The notes below the pieces were generated by a model that had not been told where the DNA came from, searched no databases, and was given only the letters and a program-made list of their open reading frames with translations. Both the position numbers and the translations under genes were made by a program. A DNA stretch of 64,000 nucleotides from Datnioides undecimradiatus (lineage: Eukaryota > Chordata > Actinopteri > Lobotiformes > Datnioididae), in contig WARS01000051.1 of assembly GCA_008933995.1 (NCBI GenBank), positions 3,410,001 to 3,474,000 of the forward strand. Reading direction: 5' to 3'. How positions within the stretch are numbered: position 1 is the first letter of the stretch; every line of letters begins with the position of its first letter. This document shows positions 1 through 64,000 of the stretch, one piece after another.

Positions 1-3000
1 GAGTTGTGTAGCCTAGCTTTAAAAAGAATTAAGTATGAATGAAGGATTGTACCAGGTGTCTAAACAACCACAGAAGAATGCATGTATGACTGGCTGTGTG
101 AGTGACAGCTCCTCCAGCTCCTCTCATCCAGTGGGAGACCCTGCTTAAGCCCCACCCCCTTCCTTGCTCCCCTTCAAATCCTTATGCATGTCCTGACGTC
201 AACCCAGTCCCCAGTATATCCTACCAAACTTGGACTGTTATTTTCTGTAAACTTTGTACTTTTGAACAACACTATTATCAAAGTAATTAATATATCTCTA
301 ATGTTAGGTACGTTTGATGTTAGCAATAACGTAAGTGCATCAGTAAAGGAATATATTTGATATTTAAATGCAGTGAAAATATAACGTGACAAAACAACGA
401 TGACGGATAGAGGTTGTGTTTTAAAAGCAATATTATTCTGAATATAAACTAAAACTGAGTGCCATAAATCTTTTTCTTGTATGTTTCTGTTTGTTTGATT
501 TTCTTTCAGTCCTTTGCCTCATCGTTGTTTGTTCCACTCACTAGTACTTAAAGTGTTTAAGGCTTCTGTAGCTTCCCAGTATGTCTCTGTGTATCATGAA
601 TGCTGACTTGGCTAAGCTATAGTAACAGAAATAAAGACATCCTGCTGCTTCTGTCCACTTCAAGCTGTCATTGAGTCTCAGCCTGCACCATCAGCTGTTT
701 GATACAGACCAGGATACACAAACTCATGAGGTTCATGATCCAACACTTTTACCCTTTACGAATCAAAGTCAAAGGGCTCAATTTATCATTAAATATCATG
801 CATCCAGTCTGTTTGTGTTTCAGTGACTATAGCTAATATAGTCCATGGTCTTACCTTACATTTGTCATTCCTACATTGCAACTGTCCTACCAGACAAAGG
901 TGGTGATTGTTACTGTACAACACTCTGTTCACGCCATGAAAAAATAAAAAATATTAAATACATAGTTATAAAAATACTTAAAATAATACACCAAGATACA
1001 ATGTCAATGTTATGAGATAACAGAAAGACACACTGAAAGAAGAGTGAGAAACAAACCTGTCATTTCCTGGGATCATGTAAAGTGATTCCCTTCATTCACT
1101 TACCGGGGTTTCATGCTGCCACCTACTGTCCCTTTTCTTGCATTCAGCCACTGATGCCTGACATAATGAGAGTGATTGTGGAAAAAAAAAAATACAGTGA
1201 CAGTGTACAGTTTGCTAGCTGATTCCAAATACCACCTGCTCTGGGTGTACAGGTCCATTTTTAAAGCACATGGTGCAGAATGTTCGAAAAAGAACAATAA
1301 TGAGGTTCTACTGTTCAGTCATCAATTAACTGCATAGATGATGTCCATGAACAGCATTCTCTTGTAGATGTGAAGGTGGGGGAGAGCAGAGTGTAGCACT
1401 ATATCATGACACAATGACATCTTCCTGTTTTGGTGTGAGAAGTTGACATAAATGCAAAGTCCCCTCTCTCTGGTCTTACTGTATTCACTAGCATCAGCAT
1501 CATCACATCACTGCTGAGCCATTATTCAGTGAAAAACACAATTTTCAGTCCATAATGCTTTTGTAACTTAAGATCTGTAGCTGCAGCTCCTCCATTTTGT
1601 TAACTAAAGCTTTTAACCAATAATATGGTTTAGGGTTGTGGTCAGAGTTATGATTAAGTAATTATTAATTCTAGAGTGATATAGGATGCTGAGATGAGAC
1701 AGGATGAGATGAGATTGCTGTTGATCTGATCCAATTTACTCCAGTTGTATTAGATCATTTGATCAAATTATATTACACTTCATTGGCCTGTGCAAGTAGA
1801 TTGCTCAACCATGCAACCTCAACATCGTGCACTTTACTGACAACTTCAGTATCTTCTGGGAACATGGACATCTCTTTTGTGCAGATGGCCTTCTTCTGAA
1901 CAAAGCTAGTGTGTGTGTGCGCTCTGCAAACCAGGCATACAGTGTCCTTCATCCAGGTGTTCACGTCTGTCCATGTCATGACACGCCCATGTCATGACAC
2001 GCCCATCCATTGGTCGAGTGCTGACAGGTCCGCCAGAGATTAATAGTCTCCTGATCCTTTTCCCTACCACAGTATTCCACCATGTTCACTGCAACATCTA
2101 ATCCTGGATTTGGACCATCCAAAGTTGCTGTTTACATCTCCGACAAGTCCAGCAACAGGCACCCACAGATAAATGCTTTGTCTCCGTAAAATCCTATTAT
2201 TATGTCTGACATGTATCACAGCATGCATAGAATTGACCATTTAATTTCTCCCCTGATAAGTCTTACTAGAATCATTGCAAGGCATCCTATTTATTATTCA
2301 AATCATACACTTTCCAGTTTAATTACAATCCCTCTACAGCCTTCTTTGGCTACTCCTGTACTTACTCCAAATATTCCATTTAACCCATTTATCTTAAAAC
2401 ACAGAAACTGATGAGGAATAATTTACTTGACTCTTAGAATTCTTCCTTCAAAAACTTGATCACAGACTGATCCTGCATCCTGGTCCTGAGAGAATCCTAA
2501 AAAAAGGACCAGTGGCTTGGATATAGCTTTAATAGCTACAACTTCTATGGAGTCAACAGAGTTAGAAGGAGACGAGCAGTAGTTATTTATGTTCAATCAT
2601 CTTTCTCAGTGTCAGTTCCGGATGCTGGGTTTACAACAACACCCAATAAACCAAACTTGAAAAACTCCTCTCTATCTTCTTTAAATGATCTGACCTGACA
2701 GCCCCCTCCCCATGTCTTCTTTAAATGATCTGACAATCTGAAATCTATATCTTCTTTGACAATCTATCTGACAATATCTGACAATATTTCTGCCTGTGGT
2801 GTTTGAAATGAGTGATTAGTGGCCAATTGCATGTTTCAGAAATGCATGGCTTATGCAGACAAAATCACAAAACAAGCACAAAGAGAAATTTTGCTGAAAA
2901 ACCTTTTTAACTTGTATTTTTCTCACAAACTGACTGTACCACTGGACATTATATATAAATAAATGTATTTCAGCTGTGACTATTATTGTGATTATTATCT

Positions 3001-4129
3001 CAGTCTGATAACTAGTTCCTCCCAAAACCCAGCAACATTTTGGAATGAAAACCTGAACAAAAACTATTTTTTGCTTTTCCTCCAATTCTCTGCTGACACA
3101 TACTAAAAATGGTAATTATGAGATTTCTGAAATGAATAAGATACGCCAAACCTTAAACAAACACTGTCTGTGATTTGCCTGTTTTGACAACCTGAGAGGT
3201 AAATAACCCCAGAAGGACACAGACATTGCTGACATGACAGCACGCAAAGGTTCTTCTACTTGTAAGAACTTGTTGGTCACACGCCATTCAAGGAAAGAAA
3301 CCCAGAGTTGCTTTTGAAATTGCCACACTTTACATCTTATATTCTTTTCTTGTGTATCTTTATTAAATGCTTTCCAGACACTTATACAACAGTTTAACAT
3401 GGATGGCCTGGGAGCTGTGTCTTTCCCTGTAGATCAGCCCTCTAACTGTTCCGCACATTTGAATTTGGACAGAATAAAAGCAATGAGTGAAATCAGAAAC
3501 CAGCTCCTACTCCTCTCCTTATTTCATCATGCTGACACAGCTAAGACCTGGTCTTACCGGAAGCCTGCTGTGACTCAAACACATAAGACTTGTAATATCA
3601 GAAATGTCAGCAAGTTGTGGGCAGTGAGTCAGATGAATGGAACTAGGAAATTAGCTCTTACCACAGAGTAGGTTCACCAGGTATCCCATGCACCAAAAAG
3701 TGAATACAACGGAAGGATAAACAATTAATTCACAACAAACAACAAATATTTTCGATTGTACTGCATTGGAAATTCTATTCAAAACTCAAAATCTTTTATA
3801 AAGACATTGAATTGAGCTTGGGAACATCGTTACAAAATGTAGTACTAATATAGACCATATTCTACAATATATAACGGAGATGGGACTTTTGCTCCCTGCT
3901 CTCTGTTTGGCTGAACTGAGGTCTGTGGTAGAAGCAGCAGACAGTAGAGGCAAATGGGTCAGAGACACGCATATCATTGAATAGTTTAGTTTGTACTAAA
4001 CATCTTACCACACAGCACAGCCACTTTGTTCTCAGGATACCCGCTATCAACAAGGCTTTTATTTTGAAAACAGTAACCGGAAGTTCCAGACATGAGTTTT
4101 CACTTGCTAACTTTTTCCTGAGCGTAAAA
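1..4129. other. Intergenic, no gene recognised
   Basis: About 4 kb of AT-rich sequence with only short, unconvincing open frames on both strands. Visible structure is limited to a 16-bp direct tandem duplication near 1,972-2,003 (unit CATGTCATGACACGCC) and a repeated 20-bp phrase (TCTTCTTTAAATGATCTGAC) near 2,677 and 2,717. I recognise no coding exon. Confidence 0.6.
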
Positions 4130-4456
4130 TTCCTAAATTTCGAGTCTTTTGTTCCAGTGTTTGGAGCGAAGGTTAGTGGATATCCTGCGCGATCATATAC
4201 AAATACTTTAAGACACAGTGGAAGTAAGACTGAGACGGAGGAGGTCTGAGCTCCTCCGGCGGACACATTTTCCTTTTTGCGCTTGTTTTGGCCGTTTGAG
4301 AAAGAAGCCAGGGAGTGAGACTCCTGATGGGAGGGGGAAGGGGGGAGATGACTAGGAGGAGCTGAGGAAGGAGCTCAGTTAACTATGTGGCAAAACTCTG
4401 AACGACTTCTGTGACAACCAGAGCAGGAGCGCTGTGCTTAGATCCTGGAGGACGTG
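4130..4456 (+). promoter_or_regulatory. Putative promoter and 5' noncoding exon of the SCHIP1-like gene
   Basis: CpG density rises here relative to its surroundings (for example CCTGCGCGATC, CTCCGGCGGAC, TTTTTGCGCTTG). The stretch ends in a strong splice donor: GACGTG followed by GTAAGTCACT at 4,457. The next recognisable exon on the same strand starts the SCHIP1-like reading frame at 5,456. I infer that this is the promoter plus a 5' untranslated exon. The transcription start is not determinable from sequence alone. Confidence 0.4.
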
Positions 4457-5455
4457 GTAAGTCACTGTTTTAAAAACTAGTCATAAACAAATAATGGTGT
4501 CAGACACAGATTCCCAGTCCAAAACTTTGGAATACACGCTGGCTGCTCTTTGAGTTTAGTCAGGGCCTCATAGAGGGAGAGTCCCAAGTACCTCAACCAC
4601 CTCCTCCTACGCCACCTCTACCACCGGGACCGACAGACATCTCCCCGTGTCCCTCTTTAACCAACGTTATTTGAATATTTCAAATTTTTACTACCCTCAT
4701 TAATGGGACTGTTCGGAGGGGGTGGGTATTTTTGAATTCAGCATCAGATTGCATATTATTTTATACAGTAGCCTGTAGTGCAGTGCAACACATGTGCCAT
4801 TATTGAACCAAATCAACGCCTTCCTGATGATCCACCTTAATGATGTGTTTTCAAGTCAGACTTAAACATTGTTTCTTTTGCAAGGATATCTCTAAAAACC
4901 AAGCAGTTGGTTCATCAAAGCTTGCAGCATTTCTGTCAGCGTTTCCAGATTCCTTATTGACTTTTAAAACTATCTGAAGAGCAACTAAGATCATGTCTTC
5001 TGCACTATGAAGTCTCAGTAATTAGATGAATCTCTTACTCTTTCCTTCCACCCCGATGGTGAGAGGGTTCTGGGACAGCAGCTATTGTGGTTCTGGATGT
5101 TGGTTTTCTGCTAAATGAATTGTTAGAAAAACATGTAATAGACAGACATCAGAGGCACAACCCGGGGCTATTTCAGTGTTCCTTTTCACAATGGCAAAAA
5201 TCTAAAACTCTAGTGGAGAAATACTGTATGTATTTTTATTTTCCTCATGTTAGATATGTTGTGTTTATAAGCTGTAGATCACAAACTCCTTCTTAAGAGT
5301 CTTTAAAAAGTCCTGATTGAACACAGCACCTTGTTTTCCCCCAATTCCTGTTTTGACAGTATTACAACCTTAAAAGATTTTGTTCTGTAACAACACTTTA
5401 TTTCTGGAGCTCCAGATACCAGTTAAAAATGTAATCTTTTCCTGCTGCTCTAGAG

Positions 5456-8400
5456 ATGGAGGGAGAGAAGGAAAGACAGAGGCAGCAACGAGAGGAGAAG
5501 GATAGCAATGAGGCTGAAGACGAAAGGGCAAGTGATGACGATGCTGACAATGAAGAGGAGGAGGATGAATGCTCAGAGAGCGCAGCACTGGTGTGGCAGG
5601 AGGGCTATGGTGAGGACAATCTGGGCCTTCCCATCATGCATTGGGAGGCACTGAGCCTACGCATTGCTGAACTGGAAAAGCAAGAAGAGGAGAAGAAGGA
5701 GAAGAAGGCAAAGGTGAGAGATCATTGACCAGGAAAGGGGAACATCTGTTCTATTGTGTTAATAATAGTCCACAGAGGAGGAATTCTGAGTTCCAGGAAC
5801 AGAGATCACTATCTGCTTCAGTTACTGTGGTAACGTTAGCTAACCTCCCTTTTTTTTAGCTGACCAGAGTCAATATTGTTTTTATATTTTTATAAAAAAA
5901 TATATTCACAGTTTAGGTTTAAGTGAGATTCCAGCGAGCACCGGCAAAAGCAGACAGTCAAGATGAGAGCTGTTCAAGTGAGGTGAGCTCTAAATGCAGT
6001 CCATTGAAAAGTGATATCGATATCTTAAGGACTGGCTGAAACACCACTGAGTGTAAAAATACTGATGCAGCAGGAATTCACTCTAAGTTTAAGAGCAAAT
6101 GTTTTCTTCTGTTTGACCTGTAATAAGAGACCGCTCTACAGCGATACACTCTCACCACTCTGACAAGGTGATCTCCGTAGTTGCTTACTACACAAAGGAG
6201 GGTCAGAGACTGAGCCAGTGTTATTCAATATATAATATATGATATATAATAAAGTCGGTGACATTAGTCTTTCCAAGAAATTACAGGAGCAAATTGCAAT
6301 CACACCAGTGAGAAAAGAAAAGAAAAATTTTATCTATATGCCCTAGTCTGCTGTGTTTGTGTGCTACATGTGTAACACAAGTCTGGTGTGTATTTCAGAG
6401 TGGAGCGTCTCTGGAGCGAGGCAGGACTCCAGTGAGCTGGACAGAAGAAAGAGGGAGGAGAGCAGAGAGCTGGGAGGACAGAGACGATGCCTGCAACAGC
6501 CACGTGCTGGCACTCACCTCTCGGTACACACACACACACACACACACGTACAGATACACCCATACAATCATCCAACCTCTTATGAGACTGATAATTGCTT
6601 TTGAGCGTGGCATCATGTGTGTGATGTGGTTTTTCGGTTAGTGCTTATCATCTCTTTTTTTGTACAGCAGCAGCACATTTTGAAAACATTCATGAAGTCA
6701 TAATCACATCGAAAGACTTCTGCTGTGTTTGTTGTTGGGAGTAGCAATGGTTGGGGTCTGTGTTCATTTTGTCAGCTAGTTTAGATTTAGTCTTAATTGT
6801 TAGGTTTAGTCTTTTGAGTCAGAACATTTATTCTCATTAAACAAACAGGTGTAAATCAGTGGATGGGTGATGCACAGTCTGGTGAGGTCTTGGGTGGTGT
6901 GTCACCTTAGTGGAACTGTGGAACTGCTAGTCAGAGGTAAAGGATAGTTTTGCTTTTATGAAGCGTGGTTGTATGAGGAACTAAATTAGAGTGCACTTGG
7001 CATGCCCCCAGTTCAGAGAAGTAGTAGTAGTACGTGTAGATGGCTAGGTAACCAGGGCCAGGGTCGGCACAAACATATTTACCACCTAAAAGAACTTTGA
7101 CATGAAATATCAATGTCACTTAATATAAATTATATATGTAATATTTTCAACACTTAAGCATTGGCATTACATTTCGTACTTCTGTATTCCTACACATAAG
7201 TGCATCTGTGCCTGCAGCTGTGTTAAGTTGCACATCACCTGGTTAAGTCAGAAAGGGGACTGGTCAAACAAAGATGTGTTTTGGTAACCAAACAGATTTC
7301 ACCTTTATGTGAAACCATTGTCAAGTAAACCAGAACTCCCTGCTGTGATCACTCTTTTTTGTGTTAGGGTAAAATGTTGTTGGTTCAGTTATACCAACCA
7401 AGCACCATCTGCAATGTGCGCAGGATGTCCTCTGCACCTCCTCGCCATGTTTTCAATGCACTCTTCTGACTTGCTGTACCATGATGCAGTTCCAGTGTGA
7501 CGCTCTGCAAAGTTCGGGTTGCGTAAGACAAATTTCTCCATTTCTTCCTCAAATGCCTCAGAAAACAGTGCAGTCAAACTCAACAGTCTGACCCTGGAGG
7601 ACAAAGTCATGTTGCCTGCGAATGTTGGCGAATAGAACAGTTGGGAAGTCCTCCTGACCTGACACACAGATGTCCCTCTGCAGCTTTTCCACTGCTCAGA
7701 CTGCCGTTTGGACTCTGGGTCATATTCAATGACAGTCCCTGAAATGAAGCTTGGTTTTGAGGGAATGATGTTTGTCTATGCTGAGCTTTGAGGTCTGTGA
7801 TGACTGGTCTGATCTGATCTACATAAATTAACTTCTGTGGAAAAAGGCTCAGTCAATTCTGCCTGATCCCATTCACCCGCTGAATAGTGAGTTCATACTC
7901 ATACTGCTCAGTCAGCCTGCAGATGTGTTCTACCAAGTTGAAGAACTTAATTGTCCCTGATGTTTTGGCTTTATAAACAGATATATTAAGTATTTATTGT
8001 TTTGATGTGGTATGTACATTTAAGTGACTGTATGTTGTATTGCTGGCTCTACATACATACCAGCCTGTAACGTCAGCTCACCAATGACTCAGTGCATTGA
8101 TTTACAGCAGTTATTGCTAGCAATATGCCATGCTGTATAAACAGATGGAACAAACGCATAACTTTATCATTGCACCTTGTATATTGCTCTCTGGTCTTTC
8201 CTAGTTTATCCATACTAATACATTAATAAACACAAAACAGTTATCCATACAGTGAATGGCAAATTGACTATAGTGCCTTTCCAGTCTGGTGTCCACTCAA
8301 AGCACCTTGTACTATCTCTGAGGAGACCGCCCAACTCCTCTTATTCCTCGAGCATTATTTTGCCAGGCCTCACTGTCTAAACTATCTAATTTCCAGCAGG

Positions 8401-10774
8401 TGAGAACACATCACAAACAAACAGTCTTTGTTGTTTGCTTCATGTGTCAACTTCAGATAATATCTCTCAACCTGATCCTGCAGACACTGTTCATAGTTCA
8501 TATGAGGAAGTTGCTCAGGTCTCTTCTGCAGTGGACCACCACTGTTTCTCCATCTGTGTTGCAGGAGCCCTGGTGAGCCAGTGGGAGCAGAGTGGCTCAG
8601 AGAGTAAAGCTCTTTTTACGCTGCACAAAAAAACATCTGCTAACATCTGACTTTCGGCATCGGTGTAAATGCGCACATTTAGCTAGCATTTAAACCCATG
8701 TCTAATGATTCTGCAGCATTCACGGGTGTTTAGCAGGTCCAGCTCCAGTTGGCAGTGCCCCTCTTCCACACATGATGGTGTGAAGCAAGCAGATGCTGGC
8801 ATGCAACACAGCTGATTAGCCAGGGACATTACCACAGGTTACAGTCTGTGGAAACAACCAGTGATTTTAAACCTTGTATCATGCAAAATCCCAAACTGGT
8901 AAGACAGCAACGATGCCACATTACACCTCCATAACCCTTATTTGTGGTGTGATTGTGACTTTGTGACGTGACGGAATTTTTTGTGAGGGGAGGGAAAACA
9001 CTGGGTCAGCTTTAAGGGTGAAACAAAAACATGTATTTAAATGGAAGTTTAAAGTATATCTATATAAATGAAAGTCTTGTTCTTTGCCTGATTGGATCCA
9101 CAAGTTTTACATGTTTATATGAAACTAGGGTCCAGATGATGATGATGACATTATTAAGTGGTGTAGTAATGTCAAGGAAAATCTACAAAGGCACAATTTT
9201 TGTTCTCTACTAGAATACTACTTTGTTAAAAATACGTTTTTCTTATACTGTACATTGACTGTAGAGCTGTGAATATTCCTATCCCACCACACAACATTTA
9301 ATGGCACATACCCCTAGATGGAGGCCAACAAAATAAATCCACCACATAAAGCGTACCTGACTGTTGTGTATCCTCCAGCCTGCAGACACAGATGAATCTT
9401 CAGCTCTGCTTCATCAACAACAGTGAAAGTGAGGAGGAGGAGAAGGAAGAAGAGATCAGCAAAAAGGAAAACGGCAACACACAAGTAACTACCCCAAACA
9501 TAAATTATCGTTTATGTTTATTACAGTTTATATCAGATGAGCTAAAACTGTCTGTGGTGTAACTGTATGATTGCAGCAGTAAACTGCTAGAAGCAGTATA
9601 TAGTGAGAGAGACACTTTCCTCTTGTTATTTCATGTCTATCTTCTCCATGTTCTTTACTCACTGTTGTCCATCCCTCCTTATTTAGAGAGGGACTGTCCA
9701 GGTCCATAAGAATCCTCAGCCTCCTACCAAGCCAGAGAAGCCAAAATCCAGAGGTTTCAGGAACACTCTGAGGAACCTACGAGACAGATTGAGAACAGAC
9801 CACAAAACAGTGGTGAGTTAAGTCCCACCCTATTGCAGGGCCTAACTACTTGTTTCACAGCTTCACAGCTTTCCTCTCTCTCCTCCTCCCCTCTCATTCT
9901 CCTTTTCTGTACCCCCTTTTCAGACGGCAGCTCGTTCTGATCCTGTAGTCAAAAGAAGACATTTGGAGCGCAGTGATATGCAAAACTTGAGTATTAAGGA
10001 CCTGAATGCTCTGTCCACATCTCTCAGCCAGGCCATACAAGGTATCCACCTACACACAGTAATTACACCATCAATTATTTTCATTTTGGTCTTTCAACAA
10101 AAACACAAGTTAGTCTAATTTTTTTAATTTAAAGAAGGTGTTCGGGATCATCCAAAACTCTTTAAATATGGCCCACACATCAGGTCCAGTGAAATATTAT
10201 GTATGTGTTACCCAATTTGCACAAGAGCCAGTTTTCCTTGCAAGCCTCAATCAGTTTAGTTTCAGTCCAGTTCACAAACACAACTCAAAACTCCTCAGAG
10301 TTTTTCCATGGATCCCCACATAGTTCTGTCAAGACCAGCAAGCCCAGGAGAGACTCTGATGTTGATACACACTCAACCAGCGCACTATTCCCCCTTGTGA
10401 CACACAGGGCCTCCAGAGACTAGGCTAATGTTTGTTTACCACAAATTGTATATCATACAATTTTTGATGATTTATACTAATTACATTTTAGTCCTGTCTT
10501 GTCAACGAAACAAAGCACAGATTTCTTAAGTATTTTTATCAAAAATATGTTTTTAGCTTTCAGTGTCACTCATTTTGATCATAGAGAAAACATCATTGAC
10601 AGTCAACTTTCGTGACAGTTTTAGTTAATGAACACCAGTCGTTTTGAACTTCTTTTTTATCTGTCCACATCAGACCTGAGCTCAGAGCTGGTGGGTCGCC
10701 TCCAAGTCCGAGACCAGCTAAGGACGGAGCAAGACGCCATGCTGCTGGAGGTCCAAGATCTGACATCCCTTTGA
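5456..10774 (+). CDS. Schwannomin-interacting protein 1-like (SCHIP1 C-terminal domain), six coding exons
   Basis: Coding exons: 5456-5713, 6399-6523, 9379-9484, 9687-9812, 9924-10041 and 10674-10774 (TGA). All junctions are GT-AG with matching phases (0,2,0,0,1), giving about 277 aa. The N-terminal exon is acidic and ends in a Lys/Glu-rich helix. Exon 4 carries MNLQLCFINNSESEEEE, matching the NLQLCFIND-S motif of SCHIP1. The last exon ends in a helix containing RDQLRTEQDAMLLEVQDLTS, matching the conserved SCHIP1 C-terminal coiled coil (RDELHTEQDAMLVDIEDLT). Known family role: cytoplasmic adaptor binding the NF2 product schwannomin and, as IQCJ-SCHIP1, ankyrin-G at axon initial segments. The protein is much shorter than human SCHIP1 (487 aa), so it is either a short isoform or a divergent paralogue. 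The ATG at 5,456 lies 2-3 bases after the acceptor; a start in an earlier unseen exon is possible. Confidence 0.87.
6526..6547 (+). repeat. (CA)n microsatellite at a splice donor
   Basis: An uninterrupted CA run follows the GTA of the donor of SCHIP1-like exon 3 (exon ends 6,523, donor GT at 6,524-6,525). The donor is therefore GTACACACAC and its downstream positions are part of the repeat. Confidence 0.9.
8253..8345 (+). repeat. Degenerate copy of a dispersed fish repeat
   Basis: The phrase with CTTTCCAGTCTGGTGTCCAC and CTCAAAGCACCTTGTACTAT resembles the start of the fuller copy at 19,507-19,778 (GCTTTTCTAGTCGTCTGACC, then CTCAAAGAGCTTTACACTAC). It lies within an intron of the SCHIP1-like gene. 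Similarity was judged by eye. Confidence 0.4.
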
Positions 10775-13745
10775 ATCTGGCCCTCCCAGCTGAAGTTCAC
10801 TTGTTCAAGTTGGAAAGGCTTTTGTCACACAACCATTAACCAAGTGTCACAGTCTTTGAACGATGTTGTGAGGCCGAAGGTGCTGCAGGGGCCACCACAA
10901 ACATGAGTCTGTACATGAGCTTGTGCTGCTGGTCTATGCAGCCACTCGCTGAGAACAGCATGAAAGGACTTGGGACATTCATTTGTAAAGTATTGTGCAA
11001 TGATGCATGTGTTGTATGTTTATTAGGGAAACTTTGGCTCTCTAAAGGTAAGTGTCCACCAGCAGTGGTTTTTAAGCTCACATGTGAGAGAACTAGCTCT
11101 GTCCAGCAGGTACCATCACAGTGTCAGAGCTGTGTGGTATTATCAGTTACTGAAACTGAGCTGGAAACAACAATCAGTGGATGGTAGCCTCAAGGAGGAA
11201 CTTTTTTTATACCAGACCCTTTTTTCTCCATGTTTTGAAAGGACTTGTATTTGCCACTGACACGTTCAGATTATTGTCATTAAAATTGTCCGGCAATAAT
11301 AATAAACCTACTTTTCTGTTTACTGAGGCCTGGTCAACACAATAATGCCCCTTTCACATTGCATCGGCGTATAAACAGCTGAGTACTGTCTGTGACAACA
11401 GCAGGTGAATCGCACATTTGACAAGATGCAACACTATCAAGATAACAAAACAGCGATGTTGACATATTCCTCTCTACTGTAGCCATCCTTCATGGCGTGG
11501 TTGTGACGTCGGTCCTGATGCTGGACAACAGGCTTCAGAAAAAAGGGAAATGTATCCACCGACAATATGAAAGGAGTCATTCTGTGATTTTAGTGTGTTT
11601 TAAAAACCTGCATTCAATCATCAGTTTTTTGTAGGAATTTGTGTTTTGGTTTGGGATTTCTTCTCCTTCCTCCTTCTTTGGCTGCCAGTAGTCATCCTGG
11701 TTAAACAGCTCCCTGCAGACCTGATGGTCAGCAGTGACAGTGCATGGACGGGAGTGTTAACATCCTTTTGGAGCAACACCTAGCCACAACTTCAGCATGC
11801 ACTTATACAATATAGGTAGCCTATCAAAGTTAAGCAAAGTGTGGTGTAACATTTTGTTGCCACAGTTCAGAAATGTGCAGCTATGAACTGCTTCTGATTT
11901 TTTAGAGTTCTGTTTTATAAGCTTTGGAGAAATTTTCATTATCAATCTGACCCTGTCAGACAACAAGCACACTGACAGGAAACAATTTGCGTATACTGTG
12001 CTTGGCTGACAGCTCACTGAATGCTGGACCAGTTTAGAAAAATGTTCTCCTCAGTGATCATTCAGACACCAAGATATGGAAAAATAGCATTCAAGACTGG
12101 ATGCAGGGATTCCACCATAACAAATCATACTGAAAGATATTCCACATTGGGTCCAAACCAAGACTCAGTTGCAAAAAGCAAAGACTGTGTTAATACATTT
12201 TGCATAATAGCAGTACAAGTTCATGTCAAAATTGTACACTTGTACTTTCTGTTGTATTGAATGTTCTCCTGATCTAGAGTGTATCTTGTTGTATTTGTAT
12301 TGTATCGTATTTGTTTTAGAACCCAACCAGCGACCAAGCGACAAAACCCGACCCAAAACCCAAGATGTATTCTGTATTTAATGTCCAAACCAGAGCTGAG
12401 CTAATGTGATTAATGTAAGCTGAAGTACTCGGTTGTGTTATCATATCACATAATTGTTCTAAAACTTCCCTGTTTACCCTGACTACATTGTGTTGGTGGC
12501 TTGTTGCTTGAATGACTGTCAAAAGCCATTTTTTAATGTAGGCCATATATATCATTTTAACAAAAATGCTATGCAATGTCGTCATGCTAAATTTAATAAA
12601 ATTTGAGTCTTAATAGTAACAATTGTTGAGTTTTCAGTTCAAGTTTTTTGTTTCTGGCCTGGCCAAACTCTTTGGACCCCATCAGTTCCTGTCAGGCTTG
12701 GGTCAGGTATCCATGCTTTGATCAATAATTTAATTTAATAATAATTTAATAATTTCTGAAACATGCTGCAGTGTGTGGAATTCAAGCCATCTCTGTTTTA
12801 ATTAAACTCACTTGATTGATTGCTGCTTTCTAACTTTTTAGGATTTAGACAAGTTACAGTGAAGGGACATTAAAGTTTTTGTCATACTGCTGGAAACTGA
12901 TGGCAACCAGTTTGCTATCCAATATCTCTACAGCAGCTAATTTGATGCTTGACCAAGATGGCAACTAGTGTTTAATCTCCACTTTTACCTGCATTTACTG
13001 CAATGTTAAGATAGATGTAGAGGTGACAAAACCTTCTTCCTGGTCTGTACAGTTAGGATTGTAGCTGGTGGTATATTTTACACGGGTAATGATGCGGTAA
13101 TGATAGCTATATATATAGTTTTGGACTTGATGTGGGCTTGAAGAGTGTGTATTGTTTTTAGGACAATATCAAACTACTTTTCTCAGTTGTACCCATGGCT
13201 GTAATAATTGTTTATTTAGATGCTACCTCTTTTGTAATGTTCGAGGGGCACCTGTGTGTGCACGCCTCAGCCAAGGCTGCATGCACATGTTGTGTTTTTT
13301 GTCTCTGAGCTAGAAAGTGGGAAAAAAGCCTGACAAAACGTCTGGCTCAAGATTCAGCTATTTTTTATTGGTTCATTAAGAACAGGGCAGCAAGAGGATA
13401 AGAGATAAAGCTTGAAAGCGGGTATCTGCTGAGTGATCAGTTTTATCCATGACTTCTCCTAGTGTGACTAAATTATATTTACTCAATGACCTAGAAGTAG
13501 AATGAATTTTTGGAGATATGTGGATTTTAGGTTGTTATTTGACACCACATTAAAACAGTGATCACCAATCACTGGACAGTATACTGGTACTAAATACAGT
13601 TTAGGAACTGCCTCAGAAATCTATAAATGTGTGTGCATTAATGGATCCATGGTGTGTGCTCTCAAAGAGACAAGCCTCCAATGCGAAACATTCAGTTCAG
13701 CTCAACAGGTGAGAAGAGAGGCTGTATCTCTCTCTCTCTCTCTCG

Positions 13746-13777
<32 letters not shown>

Positions 13778-16700
13778 AAGGTGAAGCAGGGAAGAAGAAT
13801 TGGATGACACACAGTGAGGGACAGAGGGAGGGACTGTATTACCATAGAAACTGGTCAGACTGTTCAGAGAAGCAGGAGAAAAAAGTGAAAGCTGAAGAGG
13901 TCCAACTGTCAAGGTCACCAGTCACCCAAACTGCTACTACTCTGATCACTGCACTGATCACAGCTGACATTTGCCGAGCTTTTTAAATAACTAGGAAAAA
14001 CTGTAATATCAAGCTTTTGACATGTGTCTGCATGGCAGTTAAAGCCTCTTGGATGTTATTTTTCTTGTGATTTTTCTGACGGACGACAGATAGTACAGAA
14101 GCCATATGGAGTAAAAGTCTTCACCGGCACAGGTGAGCTCTTTGTCTAACAACAGATTACAGTAATGCAGGTATTTATGACTTTGATTGTGTTCCGTCTA
14201 CAGAAACACTTAACTCCCAATACAGCTCTCAAGACTTCAGGATGGTTATTTTTGGTCTCCAGTGTTTGCTAAAGCTGTAAAACTGTTTAAACTTCAATTC
14301 GAGATTTTCTTTTGACACTAACATTAAGTACATTAAAAGCCTGTCTAACTGAAACATTTGTTAATGAGACTGAATATGAATTTAGAGGCAGCTTAGAGGT
14401 AGTTTGTGCATGTGTATCCTGGGTTTTCTTTGAAGCTATTAGCTGGTCCTGGAAAACCATCTCCTTTAATTTGACCTCCATCTAGTCCAGAAAATAATGT
14501 GCACTACTAGTGACAGGATATTTATCTAAACAGTAATTGTGACATGAATTTAGTCAAATCCAGGTGTCTGTACATCCTTAAAGGTCTGTTTCTATTCAGT
14601 TTTAAATACGAGGCCCTAAAGGGCATAAAAAGTCTTAATTTTAATTTTGACTTAATTTTAGCCCCAAGGTTCTAACTGATTTTTCTTTTGGCCACAACTA
14701 TTGCATTTCTTCAGTAGTAGAGGTATAAAAATATATTAGCATGCTCATGAAACATACTTGGGTTGTATGATCCATCGCTTGGTTACAGTTGGCTTTATAT
14801 TTTAGCATGTTTTCTTAAACACTGTTCCACAGTTAGATGTGGAAAGCTTTAACGTGCATGAATAAAACCAGACATATAATTTTCTGAACTTCAGAAAATA
14901 TCACTGTGAATGCAGATACAATGCACATTTATCTTCAAAATAAATTAGTTCAAAGTCAGAACAGTCTCTGTCTGTTTATGAAATTCAGACGTAGTCATGC
15001 TGTAAATGAAAAACCTGTGCTCTTACTACCAAGACTGAAGAAGAGCTTTTCATATTGTCTAAAAATTAAACCCAGTGGCAGCCTGGGATTGTAAAAAAGG
15101 TGCTCACATTTCTAAATTCACATATCAACTACACCATCGCTTGCTACTGCAGCTATGATGTAAAGGATATTTGGTCAGTTTTTTCAGTTATTAGATAGGG
15201 TATTAGAGTAACATGCATGCATTCACAATGTATCACAGTGAGCATCATCTTGCACATTAATTAATTAAAAAAACATAATGGCTAAGAGAAAACAGTGCAG
15301 GCTTTATAAATCAATCTCAAAATTGACTGTTTTTTCATAATAATAATAACAATAACAATTCAAGTAACTGTAAGAGTCTGCTAAAAAATGCCAAAATCTA
15401 AATGCCAGCATTTCTAACAACTCAGCTGAAACTTTAAAAGGGTCGTTGCACTGCCAGATGAAAATTAATGGCTTACTACATTAATAAGAGATTGTTTTAT
15501 TAATCATAAACAGATAAATCACATTCACTAAAATGTCACCCAAATTCACTCTAATGTCATAAATGTCCAGTCAAAAATGTCATTCTTATCTTTAGCACTC
15601 AGACAGAATCATTACACTTCATGAAACTGATGAGATTGCTAAACTGATGAGTATCACTGCTGTAGGATCATGTTTAGGTAGCATGTAGACCTTTTACATC
15701 CAATTTGTGTCGTACTGTTAACATGTCACGTTACTGGTTGACACATTACCCTAATTTACTTGAACTCTATAGTGAAGTGGCGGTATAACCTGCGGATGGC
15801 TCACTTAACACCTACATAAACACACACTGTTGCACCTGCCTGTGTGCTTATCCTAATATGCAGGAGTACAACTGATGGTGAGGCTTTTAACTAAGAACTG
15901 AAGTGTTGCCTGAGTGAACTGTTTTCAGATGAAAAGTTAAAAATTGCAATGATGCTATCTATATGACATAAAAACAGATTAAACCTTAGGATTGTGAAGA
16001 CAGTGTTGAGAAGTTGTATAACCAGTGAAGTAGACCAATGTCCAGAGGAGTGCATGAAGACACCTAGGGGAAGTGTGGTTACTTATTGCTGAGTTAATGG
16101 GGTGAGAAGAAGAACTGAATCAGCAGCATACCCTTGTACACAGGAAGGCAAACAAGCACTAAGAATCAGCAGCATACAACAGGAGGTCAAACAGATTGTG
16201 CAAGGCCCCAGTCAACAGTCAAACAGGAGGCAGGGGTGGGGTGATGGGAAGTACTATCTCTTTCCAATCCACCTCCTCAATATAAGCTAAGAAAACAAGT
16301 ATTTCTGTTCACTATCTTAGTTTAGTGGATTAGCATTCTGATGACATTAGAGGAAAAGTTAGGGAACCACCAATGTTGTTAAGATTTATTCATCCCATTC
16401 CCATGTTTCTAACTGTTTGTGATGGGGGAAAAAAGAGCTTCTGGAATCTCGTTTTAAGAATATTTTTGTGTTAAAATAGAAAAACCAGAGTAGTAAGTGA
16501 CAGAGTATGGTTGTTATGATGCCATTAAAGAAGTGCTGAGTGTATGTTAACAGTAAAAAAAAGTAGTAGACCAGAAAGGTTTCTTAATGAGGTGTATTTA
16601 GAAAACGGGGAAAAATATGGGATAAAATTTTGTCTGCTACACGCTTGTTTGATAAATGCCTGATTGTCTCTGCAGTTAAAGTCATAGGGCCTTATTTGAG

Positions 16701-17041
16701 AATTAACAATGCCATTGGTGCATCAGTATTTGACTGTACATGGTTCTAAATTGTGAACAATAGATAAATAGAGAGTGCCACAGTAAGTTCAAGAGAGATT
16801 ACAGTTAAGAGAGCAGTTTAGAAACAGTTAAGAAAACTGAAAGTATTAACTGCCATTCATACAACTGAGGAATATCGAGCACTGAGCAACAACACTTGAA
16901 TCCTTTACTGTGGATAAAATGATCAAAATCAATGGAATGCAGCCACTTGCATCTACTAATTGCATTGTTAAACTGAGACATAGATGAATCTTAAATTCAT
17001 CTTAAATTCTTATGATGGCTAATTTGTCTTTCTGTCTCTAG
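10775..17041. other. 3' flank of the SCHIP1-like gene and intergenic region
   Basis: The first canonical AATAAA after the SCHIP1-like stop is at 11,301-11,306 and a second is at 12,595-12,600, so the 3' UTR probably ends by one of these. The rest is AT-rich with no supported exon. The open frame at 13,654-13,986 is produced by a microsatellite and has no recognisable domain. Confidence 0.5.
13727..13777 (+). repeat. Compound (TC)n(AC)n microsatellite
   Basis: A TC run with one interruption (TCGC) passes directly into an AC run. It generates spurious open frames on both strands. Confidence 0.95.
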
Positions 17042-17200
17042 GTGAACAACCACTCCTGGAATTCATCTGAAAATCTGCTTTTGAGGATTATATTTAGCAT
17101 TAAATGGGACCAGGATGACAGAGAAGATCAGGATTCCAAACATGCAAGTCAGAGGCTTATTCAACTTCTCTCTCACATGAAAAAAACTTAATCTCTCGCA
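17042..17200 (+). other. 5' UTR part of the P2Y-like receptor exon
   Basis: A pyrimidine-rich acceptor (TTTCTGTCTCTAG) ends at 17,041, and the sequence from there to the receptor ATG has no long frame. In P2Y receptors a noncoding first exon followed by a single coding exon is common, so I infer an upstream untranslated exon that I cannot place. Confidence 0.35.
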
Positions 17201-18616
17201 ATGTCATCCAGAGGAGGACTTCCTCCCAACATCAGTGTCTCCGTACTCCAAGACTTCCTTGGTTACCTAAGACCTTCTCCCACTACCCTTCCATCTCCAT
17301 CTTGCAGCATAGATGAGTCCTACAAGTACATCTTCCTCCCCATTTGTTATTCTTTCACATTTATCTTCAGCATTTCCCTTAACTCTGTCATTCTTTACCG
17401 TTCTCTCCGTCGGACAAAGCGGTGGAATGCTTCACTCATATACATGGTTAACCTGGCCTCTACAGACTTCATGTATGGCCTGTCTCTGCCATTCCTTGTG
17501 GCCAGCTACATCATGAGAGACCGCTGGATCTTTGGGGACTTCATGTGCCGCTTAGTTCGTTTTCTCTTCTACTTCAACCTATACTGCTCTATCTTCTTCC
17601 TCACTTGCATCTCTGTCCACAGATACCTCGGTATCTGCCACCCAATGAAAGTCATTACATTGGAGACCAAAAAGGCTGTTAAGTGTACTTGTGTCTTGGT
17701 TTGGATTGTAGTGTTTGCTTTGACCTGCCCTATATTCCGCTTTGCGCAGACTGGTCACGTGGCAAGATTGGCAGGGCTTGGTGGTAATGGAAGCAGTAAT
17801 ATAAGCAATATAAATGGTAATGCCAGCAATGGTAACTTGGGTGGGGTCATTGAGGAGTACCAGAATTGTTGGGACGATGCCATAGATAAGGAGTTTCCTG
17901 ATTACATACCCTATGGCATCATACTCCATTTGCTGGGCTTTTTTGTACCTTTTTCCATCATTGCTTGGTGTTACTCTCATGTTGTTCTGACCATATTTCG
18001 GACTCTGCATTCTCAACCCTCATCCAACAGAGCCCAGAGAAGGAAAGGTCATAAAGGAATAGAGAGACAAGAGAGAAATAGCCCTGCAATCATTGGAAGA
18101 GGAAGAAGAGGAAGCAATGGAATATTGCGAGCCCTGGAAAGAGATGAAGGAATTTCCATTTTCCTGGGTGCTCACTCTCCTTATGCCAATCGCAGACGGA
18201 AATCTATCAAGACCATCATTACCATCACCCTTCTCTTTGCTCTGTGTTTCTTCCCCTTTCATGTTACTAGAACCATCTTCCTCCTGTTGAAAGTGGCCAA
18301 GGGAGTCCCATGTCACACTATGACAACAGTGTCCATGTGCTATAAGATTACAAGGCCTTTAGCATCATTCAATGCATGGCTCAATGCCCTCCTTTATTTC
18401 CTTATTAAGGACAAAGGGGGAGCTCACTGCTGCCAGGCAGGAAACACCACCACCCAACAACATGGTGGGCTTCTATTACCTCTGAGGATGATGGGAAAAG
18501 AGGAGGATGTAGAGGAGAGAGAGATAGAGGAGAGAGTTGAGAAAAAGGACAATGAAGCGTTTCAAAACAGTACATCATACATGAACAGAGCAAAAGTCAA
18601 ATATATAGTTGAATGA
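17201..18616 (+). CDS. P2Y-family purinoceptor-like GPCR (single coding exon)
   Basis: Uninterrupted 471-aa frame with seven hydrophobic segments: TM1 ~43-66, TM2 ~78-101, TM3 ~113-138, TM4 ~160-180, TM5 ~237-263, TM6 ~336-363, TM7 ~380-402. P2Y-class hallmarks: the TM3 stretch FLFYFNLYCSIFFLTCISVH followed by RYLGICHP (HRY at 140-142), the TM6 motif FPFHVTRT (353-358) typical of nucleotide receptors, and KITRPLASFNAWLNALLYFL in TM7. Cys116 and Cys223 would form the TM3-ECL2 disulphide. Sequons occur at N10 and at N196, N200 and N207 in an unusually long Asn/Gly-rich ECL2. ICL3 carries a basic insert (~275-330) and the tail is Glu-rich. Closest by eye to P2RY1/2/4/6-type receptors; the subtype is not assigned. 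Expected role: plasma-membrane receptor for extracellular nucleotides. Oddity: TM7 has NALLYF where most P2Y receptors have DPxxYF. Confidence 0.9.
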   Translation: MSSRGGLPPNISVSVLQDFLGYLRPSPTTLPSPSCSIDESYKYIFLPICYSFTFIFSISLNSVILYRSLRRTKRWNASLIYMVNLASTDFMYGLSLPFLVASYIMRDRWIFGDFMCRLVRFLFYFNLYCSIFFLTCISVHRYLGICHPMKVITLETKKAVKCTCVLVWIVVFALTCPIFRFAQTGHVARLAGLGGNGSSNISNINGNASNGNLGGVIEEYQNCWDDAIDKEFPDYIPYGIILHLLGFFVPFSIIAWCYSHVVLTIFRTLHSQPSSNRAQRRKGHKGIERQERNSPAIIGRGRRGSNGILRALERDEGISIFLGAHSPYANRRRKSIKTIITITLLFALCFFPFHVTRTIFLLLKVAKGVPCHTMTTVSMCYKITRPLASFNAWLNALLYFLIKDKGGAHCCQAGNTTTQQHGGLLLPLRMMGKEEDVEEREIEERVEKKDNEAFQNSTSYMNRAKVKYIVE

Positions 18617-20590
18617 GTGTTTTCAGGAAGAATGAAAGAATGAATTTTAGATGCACTGGGGGATTTTAGTCTAAAATGAAATAATATATAATATACAATA
18701 TGAAGACTTGTATGTAAGGATTAAAAAGAACCCACGCAAGAATCATAATATGCCTTTTATTTCAAATTGTATGTACTGTATCGCTGCTCTATCATACTTC
18801 ATACTTTGACAGTTAACTAGTGGTTAAATGCAACATGAATGCAGATGTGCCACTCTGTTGTGGTGATAATCTATTATTCATAGTTCCATGGGGTGTGCAT
18901 TATAATGTGTTATATATTAAAAGCCCTACACAAAGATCACTGGTTTCCTTTTAATGATGGAGCTTGACTACATCCAACCACATCTAAATGCATGTCTACC
19001 TGTTCCAAACTGTTCCAAACAACTGCACTAAACCATCTTGTGGTTATAGACTGGGTCAACACACAATTTCTGCATAAAGGCATTAACAGTGTTACATTTC
19101 ATTGTAAAAGAGAAATGATAGAATCTCTGGAAGGATAATAAAGAGAGCTTGAGAGAGATGTTCAAATCATGGATACTCGAACTTTTAACTGTTAATACAA
19201 AAAATCTAAAATGTTTGTTATTGATCCAGCCCAGTACAGAGTTTAGGTCACTTTTGACCTGAATGATCGGACAATTGAATCACATATGCTTTAATGGAAG
19301 TGCATGGCCAATCATGAGTGCACTGTTATACCTCACTACTATACTTTTGATGTTATGTGGCTTTCAGATTACATGTTATCGCCATAACAACAGCCTGACC
19401 AAAGAGACATAGGGCATCAAGAATGAATTATACGTGATCAACTGATTGTTTCAAACACTGACCCATAAGAGCACAGAGTTGATGCTACCAACTGACTGAA
19501 ACAGAGTAAATGGCCTGTACTTATATAGTGCTTTTCTAGTCGTCTGACCACTCAAAGAGCTTTACACTACAAGTCAGCATTCACCCATTCACACCAAATG
19601 AAACTAAGGAAACAAAGAAATCTAACCATTCATACACCGATGGCGCAGCATCAGGGGCAATTAAGGGTTACGTGTCTTGCTAAAGGACACTTTGGCATGC
19701 AACCCAGAGGAGCCGGGGATCGAACCAATCCTCTGGTAGGTGAACGACCTGCTCTACCACTGAACCACAGCCACCCACAGAGGAGAGGTCACAATCATTT
19801 CCCCTACTTTTTATATATATAATACACATTTGGCACAGCATAGCAGCATCAGTATATTACTGTCTTCTTCAACTACATCTCATCTTCACCTAGATCAACT
19901 GCTGGCAGACAATACTTAGCTTAATCCTACCCAGTAAGTCAACTAAATAGCCCTTGTACAGATTACGTTTGTTGGTCACCACCTACCAGTTCTTGAGTAC
20001 TGCAAAGCAGACTGAGATAGTAGTAAATGCTAAGTATACAAACTACACGATTTGGATTTCTGAGGAAACACCAGAGTATCCAGATGAAACCTATGTTACA
20101 TAGGAGGTGATAATCTTTGGATGCTTGTCAGTTTCTTTCCATTTATTCTTTCTCTCTTTCTGTATTTTTTTGTTCCATAAAGTTACTGTTATAGTTTTAG
20201 TGCTATAACTGTACCATGCATTGTATTGCACTGCAAATCAGCTGTTAATTATCCCAATAATAGTCAAACCAATAAAATAAATGTAGTAAACGAGTTAAGA
20301 AAAGAAAATAACAGTACGGTTATTTTGTGTAATTAAAACAGTTGAAATTAAATTAATATATGTCATGCCTGCTTTCCTCTGCTCTATGTATCATTAAAGT
20401 ACATCATTGTATGTAATGGTACATCATTTTGCTTTTTAAATAATGCAGGAAGAAAGGTTGCTGGTTGGTTCTGATTATTATCCTATTATATCGGCTACAG
20501 CCCTGCATATAGTTGTTAAGGAGATGTTCATTCTATTTTGATACACTAAATATTTCATTATGATTTTATATATATGCAAAAACTTTATTT
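18617..20590. other. P2Y-like 3' flank and intergenic region
   Basis: A canonical AATAAA is present at 19,137-19,142, about 520 bases after the receptor stop, and is a plausible polyadenylation signal. A dispersed repeat occupies 19,507-19,778. I see no further exon. Confidence 0.45.
19507..19778 (+). repeat. Dispersed fish repeat, fuller copy
   Basis: Begins AAATGGCCTGTACTTATATA, continues through CTCAAAGAGCTTTACACTAC and CATTCACCCATTCACACC, and ends with GGATCGAACC ... CTCTACCACTGAACCACAGC. This order of phrases is one I recognise from interspersed repeats of many teleost genomes. No clear target-site duplication or terminal inverted repeat was found by eye, so the class is left open. Confidence 0.6.
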
Positions 20591-20599
20591 TTAAGTTGC

Positions 20600-21095
20600 C
20601 AAATACAGATAGGCACAAGGGCATGCGCTCACGCACGTACACGCGCGGTCCCTGCAGAGGGAGACACTCCTCTCAGACCGGTTAGAAATTCAAAGCACAA
20701 CCGCCTTGCACAATTTCCCGTCCTGCACCGCGGCCTAGAGAAGCGTCTGACGGTTATTTTAATTTCACATAAAAAATAAATAAAAATCACAGAAGCGAAA
20801 TTATTAAAAACTAACAACAGATATAGATTGTGCTGCTAGACAGGCACATTTTGATACCGATAAAATATTGTTGCACGCGCGTTTAATTTTCTATTTATTT
20901 TTTGTGTGTGTGACGGCTGTGTGGGGAGCTGAGGAGGAGAGTGATTGGCGCCACTTTCAAATCCTCCACTGACACAGAATGAGAGTCCGGCTCCAAATAC
21001 ATTTACAAACCACTTTATTTCTCATTTACACAATTACTCTAAAACGAGGAATAGCTTAACAAACTTTCTCTTTTGGACATTTTTTTCTTCGGAAG
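20600..21095 (+). promoter_or_regulatory. CpG-rich putative promoter with E2F/CCAAT-like sites and first exon
   Basis: CpGs are dense in an otherwise AT-rich region (CTCACGCACGTACACGCGCG, ACCGCGGCC, GCACGCGCG). At 20,943-20,961 the sequence GATTGGCGCCACTTTCAAAT combines an inverted CCAAT box, an E2F-like TTGGCGCC and a TTCAAA (inverted CHR-like) four bases after GGCGC. A strong donor, GGAAG followed by GTAAGC, begins at 21,096. I infer a promoter and noncoding first exon on the + strand. It could drive the miR-15/16-family hairpins about 8 kb downstream, but no sequence proves that connection. Confidence 0.4.
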
Positions 21096-21423
21096 GTAAG
21101 CAGTTCCGCAATTAAATACTTTAAATATTTTTGATTATAAAACGATACTTTAACATTTTTTATTTATGTGTGTAATGACTGTGTATATGTGAGTGGTTAG
21201 GTACTTTTGCGTTGTTATAGTTGTAGGGAAACACAGTGAATCGCACCACAGTGAATTCGGTGTCAGTGTAGTAAAGCTGCTGTGTAACCTGCTGTTGGGC
21301 TGCAATGAACCGCTGTTTGAAACAAAGCTTTAAGCGGCTCCTTCAGGCGACAGCTGCTGCTTCATCCTCTCTACACCGAGGCACCTTAGTTAAATAAAAT
21401 CGAAGTTGTTTCACCATACAGGC

Positions 21424-21606
21424 ATGTCGACATTCGATGATTTGTTTTATATTTCTGTACGAAACAGTTTAAGAGATAACAAAGTTGAGGAAGCGGACAC
21501 TCCCCCAGTCACAGCCCCCTCCCCAAGACCCCAGCCCACCCCGGTCATCCGCTCCGTCTCCTCCGTCAGTCTAATACCCTTAGAGATGAAACCTTTATCG
21601 TATTAA
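21424..21606 (+). CDS. Unrecognised short open frame (possible coding exon)
   Basis: A 60-codon frame from ATG at 21,424 to TAA, shortly after a CATACAG acceptor-like site ending at 21,421. An in-frame ATG at 21,406 extends it by six residues. Composition looks protein-like: MSTFDDLFYISVRNSLRDNK is followed by a Pro/Thr/Ser-rich segment and RSVSSVSLIP. It sits about 330 bases after the candidate first exon of the CpG-rich promoter, on the same strand. I do not recognise a family. It may be a small protein, an exon of a larger gene, or chance. Confidence 0.25.
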   Translation: MSTFDDLFYISVRNSLRDNKVEEADTPPVTAPSPRPQPTPVIRSVSSVSLIPLEMKPLSY

Positions 21607-24147
21607 AATCAAACAGCCACATCTCTGGGAAGTTAAATTTCAAAGCAAAGCAAACTCTATCCATTATAGATAAGGCATGAAAAAAGAGCTCAGACGAAAG
21701 GTTTGCTTGGAGAGCTCACTCAGCAGTTGGACAAAGGCTCGGCTGGTCTGTCATTCTGTCATTTACACTGTTCCTCCACACACAAAATGTTACAGGGTCA
21801 AGTTTTAACTCTCTGATACCAATCCACTAATCGTCTTTCTTAAATAGTTGTACGTTATCAATCATCACATCATAAATGTATCTTCAGGTACAGTTGATTT
21901 TTGTTAAATGAGATTCAGGTATTATACTAATAATAGGTTCTCACATAAAAGTTAGGTGCCAAGTATAAAGCAAACAGGCAAAATGTGTTTCGTAAAATGT
22001 TTATCTTCTTTATTAGATATTGCATTGATTACTAGTATCTGATAGATATTATCAATAAAAAGTTTAAAAAAGAGTTATGTGGTCAAACTATCCGAAATCC
22101 ACAAACTGAAAAAACAGACACTTGTCACATTAGAAAAGCTGTACTTTTGTAGAATAATTATTATCAGTTTTCCAGGAGGATAGGAGGCCATAAAAGTAAT
22201 TAACAATGGTTGAGAGATTGTTTTAGATTCAAAAGAACAGTCAAAATATGTGACTAGTGTTGAAAGTAGAATTGAGCACAACTATGAAAAACCCACATAT
22301 TTGCAAAATGAGGTTTCATAGCCATTATTGCACAAACGTACAGTGCCTTCCTTCCTTTATTTTAGCAATGACACCTTGAGCACTTTTGAGCTGAAACGTG
22401 GTTACGTTTTTATTTTTTATTTTTTTGTAACCATTTTTGGATATCTTATCATGTCTCTAATATCACAATATAGTGAAAAAATTGCAGTCACTTCCCAGGT
22501 CCAGATGTGATGCACCCAGATTGCTTGTTTTATTTGTCAAACCGTCCAAACCCCACCTTTTTTATCACTGCAGCAAATACTCACATTCCAACCTGATGTA
22601 TGACATTTTCTGCTCGATAAAATACTCAAACAATGAATTAATTTAAAAATCAAAAGTAGAGGTGTGTGTTGATAGAAATTCTTTAATATGAGTGCCAATG
22701 CCTTATATTTGGTAGACACATGCAAAATTTAACTTTTCATTGACCTAATTTGTTCAGTAAACACCAGTTTTCTCATAAAACACAATTTCTTTTCTACTTT
22801 ACAAATTGAGCCCAATTTCTCAACTGCATCAGTCCTACCCTAACATTAAAATACACACAACACCACAAAAATAGTTTGACTCATAAAATATTTTATGAAA
22901 CCTTAAACAAGTCCGAAAGTATGACCAGGGTATTCAGTTAAAACCTCTACACTGTCAGTTTGTGATCAGAACAAATTTATGGGGAAAATTCTGCCAATAA
23001 TCAAACGTTTTTGTGGTTCCACCTAAACATTTAAAGAAACCATATGTAGTAGAAGCAAGGTTTAATCACATCCCTAACATTATAGTCATTCTGTGATGAC
23101 TGGATAGTGTTTGTCTGGAGTCAGGTGGTCATTGTTACACACTGTGTACTCACTGTCATTTTCCTGTAAATGAAATTGGAGTAAAATCGGAATGTTCTGT
23201 ACTTTGAGACCTCCCTTGAAGCTTTACTGTGGTAACTAGTAAGTCAGTTGCAAACAGGAAGAGTCAGTCATTTTGTGACTGGTTAAAGATGTTCAAATTC
23301 AAGTCAGAATTCTACCAATACATTCCGAGCACTGCTGTGGTCTTTTCTTTTTAAGTGCACTATATTTTCTTCCTTTCTGTGTGTGTGTGTGTGTGTATGT
23401 GTGCTTGTGTGTGTGCACTGGTAACAAAGAGGGGGTGGGCAGGGCCTTGGCATCCTCTTGGTAAAATAGTGTAGTATCAGAGCAGCACTTTCAGCACACT
23501 GAGGGCTGGCCTCCCTCCCCGCCAATTCCCATCGCATGACCAAACTACATGAGAAAATAGAAGAGAGTTAGGCAAACACTGAGCCCAGCCATCTGTGCGA
23601 TTAACAGCATTTTTCTGAATAACTGCTAGTCTACCTGTGTTTCTGTCTAGCCCTTTCCCTCTATGCCGAGGTGTATGAAAGTCAGCCTGTCGCACTCACT
23701 TCCTCCAAGTTTTTGCTGTTTATAGTTTTTAATTTTGCAACTTTACACTTGACAGTAGACTTCTTAAACTGTGTGGATGAAAGTTTACAGAACTTCCTCT
23801 TAGAACCACACTTTATTTCACATTTTGTCTCCCTCCCCTCCAGTCTCCTCAGTTTTTTTCTTTCAGTCTGACAGCCATGCAGCTTGGCAGGCTTACAGCT
23901 CAGCGCTCAGCGCAGTGCAGCAGCCCGCTCACCTCCCACAGATAAATTTTTTATTCACTTACGGTATCTCTGCCAAAAATCTTCCTTTCACACCTGTCTC
24001 ATACACACCCACACTGGCCACCTGATTTTTTTCAGTTTTTTTCAGTCGCCCCAAAATGTTTATTTGTATTGTAGAAAGTGATGGCCTGGGAAAAAAGGCT
24101 GCAGCCCTGTAGGTTTTTATGCCTACTGAGCCTCCTCACTGTTTCAG
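21607..24147. other. AT-rich stretch without a recognisable gene
   Basis: Short frames only. A GT microsatellite is at 23,378-23,416. No splice-linked coding sequence could be built. Confidence 0.45.
23378..23416 (+). repeat. (GT)n microsatellite, imperfect
   Basis: GT run interrupted by TATGT and GTGCTTG. Confidence 0.9.
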
Positions 24148-24224
24148 TATCGTAGCTGGGGCTCCAGCGAGGCAGCAGGCAGCACTGAGGAGGACCAGGA
24201 CACACACATTCACATAGCTAGGAG
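24148..24224 (+). other. Possible exon (acceptor, open frame, donor)
   Basis: Flanked by CACTGTTTCAG and GTGAAGATG. One frame is open throughout, reading YRSWGSSEAAGSTEEDQD and then THIHIAR. It might join to the short frame at 21.4 kb or belong to a + strand transcript spanning the miRNA hairpins. I recognise no family and the donor is not strong. Confidence 0.2.
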
Positions 24225-24260
24225 GTGAAGATGTGTAGGGCTAAGAAGGAAGTGTGGTGT

Positions 24261-24290
24261 ATGTGTGTGTGTGTGCGTGTGTGTGTGTTT
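24261..24290 (+). repeat. (GT)n microsatellite
   Basis: GT run with one GC interruption, followed by a G-rich stretch and a C-rich stretch. Confidence 0.9.
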
Positions 24291-24646
24291 GTGGGTGGGG
24301 GGGACCAGAACAGCCCCTCCACCCCCCACAACGGCACTCCTCCCCCTCCCCCTACTCCCCTTCTTACTAGGAACAGAGGCAGGAGCAACTACAAACCCCT
24401 AACAGGCCTTTTTTTTTACTCTCTCCCTGTCACTGTAGTAGTCTGAGTATATTCCCACTGATATGTGTTTGTATGGAGCATGTGTCTGTTGTCGTCTATG
24501 TTGTAGAGATGTTTTTAGGCCTGTGGTTAATCCTGTTTTCATTTCTATCAATGTCTTTGTGATCCTGTAGTTTAAATGCAGTACATGTGTTTCTGTCTGT
24601 TATTTCTTTTTATTTTTTACAGTTCGTTTTTAATTATTTTTTTCAG

Positions 24647-24700
24647 GGCTAGTTACAACTGTGGACTAGTTTGTGTTCGGTTCGTGACACTATCCTTATG
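24647..24700 (+). ncRNA. Candidate noncoding exon of a + strand transcript
   Basis: A long T-rich tract ending in TTTTTTTCAG precedes 24,647, and CCTTATG is followed by GTAAGAGC at 24,701: an unusually good acceptor-donor pair 54 bases apart. A second strong donor (CAGACG, then GTAAGTGAA) lies at 24,843. No long frame runs through, so I infer possible untranslated exons of the miRNA host transcript. Confidence 0.25.
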
Positions 24701-26675
24701 GTAAGAGCATCCACACAAACTGGGGGAAGTGAGAGAAAGTGAGGGGGACTTGTGTTCTGACAACTACCAGTGTTCTTAGTTAGTCTGTAATAAGGGCCAG
24801 TTAGTCCTTCCATCATATGGGTTATGATCCCAGCAGCAGACGGTAAGTGAATCTTTTTTTTCTCTGAAGCATTTAAAATGGCCTCTGTTCCTGTGAATAG
24901 AGAGAGCAGCAGGGTACAGTGAGGAGCTTATGTCAGCTCTGCATTGCTTCTGTCTTTTCCTTTCCTTCCACCACAGTTTTAGTTGCTCTCTTTTTCCTCC
25001 TCTCCCTCACCCCTCCCTCTGTCTGCTTCTTTCTCTCTGTTTCATGTATTTTTTAGGCTCCAAGTTCAGATAGGAAACTAATTCTTGTCTGATGCTGGTC
25101 CCCCTGTTAATTGAGATGACCTCTTGTTTCAATCCAGTCACCTTCAATCAGCAGAGTTCTTTCTGACTAAACTCATGTGTGCAGGCCTGTAGTCTCAGCC
25201 TTACACTGCTTTTATCAAGTCATCCTTTTATATTTTTTTGAGATATTGACCTCACTTAAAATTCCTTATTTGGCTTTTTAACAGCTGTTTGATTTTACAA
25301 AACTAAAAAGACAGCACAACTAATGGTTACACAGTTACACAATATAAATTGCAAACTGTATCCAAACAATTTTTAAAAAATAATTGTTTAATTGATTTGT
25401 CAGTAAAAGAAAATTAATCAGTTATTACAAATGCTTCCATTTAGTCATTTTATTTGCACAGTTAGTGATTAGGCAAAAACTCAAATAAACAAATAACTCT
25501 GGCCCCATGCATTCTAGATATGAACATTTACCTAATATGATATTTAACACCCAATTAATGCTAAAATCATGAATTTATTAATTGTCAGTCAACAAAAAAT
25601 TATAATCATCAACATTTTAGTAAAATCACTGATTTGTTGAGGTCATTTATGAAGTAAAAATGTCAAACATATTAGTTAAAACATACATTTGCAGATATAC
25701 ATATTATTGTACATATTTTTTAACAATTTTCTAAGATTTTGTAGAATTGATGAAGCCTTGTGTCTAGTTTGTAGTAGCTATGACTGAGAACATACATTTT
25801 TAATTGCATAAATACTTTTATAAAACAAACTGTAAAACTGTCAGCTATTATATTGTTTATACTGAGGCGTCTATCCCTTACATATCATATTTTTGATTTT
25901 TGAGGCCAGATCTATGATGATACTAGATACTTAAAGTTTTTCATTGGAATGGAGTGACTCTGCTATTAAATTAGCTGAAGCAGACTCTGGGTATTTTATC
26001 TTTATTATCAATGTTTCAACAGATTTTCAAAAAATTGTACCATGTTACAATATATGATTAAAAAACTATACGGTATATATTTTTAGCTCTGTCACCCAAC
26101 CCTAACAAGTAACTATAAAGTATGACTACATCTTAAAGACAACAGTTTTATTCCTCTTGTTTACACACCTGCTGTGTTTACCAAAGGTGAGGTGAGTCCA
26201 CTTTACTGACATCCTACTACTCACTTAGCTACCAGTACTAAATGTACTCATTGACTTTGAGCTCTTACATTGTTTCTAGCAGAATCTCCTTCATGTTGTT
26301 TGAATCATAGTAGATCTGCTGCATTCTGCTCACATGGCAAACGTCTGATTCTTTTGGCTGCTCTCCTTTTTTTAAATTGGCATTAATATGACTACATTGC
26401 ACATGGAAGTGGAGTCAGTTACCTTGACAACTAGCAGATTAAACAAATTTATAGGCTTTTGTTTTGTTCATTTAAATTCCACTTGCTTTCAGTCATCCAG
26501 CATGAGGTTTAGCTCCTTTTTCTCTGTTTCATATCACTACTAATTGAATATCTGTGATCCAAATGATATTGTATTCTATAAAAATACAATAGTTAGTCGT
26601 GTCTGTAAGCTCTTGTGATGGAATTCTGTTGAGCAGTGTCAATATCATGTTTTGCATTTTCTTAAATGAAATACA

Positions 26676-27128
26676 ATAGAAGTAGAGATGCAGAGATCCA
26701 CTTTTGTCGATTCTGAACTAATTCTGACAACTGAATTTGGATTTTTATCAATATTGACACTGGTACCTGAAATCTTTTTTCTTTATTATTATAAAATAAT
26801 ATTTATTGTTGTTGTTCATTATGTGGAGGCTGTAATTAACCACACAGCACCTCTAATTAAAAGACCAAAGTACATAAATAAGGCATTAAATTAGGTATAA
26901 TCGCCGCAAGTCCATCTGTACGTCTGTCCAGTCCAATTCATGAATACAGAAAATACAGCCACTACTTGATATCTTTGTATTTAAGCACTAATTAATTCAT
27001 TTGTGCAACAATACTTTGATGTTTTCATGAATTTTATATATGTTATAAATGAATTTTATAGTCAGACTATGGTATCTGAATCAGTATTAGGATTGGTTAT
27101 GTAAATCTGATATCTGATCAATGAAGTG
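26676..27128 (+). mobile_element. Possible decayed DNA-transposon-derived repeat
   Basis: Starts near AGTAGAGATGCAGAGATCCA and ends near GGTTATGTAAATCTGATATC, with internal GAATTTGGATTTTTATCAAT. Repeats beginning 'AGAGATGCACCGATC' with inner 'GATACTGAT' phrases are widespread non-autonomous elements in fish, and this looks like an eroded one. No clean termini or target-site duplication were found. Confidence 0.25.
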
Positions 27129-28069
27129 AATTCTGTCACTACCAGGACCATATATCACTGGGTCATAGTACTTTCTACTTTAAACATTTGCAGGTTAAGA
27201 TCTGGTCAATCTGACTTGTTGGATCCATAAAATATTTATTTTATGGGTGTATGGATAAACTGAGCTCCAACTTACTCCAGCCTGCAGAGGAGATTCAGGA
27301 ATAAAGTTTTGTGTAGGTATAGAGAGCCTCTGAGCTGGATCTATAAAACAAATTTTTAATCTATTACAATCCCAAAACACGACTGCACCCTAACTCATCT
27401 TGTCCTCTTCCAGTGTTTAGTGTGTGACTGTCTACAGGCCCGCAGGTAAGATGCTAGTCACACCTTACCTCTTGTCAAGCACAAACTCTGCTTATTGTAA
27501 TCACCTGTTTCACATGACCTGCTTTGGCTTACTAAGATAAGCATACTGAGAAAATAAGGCAAAGCATACTGCATGTTGATGTTCTTACCAAGCTGATATC
27601 TGTAAAATTTTACAGAAATGGAAATTCTGCTCATGGCCAGTAGACAAGAAAGAGTTTTGGCAAATAAAACAGAATGTAGCAAGACTGAATGTATCTGATT
27701 AAAAAATAATGTAAGACTATATTTTATGCATCCAATAGAAAAAAACACGTCTTGTATATGCAAAGAAGTAATTTTACATTTTAAAATGTAAGTTCTCAAA
27801 AAACAAATATAAAGCTGATCTGTGTTGTTAACTTGTCAAATGATCTCATCATTAGTAGATTAAAACTTTGTTGGACTGTAGCTCAGATGGAGTGTGGGTC
27901 ATTAACTCATTGAAAGATTGGCTCATCAATCCTGCCTGCAGAAGTGTCACAAATCCCAAACTGCTCTGCTCAAATGGCTCTTCCATTGGTGTGTGAGTGA
28001 GGAATGCGTGACTTAGTTTTCTGCCTTACTGCAGCTGCCATGTATGAATAGGTGTGATTGCTGACATGT

Positions 28070-28134
28070 ATTGTAAAAAGCTCTTTGAGTGGTCTGGAGA
28101 CTAGAGAAACGCTATATAAGTACAGTCCATTTAC
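28070..28134 (-). repeat. Truncated inverted copy of the dispersed fish repeat
   Basis: CTCTTTGAGTGGTCTGGAGA followed by CGCTATATAAGTACAGTCCA is the reverse complement of the first ~60 bases of the repeat at 19,507. It lies about 850 bases before the first miRNA hairpin. Confidence 0.6.
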
Positions 28135-28967
28135 CACAAGAGGTAAAGATATACCTTCATGTAAGTATTGATGCATCAGTATTTGTAGCCATGTGTTCAA
28201 AGCTTTTTTTCCCTACACGTATTTCTTGCAGTCTTTTCTTGACTGTGTCAGCGCTTTCTTTTTCTGGTGTCCATCTGTTTCAGTTAGCATGGAGATTTGA
28301 TCCATGGTGTTTTAAGAAGTCAGCCTGCTGGCTTATCATACTTTCATGTTGTTTACAGTGTAAATGATAATGTCTTCAGAAAAGTAACATAACTGAAACT
28401 TATAATGTGAAATAAGCCTTGGAAAATAAATGAGCAGGTTGATCTACACCCCAATTTTTTTCCTTTCTAAGCACTTAGATACAATGAGGAAAGACATATC
28501 TTGAACAATCATTCTACAGTAAGCAGTGGTTCTAATGCACCCTTTATTTCTAGTTCCTTTTCCTTACTCCATCTATTCTGCACTCTTCAACCATTTTGTT
28601 TGGGTAAGATTTCCTTATAGTTGCTACAGAACACTTAGGAATGAAGGTGTGAGTGTCAATCCTCATCAGAATAATTTATTAATTCTGTAATTTACAATTA
28701 ACAGATTGTTGTACTTTTGGCAAAAGTAAGCTGCTAAAAATATTATGCTTATTTATATGAGGATATGGTGTGTTTTATGTCAATTAAACTGTTTACAAAT
28801 TAATGGATAATTAATTTCCAATAGGAAAATTGTGTAAATACAAAGAAAGAAAAAAGCACAATAAATGTTGTTGTTGTGTCTCTGGGCGCTGAAGTGATGT
28901 GTTTTTCTCCAGAGTGCGATCAGTCTGAGGCAGTAAATCTGACAGATTCATAGTCTCAGTGTGTCCA

Positions 28968-29046
28968 GGGAGCACTTTAGCAGCACATCATGTTTTGCAG
29001 ATATGTGTTTAATCACTCCAAATCATTATGTGCTGCAACCGTGAGC
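28968..29046 (+). ncRNA. miR-15/16-family hairpin 1 (miR-15/497-like)
   Basis: The 5' arm starting at 28,978 reads TAGCAGCACATCATGTTTTG and continues CA. It has the AGCAGCA seed and is very close to miR-15b. The 3' arm (about 29,018-29,039, CAAATCATTATGTGCTGCAA) pairs with it over about 20 positions with a few mismatches, leaving a loop near 29,001-29,015; a CAC/GTG basal pairing extends the stem. Only the + strand gives the canonical TAGCAGCAC start on the 5' arm. Family role: repression of cell-cycle and anti-apoptotic mRNAs. Position and orientation relative to bap18 match MIR497/MIR195 relative to human C17orf49. Confidence 0.88.
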
Positions 29047-29151
29047 CATGGGATTCCCAACAGCACACTGTAAACAGCTCCTGGTCAAATTTCACAGATC
29101 TGTTACTACTACTTGTCTTCTTAAAGGTCAGAGGTGATCCATGTCTTCTTC

Positions 29152-29176
29152 TGTGTGTGTGTGTGTGTGTGTGTGC
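29152..29176 (+). repeat. (TG)n microsatellite
   Basis: Clean TG run about 110 bases after the first miRNA hairpin. Confidence 0.95.
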
Positions 29177-30124
29177 ACGCATGACTTTCTGCTCTGTGTA
29201 AGCAGTTTCATCTGCATGTGGAACATCACAACTTTTTAAGAACCTCCACATTGTCTATTATTTATTTTGTTCAAATATTTTTGCAGAAAAAAATCAGTAA
29301 CATCAATATCACAAAAACATGCTACAGACACCTGCCAAGTGTCAACACTAAAAAGATGCTGCCTTCCCCTTTTCTGGTAAAATAAAGATTTTGTGGGTCT
29401 CTATATCTATATCAGTTACTACTGAGAGGTAATTCTCTGTACGTCTCCCTAACCAACCTTGGAACCTCACATTTTCAGGAATGAGCCTAGCTTATCCTTA
29501 GCAAAATAAAACTTAATAAAAAGGTGACACTCTACAATGCCATAGATATCAACGTGTCACTGGAGTGTGGCAGATATGTTTAATGTGTTTTTTGTTGGGG
29601 TTTTTTTTGTTTTTGTTTTGTCAGCCAGATATATCAAAGCCTCCCTGTAAGATATTGACCGTCACCATGAGTTAGTTTCTATAAATGCCAAAAGTGGCTG
29701 AAATCAATGAAAACACAGATGATGAATTATCCAGTTTAAATACTGAACATTCAAAGTGAATGTGCACTGTATTTGAGTGAATGAATCCATCTATTGTGTT
29801 TTTCTGATCATATGATTTTAGAGCAGAGGAGCCAGCGGTTGACACTTTCTTACAAGGGAGTTTGATATTTTGTTTACCCCTTTTTTATTTAAAATTTCTA
29901 AGAATGACTGAAACACGGCTAGCCCTAATCAAAATAACACTGCCTAAACCAATCCTTTATTCCAGACTTTAACAGATGTATAGTTTGAACAAGTACAAAC
30001 AACAGTGTTTACTGTATTGGTACATAGTTGGAAAAAAATGTCAACAGGCAGCCTAACACAGTATGTGTCAGTGGATGTTAGTTGATTTTCTTTGTGTGTG
30101 TGTCTGTGTGTTGCTGCAGTGTGT

Positions 30125-30192
30125 CAGGCTATAGCAGCACATCATTACTGGTAGTTCTCTTTGCATTGCCAGTATGATATGTGCTGCTCCTG
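30125..30192 (+). ncRNA. miR-15/16-family hairpin 2 (miR-457/195/16-like)
   Basis: The 5' arm from 30,132 reads TAGCAGCACATCATTACTGG and continues TA. It has the AGCAGCA seed, with a 3' half like miR-457/miR-16-type sequences (…ACTGG/…ATTGG). The 3' arm (about 30,169-30,189, CCAGTATGATATGTGCTGCT) pairs with it apart from a small internal loop, and CAGG (30,125-30,128) pairs with CCTG (30,189-30,192) at the base. It lies 1.15 kb after hairpin 1 on the same strand, as expected for a bicistronic miR-15-type plus miR-16-type cluster. The opposite strand would also fold, but its 5' arm would start GAGCAGCAC and match known members less well. Confidence 0.83.
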
Positions 30193-32587
30193 TCAGTCAC
30201 TCACTCTTCAACACCATCTTCCTCCAACAGAGAAAGAAAGGTTTCATGCATTTCTTATAATCCATGAAAAAATACATTTGTAATTGTCATTAGACAAACA
30301 TATTGGTATATGAAGGCTGGCAGGGATGCTTGTTTATTAATAAACATAATTGCTTGTTTACAAATAAAAGTCCAATATTTAAAAAAAAAAAAAAGCCTAC
30401 TGTTTGTTTTATTTCTTAATACAAAACTGATTGAGGTGGATGACAGAGCCAGGCGTCATTTGGGAAGATTTTACAAAAGAATCACTTTTCCTTGTAAAAA
30501 GAAGCATTTTAAACTCTCCAGTGTAAAATGGTGTTACAGTCATGAAACCAAAACAAACAAATGAGGGACAACATGTTGACCTGTGAGCTTTATAATTGCT
30601 GGAAGATGTACTGAACTGTGGTCAGACAGAATGGACGTTTCCCCCTGCTTTCAGCCTTTACACTAAACTAACTGCCCCTGTCCAATCTCCCTGTGACGAC
30701 ATTGATACTAATCCTGTGATCTACTTCTCAGAAAGACAGTGAATAAGAATATCGTCGTATTATGTTTGGTTTCGCAGAAGAATGTACACTATCTCCTTGA
30801 AAAAGTATTTTGTCTTGTGAAGTGTATGACATGGCCCGTTTCTGTAGCTTCTACTACAGGTTTACTGGCAAGCTAAAGCTAAAAGAAGAGATTTTTATAA
30901 CTCACATTTAAAATATTCTCGGCCAATTACTCGGACATGAATCCAAACTGATGTAAAAAATATAAACAGGTAAGATAAGGAAATCGAGGGGAAGCAAAAA
31001 TGTCATAACAGGAGTGTTTCATTTTGTTAATACAGCTGAGAGTTTCTGCTGCATTGTGTCTGGTTTTCTGAAAGAAAAGCCAGAAGACGTCTCTCTTCAA
31101 ACATTCTGGATGGTCCTACAAAACAATAGTCATAGTCAATAGTCATTGAGAAGAGAAAGAAATTGCCTAAAATAATTAGTTTTAAAACTTCAAGTAAATA
31201 AAAAAAATACAACAAAAGAAAACTTGAATGATTCAGAGACGTTTCGGACAGTGCCAGCAAATCTCACACGTAGGATGCAGTGGACTGGTAAGAACTCCTG
31301 TGTGACGCAACACAAATTTAGTATCTGTCGTTTCTATTGGCTCCAAGGGATGTGAAATGTCAACGGGACAGCAGAGGAAGGTCACTGGGATTCATGATGA
31401 GGCTTGAGTCCAGGTTCAGGTTATCTACAGAGACAACAAAATCCACATTTGTACACCGCATTTACAGAGAGTTATTCTAAAACTGTCCACAGAAAAAACA
31501 ATAGTGTTAGTGCATCTATCAGCACTTTCTGTCTTTGTGGCTGCAAATCTTAAAACATCTCACAAATGTATACTTTTTTAAAAACACTTAATTTCTTAAA
31601 ACATCTCGCATCTACAGTTTTTAAACAAACTGAAGGAAAAGCAGTATTTTTGGATTAATATCAAACTAGTTCTCTGGTGAGCATTTGGGGCAGCAGGATA
31701 ATATACTTGTGGTATTGATTTTATATAAATAAGAGGGTATGTTCAGACAAAGGATGTCAGCCAGTGCAACAGCGTGGCCCAGTGATTTGTTTTAATAGTT
31801 TTTGGACATCAGTGCCAATGGGGAAATATCTACTGTATCTGGCTTTGATATAAGAGATTTTTGATTTGTTTTCATTTAGAAACTGCACAATTGGTTGGCA
31901 AAAACAATAACATAGTAACGCAGTGGGTACAGATCATGTTTTTCAATGATTGATGAATTGTATGTAACATTTGCTTTGATGTATGATGTGCAAATGTTCA
32001 CTTGCGGAGACCAGTAGGATTAAAGGCATTGTATGTAAAATCACTTTAGGATTCTCAGACTGCAGTTTGCTCTATGGGTCATAGCCAATGATGAATCTCC
32101 ACATGAATCTTGGGTTTGACAATGGTTCAGATGTTTGGTCTCTGCTGTATTGGGCAGAACTGCATACGTGGCAGTGCAAGTGGTCCCAAAAACAACCACT
32201 AACTCTGGTCCCACTGGTGGTCACCTGACATTACTCTGTATGCTCACTCACAACAGTTACAGCTAGCAGCTGTTGCTTCCTTGTTACTGAGCTGTGCTGC
32301 GTTCAGAAGAAGCAGGCACTGACCTGAAAAAATTTTGGTCACACATTGTACACATCAGAATAATTTGAAAGATTCCACTTTAAACCAACATAGCTATTTT
32401 TAATAGTGAAAAACATAAATCATCTGACTCAGAGGGCTGGGTTTTTTTTCAAGCAAACTTTTTTTCTGATAACCAGAAGAAGCTACAGGTGTCAAATGCT
32501 CAATGTCTGAGCACCAACAGCTTTAAAAGGACTTTAAATCAGAATCTGATCATAGAGAAATTATGACATGTGTTTCAATAACTATTT
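30193..32587. other. Interval between the miRNA cluster and the 3' end of bap18
   Basis: AT-rich and gene-poor. A poly-A run lies near 30,380. An ATTAAA on the minus strand (32,588-32,593, just beyond this interval) is a candidate bap18 polyadenylation signal. I found no third AGCAGCA-seed hairpin. Confidence 0.45.
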
Positions 32588-32615
32588 TTTAATAAATATT
32601 TTATATGTAGTGCAT

Positions 32616-35513
32616 TCAAAATCCAACTTCATACAAAATTCCTCCCAAATGAATCACTTTGTACGGTAGCAATTGTTCATGAACTTCACCTTGATCAAAG
32701 TTATTGAGTTTTTTGGAGTTTGATCCTTCACCCAGTCCCTCGATGTCCACAAGATCACTGTTGACATCTGAGTCATTCAGAGCACTAAGGGTCACATCTA
32801 AACACACACACAGACACACACACAGACTATAAATGCAAAGAACTGTTTATAAACATCAAACAAAAATATAATACCAGTTAAAACAAGGTAACATGATAAA
32901 AAAAAGAAAAAGGAATTACAATTAATTTCAATAAAATACACTTGATACTACTAATGAAGATAAAAACTGTATGACGAATTGTTGTAGATTCACACACAGG
33001 ATTCTATGTAAGTGCTAATATTGTAATGAGTAACCAAACGTGAAACACTTACACAAAAATAATGTGCTGCGCTGTTACATATGATGTTGGCATTGATGTT
33101 CTGCCAGCTGTAGATTTAAATATAATAAAACAACCCCCTCTTTTTTGTTATTTCACTGTGTTATTACTGTCTGATTTGATTCCTGCAAAAAATGAAACCA
33201 TAAACTGGTCAAAATCTATAAATGACCAGATAATCTCTTATACATTTGACTAAATAAATGTGTTTTATACATTTTTACAGTTTGATGAAGTCAGTTATCC
33301 AATGCATCCTTTTACATTCAAGAAACCTGAGTTAGACCACAAGCATGGCAAAGCTTAGTTTCAATGATATAATTTTGAGATATGTAAATGATAAATGTTG
33401 CACAGATTAAAGTATATCTGGATTTTTTTTTTTTATATTTTTGGCCTAGCACCTAATGGCTTGGGGTTTTTTTGGGGATGTTTCTATATATATTCTTTAC
33501 TAAACGTGTCAAAACAAGATTAGACACTAAATACATATAAAAAGTGATATTCTCTCTGCAATACTGAAGTTCTGTTAACATTTTCATCAACAGTTTTGAT
33601 GGGAGTGAAAGTGGAAAATTTAAAACAGAATACGTTATCTTGTACAGATTTGTATTACGTGTGGATCCCATTAGATTTTCAGACTCACCTGCAGTCTTCT
33701 GTTTCTTCAGGGAGGGCTGGCGGGAGGGGGATCCCTGCAGTCCTGACGACACAACAACCTGAGCTGTGGGTACAGAGATGATGGCTGGAGTGCCCTGTGC
33801 TGCCATGGCAACAGTACCAGCAGCTTTCTTGATGACCTTTTTTGATGCGTCAGAGGAAGCAGGCAGTGCTCCGTCTTCATACAGCTTCCTCTTCACTGTG
33901 CTCTTTGTGTGACAACTGGAGGGAAAATAGGAACTAAACTGATTTTAATATTTTTTATACCAAGTTAACAGCAGCATCCACATGAGTTAGATTTCTTTAT
34001 AAATTTGTCAAAGTGTACAAGTGAAGGACTTCTTAGTCATTGTACCACGCTTGTAAGCACACAATCACAGATTCACTACTGTATACAGAGACACGTAACT
34101 GACACCAAGCTTTTTATCTGACATAAAGTAAGATGGTCAACAAGTGCATCCAATATACAAGATACGAACAAAACACCTGCGCTCAGTTAAACCATTTGAT
34201 GGACAAGAGAACCACACTAAACAAGTGCGTCAGAGCGAGTCTCAAAAAACTTCCACCCACAAAAATGTGGCCTTGGGTCCAGGGCTGTGGAGTGGGGCTA
34301 TTTAGTCACATTTTGAAACCCTTTTGGAGACAAAATTGTACTACAAGGAGCATTACCAGGTCTTGCAAATTTGCCTCATGAAACACTAGGAAGGAGTCAG
34401 GGATGTGCTGAATAATTAAAGCCTGTATTATTAAAATGCTAAGATGCTTCTGTTTTTTTTTAGTGGTACTTCTAAACATTTTGGTGACCTTTATTATTAT
34501 GAGGCAGCATCTCCTGGCCTGAGTCAGAGGCAGACAGAGAAACGGCACAGGCAGAGTGAAGAACTACAACTACACCTATTGTAAGTGCATGAAAATGGCT
34601 GTGATTATTGTAATGCAACTTCTAAAAGATTTGACAAGTGCTTTTATAGCCCATTTAACCCAAAAATCCAGGTTATGTGATGCTCCTGTAGACATATTTA
34701 AAAAAAAAAAAAAAAAAACATTCATCATCATAATGTGTTTGGGTATTTATGTGTGTTGGGGTTACCCTGCAGGACTGGAGTCTGCCACTGGGTGAAGCTG
34801 CATGGTGAGCTCTCCTAGTTTGGTGAAGGCTGCTCCAGCTGCAGAGAAGATCTCACCAACCTGTGGAACACACAACAGCATCAAAATCCTGTCACAGTGC
34901 CTTGTACCACTTTCGATTCAGAATGTTTGCAGGGAAATGTAAGACTCGCATGAGAAGTAAAGTGGTAGTTCCACAGAGACAGTCAATCAACAGATAGTGG
35001 CCATAATGAACATGCACAATGCACAGGATCAATCAAAACTTTCAGGCATATGTGATTGTTTGAATGCGTGTCTCCCAAACCAAGCTGGCAACAAGCAGAG
35101 GAGTCGACCTCAGGTTGCAACAGGAGAATGGTTAAATGGTTAGATGAAGTAAGAAATAAGCAATAGAGATGGGCAGTTCATTATATTCAGAAACTATCTT
35201 AACTATTTATCCTTCACTTATCTGAGGCTCACTGTCGTGTCTAGTCTTTTGTGGAGCTATTGTGTGAGGAAGCTTTTGGGTTTTAATAAAAACTTGCGTT
35301 TAGACATGGCAAACTAGGATGCATCAAAGCAGCCCGGGTGAACTTGTGATCCAGAAGAACTTGCCCGAGTCTCTGATCTGAATCAAAGCAGCTTTAAGCA
35401 CTCGGTGACCGTAAATTCACTCGGCGAGGGTCAGAGTACAAACAGGAGGATGCTGTTCACATAGGACTAACTAGGTGTAAAAAGCCACTTACTTTAGTGG
35501 AAGCTGAGGTCAT
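32616..35513 (-). CDS. bap18: BAP18 chromatin-complex subunit (C17orf49 homologue), SANT exon not found
   Basis: Exons in transcript order: 35513-35493 (MTSASTK), 34860-34766 ([20 protein letters not shown] and on to [11 protein letters not shown]), 33915-33689 ([11 protein letters not shown] ... PSLKKQKTA) and 32797-32616 ([20 protein letters not shown] ..., TGA). These match human BAP18 exons 1, 2, 4 and 5. The exon for the SANT segment (human ...KWTETEIEMLRAAVKRFGDD...) should lie between 33,916 and 34,765, but neither that nor a divergent relative is visible. Joining exon 2 to exon 4 preserves phase 2, giving an in-frame 174-aa product. The C-terminus runs about 24 residues past the usual KKLNFDQ ending. 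Known role: subunit of BPTF/NURF and MLL1-type complexes that reads H3K4me3-marked chromatin in the nucleus. It may be a diverging copy, or the missing exon may reflect an assembly fault. Confidence 0.85.
32802..32824 (+). repeat. (CA)n microsatellite forming a bap18 acceptor tract
   Basis: On the bap18 strand this is a GT-rich tract ending TGTTTAG directly before the last coding exon. The usual polypyrimidine tract is replaced by a TG repeat. Confidence 0.85.
34698..34718 (+). repeat. Poly-A run
   Basis: About 20 consecutive A residues within the bap18 intron from which the SANT exon appears to be missing. Such runs are places where assemblies can collapse or break. Confidence 0.9.
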
Positions 35514-37895
35514 TCTGCTGATCTCTGTAGTAACATAGACTATGTACAACGTTAGTCTCAATCAATAAATTGGACTCAACGATGCCTTCAAGCGGACGGA
35601 ACAGCTGCTAAGATGCTAACAGTGTAACGTTAGCCAGGTAGCTTCCTTCTGGTGCAGCTAGCAGACTAGCTGGACATGTGTTCCTCAGTGTCGGTGCTAG
35701 GAGAAGACCAATACTCGAACAGGTCGCTGCATAGTGTTTCTATATGTTGTATCTAGGTTGAATTACATTACTGCTGGGGACAGATAATGTCAGGTCATTC
35801 ACTGAATACAGCGAGAGAAGAGCAGTGCTGCCTTCATTGTCTCCTCGTAATCTTCATTTTCGACAGTACGATTTTTTATGCCGTGTTAGAGAACATACAA
35901 TATAATGCAATAATGAGGTTTTGGACATTCTTTTTTTAGTTTAAATATTAACATATATCTATATATATGTAAAACCTAGTGACGGTGAAAGAAATTATAC
36001 TATTGCATAAGATTACACACATTTACTCTGCAATCAGTAGAAATAAGTTCAACTGGGTGGTGCAGGTGCACAGACAAATGTCTGCGGTCATATTTTGTTA
36101 TTTTACCCTGTTGTATAAGATCTTATTATACTGCAGTAGCTTGGGAATTATTCTTTGACTAAACACTGAAGCAACAAAGGGCCTTAAAGTGCCATAACAT
36201 ACTTTGAAAGCAGACTATATGAAATAAAAGTTTGCACATACAGGATCATTGCCTGAAAAGACATACAAAGGGCAAACATGGGAAATCAATTTTAGAATTC
36301 ACCCTCCTCATGTAACCAATTATACAGCAATTTTTCATGCCTGTACAGCATATTAAAAATGTTGCTGTTATTGCCTGAATTAACATAAAGATTGTTGCAT
36401 TAGCCCCAGCGTCATGTTATATGAAGCATTACACTTGCAGTTGAACTGGCAACTTCATTGCTCCACCATGAGCCTCCAGAACAGCTTCAGTGCTCCCAGT
36501 TATAGATTTTACAAGTATCAAACCCAAATGGGTGGATGAAACAGCAGTCCTCTTCAATGTCACATCTCAAAATACTGCAGTTTAAGGGCTATAACCATCA
36601 GAGTTCCTATTTCAAAACCAAAAGGACAACAAGGCTTCCTTTTCAGAGAGTCATCCAAATGCACAGTCACACACTCAAATCAATTTTATTTGTAGAATGC
36701 CAAATCACACAAAGGTTTAGATTTTTTGTTCAGTTGTGGAGCACACAACCACTGCATCTTTTCATAGCCCCTGGGTCAATCAGTTGTTTAAATAATTATT
36801 CAAGCCGTTCTCATTAACTACTAAAGTTAGGACAGATCACATTACCAAATAATATTCAGTGAAACAGTGTAAGAGAACAGGCATAAGCCATAATGTCATA
36901 TGGTGAATATAGGTTAAAGGCAATATAACTGTTTGAGTACATTTAATTACATTTTCAGGTAGTTGGCCGTCAGTTCAGTTGTGGGTGGGGCCATCTGCCT
37001 TGACCAGTTGGGTAGAGACAAAGAGAGAGAGTGGGAGAGAGAGAGAGAGAGAGGAAAAGATAATACTGTAGCACAATGCAATTAGCACATAATTATCTTA
37101 AGTAATAATAATGCCAATAGTCATGGTATTAAGTGTAGCAGTTGTAGAAGCCAGGCCAACAGATCCAGATTCTATAGCTCTGGCAAAGTACCTGTAGAAA
37201 CTGACAGACGTAGGGGGGAGAGAGACAAGAAAGCGCATCTCCAACTATTGGAGAGGGTGGATTTGAAGGATACATACAGAATGAGAGGGAGAGGAGGAGA
37301 GAGGAGTTCTAATAATCACCTAAGCTAGCTCTTACTATAAGCTTTATAAAAGTGGATGGATTCTAATGTGGAGAGGGTGCCCCAAACAAATTGGCAGCTG
37401 GAAACATCATATCTTGTAGACTACAGGAAACTTGTTTGTATTCCAGCTGATATTTAATATAACTGGGAAATGCTTTTACAGCATGATAAGAACAATCTTA
37501 TTGCACATTGTTGTTCCTGCACCACGAGGAAAAGGGGAATAATTTTCAGCAATTGCAGTACAATTTAAGAAACAGTGCAAAAATAAAATATCAATAAACA
37601 GTCCACATCTAAAACGTTATAATCACATGGTGCTCAAAGTTTGAATTGCACATAGATATGCATCAGAAGTGTCATGTAGTTGTAAAAATTATTATTTCCA
37701 AATATATCATACATAATGTCAAGGATTTGTAGTTGTACATGATGTTGATAAGTCTGCTTCTGAAATTGCTCCAGTACTTGATTATCACATCATATAGAGG
37801 TTGAGAGTCACTGTCCATGATGATCATCTTCTTTCAGACACCCCCACCAAAGATACGAAATGAATGACCACAATCTCAGCAGGACAGAAGTTGAT
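35514..37895. other. bap18 5' flank and repeat-rich interval
   Basis: Sequence upstream of the bap18 ATG has moderate CpG (near 35,580-35,640) and is probably its promoter. The rest is mostly dispersed repeat (36,676-37,360) and AT-rich DNA. RNASEK, which lies between ALOX12 and C17orf49 in human, was not found here. Confidence 0.45.
36676..37360 (+). repeat. Dispersed fish repeat with (GA)n core
   Basis: Starts with TCAATTTTATTTGTAGAATG CCAAATCACA and proceeds through GGGGCCATCTGCCTTGACCA, a GAGA run (37,021-37,053), AATAATAATGCCAATAG, and CAGGCCAACAGATCCAG. I recognise this order of phrases from a repeat common in percomorph fish. No terminal duplication was identified. Confidence 0.5.
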
Positions 37896-38121
37896 TCACG
37901 TAATGCTACCCAGGCCCTCGTGGTAAGTATAGGCACAGTAGAACGGTGAGATGATGACGTCTTGAACTGCCATCTTTGTCTGGTAAGCAAACTTAAACGG
38001 GTCTCTTAAACCGAAACAGCTAATCATGGGCAGATTCAACTCACTCTCACTCTCCTTTCCCGGTGAGCAGTGTGTGACGACAACAATGCGGCCAAGCCGA
38101 CACAGAACAATGTAAGAGCAG
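37896..38121 (-). CDS. Unrecognised stop-free stretch with acceptor-like upstream edge
   Basis: On the minus strand, TTTCTTTTTTAAG at 38,122-38,134 resembles a splice acceptor. From 38,121 a frame is open for about 74 codons to TGA at 37,896-37,898, containing RLGRIVVVTHCSPG, FGLRDPFKFAYQTK and AVQDVIISPFYCAYTYHEGL. CpG content is locally raised. It lies between alox and bap18, where RNASEK sits in mammals, but shows no resemblance to RNASEK. It has no ATG for the full frame and no family is recognised, so it may be chance, a 5' region, or an exon of an unknown gene. Confidence 0.2.
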
Positions 38122-41100
38122 CTTAAAAAAGAAATTGTATTTCATTTTATTGGCTTTAAAAGCTGAGGGTTTTTGAATATCCGATGTTTAGGAACGCACC
38201 ATAGTTGCACGTCATGCCGCGTTCAGTCGTGTTATTTGAACGGTAATTGTGAGTAAACGAGTGGAAAAACCCGTTGACGTGTCCCCGATTCTGAGTCGAA
38301 GACATGTCATGGTGGAAAGAATGAACAAGTCATGTCGCCAGACTGTTAACAGGATGAATGCAGATGCAGGCAGATACATCGAAATAAAACTTAACATTAA
38401 CACCAATAGTAGCCATTTAGCAGATATCATTTAGTGCATAACTGGCACAAGTACAAAAGACTCCAAGAGTTGATCATTGAGGCTATTAATTTATGCGATA
38501 ACAAGGTCAAAATCAGTGCCGATTACTCTGGAACAATGCGTGGACGTTTCCATATCGGCTAGGGGTTTTCACGTTCTCTCAATTCTGCTGACATTACTTG
38601 AATGCAACACGGCCATTGTCAAAGAATGTCATGTGACTGAAGACGATGTGGTCACATGACTTTTAGCATCCTCTTAGGAAGCTTAGTACAATATATAATA
38701 AGTCTTGTGTCAAAACGACATGTTGTCACTTTCCAACACCAACTGTTGTACAGGCCTGTTGACTTTGCTATAAGTGTATTATGGAGAGTAAAAACACTGA
38801 TTCACCCAAAATTACACCATGCACTATATAGAAAAACTCTACTCACCCTCATGAATTCCAGATTTTTGAAATGTTAAGAGAGAAATAACAACAATTTAAA
38901 TGTTTCATCTTTAATGTCAACAAACAATATTCCAAAGAAAAAAATTGTTATTTCTATGTCTGTGCAGCCAACCTGACTAATACCTTTGCATTTATTTATT
39001 TACTTTTGCAGTTTACAAGTCTGCATGAATAATCTTTGCAAGCTCTCTGTGGTGTCACATTTTCTCCACTTATTGATTATGGTTTGTACAGAGCTCCATG
39101 GTCCATCCAAAACAGTCTCTATAGTTTCTTTGGTAGCTCTCTGTGCTCATGACTGTCCCAGTAGGATGCAACCCCAAACATTCAGTTTTTCACTTTTTTA
39201 TGTGGACTGTAGCTTTAGTTGTACCTTTTCATGCAGATATTGGTGAAAATACCTGAAATAGTTTTTGTTTTATTTTTTTAAAGGCACCCCTGCATGTAAA
39301 ATAATTAATGGGCTGTGGCAGCATTGATGTGTGTTTTAGTTTGTGTTTTAGACAGTAAAAATTATTTACAGATGCACCTTTTTGTTTTGTGCCACAATGC
39401 AGGGATCCCAATCATATTAAAGTTGGGGCTGTGTTTTTTGGAATTAAGAATGTGAAAAATGTAATTGTGATAATTATTTTAAACTATCCTTAATCAGTGT
39501 AATATTTAATGATAAAACTGATCAAGTGATTATGTGTACTGACAAGCATGCCGACTATCTAATTTGGATACAGAACTTCTTTTTATTTGCAGATCTTTGT
39601 TTGTACTGTCATGGAAATGTAATTACTTTTTAAGCCTTACTATTTAGCTATCACATTTTTGTGTTTTGTCTTTGAAATACAGTTTTTCTCCAGTTTTTAT
39701 TTTCTTTTAAATGCAGTTTTGTTTGAATTTCCTTTCCCCCATAAAGCACTTTGAGTTGCCTTGTGTCTGAATGGTGCTATATTAATAAAGTTGCCTTGGC
39801 TTGCTCTTTAGGACTACCTGGTGCACTAGTGACACCTGCTGGAATGAGAAGCTCTCAGCAGCACCCTAACAACACTAGGCAGTGTTTGGACATTTACCTG
39901 TACACTGATTGCTGCAAAACTGTTTCAGGTCACTTTCATGCATTTAAGATGTCATAATTCTGTCTCTTATTACAATTGTTAAAGATTTGATTGTGGAAGT
40001 AAAAACTATCCCCTGGAACTTAAAACGTTGTGTTATAATCATTTTAAAGGTTGTAATTAATTATTACATATATTAATTATTTTTATTATATAGCAGTTAT
40101 TTTGTCTCAGTTTGCTCTTGCAAACCTACTGTACAAGAATGTAGCCTTATTTGTTTCTAATATCCACTTGTGTTTGGAATTTTAGTCATTACATCTGATG
40201 CGGTCTAAAGTGTTAATCAGAGTCATGAGCAAAGTGTTTTCCACCCTCTAAGGGCAGCACTGAAAACATCACAGTAGCAGTGATGTCTGGAATTGTTACC
40301 TGGTGTTCACTCAAGCCACATTTTCACACATTTTATATTTTGAAATGCTTATAGTGTAATAACAAATGTGAGTCCATAGACAACCGAGTTAGCTTGATTA
40401 GATTGTTTATTTGATGACTTATTTGACTTGATGTTTTATTTAAAAGTTACATTAAAGATTATCTGTCCCAATTTTCAAACCTCACTTTTCAACTTTTCCA
40501 CACATAATCTGCACTGTTATTACGAGTTAGGTTTTTATTGGCTAAATAAAAGAAGGGCACTGATGTATATCCAGCTTTCAGATACAACTTGTAGTCTCTT
40601 TTTCTGTGGATGGTGTTTGTTCAGTTGTGTTTGCATATGCAGGGAGATGAAAACTACTGTCTCCGTTCAAAGAATGTCTTATTATGGTTTAATGTCCTTA
40701 TTGATCTTTTTGTAGCTGTGCACTGAATTCTGGCCACCTTTGACCCTCTTAGTTGACCACCCATTATCTAGTTTTTAGAGACTTTCTATAGCATTTCACT
40801 TAAAGGAACACACATATTTCAGGCAACTGTTATGCTTGCAAATCAATAAAATTCTGTGACAGAAAGCTTGTGTTTGGCCAACAATAAATGCATTAACTAA
40901 ATCTTACATCTACACATCTTACATCTTAAATCTATAAATTCCAATGCATGCATACTTCACACAACATGTCCAACCATATTTATTTGACTCTGGCCATGGT
41001 GTCACTGTGGCTGTGATACAATCCAACTGTGTCTGGTGGACATTCACAAATTTATTTACACACATGAAGTTTTCACTTACTCGAAAACAACTCTGAAAGG

Positions 41101-41163
41101 TGTCAGGTATGAACCATACCACATGACTTGCAGAGTCCTGCATGGAGTAGTCAGTTAGGCTGT
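38122..41163. other. Interval downstream of alox
   Basis: Mostly AT-rich, without supported exons. A minus-strand AATAAA (40,979-40,984), about 180 bases after the lipoxygenase stop, is a plausible polyadenylation signal for it. A retroelement-like tail lies at 39,743-39,803. Confidence 0.45.
39743..39803 (+). repeat. Retroelement-like 3' tail
   Basis: AAAGCACTTTGAGTTGCCTT followed by GAATGGTGCTATATTAATAA and AGTTGCCTTGGCTTG. This phrase is familiar as the 3' end of widespread fish SINE/LINE-type repeats. Only the tail is recognisable. Confidence 0.45.
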
Positions 41164-44100
41164 CTATATTGTGATGCTGTTTTCTATGCGGCTGGGCAGG
41201 AGGAAAAGGTATGGAAGCTCCAGTCCTTTATTCTGATTTAGGATGTGGCCCTCAATCTCTGTCAACTCTCTTCTGAATCTGTCAATCAGCTCCTGGGCCT
41301 GCCCCTCGGTGAAGTGCTCCTGTGTGTATTGGCCCAAAGGAATCTAGGCAGAAGAACAATTTTACATTTACACATTTTTATATGTCACTCTCACAATCTG
41401 TAAAATGTTGTAGCCATTGTGTTTATGTGTTCCATTCTTGAGAGATACTCAACTGGGCGGAGTGTGCAAGCAAACAAAAGAACACACAGCTGCTGCTGCC
41501 TTTCCATAAACACCCACTCCTCCCTTCTCTGCTCTTGTGTACCACACTCCTCCTGATCCACCCCTTTCTTTCTCTGATTTCTCTGTCTATCTCCTCTCCG
41601 TAGAGCCCCACATGGTCTGTCGTGTCGAGGCTCGATGGTGGATTCCCCTCAATACAGCAGCACCAAATAAAGGAATCAGAAGTCGTTCTCTATGTTTCCA
41701 TTTCTTAACAAATCATTTGAATGCAAACTGTTGAAATTTTGGTCCTTGCTTTTTTAAAATGTAGAATAGTAATTTCTTCATTTAAATATTTTACTGTTAT
41801 TAACAATACGCAGAATTCATCATTAGTAGACATATTCATCTGGTACACATACATATCAAATAATAATAACTTTATTCAAGTTGACTTTGTGATTTCAAGT
41901 TAAGAAGCCAGCCATAGTCTAGCATGGACTCTACATGTGTGATCTGGAAATATGAAACCTCCAGGCCACATAGAAATATAGGTTAAGGAATTTTCAGTGA
42001 GGGAAATATTAATGTTATTCAATTTATTTATGTTATTCAATGAATTTATGAACCAAATGAACAAAATAAACTGTAACAGACACAATGCTATTATGGATAT
42101 CAAACATACTTATAATGTCCACAAGTGTATTGTTCCCAGTAAAATTGCAGTCTTACTTATCCAAAATGTATATATTCAAAATTACAATATGGATGTGTGT
42201 AATTACCTGTAATTAAACTGTAAGTATCAGGAGTAACAAAGGGACTGTAGATATCTATATTGTAATTGTGAATATCTGAAATTACACATGCACATGAATG
42301 GCAAAAGTGATGTGACGTGTCTGAGGAAGAATGATATTGTGAGTCTGAAATGACTATTGTGAATAGGAGAACTTACAGAAACCTGCAATACAGTTGCAGT
42401 CTAGAGATTCAATATTAAAATGGCTTTCCACAGACTTACTGCATCTGGTTGTGCTCGCCCCAAATGCCATGTGATAGCCATCTGCACACAGGACTGGCTG
42501 ACATCAGGGAGGGTGGCCATGATCATCTCCATGGTAACAGCATCTTTGTCTGTTGGTGGGCCATGTCTCATGGTGCAGGGGGTGTTAGGGACCCAGGCAC
42601 ACCAGTCAAACTGGAACATCAACATCAAGAGGGACAAAGAACCTTGGTTTATGATGTCTCACTTTGCGGTCTTGACCGAAACTGTGGCGAGGGCTAGCCT
42701 GAATGTTCTTTCCTTTGACACTAAGATATCACAGAGCTGACAGCAACAACCACAAACATCCTAGTATCTAAGTGTGTGAGTGTTCAGCACCTGTCCATTG
42801 TTGGTAGCAGCATGCTGGGCTGTACTGATGAAGATTGCCACTGACAGCAGGGTGGAGAGTTCCTTACTGGTGCTCAGCTTACTGGCCAGACCTAAACATA
42901 TATCCAATATAATGTATGGTTGTGATAAGATGCACACTAAATATCATTAAAACATTTCAAATTACATTTATTCATATTGCTCATCTTCTCACTAGTTTGA
43001 GTTTGGTGTTGATTTCTAAAATCAAGTCTTTGACTTTAAAATAATGCCACATAAAATACCATGTATCAATGTCCTGGCACATATAGGATATGACAAATAT
43101 GACAATTCCGCCTGGACTATATTGGCCTTGTGTATGTTATTAATAATTGTAAAGTTTGCCTGTCAGTTTAGTCATGCTATAGAGTTCATCTGTGTCGTGA
43201 TAATGAGTAATAAAATAAATAATAAAGAAATATGCGAAATATAACAAATATAACAAACCAAAGTTGGGGAGATCAGTGAAACCTTCCAGTGATATGTCTC
43301 TGATCCAAGCTTGGAGCTCCAGATCCTCTTGTACATCACTGTCTGATTGGTAGTATAGGTTAACCATACCTGAGACATAACTGAGGGAAGAGGGACATGG
43401 GGTTATGACTCAGAGTTGGATAAACAAATACTTCTGTCCCTTAATAGTATCCCCAAATGAGAAAAGTCATTATCACAATCAATTTATAATAGTATTAAGT
43501 GAACTTCTGTGCAAGAAATGAACACTTCAGACTTTTGAAATTCCTGATGGTCAGAATAAGGACCCTGTTGCAGACGGTACAGCACAACCCCTTAGCAAAA
43601 CATACAGAAATCCTTAAGAGCAAATTAACCAAACCAAGACACCTATTGATTGCATTCTTGGAACAGAAATGCATGCTCTCACATGAGGATGAGGAGCTTC
43701 TAAATGCTCAGATTCTGTTATGTAAGTCTCTACACTTTGAGGCCTACTTGGGTGATTCTGGGTGTAAGTTAATTAAAAACAAATTAATCTTTAAAAATAT
43801 TATTGCAACTCCTTATTATCAGTCAATGCCAATAAGGGTATATAGTCTCTATATCTCATCCAAAATGCAAGAGGTTTGGAGATAGCTCATGAAAACATTG
43901 CTGAATCGGTTTATCAGTACAGCTGGTGCTTGTGGGCTAATTGGTTTCTCTTTCTTTTAAGGAGTAGAGTGCATGTATGTGCAGTCAATAAAAGATAGTT
44001 TGTGAGAGACTTGCCACAGTCACATTACTAAAACTACAGACTTAAAACTTCTCTGTTAAATTCTCCAACATACTTTGGTCTTTCAGAGCCAGTCGCGCTC

Positions 44101-47100
44101 TCACACTTTTCTACCAAGTGCTAACATAAGCATGATGTGTGTACCTGTGTATCGCCTCCCACAGCATCAGACTGTGTTCTCTGTAGAAATAGTTTGGGAG
44201 CTGGGAAACTCCTCTGTCAATGAAGTCATTCAATGGTTGGAGGGAGCGGTATGTTAGCACCTTGTACTCCTTCTGAGCCAGAATCAAGAGGCCATCACCA
44301 CCTGTGGATACAACCTACACAAAATGACAATATGAGCACCATTAATCAATCTTTACCAGACTGTTTAAGACAGCAAATAAGTTCACTTTTACTTTCTTTT
44401 ATAAAATGAAGTGGAGGGCATTGTGACTTTGACAGTCACAGACAAATCAGTTTCAATCGTATGTACTGTGACATACCCGTTTGAAGATGCCATTGGCAGA
44501 GATGAGCTGAGTGCGCCCCCTACAGTTTATCTCTAGAGTGTAGCGCAGATGAGGGGCCAAAAGCTGCAGCAGGACACACAGTAATTGTTCCAGATACAAA
44601 ATAACTGTGTTATCTATAGTTCGTCAAAACCAAAACACCACAAATAACAGCCAAATTCTCAAATAATAGCAGGTATAATTGAACTGTTACAAATAAAGTA
44701 AAAACAGCCATAATTACATTATTAAAACAATAGAGTAATGGCACTTTCATGTCATAACTTAAGAGCAGTTTGCCTATAGCAACAATATTTGTGTTGAAAA
44801 GAAACTGTTTTAAGTAGAATGGTCTGTTATGATTGTTGTACAGATGGACTGGGTGCCGTGGAAACATACATTATTCTTTACTTATTAAGACAATTAGTAA
44901 TAGTTGAGGAAGTGTTGAGTTTTAAATTGAACAATAAAGGCCTCTTTCTAATGAAGGCTTGTTTCAAATAAAGGTCCTGCTCAATCTGCATAGTAAATTT
45001 ATGCCCATTCAATATATGATAACTGATGCGGTAATTACATGCTGACCATAACCTGAAAGTAACACACTACTTTACTTTCTGCCCAGAATTATACACAGAC
45101 ATTGATTAAATATTCTGGCTGAAAACTATATTTGTAAATATAGTATGGTATATGACATATGTATATGTTCACCTTATATATAGGGTGTACAGCAGGCAAC
45201 TGTCTCAGGGTAGCCACACAAAACACCTCTATGACCAGGTGAGTCCTGAGCAGGTGAGACAGCAGCTGGAACACTTGGAACTCAGAGTGACGCACCCACA
45301 TCTTAGCCAATAGCCAGGCTAGGGGTGGGTCCTTGGGCAGGAATATGGGTGTGTCCAGCCCTGGAGTCTGCTCTAGCTGAGGAGGAGGGGGAATGTATTA
45401 CAGACAGTCTTTTTGTACTACATAAAGGCAATTTGAAATAGACATATGTGCAGTCTTTAGTCACATTCATTAAGTATTCTCAGATTTTACATTCAGTATT
45501 CTCAGATTTAAAAAAAAACACATTTTCAGACTAACTTCCTGTATCCATACATAATTTAAATATTTCTAAATATTACATTAAATCTATTTTTGTGGTTACT
45601 TTCATTTTTATATTTCTTACATTTTTGGAAAATTTTCTTTCTTCATTTACATTCTTTATTTGTTAAACATTTCTCAATCACTTCCAGTATTCACATGTTT
45701 ATTTTATACATGTATAAAAGCATAAAATTCACCATTCTCCGAATTATATCAAGTATGCTCAGGTTTTCATTCAGTGTTATCAGATGTGTGGAAATATTTC
45801 TCAAAACTGCATTCACCATTCTACTTCACGTTCAGTATTCTTAGATTTTAATAAATATTTCTCAGATTTACATGAAATGTTACCTGTATAGCAATAGGTA
45901 TGAGTCCTTCATCTGGGTGTTGGTACAGAAGACAGAGTGGAGCGGCGATGTATTGAGGTTTACCTCTAATTGTGTTGGTTGGAATCCCATCCATGATGGC
46001 GTAGTCTAACAAGTAGATATTCCCTGCCTGGACAAGAGGGAAGCAGAACAATTAAGAACAACGTAGATATGGAAGAAACAAAGAGTATGTGAGGAAGGAA
46101 AAACTGTAGCAGCAGATGTAGCGCATTTGTCCACCTTGAGTTCTTTGTCCAGGGTAGTCCCAAGGGCCATGGAGCTCTGTACCATGTTCGGCAAGACAGG
46201 GAAGTTCTCTGGCAGCTTCTTGCACCTCTGGATCATCCTTGGGTTACAGCCATTCATACACTGGTAGCCAAAGAACCAATCTTCCTTCCAGTGCTCCATA
46301 CAGTATTCTGATACACACACACTTAGTGAGTAATGAATGCTATCATTTTCTGTCAATGCAAGATATATGTATATAAACTACTGTACTTAGTAGTCAGGTG
46401 TTAAATGTCAAGCCTGTTATACTAAAAAAGATAACTATTTTGTTAGATCTGCTGTCCCGTGAGGCTTCAGTGCAATGTTTCAATCTAGGGACTCACATTA
46501 CAGCTTTGAAAAGAAACCACTGTGGGAACCTACTGTGTAACAATGGGTTTTGAAAGAATCTAGTCCAGAAGTGGGGCAGGACTTCAGTTCTATATTCTGT
46601 TGCAGACATAGCTCTTGGCAAAATGTTTTTATCCACTTAGTCAGTTCAATTTAGTCAAGTTAACTTCAATTTGAAGTGAAAGATATAAAAAATAAGAAAG
46701 AGAAACAAAAATGTTTTTTTGTTGTGACAGGTGTGTCAAAATTGACCCACCAGCTATTGGGCTTCGCAGCTTCCAGAAGATCCGTTTGAAATCATCCAGG
46801 TCATTCCAGGACTTCCCAAACCTGATGGCCAGCTTTTTCAGAGATAACTCCAGCAAGCTGTTGTGAGAGAAGGGTGCATATGTACAGCGTTAATCACATT
46901 GGTGGGATACAGGTCTAATATATAGTACATGGTAGTAAGTTAACTTTCACCTACTGACCAAAAAGCTTTGCTCTATAAGGTCATCCATTTATTTTAGCAT
47001 TAAGACTCTGTGAGTGTGTGTTTCTGTGAATGTGTACATGTGTGCACCACCTACGCATACTGTAAGGAATGTTCAAAGTCGCTCCTCTTCTCATTGTCAA

Positions 47101-49004
47101 AGCGGGCGTCTTGAGGTAAATCTGCTTCTGTTTTAGCATCAATACACCTGGGAATCCCTGGTGCCCACGTTATCCATCTAAAGACAGAACACACAAAATG
47201 AAGGAATGTTAATAAAAAGAAATCTTCAACATACCCACTCTGGAAAGTGAAGCCATATCTTTGTGTTATATGTATTGGACCTGTAGGTCATTTGTCTCTG
47301 CTGCAGCTCTGTCTTCCTGTGTTCGAGGAGCTGAGGTAATGAGTCGTCTCTCAGTATCTTTGCTAGAGAGGCAGGCAGAGGAGACAGATTCTGAGAAATG
47401 AAAGCAGTGCCAGTAAGATGGCCTACAGTTGACAGATCACATGTTAATGAGCAGTGGTTATGAACCTTACAAATTCTTGAGTGCCAGCTTAATATCTCAC
47501 ATAACAAAACAGCTGAAAGAATCATTTATCCATACACCATAATTTAAATGTCATTAGCCTTGTGTCGGCACAAACATTAAACCTGGTGATAGTGAATTTT
47601 AAATTGCACCCTGGTTTCCACTGATGCAGTTGGTGCTCAGAATTTTAATAAGTAGCCAGCCACTGACCAACCAGATCCACTGGAGCAGCAGTTTGAAGTG
47701 GGGGCCTTGCTCAGAGTCTCCACAGCAGTACTTTAACATGTTACCATCAAGAGTTGATCATGAATGCCTAGAATCTTTCCTACCTGTTCCCTCTCTTATC
47801 TCCACCTTGACATCTCCTATAAGCCAGCGGTAACAAGGGAAAGTCAGCACTTTCTCTCCACCTGGAGGCTCCACTTTGACATAGCGACAGAACCAGTTAT
47901 CTTCCACCCAGTACCTCTGTTTCTCCAGTCTGACCAGCAGCAGGGAGCCTAGGGGTGAGGGGCTGGTCACCTTATAATGATCAATCTGATGGAGAAAGAA
48001 AGAGAAAGAATTATTGGCATGCTTTGAAATCAGTCATACACGCCAACACAAACACTACTGCATTCAAACTAAAGCTTAACTAAAACTTTTAAACACTAAA
48101 CAGAATATCTGTGTGAGACCTGAAATTCCAGCCTTGATGACTCATTTTGAATGTGAATGTAAAATTAAAGCTAATAATAATCTAGATGATTATCAAAAGG
48201 CCTTAACATAACAACCTCATCCTCCAGCCTATGTCTTTTTCTTTCTGCTTGTGGGATTCACATTAGTAGCAGTCAGGATACAACCGTGTAGAATTATCCT
48301 GCAGCTGAGTGCAGCCACCTTATGTAGAAAACAAATGATGTAGCTCATATTTTTGGTCATTACCTAAAGCGCATGAACAACAATGGCACTTGTCAGTTCA
48401 ACCTCTAAACTAAATAGACTTAGTTACAGCTATTACTTTTTAACACAACAGCTAACAAATAAGGATTTCAATCATGAACTGGTATTCAAGTTGTGCAATC
48501 AACATCACAATATACAATAAATTCTGGATATTGATCAATGAAATTATTTCTCAACTATACATACCAACAGTGGATTTTTTTTTGTAGAAGGGTTTTCTGC
48601 CAAGTGTAGTCAGGTGATTACAAGAGGCTAGAATAATCAAATCTGATCCAGATGATAAGGGCTTTATATAACACGCTGGCATACCACTTCAGATATTTGG
48701 ATATTTGATTCAACAGTAAAGGAATGGTCCACTGGTGGACTTTACAGGTAGAAATCTTAATTCATGCTGGTGATTTGAATTGTGTTTCCTTGCTGTTCGT
48801 ATACACATCAGAACACTTATTAGTAAATGATCACGTCACCATTCCACACACACTCACCGCTCCTCGACAGAAGTCCAGTCCAGGGTTGTCCAGCAGAGTG
48901 CGTTCGCTTTCCCCCTTCTCCCCCACCAGGGTCACAAAGATGTAGTTGTTGGTGCCAGAATACTCTGATGTACCAGTTGCAACTGTTACAGTGTAGACTT
49001 CCAT
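41164..49004 (-). CDS. alox12: Arachidonate lipoxygenase, ALOX12/15 type, 14 coding exons
   Basis: Exons in transcript order: 49004-48858, 47985-47784, 47362-47281, 47177-47055, 46857-46751, 46307-46135, 46027-45884, 45376-45173, 44563-44477, 44314-44145, 43380-43259, 42891-42791, 42610-42440, 41343-41164 (TAG). All phases agree; total 670 aa, normal for the family. The PLAT domain starts [20 protein letters not shown]. Iron ligands are H367 and H372 (SHLLRTHL), H547 and N551 (AQHAATNN), and the C-terminal Ile670 (ENSITI). ALOX12-like stretches include [10 protein letters not shown] and [12 protein letters not shown]. Reaction: stereospecific dioxygenation of arachidonate or related polyunsaturated fatty acids to hydroperoxides, cytosol to membrane. 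Positional specificity is not predicted here. bap18 downstream supports ALOX12 and pelp1 upstream resembles ALOX15, so the symbol is provisional. No break is seen. Confidence 0.93.
43499..43885 (+). other. Antisense intronic open frame, unrecognised
   Basis: A 128-codon frame on the strand opposite the lipoxygenase, inside its tenth intron, with [14 protein letters not shown] and [10 protein letters not shown]. It is long for AT-rich intronic DNA but shows no family I know and no obvious promoter. It could be an eroded transposon coding fragment or chance. Confidence 0.15.
45450..45880 (+). repeat. Degenerate tandem repeat in a lipoxygenase intron
   Basis: Variants of ACATTCAGTATTCTCAGATT recur (clear at about 45,465-45,510, decayed later as TCATTCAGTGTTATCAGAT and CGTTCAGTATTCTTAGATT). 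The array reaches to within a few bases of exon 7's donor side at 45,884. Confidence 0.5.
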
Positions 49005-49202
49005 CTAAGGACATGAACGTACACATAGGATGCTGATAACCAAGAATTTCATTGACAGGATATTGGTACTTGATGGCTGCAAGAGATTCTTGTGGACTGA
49101 AGCTGTTGATAATATAAAGGGAGCCAACATACAATGTTTCCAGGGGCTTAGTAACTTTCCACATGGCAATGTTATACTTCAAGGGAGCTACCCTGACTGA
49201 AT

Positions 49203-49210
49203 GTATCCTG
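49203..49210 (+). repeat. Left target-site duplication of a hAT MITE
   Basis: GTATCCTG directly before the element; the identical octamer follows its right end. Confidence 0.85.
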
Positions 49211-49849
49211 TAGTGGTGTGCGATACTGCAAGATTTGGTATCGATCCAATACCAAGTAAATACGGGGCCAATATCGCTAATACCAATACCGACTTTTTAA
49301 TAATTAAGGTGGATGCATCATCAAATTGCTAAATCTGAATGAATTTTCATGACCTTTAAGCGTTTTTGTGATTTTTCCTTTGGATTATTAATTAGTTAAA
49401 ACCCAGGACAGAATTTGGATGAAGTTTATAGGTAAATAGAAAATATTTTATTATCATAATAAAAGTTTTTGTTCAGAAACAATAGAACAGTAACAAAACA
49501 ATTTTCCCCCAAACATTGTCATGTCTGGACTTCTTAAATATACAAAGTGCACAAAATTATCACTCGAGGACAAATTAAAACAAATTCTTTTTTCCAGGCA
49601 GAGTGATCAGAAACTACAATACAAAAATTAAATAAAAATTCTCAGTACAACATCAAAACAACAGGGGGAGGAGGAGCAAAGTGAGCCTGCTCCGCGCTGT
49701 GACAGGAGCAGCACTTATGCATACACAGACAGTCAGGTCGCCTCTTTGATGAAAGAGTAAACTATCGATCTCATTACACAGGTCAATCAATATCAATACC
49801 AACGTTGGTATCAATAATATTGCTATTTGGATCGCTCCGCCCACCACTA
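49211..49849 (+). mobile_element. Non-autonomous hAT transposon (MITE), 639 bp
   Basis: The left end TAGTGGTGTGCGATACT and the reverse complement of the right end TAGTGGTGGGCGGAGCG agree over TAGTGGTGxGCG, forming terminal inverted repeats. An 8-bp direct repeat, GTATCCTG, flanks both ends, as the hAT superfamily produces. Inside are TTGGTATCGATCCAATACCA and related phrases known from abundant fish hAT MITEs. It has no transposase frame. It lies about 200 bases upstream of the lipoxygenase ATG, so it may sit in the promoter or first intron. Confidence 0.85.
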
Positions 49850-49857
49850 GTATCCTG
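49850..49857 (+). repeat. Right target-site duplication of the hAT MITE
   Basis: Exact copy of the octamer at 49,203-49,210. Confidence 0.85.
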
Positions 49858-52800
49858 CCAGTTGTGATGTTTAGTGGAAGAGGAATTCTAGTATCTAATT
49901 TGTAAAATATTGCGTGGAATCCACACTAACAATGTACATGTACACAAAGGCCAAAAACAGCATGCACCAAATACGATGAATATGCATACCTGCCGGCAAT
50001 GTTTCATTTATAAATCACAGTCCATCTGGAAATGTGCAGGGATCAGCTTTATGTATCACTTATTGTTTGGACAGTTTCTTCATCTCCAAAATGTTCGCAC
50101 ACATAGGTCAGAGTGTTAATACAAATCACACAGTCCACTATCAAGTTTGTTTTTATAGATTCTTGCTTTTGCGTGGCAAGTGGTGTGTGCCTCTGACAAG
50201 TCCCCTTATGTGCATAAACAATGTTTATAAATGAGGCACCTAGTCTGGATCTGGTTTTCATGGTTAGTATACAATATCATTTAACCTCCTGACTACCAGT
50301 AGTTCAAATTTGTCCTCTGTGGAGGACATTTTTAAACCTGAATATCTCCCACCCACTTTATACTACTGAATTAACTCCTTTTGCTATCTACAGAGGACAT
50401 TTAGGGCTTTTCAATGATACCAAATGTGAAGGTGTGGGGCTTTGGTACCTTACAAAGATTGGAGAATTTTTAAAAAAATTGTGATTGGACAATATTTTTT
50501 TTCCTGGTATTCATCCCCCTTTTTATCAAAAGTCTGTGTCCCTTTCTTTTTTTAACATGGAAATTCACTCATGCACAAAGCTGGCAAATTTCACATTTAG
50601 CCTGCAGGAAACTGATTAGACTGCACCCAGCTCTGACCCCAACCCCACCCAACACCTTTGCAACCTACTGGAATGCAGTGGGAGCAAGGCCTATCACTCA
50701 GTGTTGACTGTTCTGGATAAATTCCTTCACCTCAATCTAAACCTCTTCGAAGTTGTGTATTAACTGACTTGGTGTGTTGCAAGTCTGGATTTCTAAATTT
50801 GGCAATGAGGGGGTTCATATGGTTGATTTTTTAAATGCAAAAACCAAACACCAGAACCACAATAAAATTGACATGTCAGCAGTGCAGCATTGGCAGTTGG
50901 ATAAGATATTCATGCTGATATTGCTGAGTAAGGAACATATTTCTACAGGAAATGTCTAGATTGGATAACACTATAAATATAGTCAGAAACAACCCATCAT
51001 GAACATACAGTTTTTACGGTTTAAGCTATTGCATATCGGCTGTTTTATTCAGTCCAGAATAAAGCTCCAAAAATTCATAACTTGTTGTCACAAATTCTGT
51101 GCTGGGCAGGGCACTGACATGTTGTATGTGTTTCTTCCTGCTAATAATTTAAATATTATTTCAAGATAACCAAATGTGTACACCACACTGATGCAAATGA
51201 GCTGATGAAACAACAGATAAGTGGTATGAAACAACAGATATGATGGCTTACATATCTTTAGCAGGATGTGACTAAGACCTGCTGTAGTCATCATGAGACA
51301 ATGATGTGCTGATTCTTACTATAGACATATGATGTAGATAGATACCATTCACAAGGGTAAAAATCTAAATCCCAGTTAGCAGGTAAAAGTTGCTTTTACT
51401 CTTCATCTATACATGGACATGGACACTTTGTGTGATGTGATTTTTTTGCACTTTGGTTGCTTCTGCACTGAATGGGTTCACCATATATGGTGATGGAACC
51501 TGCATGTTTCTATACGTGTCACCAAAATAACACAAACCACCCAGACCAAACGGGCCACACTGCGCACATTCCAGTACTTCTCAGTCAAATGTCTCTGAAC
51601 GTAATGTTAATAGCCAACAACTCTGAGTCAGTCTAGTGACAGTGCAGTTAGATATAATTATGCTTATCTGCATCTTACCAATATTATCAATACTTTTCAA
51701 TGGTTGACAAGACAACAGGTGTCTGAAATGTCTATGGTAAATCTATATCCATCTATATCAAATCAGCAGTTAGCCCTCCTGGCGCATAAGAAGCCAAAAA
51801 ACAAGTGAAAAACAATCACCTGAGTCTTGCAGTGTGTTCACGGCTGAGTGTCAGTTTCCTTCTTTTCATGTCCTGAACATTTCTTTTAGCTTATTTGGCT
51901 TTTGACACCTACCTCTTTTTTCTTCTCTGTTGTGTCCTATTTCTTTGCTTTTTCTCTGTTTAAAATCCACACAGGTAATTTCACAAGTTGCAGCAGCACA
52001 GGGTTTAAAAATGCAAAAACCCCTTCTGCTGTTGCCAGGAGAATTACTAACAGTCACTTCCCCTCTCTTGCTTTACAGCCCTACTTTTCCCCTCACACTA
52101 CCCTGAGTAGTCCTTTGTGTAGTCTCTCCTTGCTCTTCAACACACACTCACTCACTCGCTCAGAGAGAGAGAGATGCAAAACGGAAGTTGGGTCTGGGCT
52201 GAGCAGCATAACAGGACCATTTAATGGGAAATTAATAAAGAAGCCATTGATAGAAGGTATCTGCCTAGTTTTCAATAGTAAAACTTGAAGAAACATTTCA
52301 AAACTTTGGAGGAAAAAGTGTTTGCTGTTGGTGATCATTATCAGTTTCATCTTTCTGCATCCAGATACTACTGGGCTTTATTGAACATAAGTCAAAACTT
52401 TTAGTCCTGCAGGGTTCACACAGGCTGCTATTCCGACAACACCACACTGGTTAAACTGTAGTGCAGACTGTCTCTGCTCCCTTCCCCTGCCATATACTAA
52501 CTCTCCTGTCACTTCAGATCCTGCCACTCCCCTCTGGCCTGCAGTAACCTCTGTCTTCCCATCCCATTTCTCATCACCTGACATCACCCGCCCATCTGTT
52601 CCCACATTCCTATTAGCCTTTCTGTATACATACTCATTCCCATTTATTCTCTGTCAGAGTAAACGCAGATGTGCATGCTTTTTGGACACCAGTACTTTCC
52701 CTGATTTGTAATGTTTCCTTTCCTGTTTGGCCTGGCCTGCTATTGACTTACAGTATTTTTGGCCTTGAGTAAAATAAAACTTTCACATTTACTTGCCTTC

Positions 52801-55232
52801 TCTGAATTGTGGTATTGTGTACCTGGTAATAGTGAGCGATAGGCAGTTGGTGCATGTCAGACTGCCGTGAAAGAAAGTCTTTTCCTTAATTGTGACTTAC
52901 AAAAGTGTGTATGGATGTTGTATTTTACAGATAGAGAATTACTACATTAAAAGCCATTGTGTGATCATCTTTTACAAATATTAACTCAACAGGATCAGAT
53001 TAATCAGATAATTATCCTAATCAGATTATTACCTTAAACAGGTACAAAAAGTCACATTTTGCTCAAAACAGTACAAACTGTCTTCCATACCAATTTCAGT
53101 TACATGTGGTAATATGGGAAGTCAAAGGCTGATCATTTCATCCTCCTCATAATAATGTAACCAGCCCAGCAACAGCTGTGTTGTAACCATAAGACTCATG
53201 AACAGGTGCAAAGCTTTTCAAAAACTACTACTTCTGTTTTTTACAAACCACAGTAAAATACTCTGTTCTACAATTTACACACTAATCACTGTTTTACAGA
53301 ATGCTGACTTAATAATAAAAACAAAATGCTCACAGTGAAACTCACTTATAATTAATACGATTAGACAATATTTCCATTGTAAATAAACAGAAAACTAAAT
53401 GACTGCTATTGATTAAAAACAGCAACCCCAGAGGAAGCAAAAAAGAGAAGTTTTGCTACGCTAGCGTTACAGTTTTTAAATAGACAGAACAATTTGTTCA
53501 AATGCACTGGCAGATGTACAGTACTGCTGAAGGACATTAGTTATAAATGCAGCCCGTTTAGCACTGCTGAAGAAATTATTATAGAAACAACATTTAGCTG
53601 GTCTGAGGACCCGAGTAAGAAATGAAACCCTGACCTTCCTGCTATCTTTGCTCATCTTCCAACAGCTTCTTTTTTTCAGGTCCCATCCAGCTGCAATATT
53701 CAGGCCCCTAGAGATATTAGGCTAATGTATTGGACATTTGATACAAAGATGCCGTCCTTGTTAATTATTTATTGTTTGATTTCCACTACTGTTTAAAACC
53801 AAAAGAGGCAATGTCCCACTTTCAGCAAGTAGAACCTGACAAGGCCCAATACCTTAACTGATGGAGATGCTCTGTAGCTGACGGATCAGACTGCGGGGGT
53901 GGTACAGCTTCCAGGAATGAATCTGCAACTGTGTCAATGTGTTTAGAACATTCCTGAAAGAAACTGGCTGAGTTGAACTCAATTTTATTTTTATAGCATC
54001 AAAGCATATACTATACTACTATAAATAAGATAACACTTTATTTATCCCACAGTGGGGAAATTTACAAGGACAGTAGACTGGTTCTAGACTGTACTCTGAC
54101 TATACTGTGGCATCTGTGTATTAACTATGCCTACTGTGAGCAACCATTTGGCGACGGTGGCAAGAAAAAACTTCTGATTAACAAACCTTGAAACCTTGTG
54201 CAGAGACTGGCTCTAGGTTTCCCCAAAGAGCAGTTCAGTGACACTAGCCCCTTAACACATCAAAGGGAGGAAATGACACAACACTAAATCACTGGTGTAC
54301 CTTTTCAAATAGTTACCTCATGATAATAAGCATAAATGCTTATGACCAATTGCATGCATGCTTCCACTCTGGATGTTCAGATCTGAATTGACATCTTGAA
54401 TTTAATGTCAGAATTTGGTCCAGCCAACTTCAGCAGGAAAGATATTTTAACTTGGATTTGAAAAAATGTGAATTCTGACTACTAAATCCAGAAACATGGT
54501 AAAATATTTCTGTGCGTAGTATGAACTGTGACAGACTAAATTACAAAGAAAATGAAAAGTATCTGTTCAGTCAGCACTGTTTTTTGGTTGTTGTTGGGGT
54601 TTTTTTTAAGTAACTGTCTTCCATAACAATACAATGAAGGTGAATGGAATTTAGTTTTTGCTGCTCAAAAAACATTTTCAATATTAACCATTAAACCTCA
54701 GAAAAAATGTGATGTATGAAACTCATTTAATTTCTCACTATTTATAACAAAGTATATGACAGTGATGACAAAACATACAGAGCATAAAAGGTACATATAA
54801 AGTCCAAAGAAACCACTTGACACTCTTAACTGTTGGATGCTATGGACTATACACATGCGCAAAGGCATTATGGCGTTCTGGCTAATACATTTCATAGAGC
54901 CTCATAGAGCTCCCAACTGGAAAGTTGAAAATGGGACTGTAGAAAATATATTACTTCTTTTAGTTTACGTCAGACCAATTTTAAGTTGGGTGATATGACA
55001 AAGTAAAAAGCCTGACTATTGTTGCTTTCAGTTTGAAACTGTTGAAAAAATAAAACTGTAAGCCATATTCAACCAGCATGATTTGAACACAGTGATGGTT
55101 GGAGAATGTAAACAATGACAAGGGAGTTGCTGTATGAGGAAACTAAACCTTATAAATGTAACTAATGATTCAGTGTCCTAGCAGTATGTATTGTATCCAT
55201 ATTCATTGCAATCAGAACTGGGTGGCAGACAT
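49858..55232. other. Interval between alox and pelp1
   Basis: No exon recognised. Possible old transposon remnants are present: phrases such as TTATAAATGAGGCACCTAG near 50,228, and a TTAA-led stretch from 50,280. A retroelement-like 3' end lies near 54,028-54,080. Open frames at 51,902-52,288 and 52,378-52,605 show no conserved motif. Confidence 0.4.
54028..54080 (-). repeat. Retroelement 3'-tail-like fragment
   Basis: AACACTTTATTTATCCCACA followed by GTGGGGAAATTTACAAGGAC resembles, in reverse orientation, the CCTCAGGGGATTAATAAAGT end of the LINE fragment at 56.1-56.8 kb. Confidence 0.4.
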
Positions 55233-58200
55233 TTATGAGCAGTTTGAGCTAGAGGCACCATCTTCATCATCAGGGGGACAGGCAACAAAATCAGCCAACA
55301 TTGAGGCCATGGTGTCGTCATCCAGCTGAGGAACAGACAGAGACAGCTGTTAAAACATGCTGTGATCTGACATTAGAGATATGTCTGATGCTGAAAAACA
55401 CACATATGCTCAAATCCAAAATCAGTCAACAGTTTATACCTTTTTTTTCTCAGTGCTTTGCTCCACCTCTTCCTCCCGGTGCACCACCTCTCTCTTCCGC
55501 TTCACTCCTTTTCCTTCCTCTCCATCACTCTCTCCGCCTCTTGCTACTTCTGTCTCCTGGTGCTCAACTTTCCCTTTCTCTTTTTTCTGAGTGTCTGCAC
55601 CCTCTTGCTCTTTTGTACTCTGGACTGTTGAGGTTTCAGGACCTGCAACTACAACATCTCCTTCTTGAACAACTACTAGTTGTTCCTCTAAATCACTGGA
55701 TGGCTGGTTATCACTTGCACTGGTTTCCTGTGCAGTTTCAGGTCCTGACGCCTGTTGAATTGAAGAGAGTCAGCTTTAGGTGGAATCCCAAATTTCAGGG
55801 ACAATAAAATCTTCAATTTGTGGTGCAAAAAGATGGATACTGGTTGAGAATGTATAAATATTCAGTATCCTTACCTCCGTAGACCCCAGATAATGTAAGA
55901 AGCTCAACATTATACTTAAATCTCTGTTTATTCTGCTCTTGCCCCAGAATGATTTAAGAAATTACTGAGACAAAAGTTCTTGTCATTAAACAAGTTTGTT
56001 TTTTTTCCAATTGCTGTTTTTCACCAAAAACAGGCCAAACAAGAACACTTGCAAACACTTGCACAGAACACTTGCAAAAGTGACGTTGCCTGAACAGCAG
56101 GCTGGACTGGAGCACCAACACTGATGCTGTGTACAAGAAGGGGATGAGCAGACTCTACTTCCTGAGGAAGCTCAGATCCTTCAACGTCTGCAGCAAGATG
56201 TCGGAGGTCTTCTACCAGTCTGTGGTAGCCAGTGCACTCTACTTTGCTGTGGTCTGCTGGGGGAGCAGCATCAGTGCTAGGGACGCCAGCAGGATCAGCA
56301 AACTGATCCGCAAGGCTAGACAAGCTGTGGGACACGATCTGGAGGAGTTTGAGTCAGTGAGGAACCGGAGATCACTGAACAAACTGCTCTCCGTCCTGGA
56401 CAATCCATCCCTCCCCCTCCATGACACAATACAGAGACAGCGGAACTCTTTCTCTAACAGACTGATTCAGCTCCGCTGTCGTAAACGGTTCAATAAATCA
56501 TTTCTACCGTTTGCAATAAGACTTTACAACAGCTCACCACTGTGTGACAGATGAGGCACGCTTTGTCCATCCTCATCTGTTTACTGTTTCTCCCAAAACA
56601 TCACGCAATTTTACACATCTGTTCTTCTTACGCTGATTTATGAAAATTTGTAAATATTTTAGTTCTATATTCTATTTTTTATCTTATTCAGTTTTTATCT
56701 TTTGTACTTTTTATGCTATTCTGTGCTGCTGTAAGAACCAAATTTCCCTCAGGGGATTAATAAAGTACTTCTATTCTATTTACCAGTGAAAATGGAATAA
56801 ACATAAGGTTAATCAGACTACATGATTAAACACAACTTCATTCATATTATTATTATGTAATTAAGCTCTTGAAACTACATTTTTCATACAATTCCATCAA
56901 GAACAGCATGGTGGACATGTGTGACAAACCCTGAGCACAAGGCTGAGTTTTCAGTGGCAGTGGCTGAGACAGTAATGCTAGAAATGTGGAGAACAGAATG
57001 ATGAGTGATTGGAGTTCTGCACATTGTCAGCATCTGGCTAATATTTATAGGGAAAACTCTATGTAGAAATATGGCTTATTACAAATGCTTCACCTTCTCA
57101 AGAAAATACTGTGAAAAGTCACTTCCTGACTTCCCTTAAATCCTTTTTTGTATTTCAGAGTACCAGAGTTTTCATTAAGCTTCAAATGAGACCTATTAAG
57201 GCTGTGGTAAATACCTGTTGATTATCATCGGCTGGGCATTCTTCTGAGGCTGCTGTCGGCTCAGTCTCATTGGCTCCTTGCTCCCACATGCTGCTTTCCT
57301 CCTGCAGCCCACCTCCTACCTCTACTCTACCTGTTCCACCTCTCTCATCCTCTGCTTCCTCTCTCTCCTCCAGTGCTCCTCCAGTGACACACAGGATCTG
57401 TGGCATGGTTGGGTCATCCATCCTTTCACTTTCATCCTCCTCTCCCTCCCCGTCCCGTGCCTCTTCCAAGACTCCAATGCTCTCAACCTCTTGTACCTTC
57501 ATTCTGTCCTCTCCAAACAGCGCTCTGTTGCTCTGGATCTCCTCTATCCCTCCCTCTGCTTCCCCCTCCACATTAAACGCAGCCACCCCACTTTCATCCA
57601 ATCCTGCTTGGAGCATCTTCCCTTCTTCTGTTGCTGCCTCTCCAGGCTTGTCCTCTGCTCCCTCCAGTGGAGGTATATCCCCATCCTCCTCCTCTTCTTC
57701 CTCCAGTTCTTCCCCCTCCTCTTCATCATAATCCTCATACTCCTCCCCATCAAAAAACTCTTCCTCAGCAAAATCACTCACTTCTTCCTCTTCATCTTCC
57801 TCATCCATCCCTTCCTCCTCTTCCTCCAGCTCTTCATCCTCCTCCATGTCCTCCTCTTCTTCCTCCTCATCATCAGTGCTATTGATATTAATCACACCAG
57901 AGTCTTCATTGCTAGCCGGCAGTGGCTGTTGCTGGTGAAGGTGCCGCCCCTGCTGGCTCAGCTGATTCTGCAACTGGTGCATCTGAAGTGGTAAACCAAT
58001 GGGACCAGGCTGGCCTGGTGTGGAGGGCTGCATCAGCATCTGCTGGAGCTGGGGTCTGCCAGGCAATGAGTCCCCAAGACCACTGGGTGGAGCTGGGAGA
58101 GTAGTGGCATTCAAAGGTGGAACTAGGGAGACCACCGAGGCGCCAGAAGGCGGGAAGGAGTTGATAGGGGTGGTTGAGGTGGTGAGTAGGGGTGAAGAGG

Positions 58201-61200
58201 TGGCGAGGTCGTTTGGGAGTGAGACTCCATCTATTGTAGTTGTTGTTGCTGTGGTGGGAACCATGGTGATGGATTCTCCTCCGGATAGTGTGACTGTAGA
58301 GCCCCCTGATGCAGCAGGGGCCATGCTCTGAGAGTTTGCAGCTGCCGTTTCATCTTGCTGGTTCTCCATGCTGAGCAGACCAGGAGGAACAATGACCACG
58401 CTATCGTCTGAGTCACTAGCCAGAGAGATCTCCACATCCTCTGCTTCCTCTCTGTCATAGCGGACAAACACGGGTCTCTGCCCCTCTGGTGGGCCAAGTC
58501 CAGCAGGGTCCTGCTGATGGTGTGTGTGTGGGGACAGGATCATATCTCCTGGTGTGGGAGTCTGGCCTGGCAGGCCAGGAACAAGGGAGAGGTGGTTCTC
58601 CAGAGAGCCCAGCAGGGAAGAGGGGCCCAGGCTGAGGGAGTGGCGTGTGGAAAAGGGAGGACCCGGAGTGGGGCCTCCTAAGAGGGTTGGCAGAGTGAGT
58701 CCAGGGGTAGGTCCCTGGGAGGACGAGAGAACAGGAGCACTGGGCGTGGTTTTCAAGGTGAGTGGTGGCAAAGGGAGGGCGATGGAGGAAGTGCGGGGGT
58801 GGAGCAGGGAGTTACAGATGGTCAGAGCCTCAGTACAGAACGTAGATACCTGAAAGGCGTGGGGGGGGCACAGAGGTGCTGGATGAATGTATGACAACAT
58901 GTCTATTGTCACAAGAACAGAAGCTGTGTTCAAGAAATCATCTTTCAGTCAGCTCAACCTGTACCAGAATCCTACAGTTTCTACTGTTTACCTAGCAATA
59001 TTGTAACAGAATTGTAACAGATCAAATTGCTACTTATTACGCTGAGGTGTTGTAAAATCCATTTCATACTACTAGAATTTAGTTTATTGATTTGAGTTTT
59101 AGTGATGGAAAAAATATATATGTTCTCCAAACCGACCAACATACTTGTCCCACTCTGGAGTCTCTCTCCTACACGCTTACTCTCTCCCTTAGAACATTCA
59201 CCTTGAGGTTCCGGTCGGTGCATCCGTTGCTGAGGATGGACACAGCACAGGTCAGAGGAGGAGGCCAGGAGGGTGGTGGGACCAGGATAAGAGCCAGCAA
59301 TAATCTGAAAATCCACATGAATAGAACACTGATATGAATCCAGCTACTCTGCACTACATAGCCAACCAACTTCATTTTGCAGTTAACAATATCTCACGCA
59401 CATTTCCACGTATGAATGACAAGGTTGAATTCATTAACAAAATAACATCTGCTCATGTTTGTTTCAAACCAAAAATGGAAATGTTCACTGGCCATCTGAA
59501 GTCAATCTAAACAATTTTTACTTTTTATGTCATTTAAAGACACAAAAATCATTATTTATTAAAACATTTTATCCAAACACATATAAATCTGACGTGAAAG
59601 AAGGTACCTGTATAGCTCTCGTCGGGTGAGAGCACTGCTGTACTGCCCACTGATGCCCCCTGCAGATTCACATGAAGTGCTGCTGCTGGACTGTTGCTGC
59701 TGTAGACGTACACACAGTGGTAGCGCCACGTCATGGAGACGCTTTTAAAAAATAAAAAAAAAAAAGGCAGGAAACAGAGACAATGTTAGCTATTGAAAGG
59801 AAAGAATGAGGTGTCAAGTGAGTGGTTATGTGATGAAGGCAGAAGAGAGACACATCGGGTCTCACCATCATATCACCACTGTATCAACTCCATTATACAG
59901 AAAACCACAGAAAAAACTGAAAACATGACTCTAATCCTGAGCAGTTTAGCATTTATGATGTCTATCAGTATAGTTTGGTTAAGAAATCAAATTTGTTTTT
60001 TTGCACGACCATGTAACAATGTCATACTGCCATTTACCTTGTGTATATCATCCTTTAGCAGTGTACCACTGGTCAGTATGATTTGTCTCAGTGCTGTAAA
60101 AAAAGGAAAACATCTGTGAAATTACACCAAACCCACAGAAAACCGATAAAAATCACACTACTATTATGTAAGATTGTCAAGTTGAGGCAGCTTCTGACCC
60201 CTGAGGGCTGAAAGGCAAGTATCCTGATTAGCCAAAAGGTCTCCTTTCCTCTGGAGTGATGGTCCAACTCCGTCAGCCATGACCAATGGTTTTGTCCGCC
60301 GTGGGCCTGGTTTCCCTCCTGGAACAGCATCTGCTGACAGACCAACCCGGAGCTGCAAGAGATGATAGACAGACAGACACTCAGTCAGTCAGATATAGGA
60401 GTAGCTTAAGACAACACTTAACTGGGAAACACACTGGGCACACCTGCATTACCTTCTGACTGTCACAGTTTTGTGCCATCTTCCACATGGCTTTATACCC
60501 ATCTAGGAGTGTTTCAGACACGCAGCATGTTACCTCTTAGATGTTGCTGACATGCTCAGGTTTCGTTTATTTGGTCATTTTTTTCTTGATGCTTGTGCTT
60601 CTACCATGGGTAGGGATGCTACCTAGTTCAACTGTTTCTTTTCTGTCTGTTTTTATGATCAGGACTCTGAGTGGGGTGTTATATAAAATGCAATGCAGCC
60701 AGACCTGGTCTACTCAAGGAGTTAATGTACTTGCTGCTGCATATCAATGTCACACAAACCTTTGGTTCCTCTAATGTTCACAAAGTGAATCTATAAAACT
60801 GGGAAAGCTTATTGTAAAATATATGGTGCTCAAAATCATTCAAACTAACTCTGCAGTAACTGAACTTACCTTGACAGACTCCAGCCCTGGTGTGATGTCA
60901 CCAAGCAGGTGGCTGAACAGGAGCTCTGAGTGGCCAGGGCTTCCCTGAAGTATGCTAGCAGAGGCTCCAGCCACCTGCACCCACAGCTCTAAAGTTCTGT
61001 ACACTGACACACGCACTGAGCTGTGGATATGGAAGAGACGTACAAGAAAAATGCTGATGAATCACAATCTCACATTGCCACATTATCCATATTCTGAACC
61101 CCCTCCTCCCTCTATCCAACTAATTTTTAATACAGTCTAGGGTTTTATTTTTAAATAAAGAGAACTTTAGCCTTATTTCAGACCTATAGTCCTTAATGAA

Positions 61201-63043
61201 GCAGCTTGCATCCAGTGGATCACACAGTTCAAAACATTAAATTCTTATTAAAAACACTTCAGACAAGAATTATTGTACCTAGGTTTACAAGAAAAACACT
61301 ACAGCTTCACTTGGCTTCCTAAAGCAGTTATAATCATGGTCTGAGATAGTGCTGCAGTTACCTGTAGGCCCTCTGCTGTCCCAGACTGGCTTCAGGTAGA
61401 GGTGCCCAGGCAGACAAAGTCTGAGCAAACAGTCTCTGTAGTACAGCCGCATACTGAACCATGGCACTACGTACACTGTTATACACACAGAGAAGTTACA
61501 GTGTCAGAAACACAAAATCATTTAAACTGTTACATTATGTAGCTCCTGCTATGTCCCAAATTTCTCAGCTATTGGGCATACATACACACAAGTATAGTGT
61601 GTGTATATACATATGTGTATGTATATATGTATACACATATAAGCATATGCATATGCACAATACTTGAGAAATTCAGTTTTGGAGAATCTGCGTGTCTTTG
61701 TAGGTATAAACATGTACTCACGCCGTGATAAGGGCTGATAGGACCTCCAGTGTGTTCATGTGTATGATGGGCAAGACCAGTAATCTAACACTTCCATCTC
61801 CTGTTAAATTCTACACACACACACACACACACACAAACAAACTTTAGTGAGGTGAAGATTCAAGTTCAGTTTATACTTACTTCAGTTTATGTTTCAAGGC
61901 TATTGTTTCCTCAATCAAAATGTTTTTCGACTGTGGCTGCTGTTTCTAAAAGCATCATGGCTTGGTAACATGAAGTAGCAGCTACTGGCTAAAACTGTTA
62001 ATGAGAAAACCAAGTCTTGTCATGTTCTGAACCAGAGTTACAGAACATTATGAGACCACTTTCACATTTATGTCTGCGATGCTACCCGTGTGCAGTCAAG
62101 CACTTTCATCATGGAGCTCAACCTTCAGCAGAGCGAACATCAAACCCAACAAAACCCAAGTTTTGCCAAAAATGTAATTCAAGCTGGAGGGTTGCCATTT
62201 TGACAGAGGAGAGGACATCCAGATCACTTTAGAGATGTTCCTTGGTTTCACAAAAGGATTTCCAGACTGCTTTTGAAGCATGGGCATTTAGCGCTGGGAA
62301 CTGTGTAATAAATCAGTTGGGTTTTTTTAAATAGAAGTAGTCACTAAACATTATGTTTGTATCTTGTAGATCTTGCCTCCAAAGAAACAATTAACTAGTG
62401 AATTAACCAGTGTTTCAGTGTGTGTGTTTGTGTTTTTTGCATGCTCACTATGCTCTTGGAGCTGACAGCAAGGGCTCTGCACACCAAGTTGAGTATTGGT
62501 CTGACAGGCAGACGGACAGCTGAGGCTGGATCCACCCTGATGGACGAGATAAGAGGCATCACGAATAAATGAACGTAATCCTGTAAATGTTCTTTTAAAT
62601 ATTTACAAATAAATCCTGCAAAGATGAGGAATTAGATTTTTTTTTTTTTTTTTAACAAAAGTCAGATTTGCCCTGATGCCCCGTCTCACTGAAATTGGAC
62701 ACAGTTTTAGTGGGACTATTTCATCAGTAGTGAGTGACGCCATGAAAATTGCTGACAATGATCAGTGTCTAAACACGACAAAAGGCATTCCACTGTAATG
62801 AGGGGCAGATATCTGAAAATCTCAGCATTTTAAATCTAAAATGATCATAACATATCTAGAATTTTGATCTTGGGTGGATTTTCCTTCAAGGTTTTGTATG
62901 CTTGCTGTACCTCAGTGTGTGTTTGAGTGCCAGGCAGACAGCTATGTATCTGTGCTGGAGCTGCAGCAGTAGCAATGGATCTGATTGGTCGAGATGAGGA
63001 AAGGCCAGCTCCACCCCGGGACCTTCGTATTGCATCGTTCCAT
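55233..63043 (-). CDS. pelp1: PELP1 (proline-, glutamate- and leucine-rich protein 1), 3' twelve exons; gene continues off the right edge
   Basis: Exons in transcript order: 63043-62911, 62536-62449, 61810-61722, 61475-61362, 61020-60870, 60352-60199, 60093-60038, 59741-59608, 59304-59202, 58849-57215, 55751-55440, 55325-55233 (TAA). Phases agree; about 1,020 residues are visible. The upstream half matches PELP1's helical repeats (EGPGVEL, LELWVQVAGASASILQG, LLALILVPPPSWPPPLTCAV). The large exon holds the Pro-rich region, VEISLASDSDDSVVIVPPGL, and a long Glu/Asp tract after VININSTDDEE. A basic KRKRE lies in the penultimate exon. The C-terminus MASMLADFVACPPDDE matches the PELP1 end (AAMLADFIDCPPDDE). 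Known roles: nuclear-receptor coregulator, and scaffold of the PELP1-TEX10-WDR18-SENP3 complex in 60S ribosome maturation. The N-terminal exons lie beyond 64,000; the exon at 63,043 begins in phase 1. Confidence 0.93.
56089..56781 (+). mobile_element. 5'-truncated LINE fragment (non-LTR retrotransposon 3' end)
   Basis: The 141-codon frame at 56,129-56,554 shows the end of a LINE reverse-transcriptase ORF: KGMSRLYFLRKLRSF, VVCWGSSISARDASRISKLI, RKARQAVG and FLPFAIRLYNSS. A 3' UTR with CCCTCAGGGGATTAATAAAG and a short TTCTATTCTATT tail follows. The family resembles L2/Rex1-type fish elements, not assigned further. The insertion lies in the pelp1 intron between the large exon and the penultimate coding exon, antisense to pelp1. 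It lacks the catalytic part of the polymerase and is not mobile by itself. Confidence 0.8.
61812..61834 (+). repeat. (CA)n microsatellite forming a pelp1 acceptor tract
   Basis: On the pelp1 strand, a pure TG repeat ends in GTGTAG directly before the exon at 61,810. Confidence 0.9.
62637..62653 (+). repeat. Poly-T run
   Basis: About 16 consecutive T residues in a pelp1 intron. Confidence 0.9.
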
Positions 63044-64000
63044 CTGTCACAGCACAAAGCAAGAGCCTTTTAACAATAAAATGATAAAGCTCAAACAAAT
63101 CCCCACCAAACCAACATACTGAGGTGTTACAACAATTATTTGAGGGTTGCTGACTGAGTACCAGTATTGCCAGTCTGCCAAAAGGTAAGGTATAAGTCAT
63201 TTTTTACAGTGGAGTCATCAGAGTTGGATATCAAGCAGCATCTAGGCAGAGTAGGATAATTCAGGTTTTACAACAACAGAGCTTTAAGAGAGAAATGAAA
63301 AGCAATTAAACTTGGCCAGCCACAACTAGCCCCTTTTTCATCCCTTTGTGGACGTTATTACTAGGCAGGTCAACATGAGTGACAAGGCAAGTGTCAAAAC
63401 CAAAAGGAAACATGAATTTGGTAAGTAACTTTCGACTAATGCGTCCCTCTGAAATAAGGGGAAATTCAGGACACTTTGAAGGCACGGAAGATGAAAATAT
63501 AGTGATGGTGATGATATATAGTGATGGTGTTTATTTACTTTCCAGTATTGCATGATTCGACCTAGGTAATGTTGCAGCTTTAAGTCAACACTTAACAGAC
63601 TCAAACCAATGCATCATCATCTCCTGAGCTGCAAAGTAAATGGGAATGCATATGATATTACCAGCTGATTTTTAAAAAAGCATATTGTAGGGCTATGTTG
63701 TTTGATGGATTTTTCATCTTTTGTTACATTCACGCTTTTGACATTTTGTGTGGACCACTTGGTGAAAGTAATTTCTTTATTGCTAATCAATTTGAGCTGC
63801 ATTTTGTGTAGATGCGTTGGACCTTGCAGATGGTCCTTTAAACTCATCCAAACAGTTAGCAGGTGACTGATTGTGAGATGGCAATTTCCATCTCTGGCTG
63901 TGAAGTGCAAGTCTTGTTGAAATGGGCACATTCCACAGAAGAATTATTTCATGATGATAATGTAACACACATATACATATATATATATATTTTTTTTTAT
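63044..64000. other. Intronic sequence of pelp1 up to the window edge
   Basis: No earlier pelp1 exon is recognisable in these last ~950 bases. The minus-strand frames at 63,338-63,604 and 63,617-63,931 do not resemble PELP1. An AT dinucleotide run followed by a T run ends the window (63,970-64,000). Confidence 0.5.

Follow-up and report, generated by a model that had tools for sequence, protein, structure and literature searches.

Genes and features of the locus

To describe the locus, we analysed a window of 64,000 nucleotides from the genome of Datnioides undecimradiatus (G000:C8:3410001-3474000; the genome searched comprises 581 Mb in 497 contigs). The window carries two hairpins of the miR-15/16 family on the + strand and the gene bap18 (C17orf49) on the - strand (Table 1). 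The hairpins run toward the 3' end of bap18, in the convergent arrangement that the original prediction had described, and the predicted 3p end of hairpin 2 lies 1169 bp from the bap18 stop. Some of the ends of the bap18 exons in the window are estimates, and no SANT/Myb exon was found in this copy of the gene by tblastn, relaxed settings included. Among the other genes, PELP1 is present in the window at 57185-58948. The analysis also revealed a P2Y purinoceptor 3-like receptor encoded by one open frame at 17204-18613 (+), which shares 84-87% identity with proteins of Symphorus, Epinephelus, Centropristis and Morone, and an open reading frame at 56084-56551 (+) with a Pfam ALKBH8_N match (E 3.2e-11), which we take to be a piece of a non-LTR retroelement.

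Table 1. Positions in the window of the microRNA hairpins, their arms and the bap18 exons.
Feature	Position	Strand	Basis
Pre-microRNA hairpin 1, 15-type (teleost miR-15b-like; MIR497 positional counterpart)	28965..29051	+	Rfam mir-15, fold, genome-wide mir-15 search
Hairpin 1, predicted 5p mature arm UAGCAGCACAUCAUGUUUUGCA, seed AGCAGCA	28978..28999	+	Sequence and family register; predicted ends
Hairpin 1, predicted 3p arm	29019..29040	+	Partner of the 5p arm with a 2-nt overhang, CNNC 18 nt downstream; predicted
Pre-microRNA hairpin 2, 16-type (miR-457a; MIR195 positional counterpart)	30123..30198	+	Rfam mir-16, fold
Hairpin 2, 5p mature arm UAGCAGCACAUCAUUACUGGUA	30132..30153	+	22/22 with sequenced Coregonus lavaretus miR457a-5p
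Hairpin 2, predicted 3p arm	30169..30191	+	Alignment to the printed whitefish miR457a-3p and the salmon precursor; predicted ends
bap18 (C17orf49), last coding exon, ending DNLNLDSSLIMNPSDLPLLSR	31360..31424	-	Translation; 77-bp stretch shared with the second bap18 region (84% identity)
bap18, exon	32691..32798	-	tblastn
bap18, exon, ...KKQKTA	33690..33905	-	tblastn; ends estimated from frame
bap18, exon	34765..34863	-	tblastn; in the second copy the SANT exon comes next, none found here
bap18, first coding exon, MTSASTK	35490..35513	-	tblastn

Identification of the two hairpins

Both 5p arms begin with the 14-mer TAGCAGCACATCAT, and their starts are the only two exact sites of this motif in the window. 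When up to two mismatches were allowed, five matches were found against 0.87 expected, a number reached by 0 of 100 shuffles; one of the five is the 3p arm of hairpin 1 itself, read on the other strand. The shorter TAGCAGCAC gave a weaker result, with three matches in the window and 3 of 100 shuffles reaching that number. The miR-15/16 family is defined by AGCAGC at nucleotides 2-7 of the guide (PMC6394552, section 5), and both 5p arms carry this motif at that place.

In the whole genome there are 16 copies of the 14-mer, as could be expected of hairpins that arose by chance or from a repeat, but among the eight sites scanned with Rfam a microRNA model was matched at the two window sites only, the six sites outside the window giving no match at E 0.01. 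In addition, the guide of hairpin 2 is among the sequenced microRNAs of whitefish (PMC4938405). This explanation was dropped, and we regard its probability as negligible.

The Rfam scan of the whole window returned hairpin 2 as its sole match, with a mir-16 score of 36.9 bits, above the gathering score of 36.5. Its fold has an energy of -34.9 kcal/mol (z -6.1; z -3.9 with wider flanks, 101 nt), which was reached by two of the 3198 windows of the same length (sliding, step 40, both strands), and by stability alone it is the only remarkable hairpin. Hairpin 1 obtained 56.5 bits with the mir-15 model, 0.8 bit short of the cut-off of 57.3 (E 1.6e-13 for the 1.5 kb scanned), and folds over 28965-29050 at -27.3 kcal/mol (z -3.1; z -2.6 with wider flanks, 101 nt), an energy reached by 61 of the 3196 windows of its length under the same sliding scheme (step 40, both strands). 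These analyses bear out the original prediction of two well-paired hairpins on the + strand whose 5p arms share the same start (28978 and 30132), with a 15-type member followed by a 16-type member according to the family models. The predicted spacing of about 1.15 kb is also correct, since the 5p starts are 1154 bp apart, which is wider than in mammals.

The scores of the sense strand exceeded those of the antisense strand with the mir-15 and mir-16 models for every hairpin listed, and with the mir-15 model the values were 56.5 and 51.1 bits for hairpin 1 and 43.2 and 35.8 bits for hairpin 2. Model scores taken alone are weak evidence of orientation, because the mir-16 model is passed by two known members in antisense as well and because hairpin 1 scores better in antisense with the mir-497 model (24.1 bits, against 20.7 bits in sense). 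Both mir-497 values are far below the cut-off of 62, and miR-497 was for this reason ruled out as a sequence-based name for hairpin 1.

In its 5p arm, hairpin 2 agrees with dre-miR-457a in 18 of 22 positions and with human miR-195 in 16 of 21. The agreement is complete (22/22) with miR457a-5p of the whitefish Coregonus lavaretus, a sequenced microRNA printed as uagcagcacaucauuacuggua in a table of PMC4938405. The miR-457a of marine medaka matches in 21 of 22 positions, nucleotide 1 alone differing (PMC4211694), and that of carp in 17 of 20 (PMC3267759). Judged by its sequence, hairpin 2 is the known fish microRNA miR-457a. Comparison with the printed salmon precursor showed an unchanged 5p arm and a loop that differs in length and letters, while in the 3p arm three adjacent bases differ (30177-30179), which are located in or beside the bulge opposite guide nucleotides 10-11 of hairpin 2.

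For hairpin 1, the 5p arm is closer to miR-15b than to miR-497: it is identical in 20 of 22 positions to both human miR-15b and zebrafish dre-miR-15b, and in 15 of 21 to human miR-497. Zebra finch miR-15c, as printed, matches in 19 of 21 positions (PMC3585881). The exact 5p guide was absent from the open-access literature searched, in exact and looser spellings, and the G variant UAGCAGCACAUCAUGGUUUG is found there in human and bird studies (by title). That hairpin 1 has become a relic, decaying or unprocessed, beside a working miR-457a is unlikely, given that its arms still pair, its CNNC motif is kept and its 5p arm resembles human and zebrafish miR-15b, even though a relic would agree with a score under the mir-15 cut-off, with the 61 windows at least as stable, with a guide absent from the literature searched and with a spacing of 1154 bp, compared with 259 and 230 bp in the two other clusters of the genome.

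A CNNC motif is placed 18 nt past the predicted 3p end of both hairpins, that of hairpin 2 being one among several in a C-rich stretch, and the basal UG at -14 of the 5p start is absent from both. To look at constraint, we aligned hairpin 2 with the two other 16-type hairpins of the genome and the salmon precursor, and found that 8 of the 25 predicted pairs have changes on both sides that keep the pair, with 5 of 25 broken or gapped in one sequence. The alignment of the three 15-type hairpins of the genome showed such changes in 7 of 28 pairs, another 8 of the 28 being broken in a single sequence. These compensatory counts are small because the alignments hold four and three sequences.

Other miR-15/16 clusters of the genome

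The search of the genome with the mir-15 model produced 12 matches that correspond to six hairpins, each on both strands, arranged in at least three two-member clusters, and the search with the mir-16 model found the three 16-type members. The cluster counts are lower bounds, since the candidates scored were the best 58 of 96451 for mir-15 and the best 63 of 59643 for mir-16, and a fourth, divergent cluster may exist. The pair on contig C463 has SMC4 coding pieces both upstream and downstream and is therefore inside smc4. A piece of IFT80, named by its PDB match, lies within 10 kb of it; the Pfam label THOC3 for the same piece was far below the cut-off and was rejected. The pair on contig C468 lies within 10 kb of SPRYD7 and of a 411-aa RING/B-box TRIM protein, read as TRIM13. 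We take the smc4 and TRIM/spryd7 loci to be the homes of miR-15b/16-2 and miR-15a/16-1, respectively.

Like the window pair, both clusters consist of a 15-type member followed by a 16-type member on the same strand. They differ from it in their 5p arms, which share the first 7 bases in C463 and the first 10 in C468, whereas the first 14 bases are common to both guides in the window (28978-28991 and 30132-30145). Within nucleotides 1-14, hairpin 2 differs from the 16-type guides of C463 and C468 at nucleotides 10, 12 and 14, and at each of these sites its new base is the base of hairpin 1. The whitefish miR-457a guide has the same bases at the three sites (PMC4938405). The identity of the guides over nucleotides 1-14 could be a result of gene conversion or of selection, a possible homogenisation, and three sites are too few to tell these apart.

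Probable orthology to the mammalian MIR497/MIR195 locus

In mammals, MIR497/MIR195 is convergent with C17orf49, as the window pair is with bap18. A printed gene list of the goat gives RNASEK, C17orf49, chi-mir-195, chi-mir-497 and BCL6B (PMC11874128), and a 1-Mb interval of the pig holds PELP1, C17orf49, mir-195 and mir-497 together (PMC12318406); PELP1 is a gene of the window as well. Read from bap18 outward, the window presents the 16-type and then the 15-type hairpin, that is, the goat order of mir-195 and mir-497. The pair is found beside and convergent with bap18 with the 195-type member nearer to the gene, an order that is printed for the goat. With the smc4 and TRIM/spryd7 loci taken as the homes of miR-15b/16-2 and miR-15a/16-1, each of the other ancestral clusters has its place elsewhere in the genome. 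Both of these homes hold a pair, and the pair of the window occupies the one ancestral home that is left, C17orf49.

These data make it very probable that the two hairpins are canonical miR-15/16-family genes, most likely on one transcript, and that they represent the orthologue of the MIR497/MIR195 locus in teleosts. Orthology is called from the position beside bap18 and from the accounting for the other clusters, not from the mature sequences; hairpin 1 is not called miR-497 by sequence, as its mir-497 score is far below the cut-off. It is quite improbable that the pair is instead an additional, fish-specific copy of either the miR-15a/16 or the miR-15b/16 cluster, with its bap18 adjacency and its likeness to mammals coincidental, because the gene, the order and the convergent orientation match the mammalian locus and because the smc4 and TRIM/spryd7 loci each still hold a pair. 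An extra duplicate would agree with hairpin 1 being nearer to miR-15b types than to human miR-497. It would also agree with the two 15a/16 clusters of zebrafish, on chromosomes 1 and 9 (PMC2427041).

The proposed orthology to MIR497/MIR195 goes together with several differences. Like the mammalian locus, the window pair joins a 15-type to a 16-type member next to C17orf49, in the order printed for the goat. It differs from that locus in its spacing of 1154 bp, which is wider than in mammals, and in its mature sequences, which resemble miR-15b and miR-457 more than human miR-497 and miR-195. A further difference is that rnasek and BCL6B were not found within the window: rnasek gave no match with a probe that finds it beside the second bap18, and a BCL6B-type C2H2 pattern gave none in the six frames of the window, by regular expression only. 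The match with MIR497-MIR195 beside C17orf49 proposed in the original prediction consequently stands for position, order and convergence and falls for the mature sequences, which are unlike miR-497 and miR-195. Its statement that the mature sequences are not exact copies of the members it could name agrees with the guide of hairpin 1, unmatched in the open-access literature searched; the 5p arm of hairpin 2 is identical to whitefish miR-457a. Its suggestion of possibly unannotated fish miR-497/195 orthologues is supported as to positional orthology and needs correction in that the members are already known, as miR-457a and miR-15b types.

Relation to known fish microRNAs and predicted function

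The names in use for the members in fish are miR-15b, for the type of hairpin 1, and miR-457a, for hairpin 2. Table 3 of PMC2427041 lists zebrafish miR-457a and miR-15b as a polycistronic pair on chromosome 7, where polycistronic means no more than 3 kb apart and similarly expressed, and the make-up of the cluster has therefore been in print since 2008. The zebrafish cluster has the same two-member composition as the window pair. Section 5 of a 2018 review, crediting earlier work, describes miR-195 and miR-497 as mammal-specific (PMC6394552), and in the open-access literature we found no statement equating fish miR-15b/457 with miR-497/195, a relationship that a curated database (MirGeneDB) may already record. 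If the pair is the orthologue, the mammal-specific pair of the review exists in fish under other names, and the work on fish miR-15b and miR-457 (regeneration, smoltification, toxic stress) becomes directly comparable with that on mammalian miR-497/195, a link that the names hide. In fin and limb blastema, for instance, miR-15b is up in zebrafish and bichir, whereas the axolotl entry gives it as down, and the bichir blastema also shows a rise of miR-457a (PMC4927183).

If expressed in Datnioides undecimradiatus, both hairpins would be carried by one + strand primary transcript running toward the 3' end of bap18, and its processing by Drosha and Dicer would release two 22-nt 5p guides that have the seed AGCAGCA, their exact ends being predicted. 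Argonaute loaded with these guides would repress mRNAs bearing UGCUGCU sites, and with a single seed the two guides would have the same target set, by analogy with the family probably composed mainly of cell-cycle and survival genes. The precedents described for the miR-15/16 family are inhibition of proliferation and cardiomyocyte arrest (PMC6394552, section 5).

The second bap18 copy and a probable duplication of the locus

The genome contains a second bap18 gene (C285:1789051-1790073), which has the SANT exon (97% over 35 residues). Close upstream of it, on the opposite strand and head to head, lies what we take to be rnasek (L013 7551-9101, -). In the 30 kb scanned around this second copy, Rfam found no miR-15/16 hairpin, and 0 of the 22 AGCAGC[AG] sites correspond to AGCAGCAC. 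A microRNA pair at this place was rejected: at E 0.5 the only matches, mir-3149 and mir-568, did not reach their cut-offs, lay on both strands (L014 157-287) and were read as low-complexity sequence. Besides the bap18 exons, the two regions have a stretch in common, with window 10677-10764 corresponding to L015 6488-6575 (81% over 88 bp), which fits an old duplicated segment that would go back to the teleost genome duplication.

The search for bap18 proteins gave 1048 matches, of which 120 were listed and eight examined, and the use of a probe without the SANT exon biases this list. The fish proteins of the closer type (P0121, P0122, P0126 and P0131) are without SANT; three of them are labelled isoform X2, so that a SANT-bearing isoform is possible for these three, and P0131 is labelled X1. 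Among the proteins of the other type, P0229 has SANT, and P0221, P0222 and P0224, all X2 isoforms, lack it. A precomputed SANT/Myb domain is present in P0229 only, among the 120 matches listed of the 1048. Loss of the SANT exon is likely common to the window-type bap18 of fish, and the bap18 duplicates look like a case of parts divided between copies. A tentative scenario, which we consider possible rather than probable, is that the locus predates the teleost/tetrapod split, that after the fish duplication the microRNAs stayed with one bap18 copy, which lost SANT, while the other kept SANT and rnasek without the microRNAs, and that the 16-type guide took the bases of its neighbour (nucleotides 1-14) through gene conversion or because selection acted on its central part.

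We also noticed a second, unnamed gene that is seemingly common to both bap18 regions (window 5435-5725 and 10677-10764; L015 4556-4846 and 6488-6575), with a similar peptide, by eye, around PIMHWE and RIAELEKQE.
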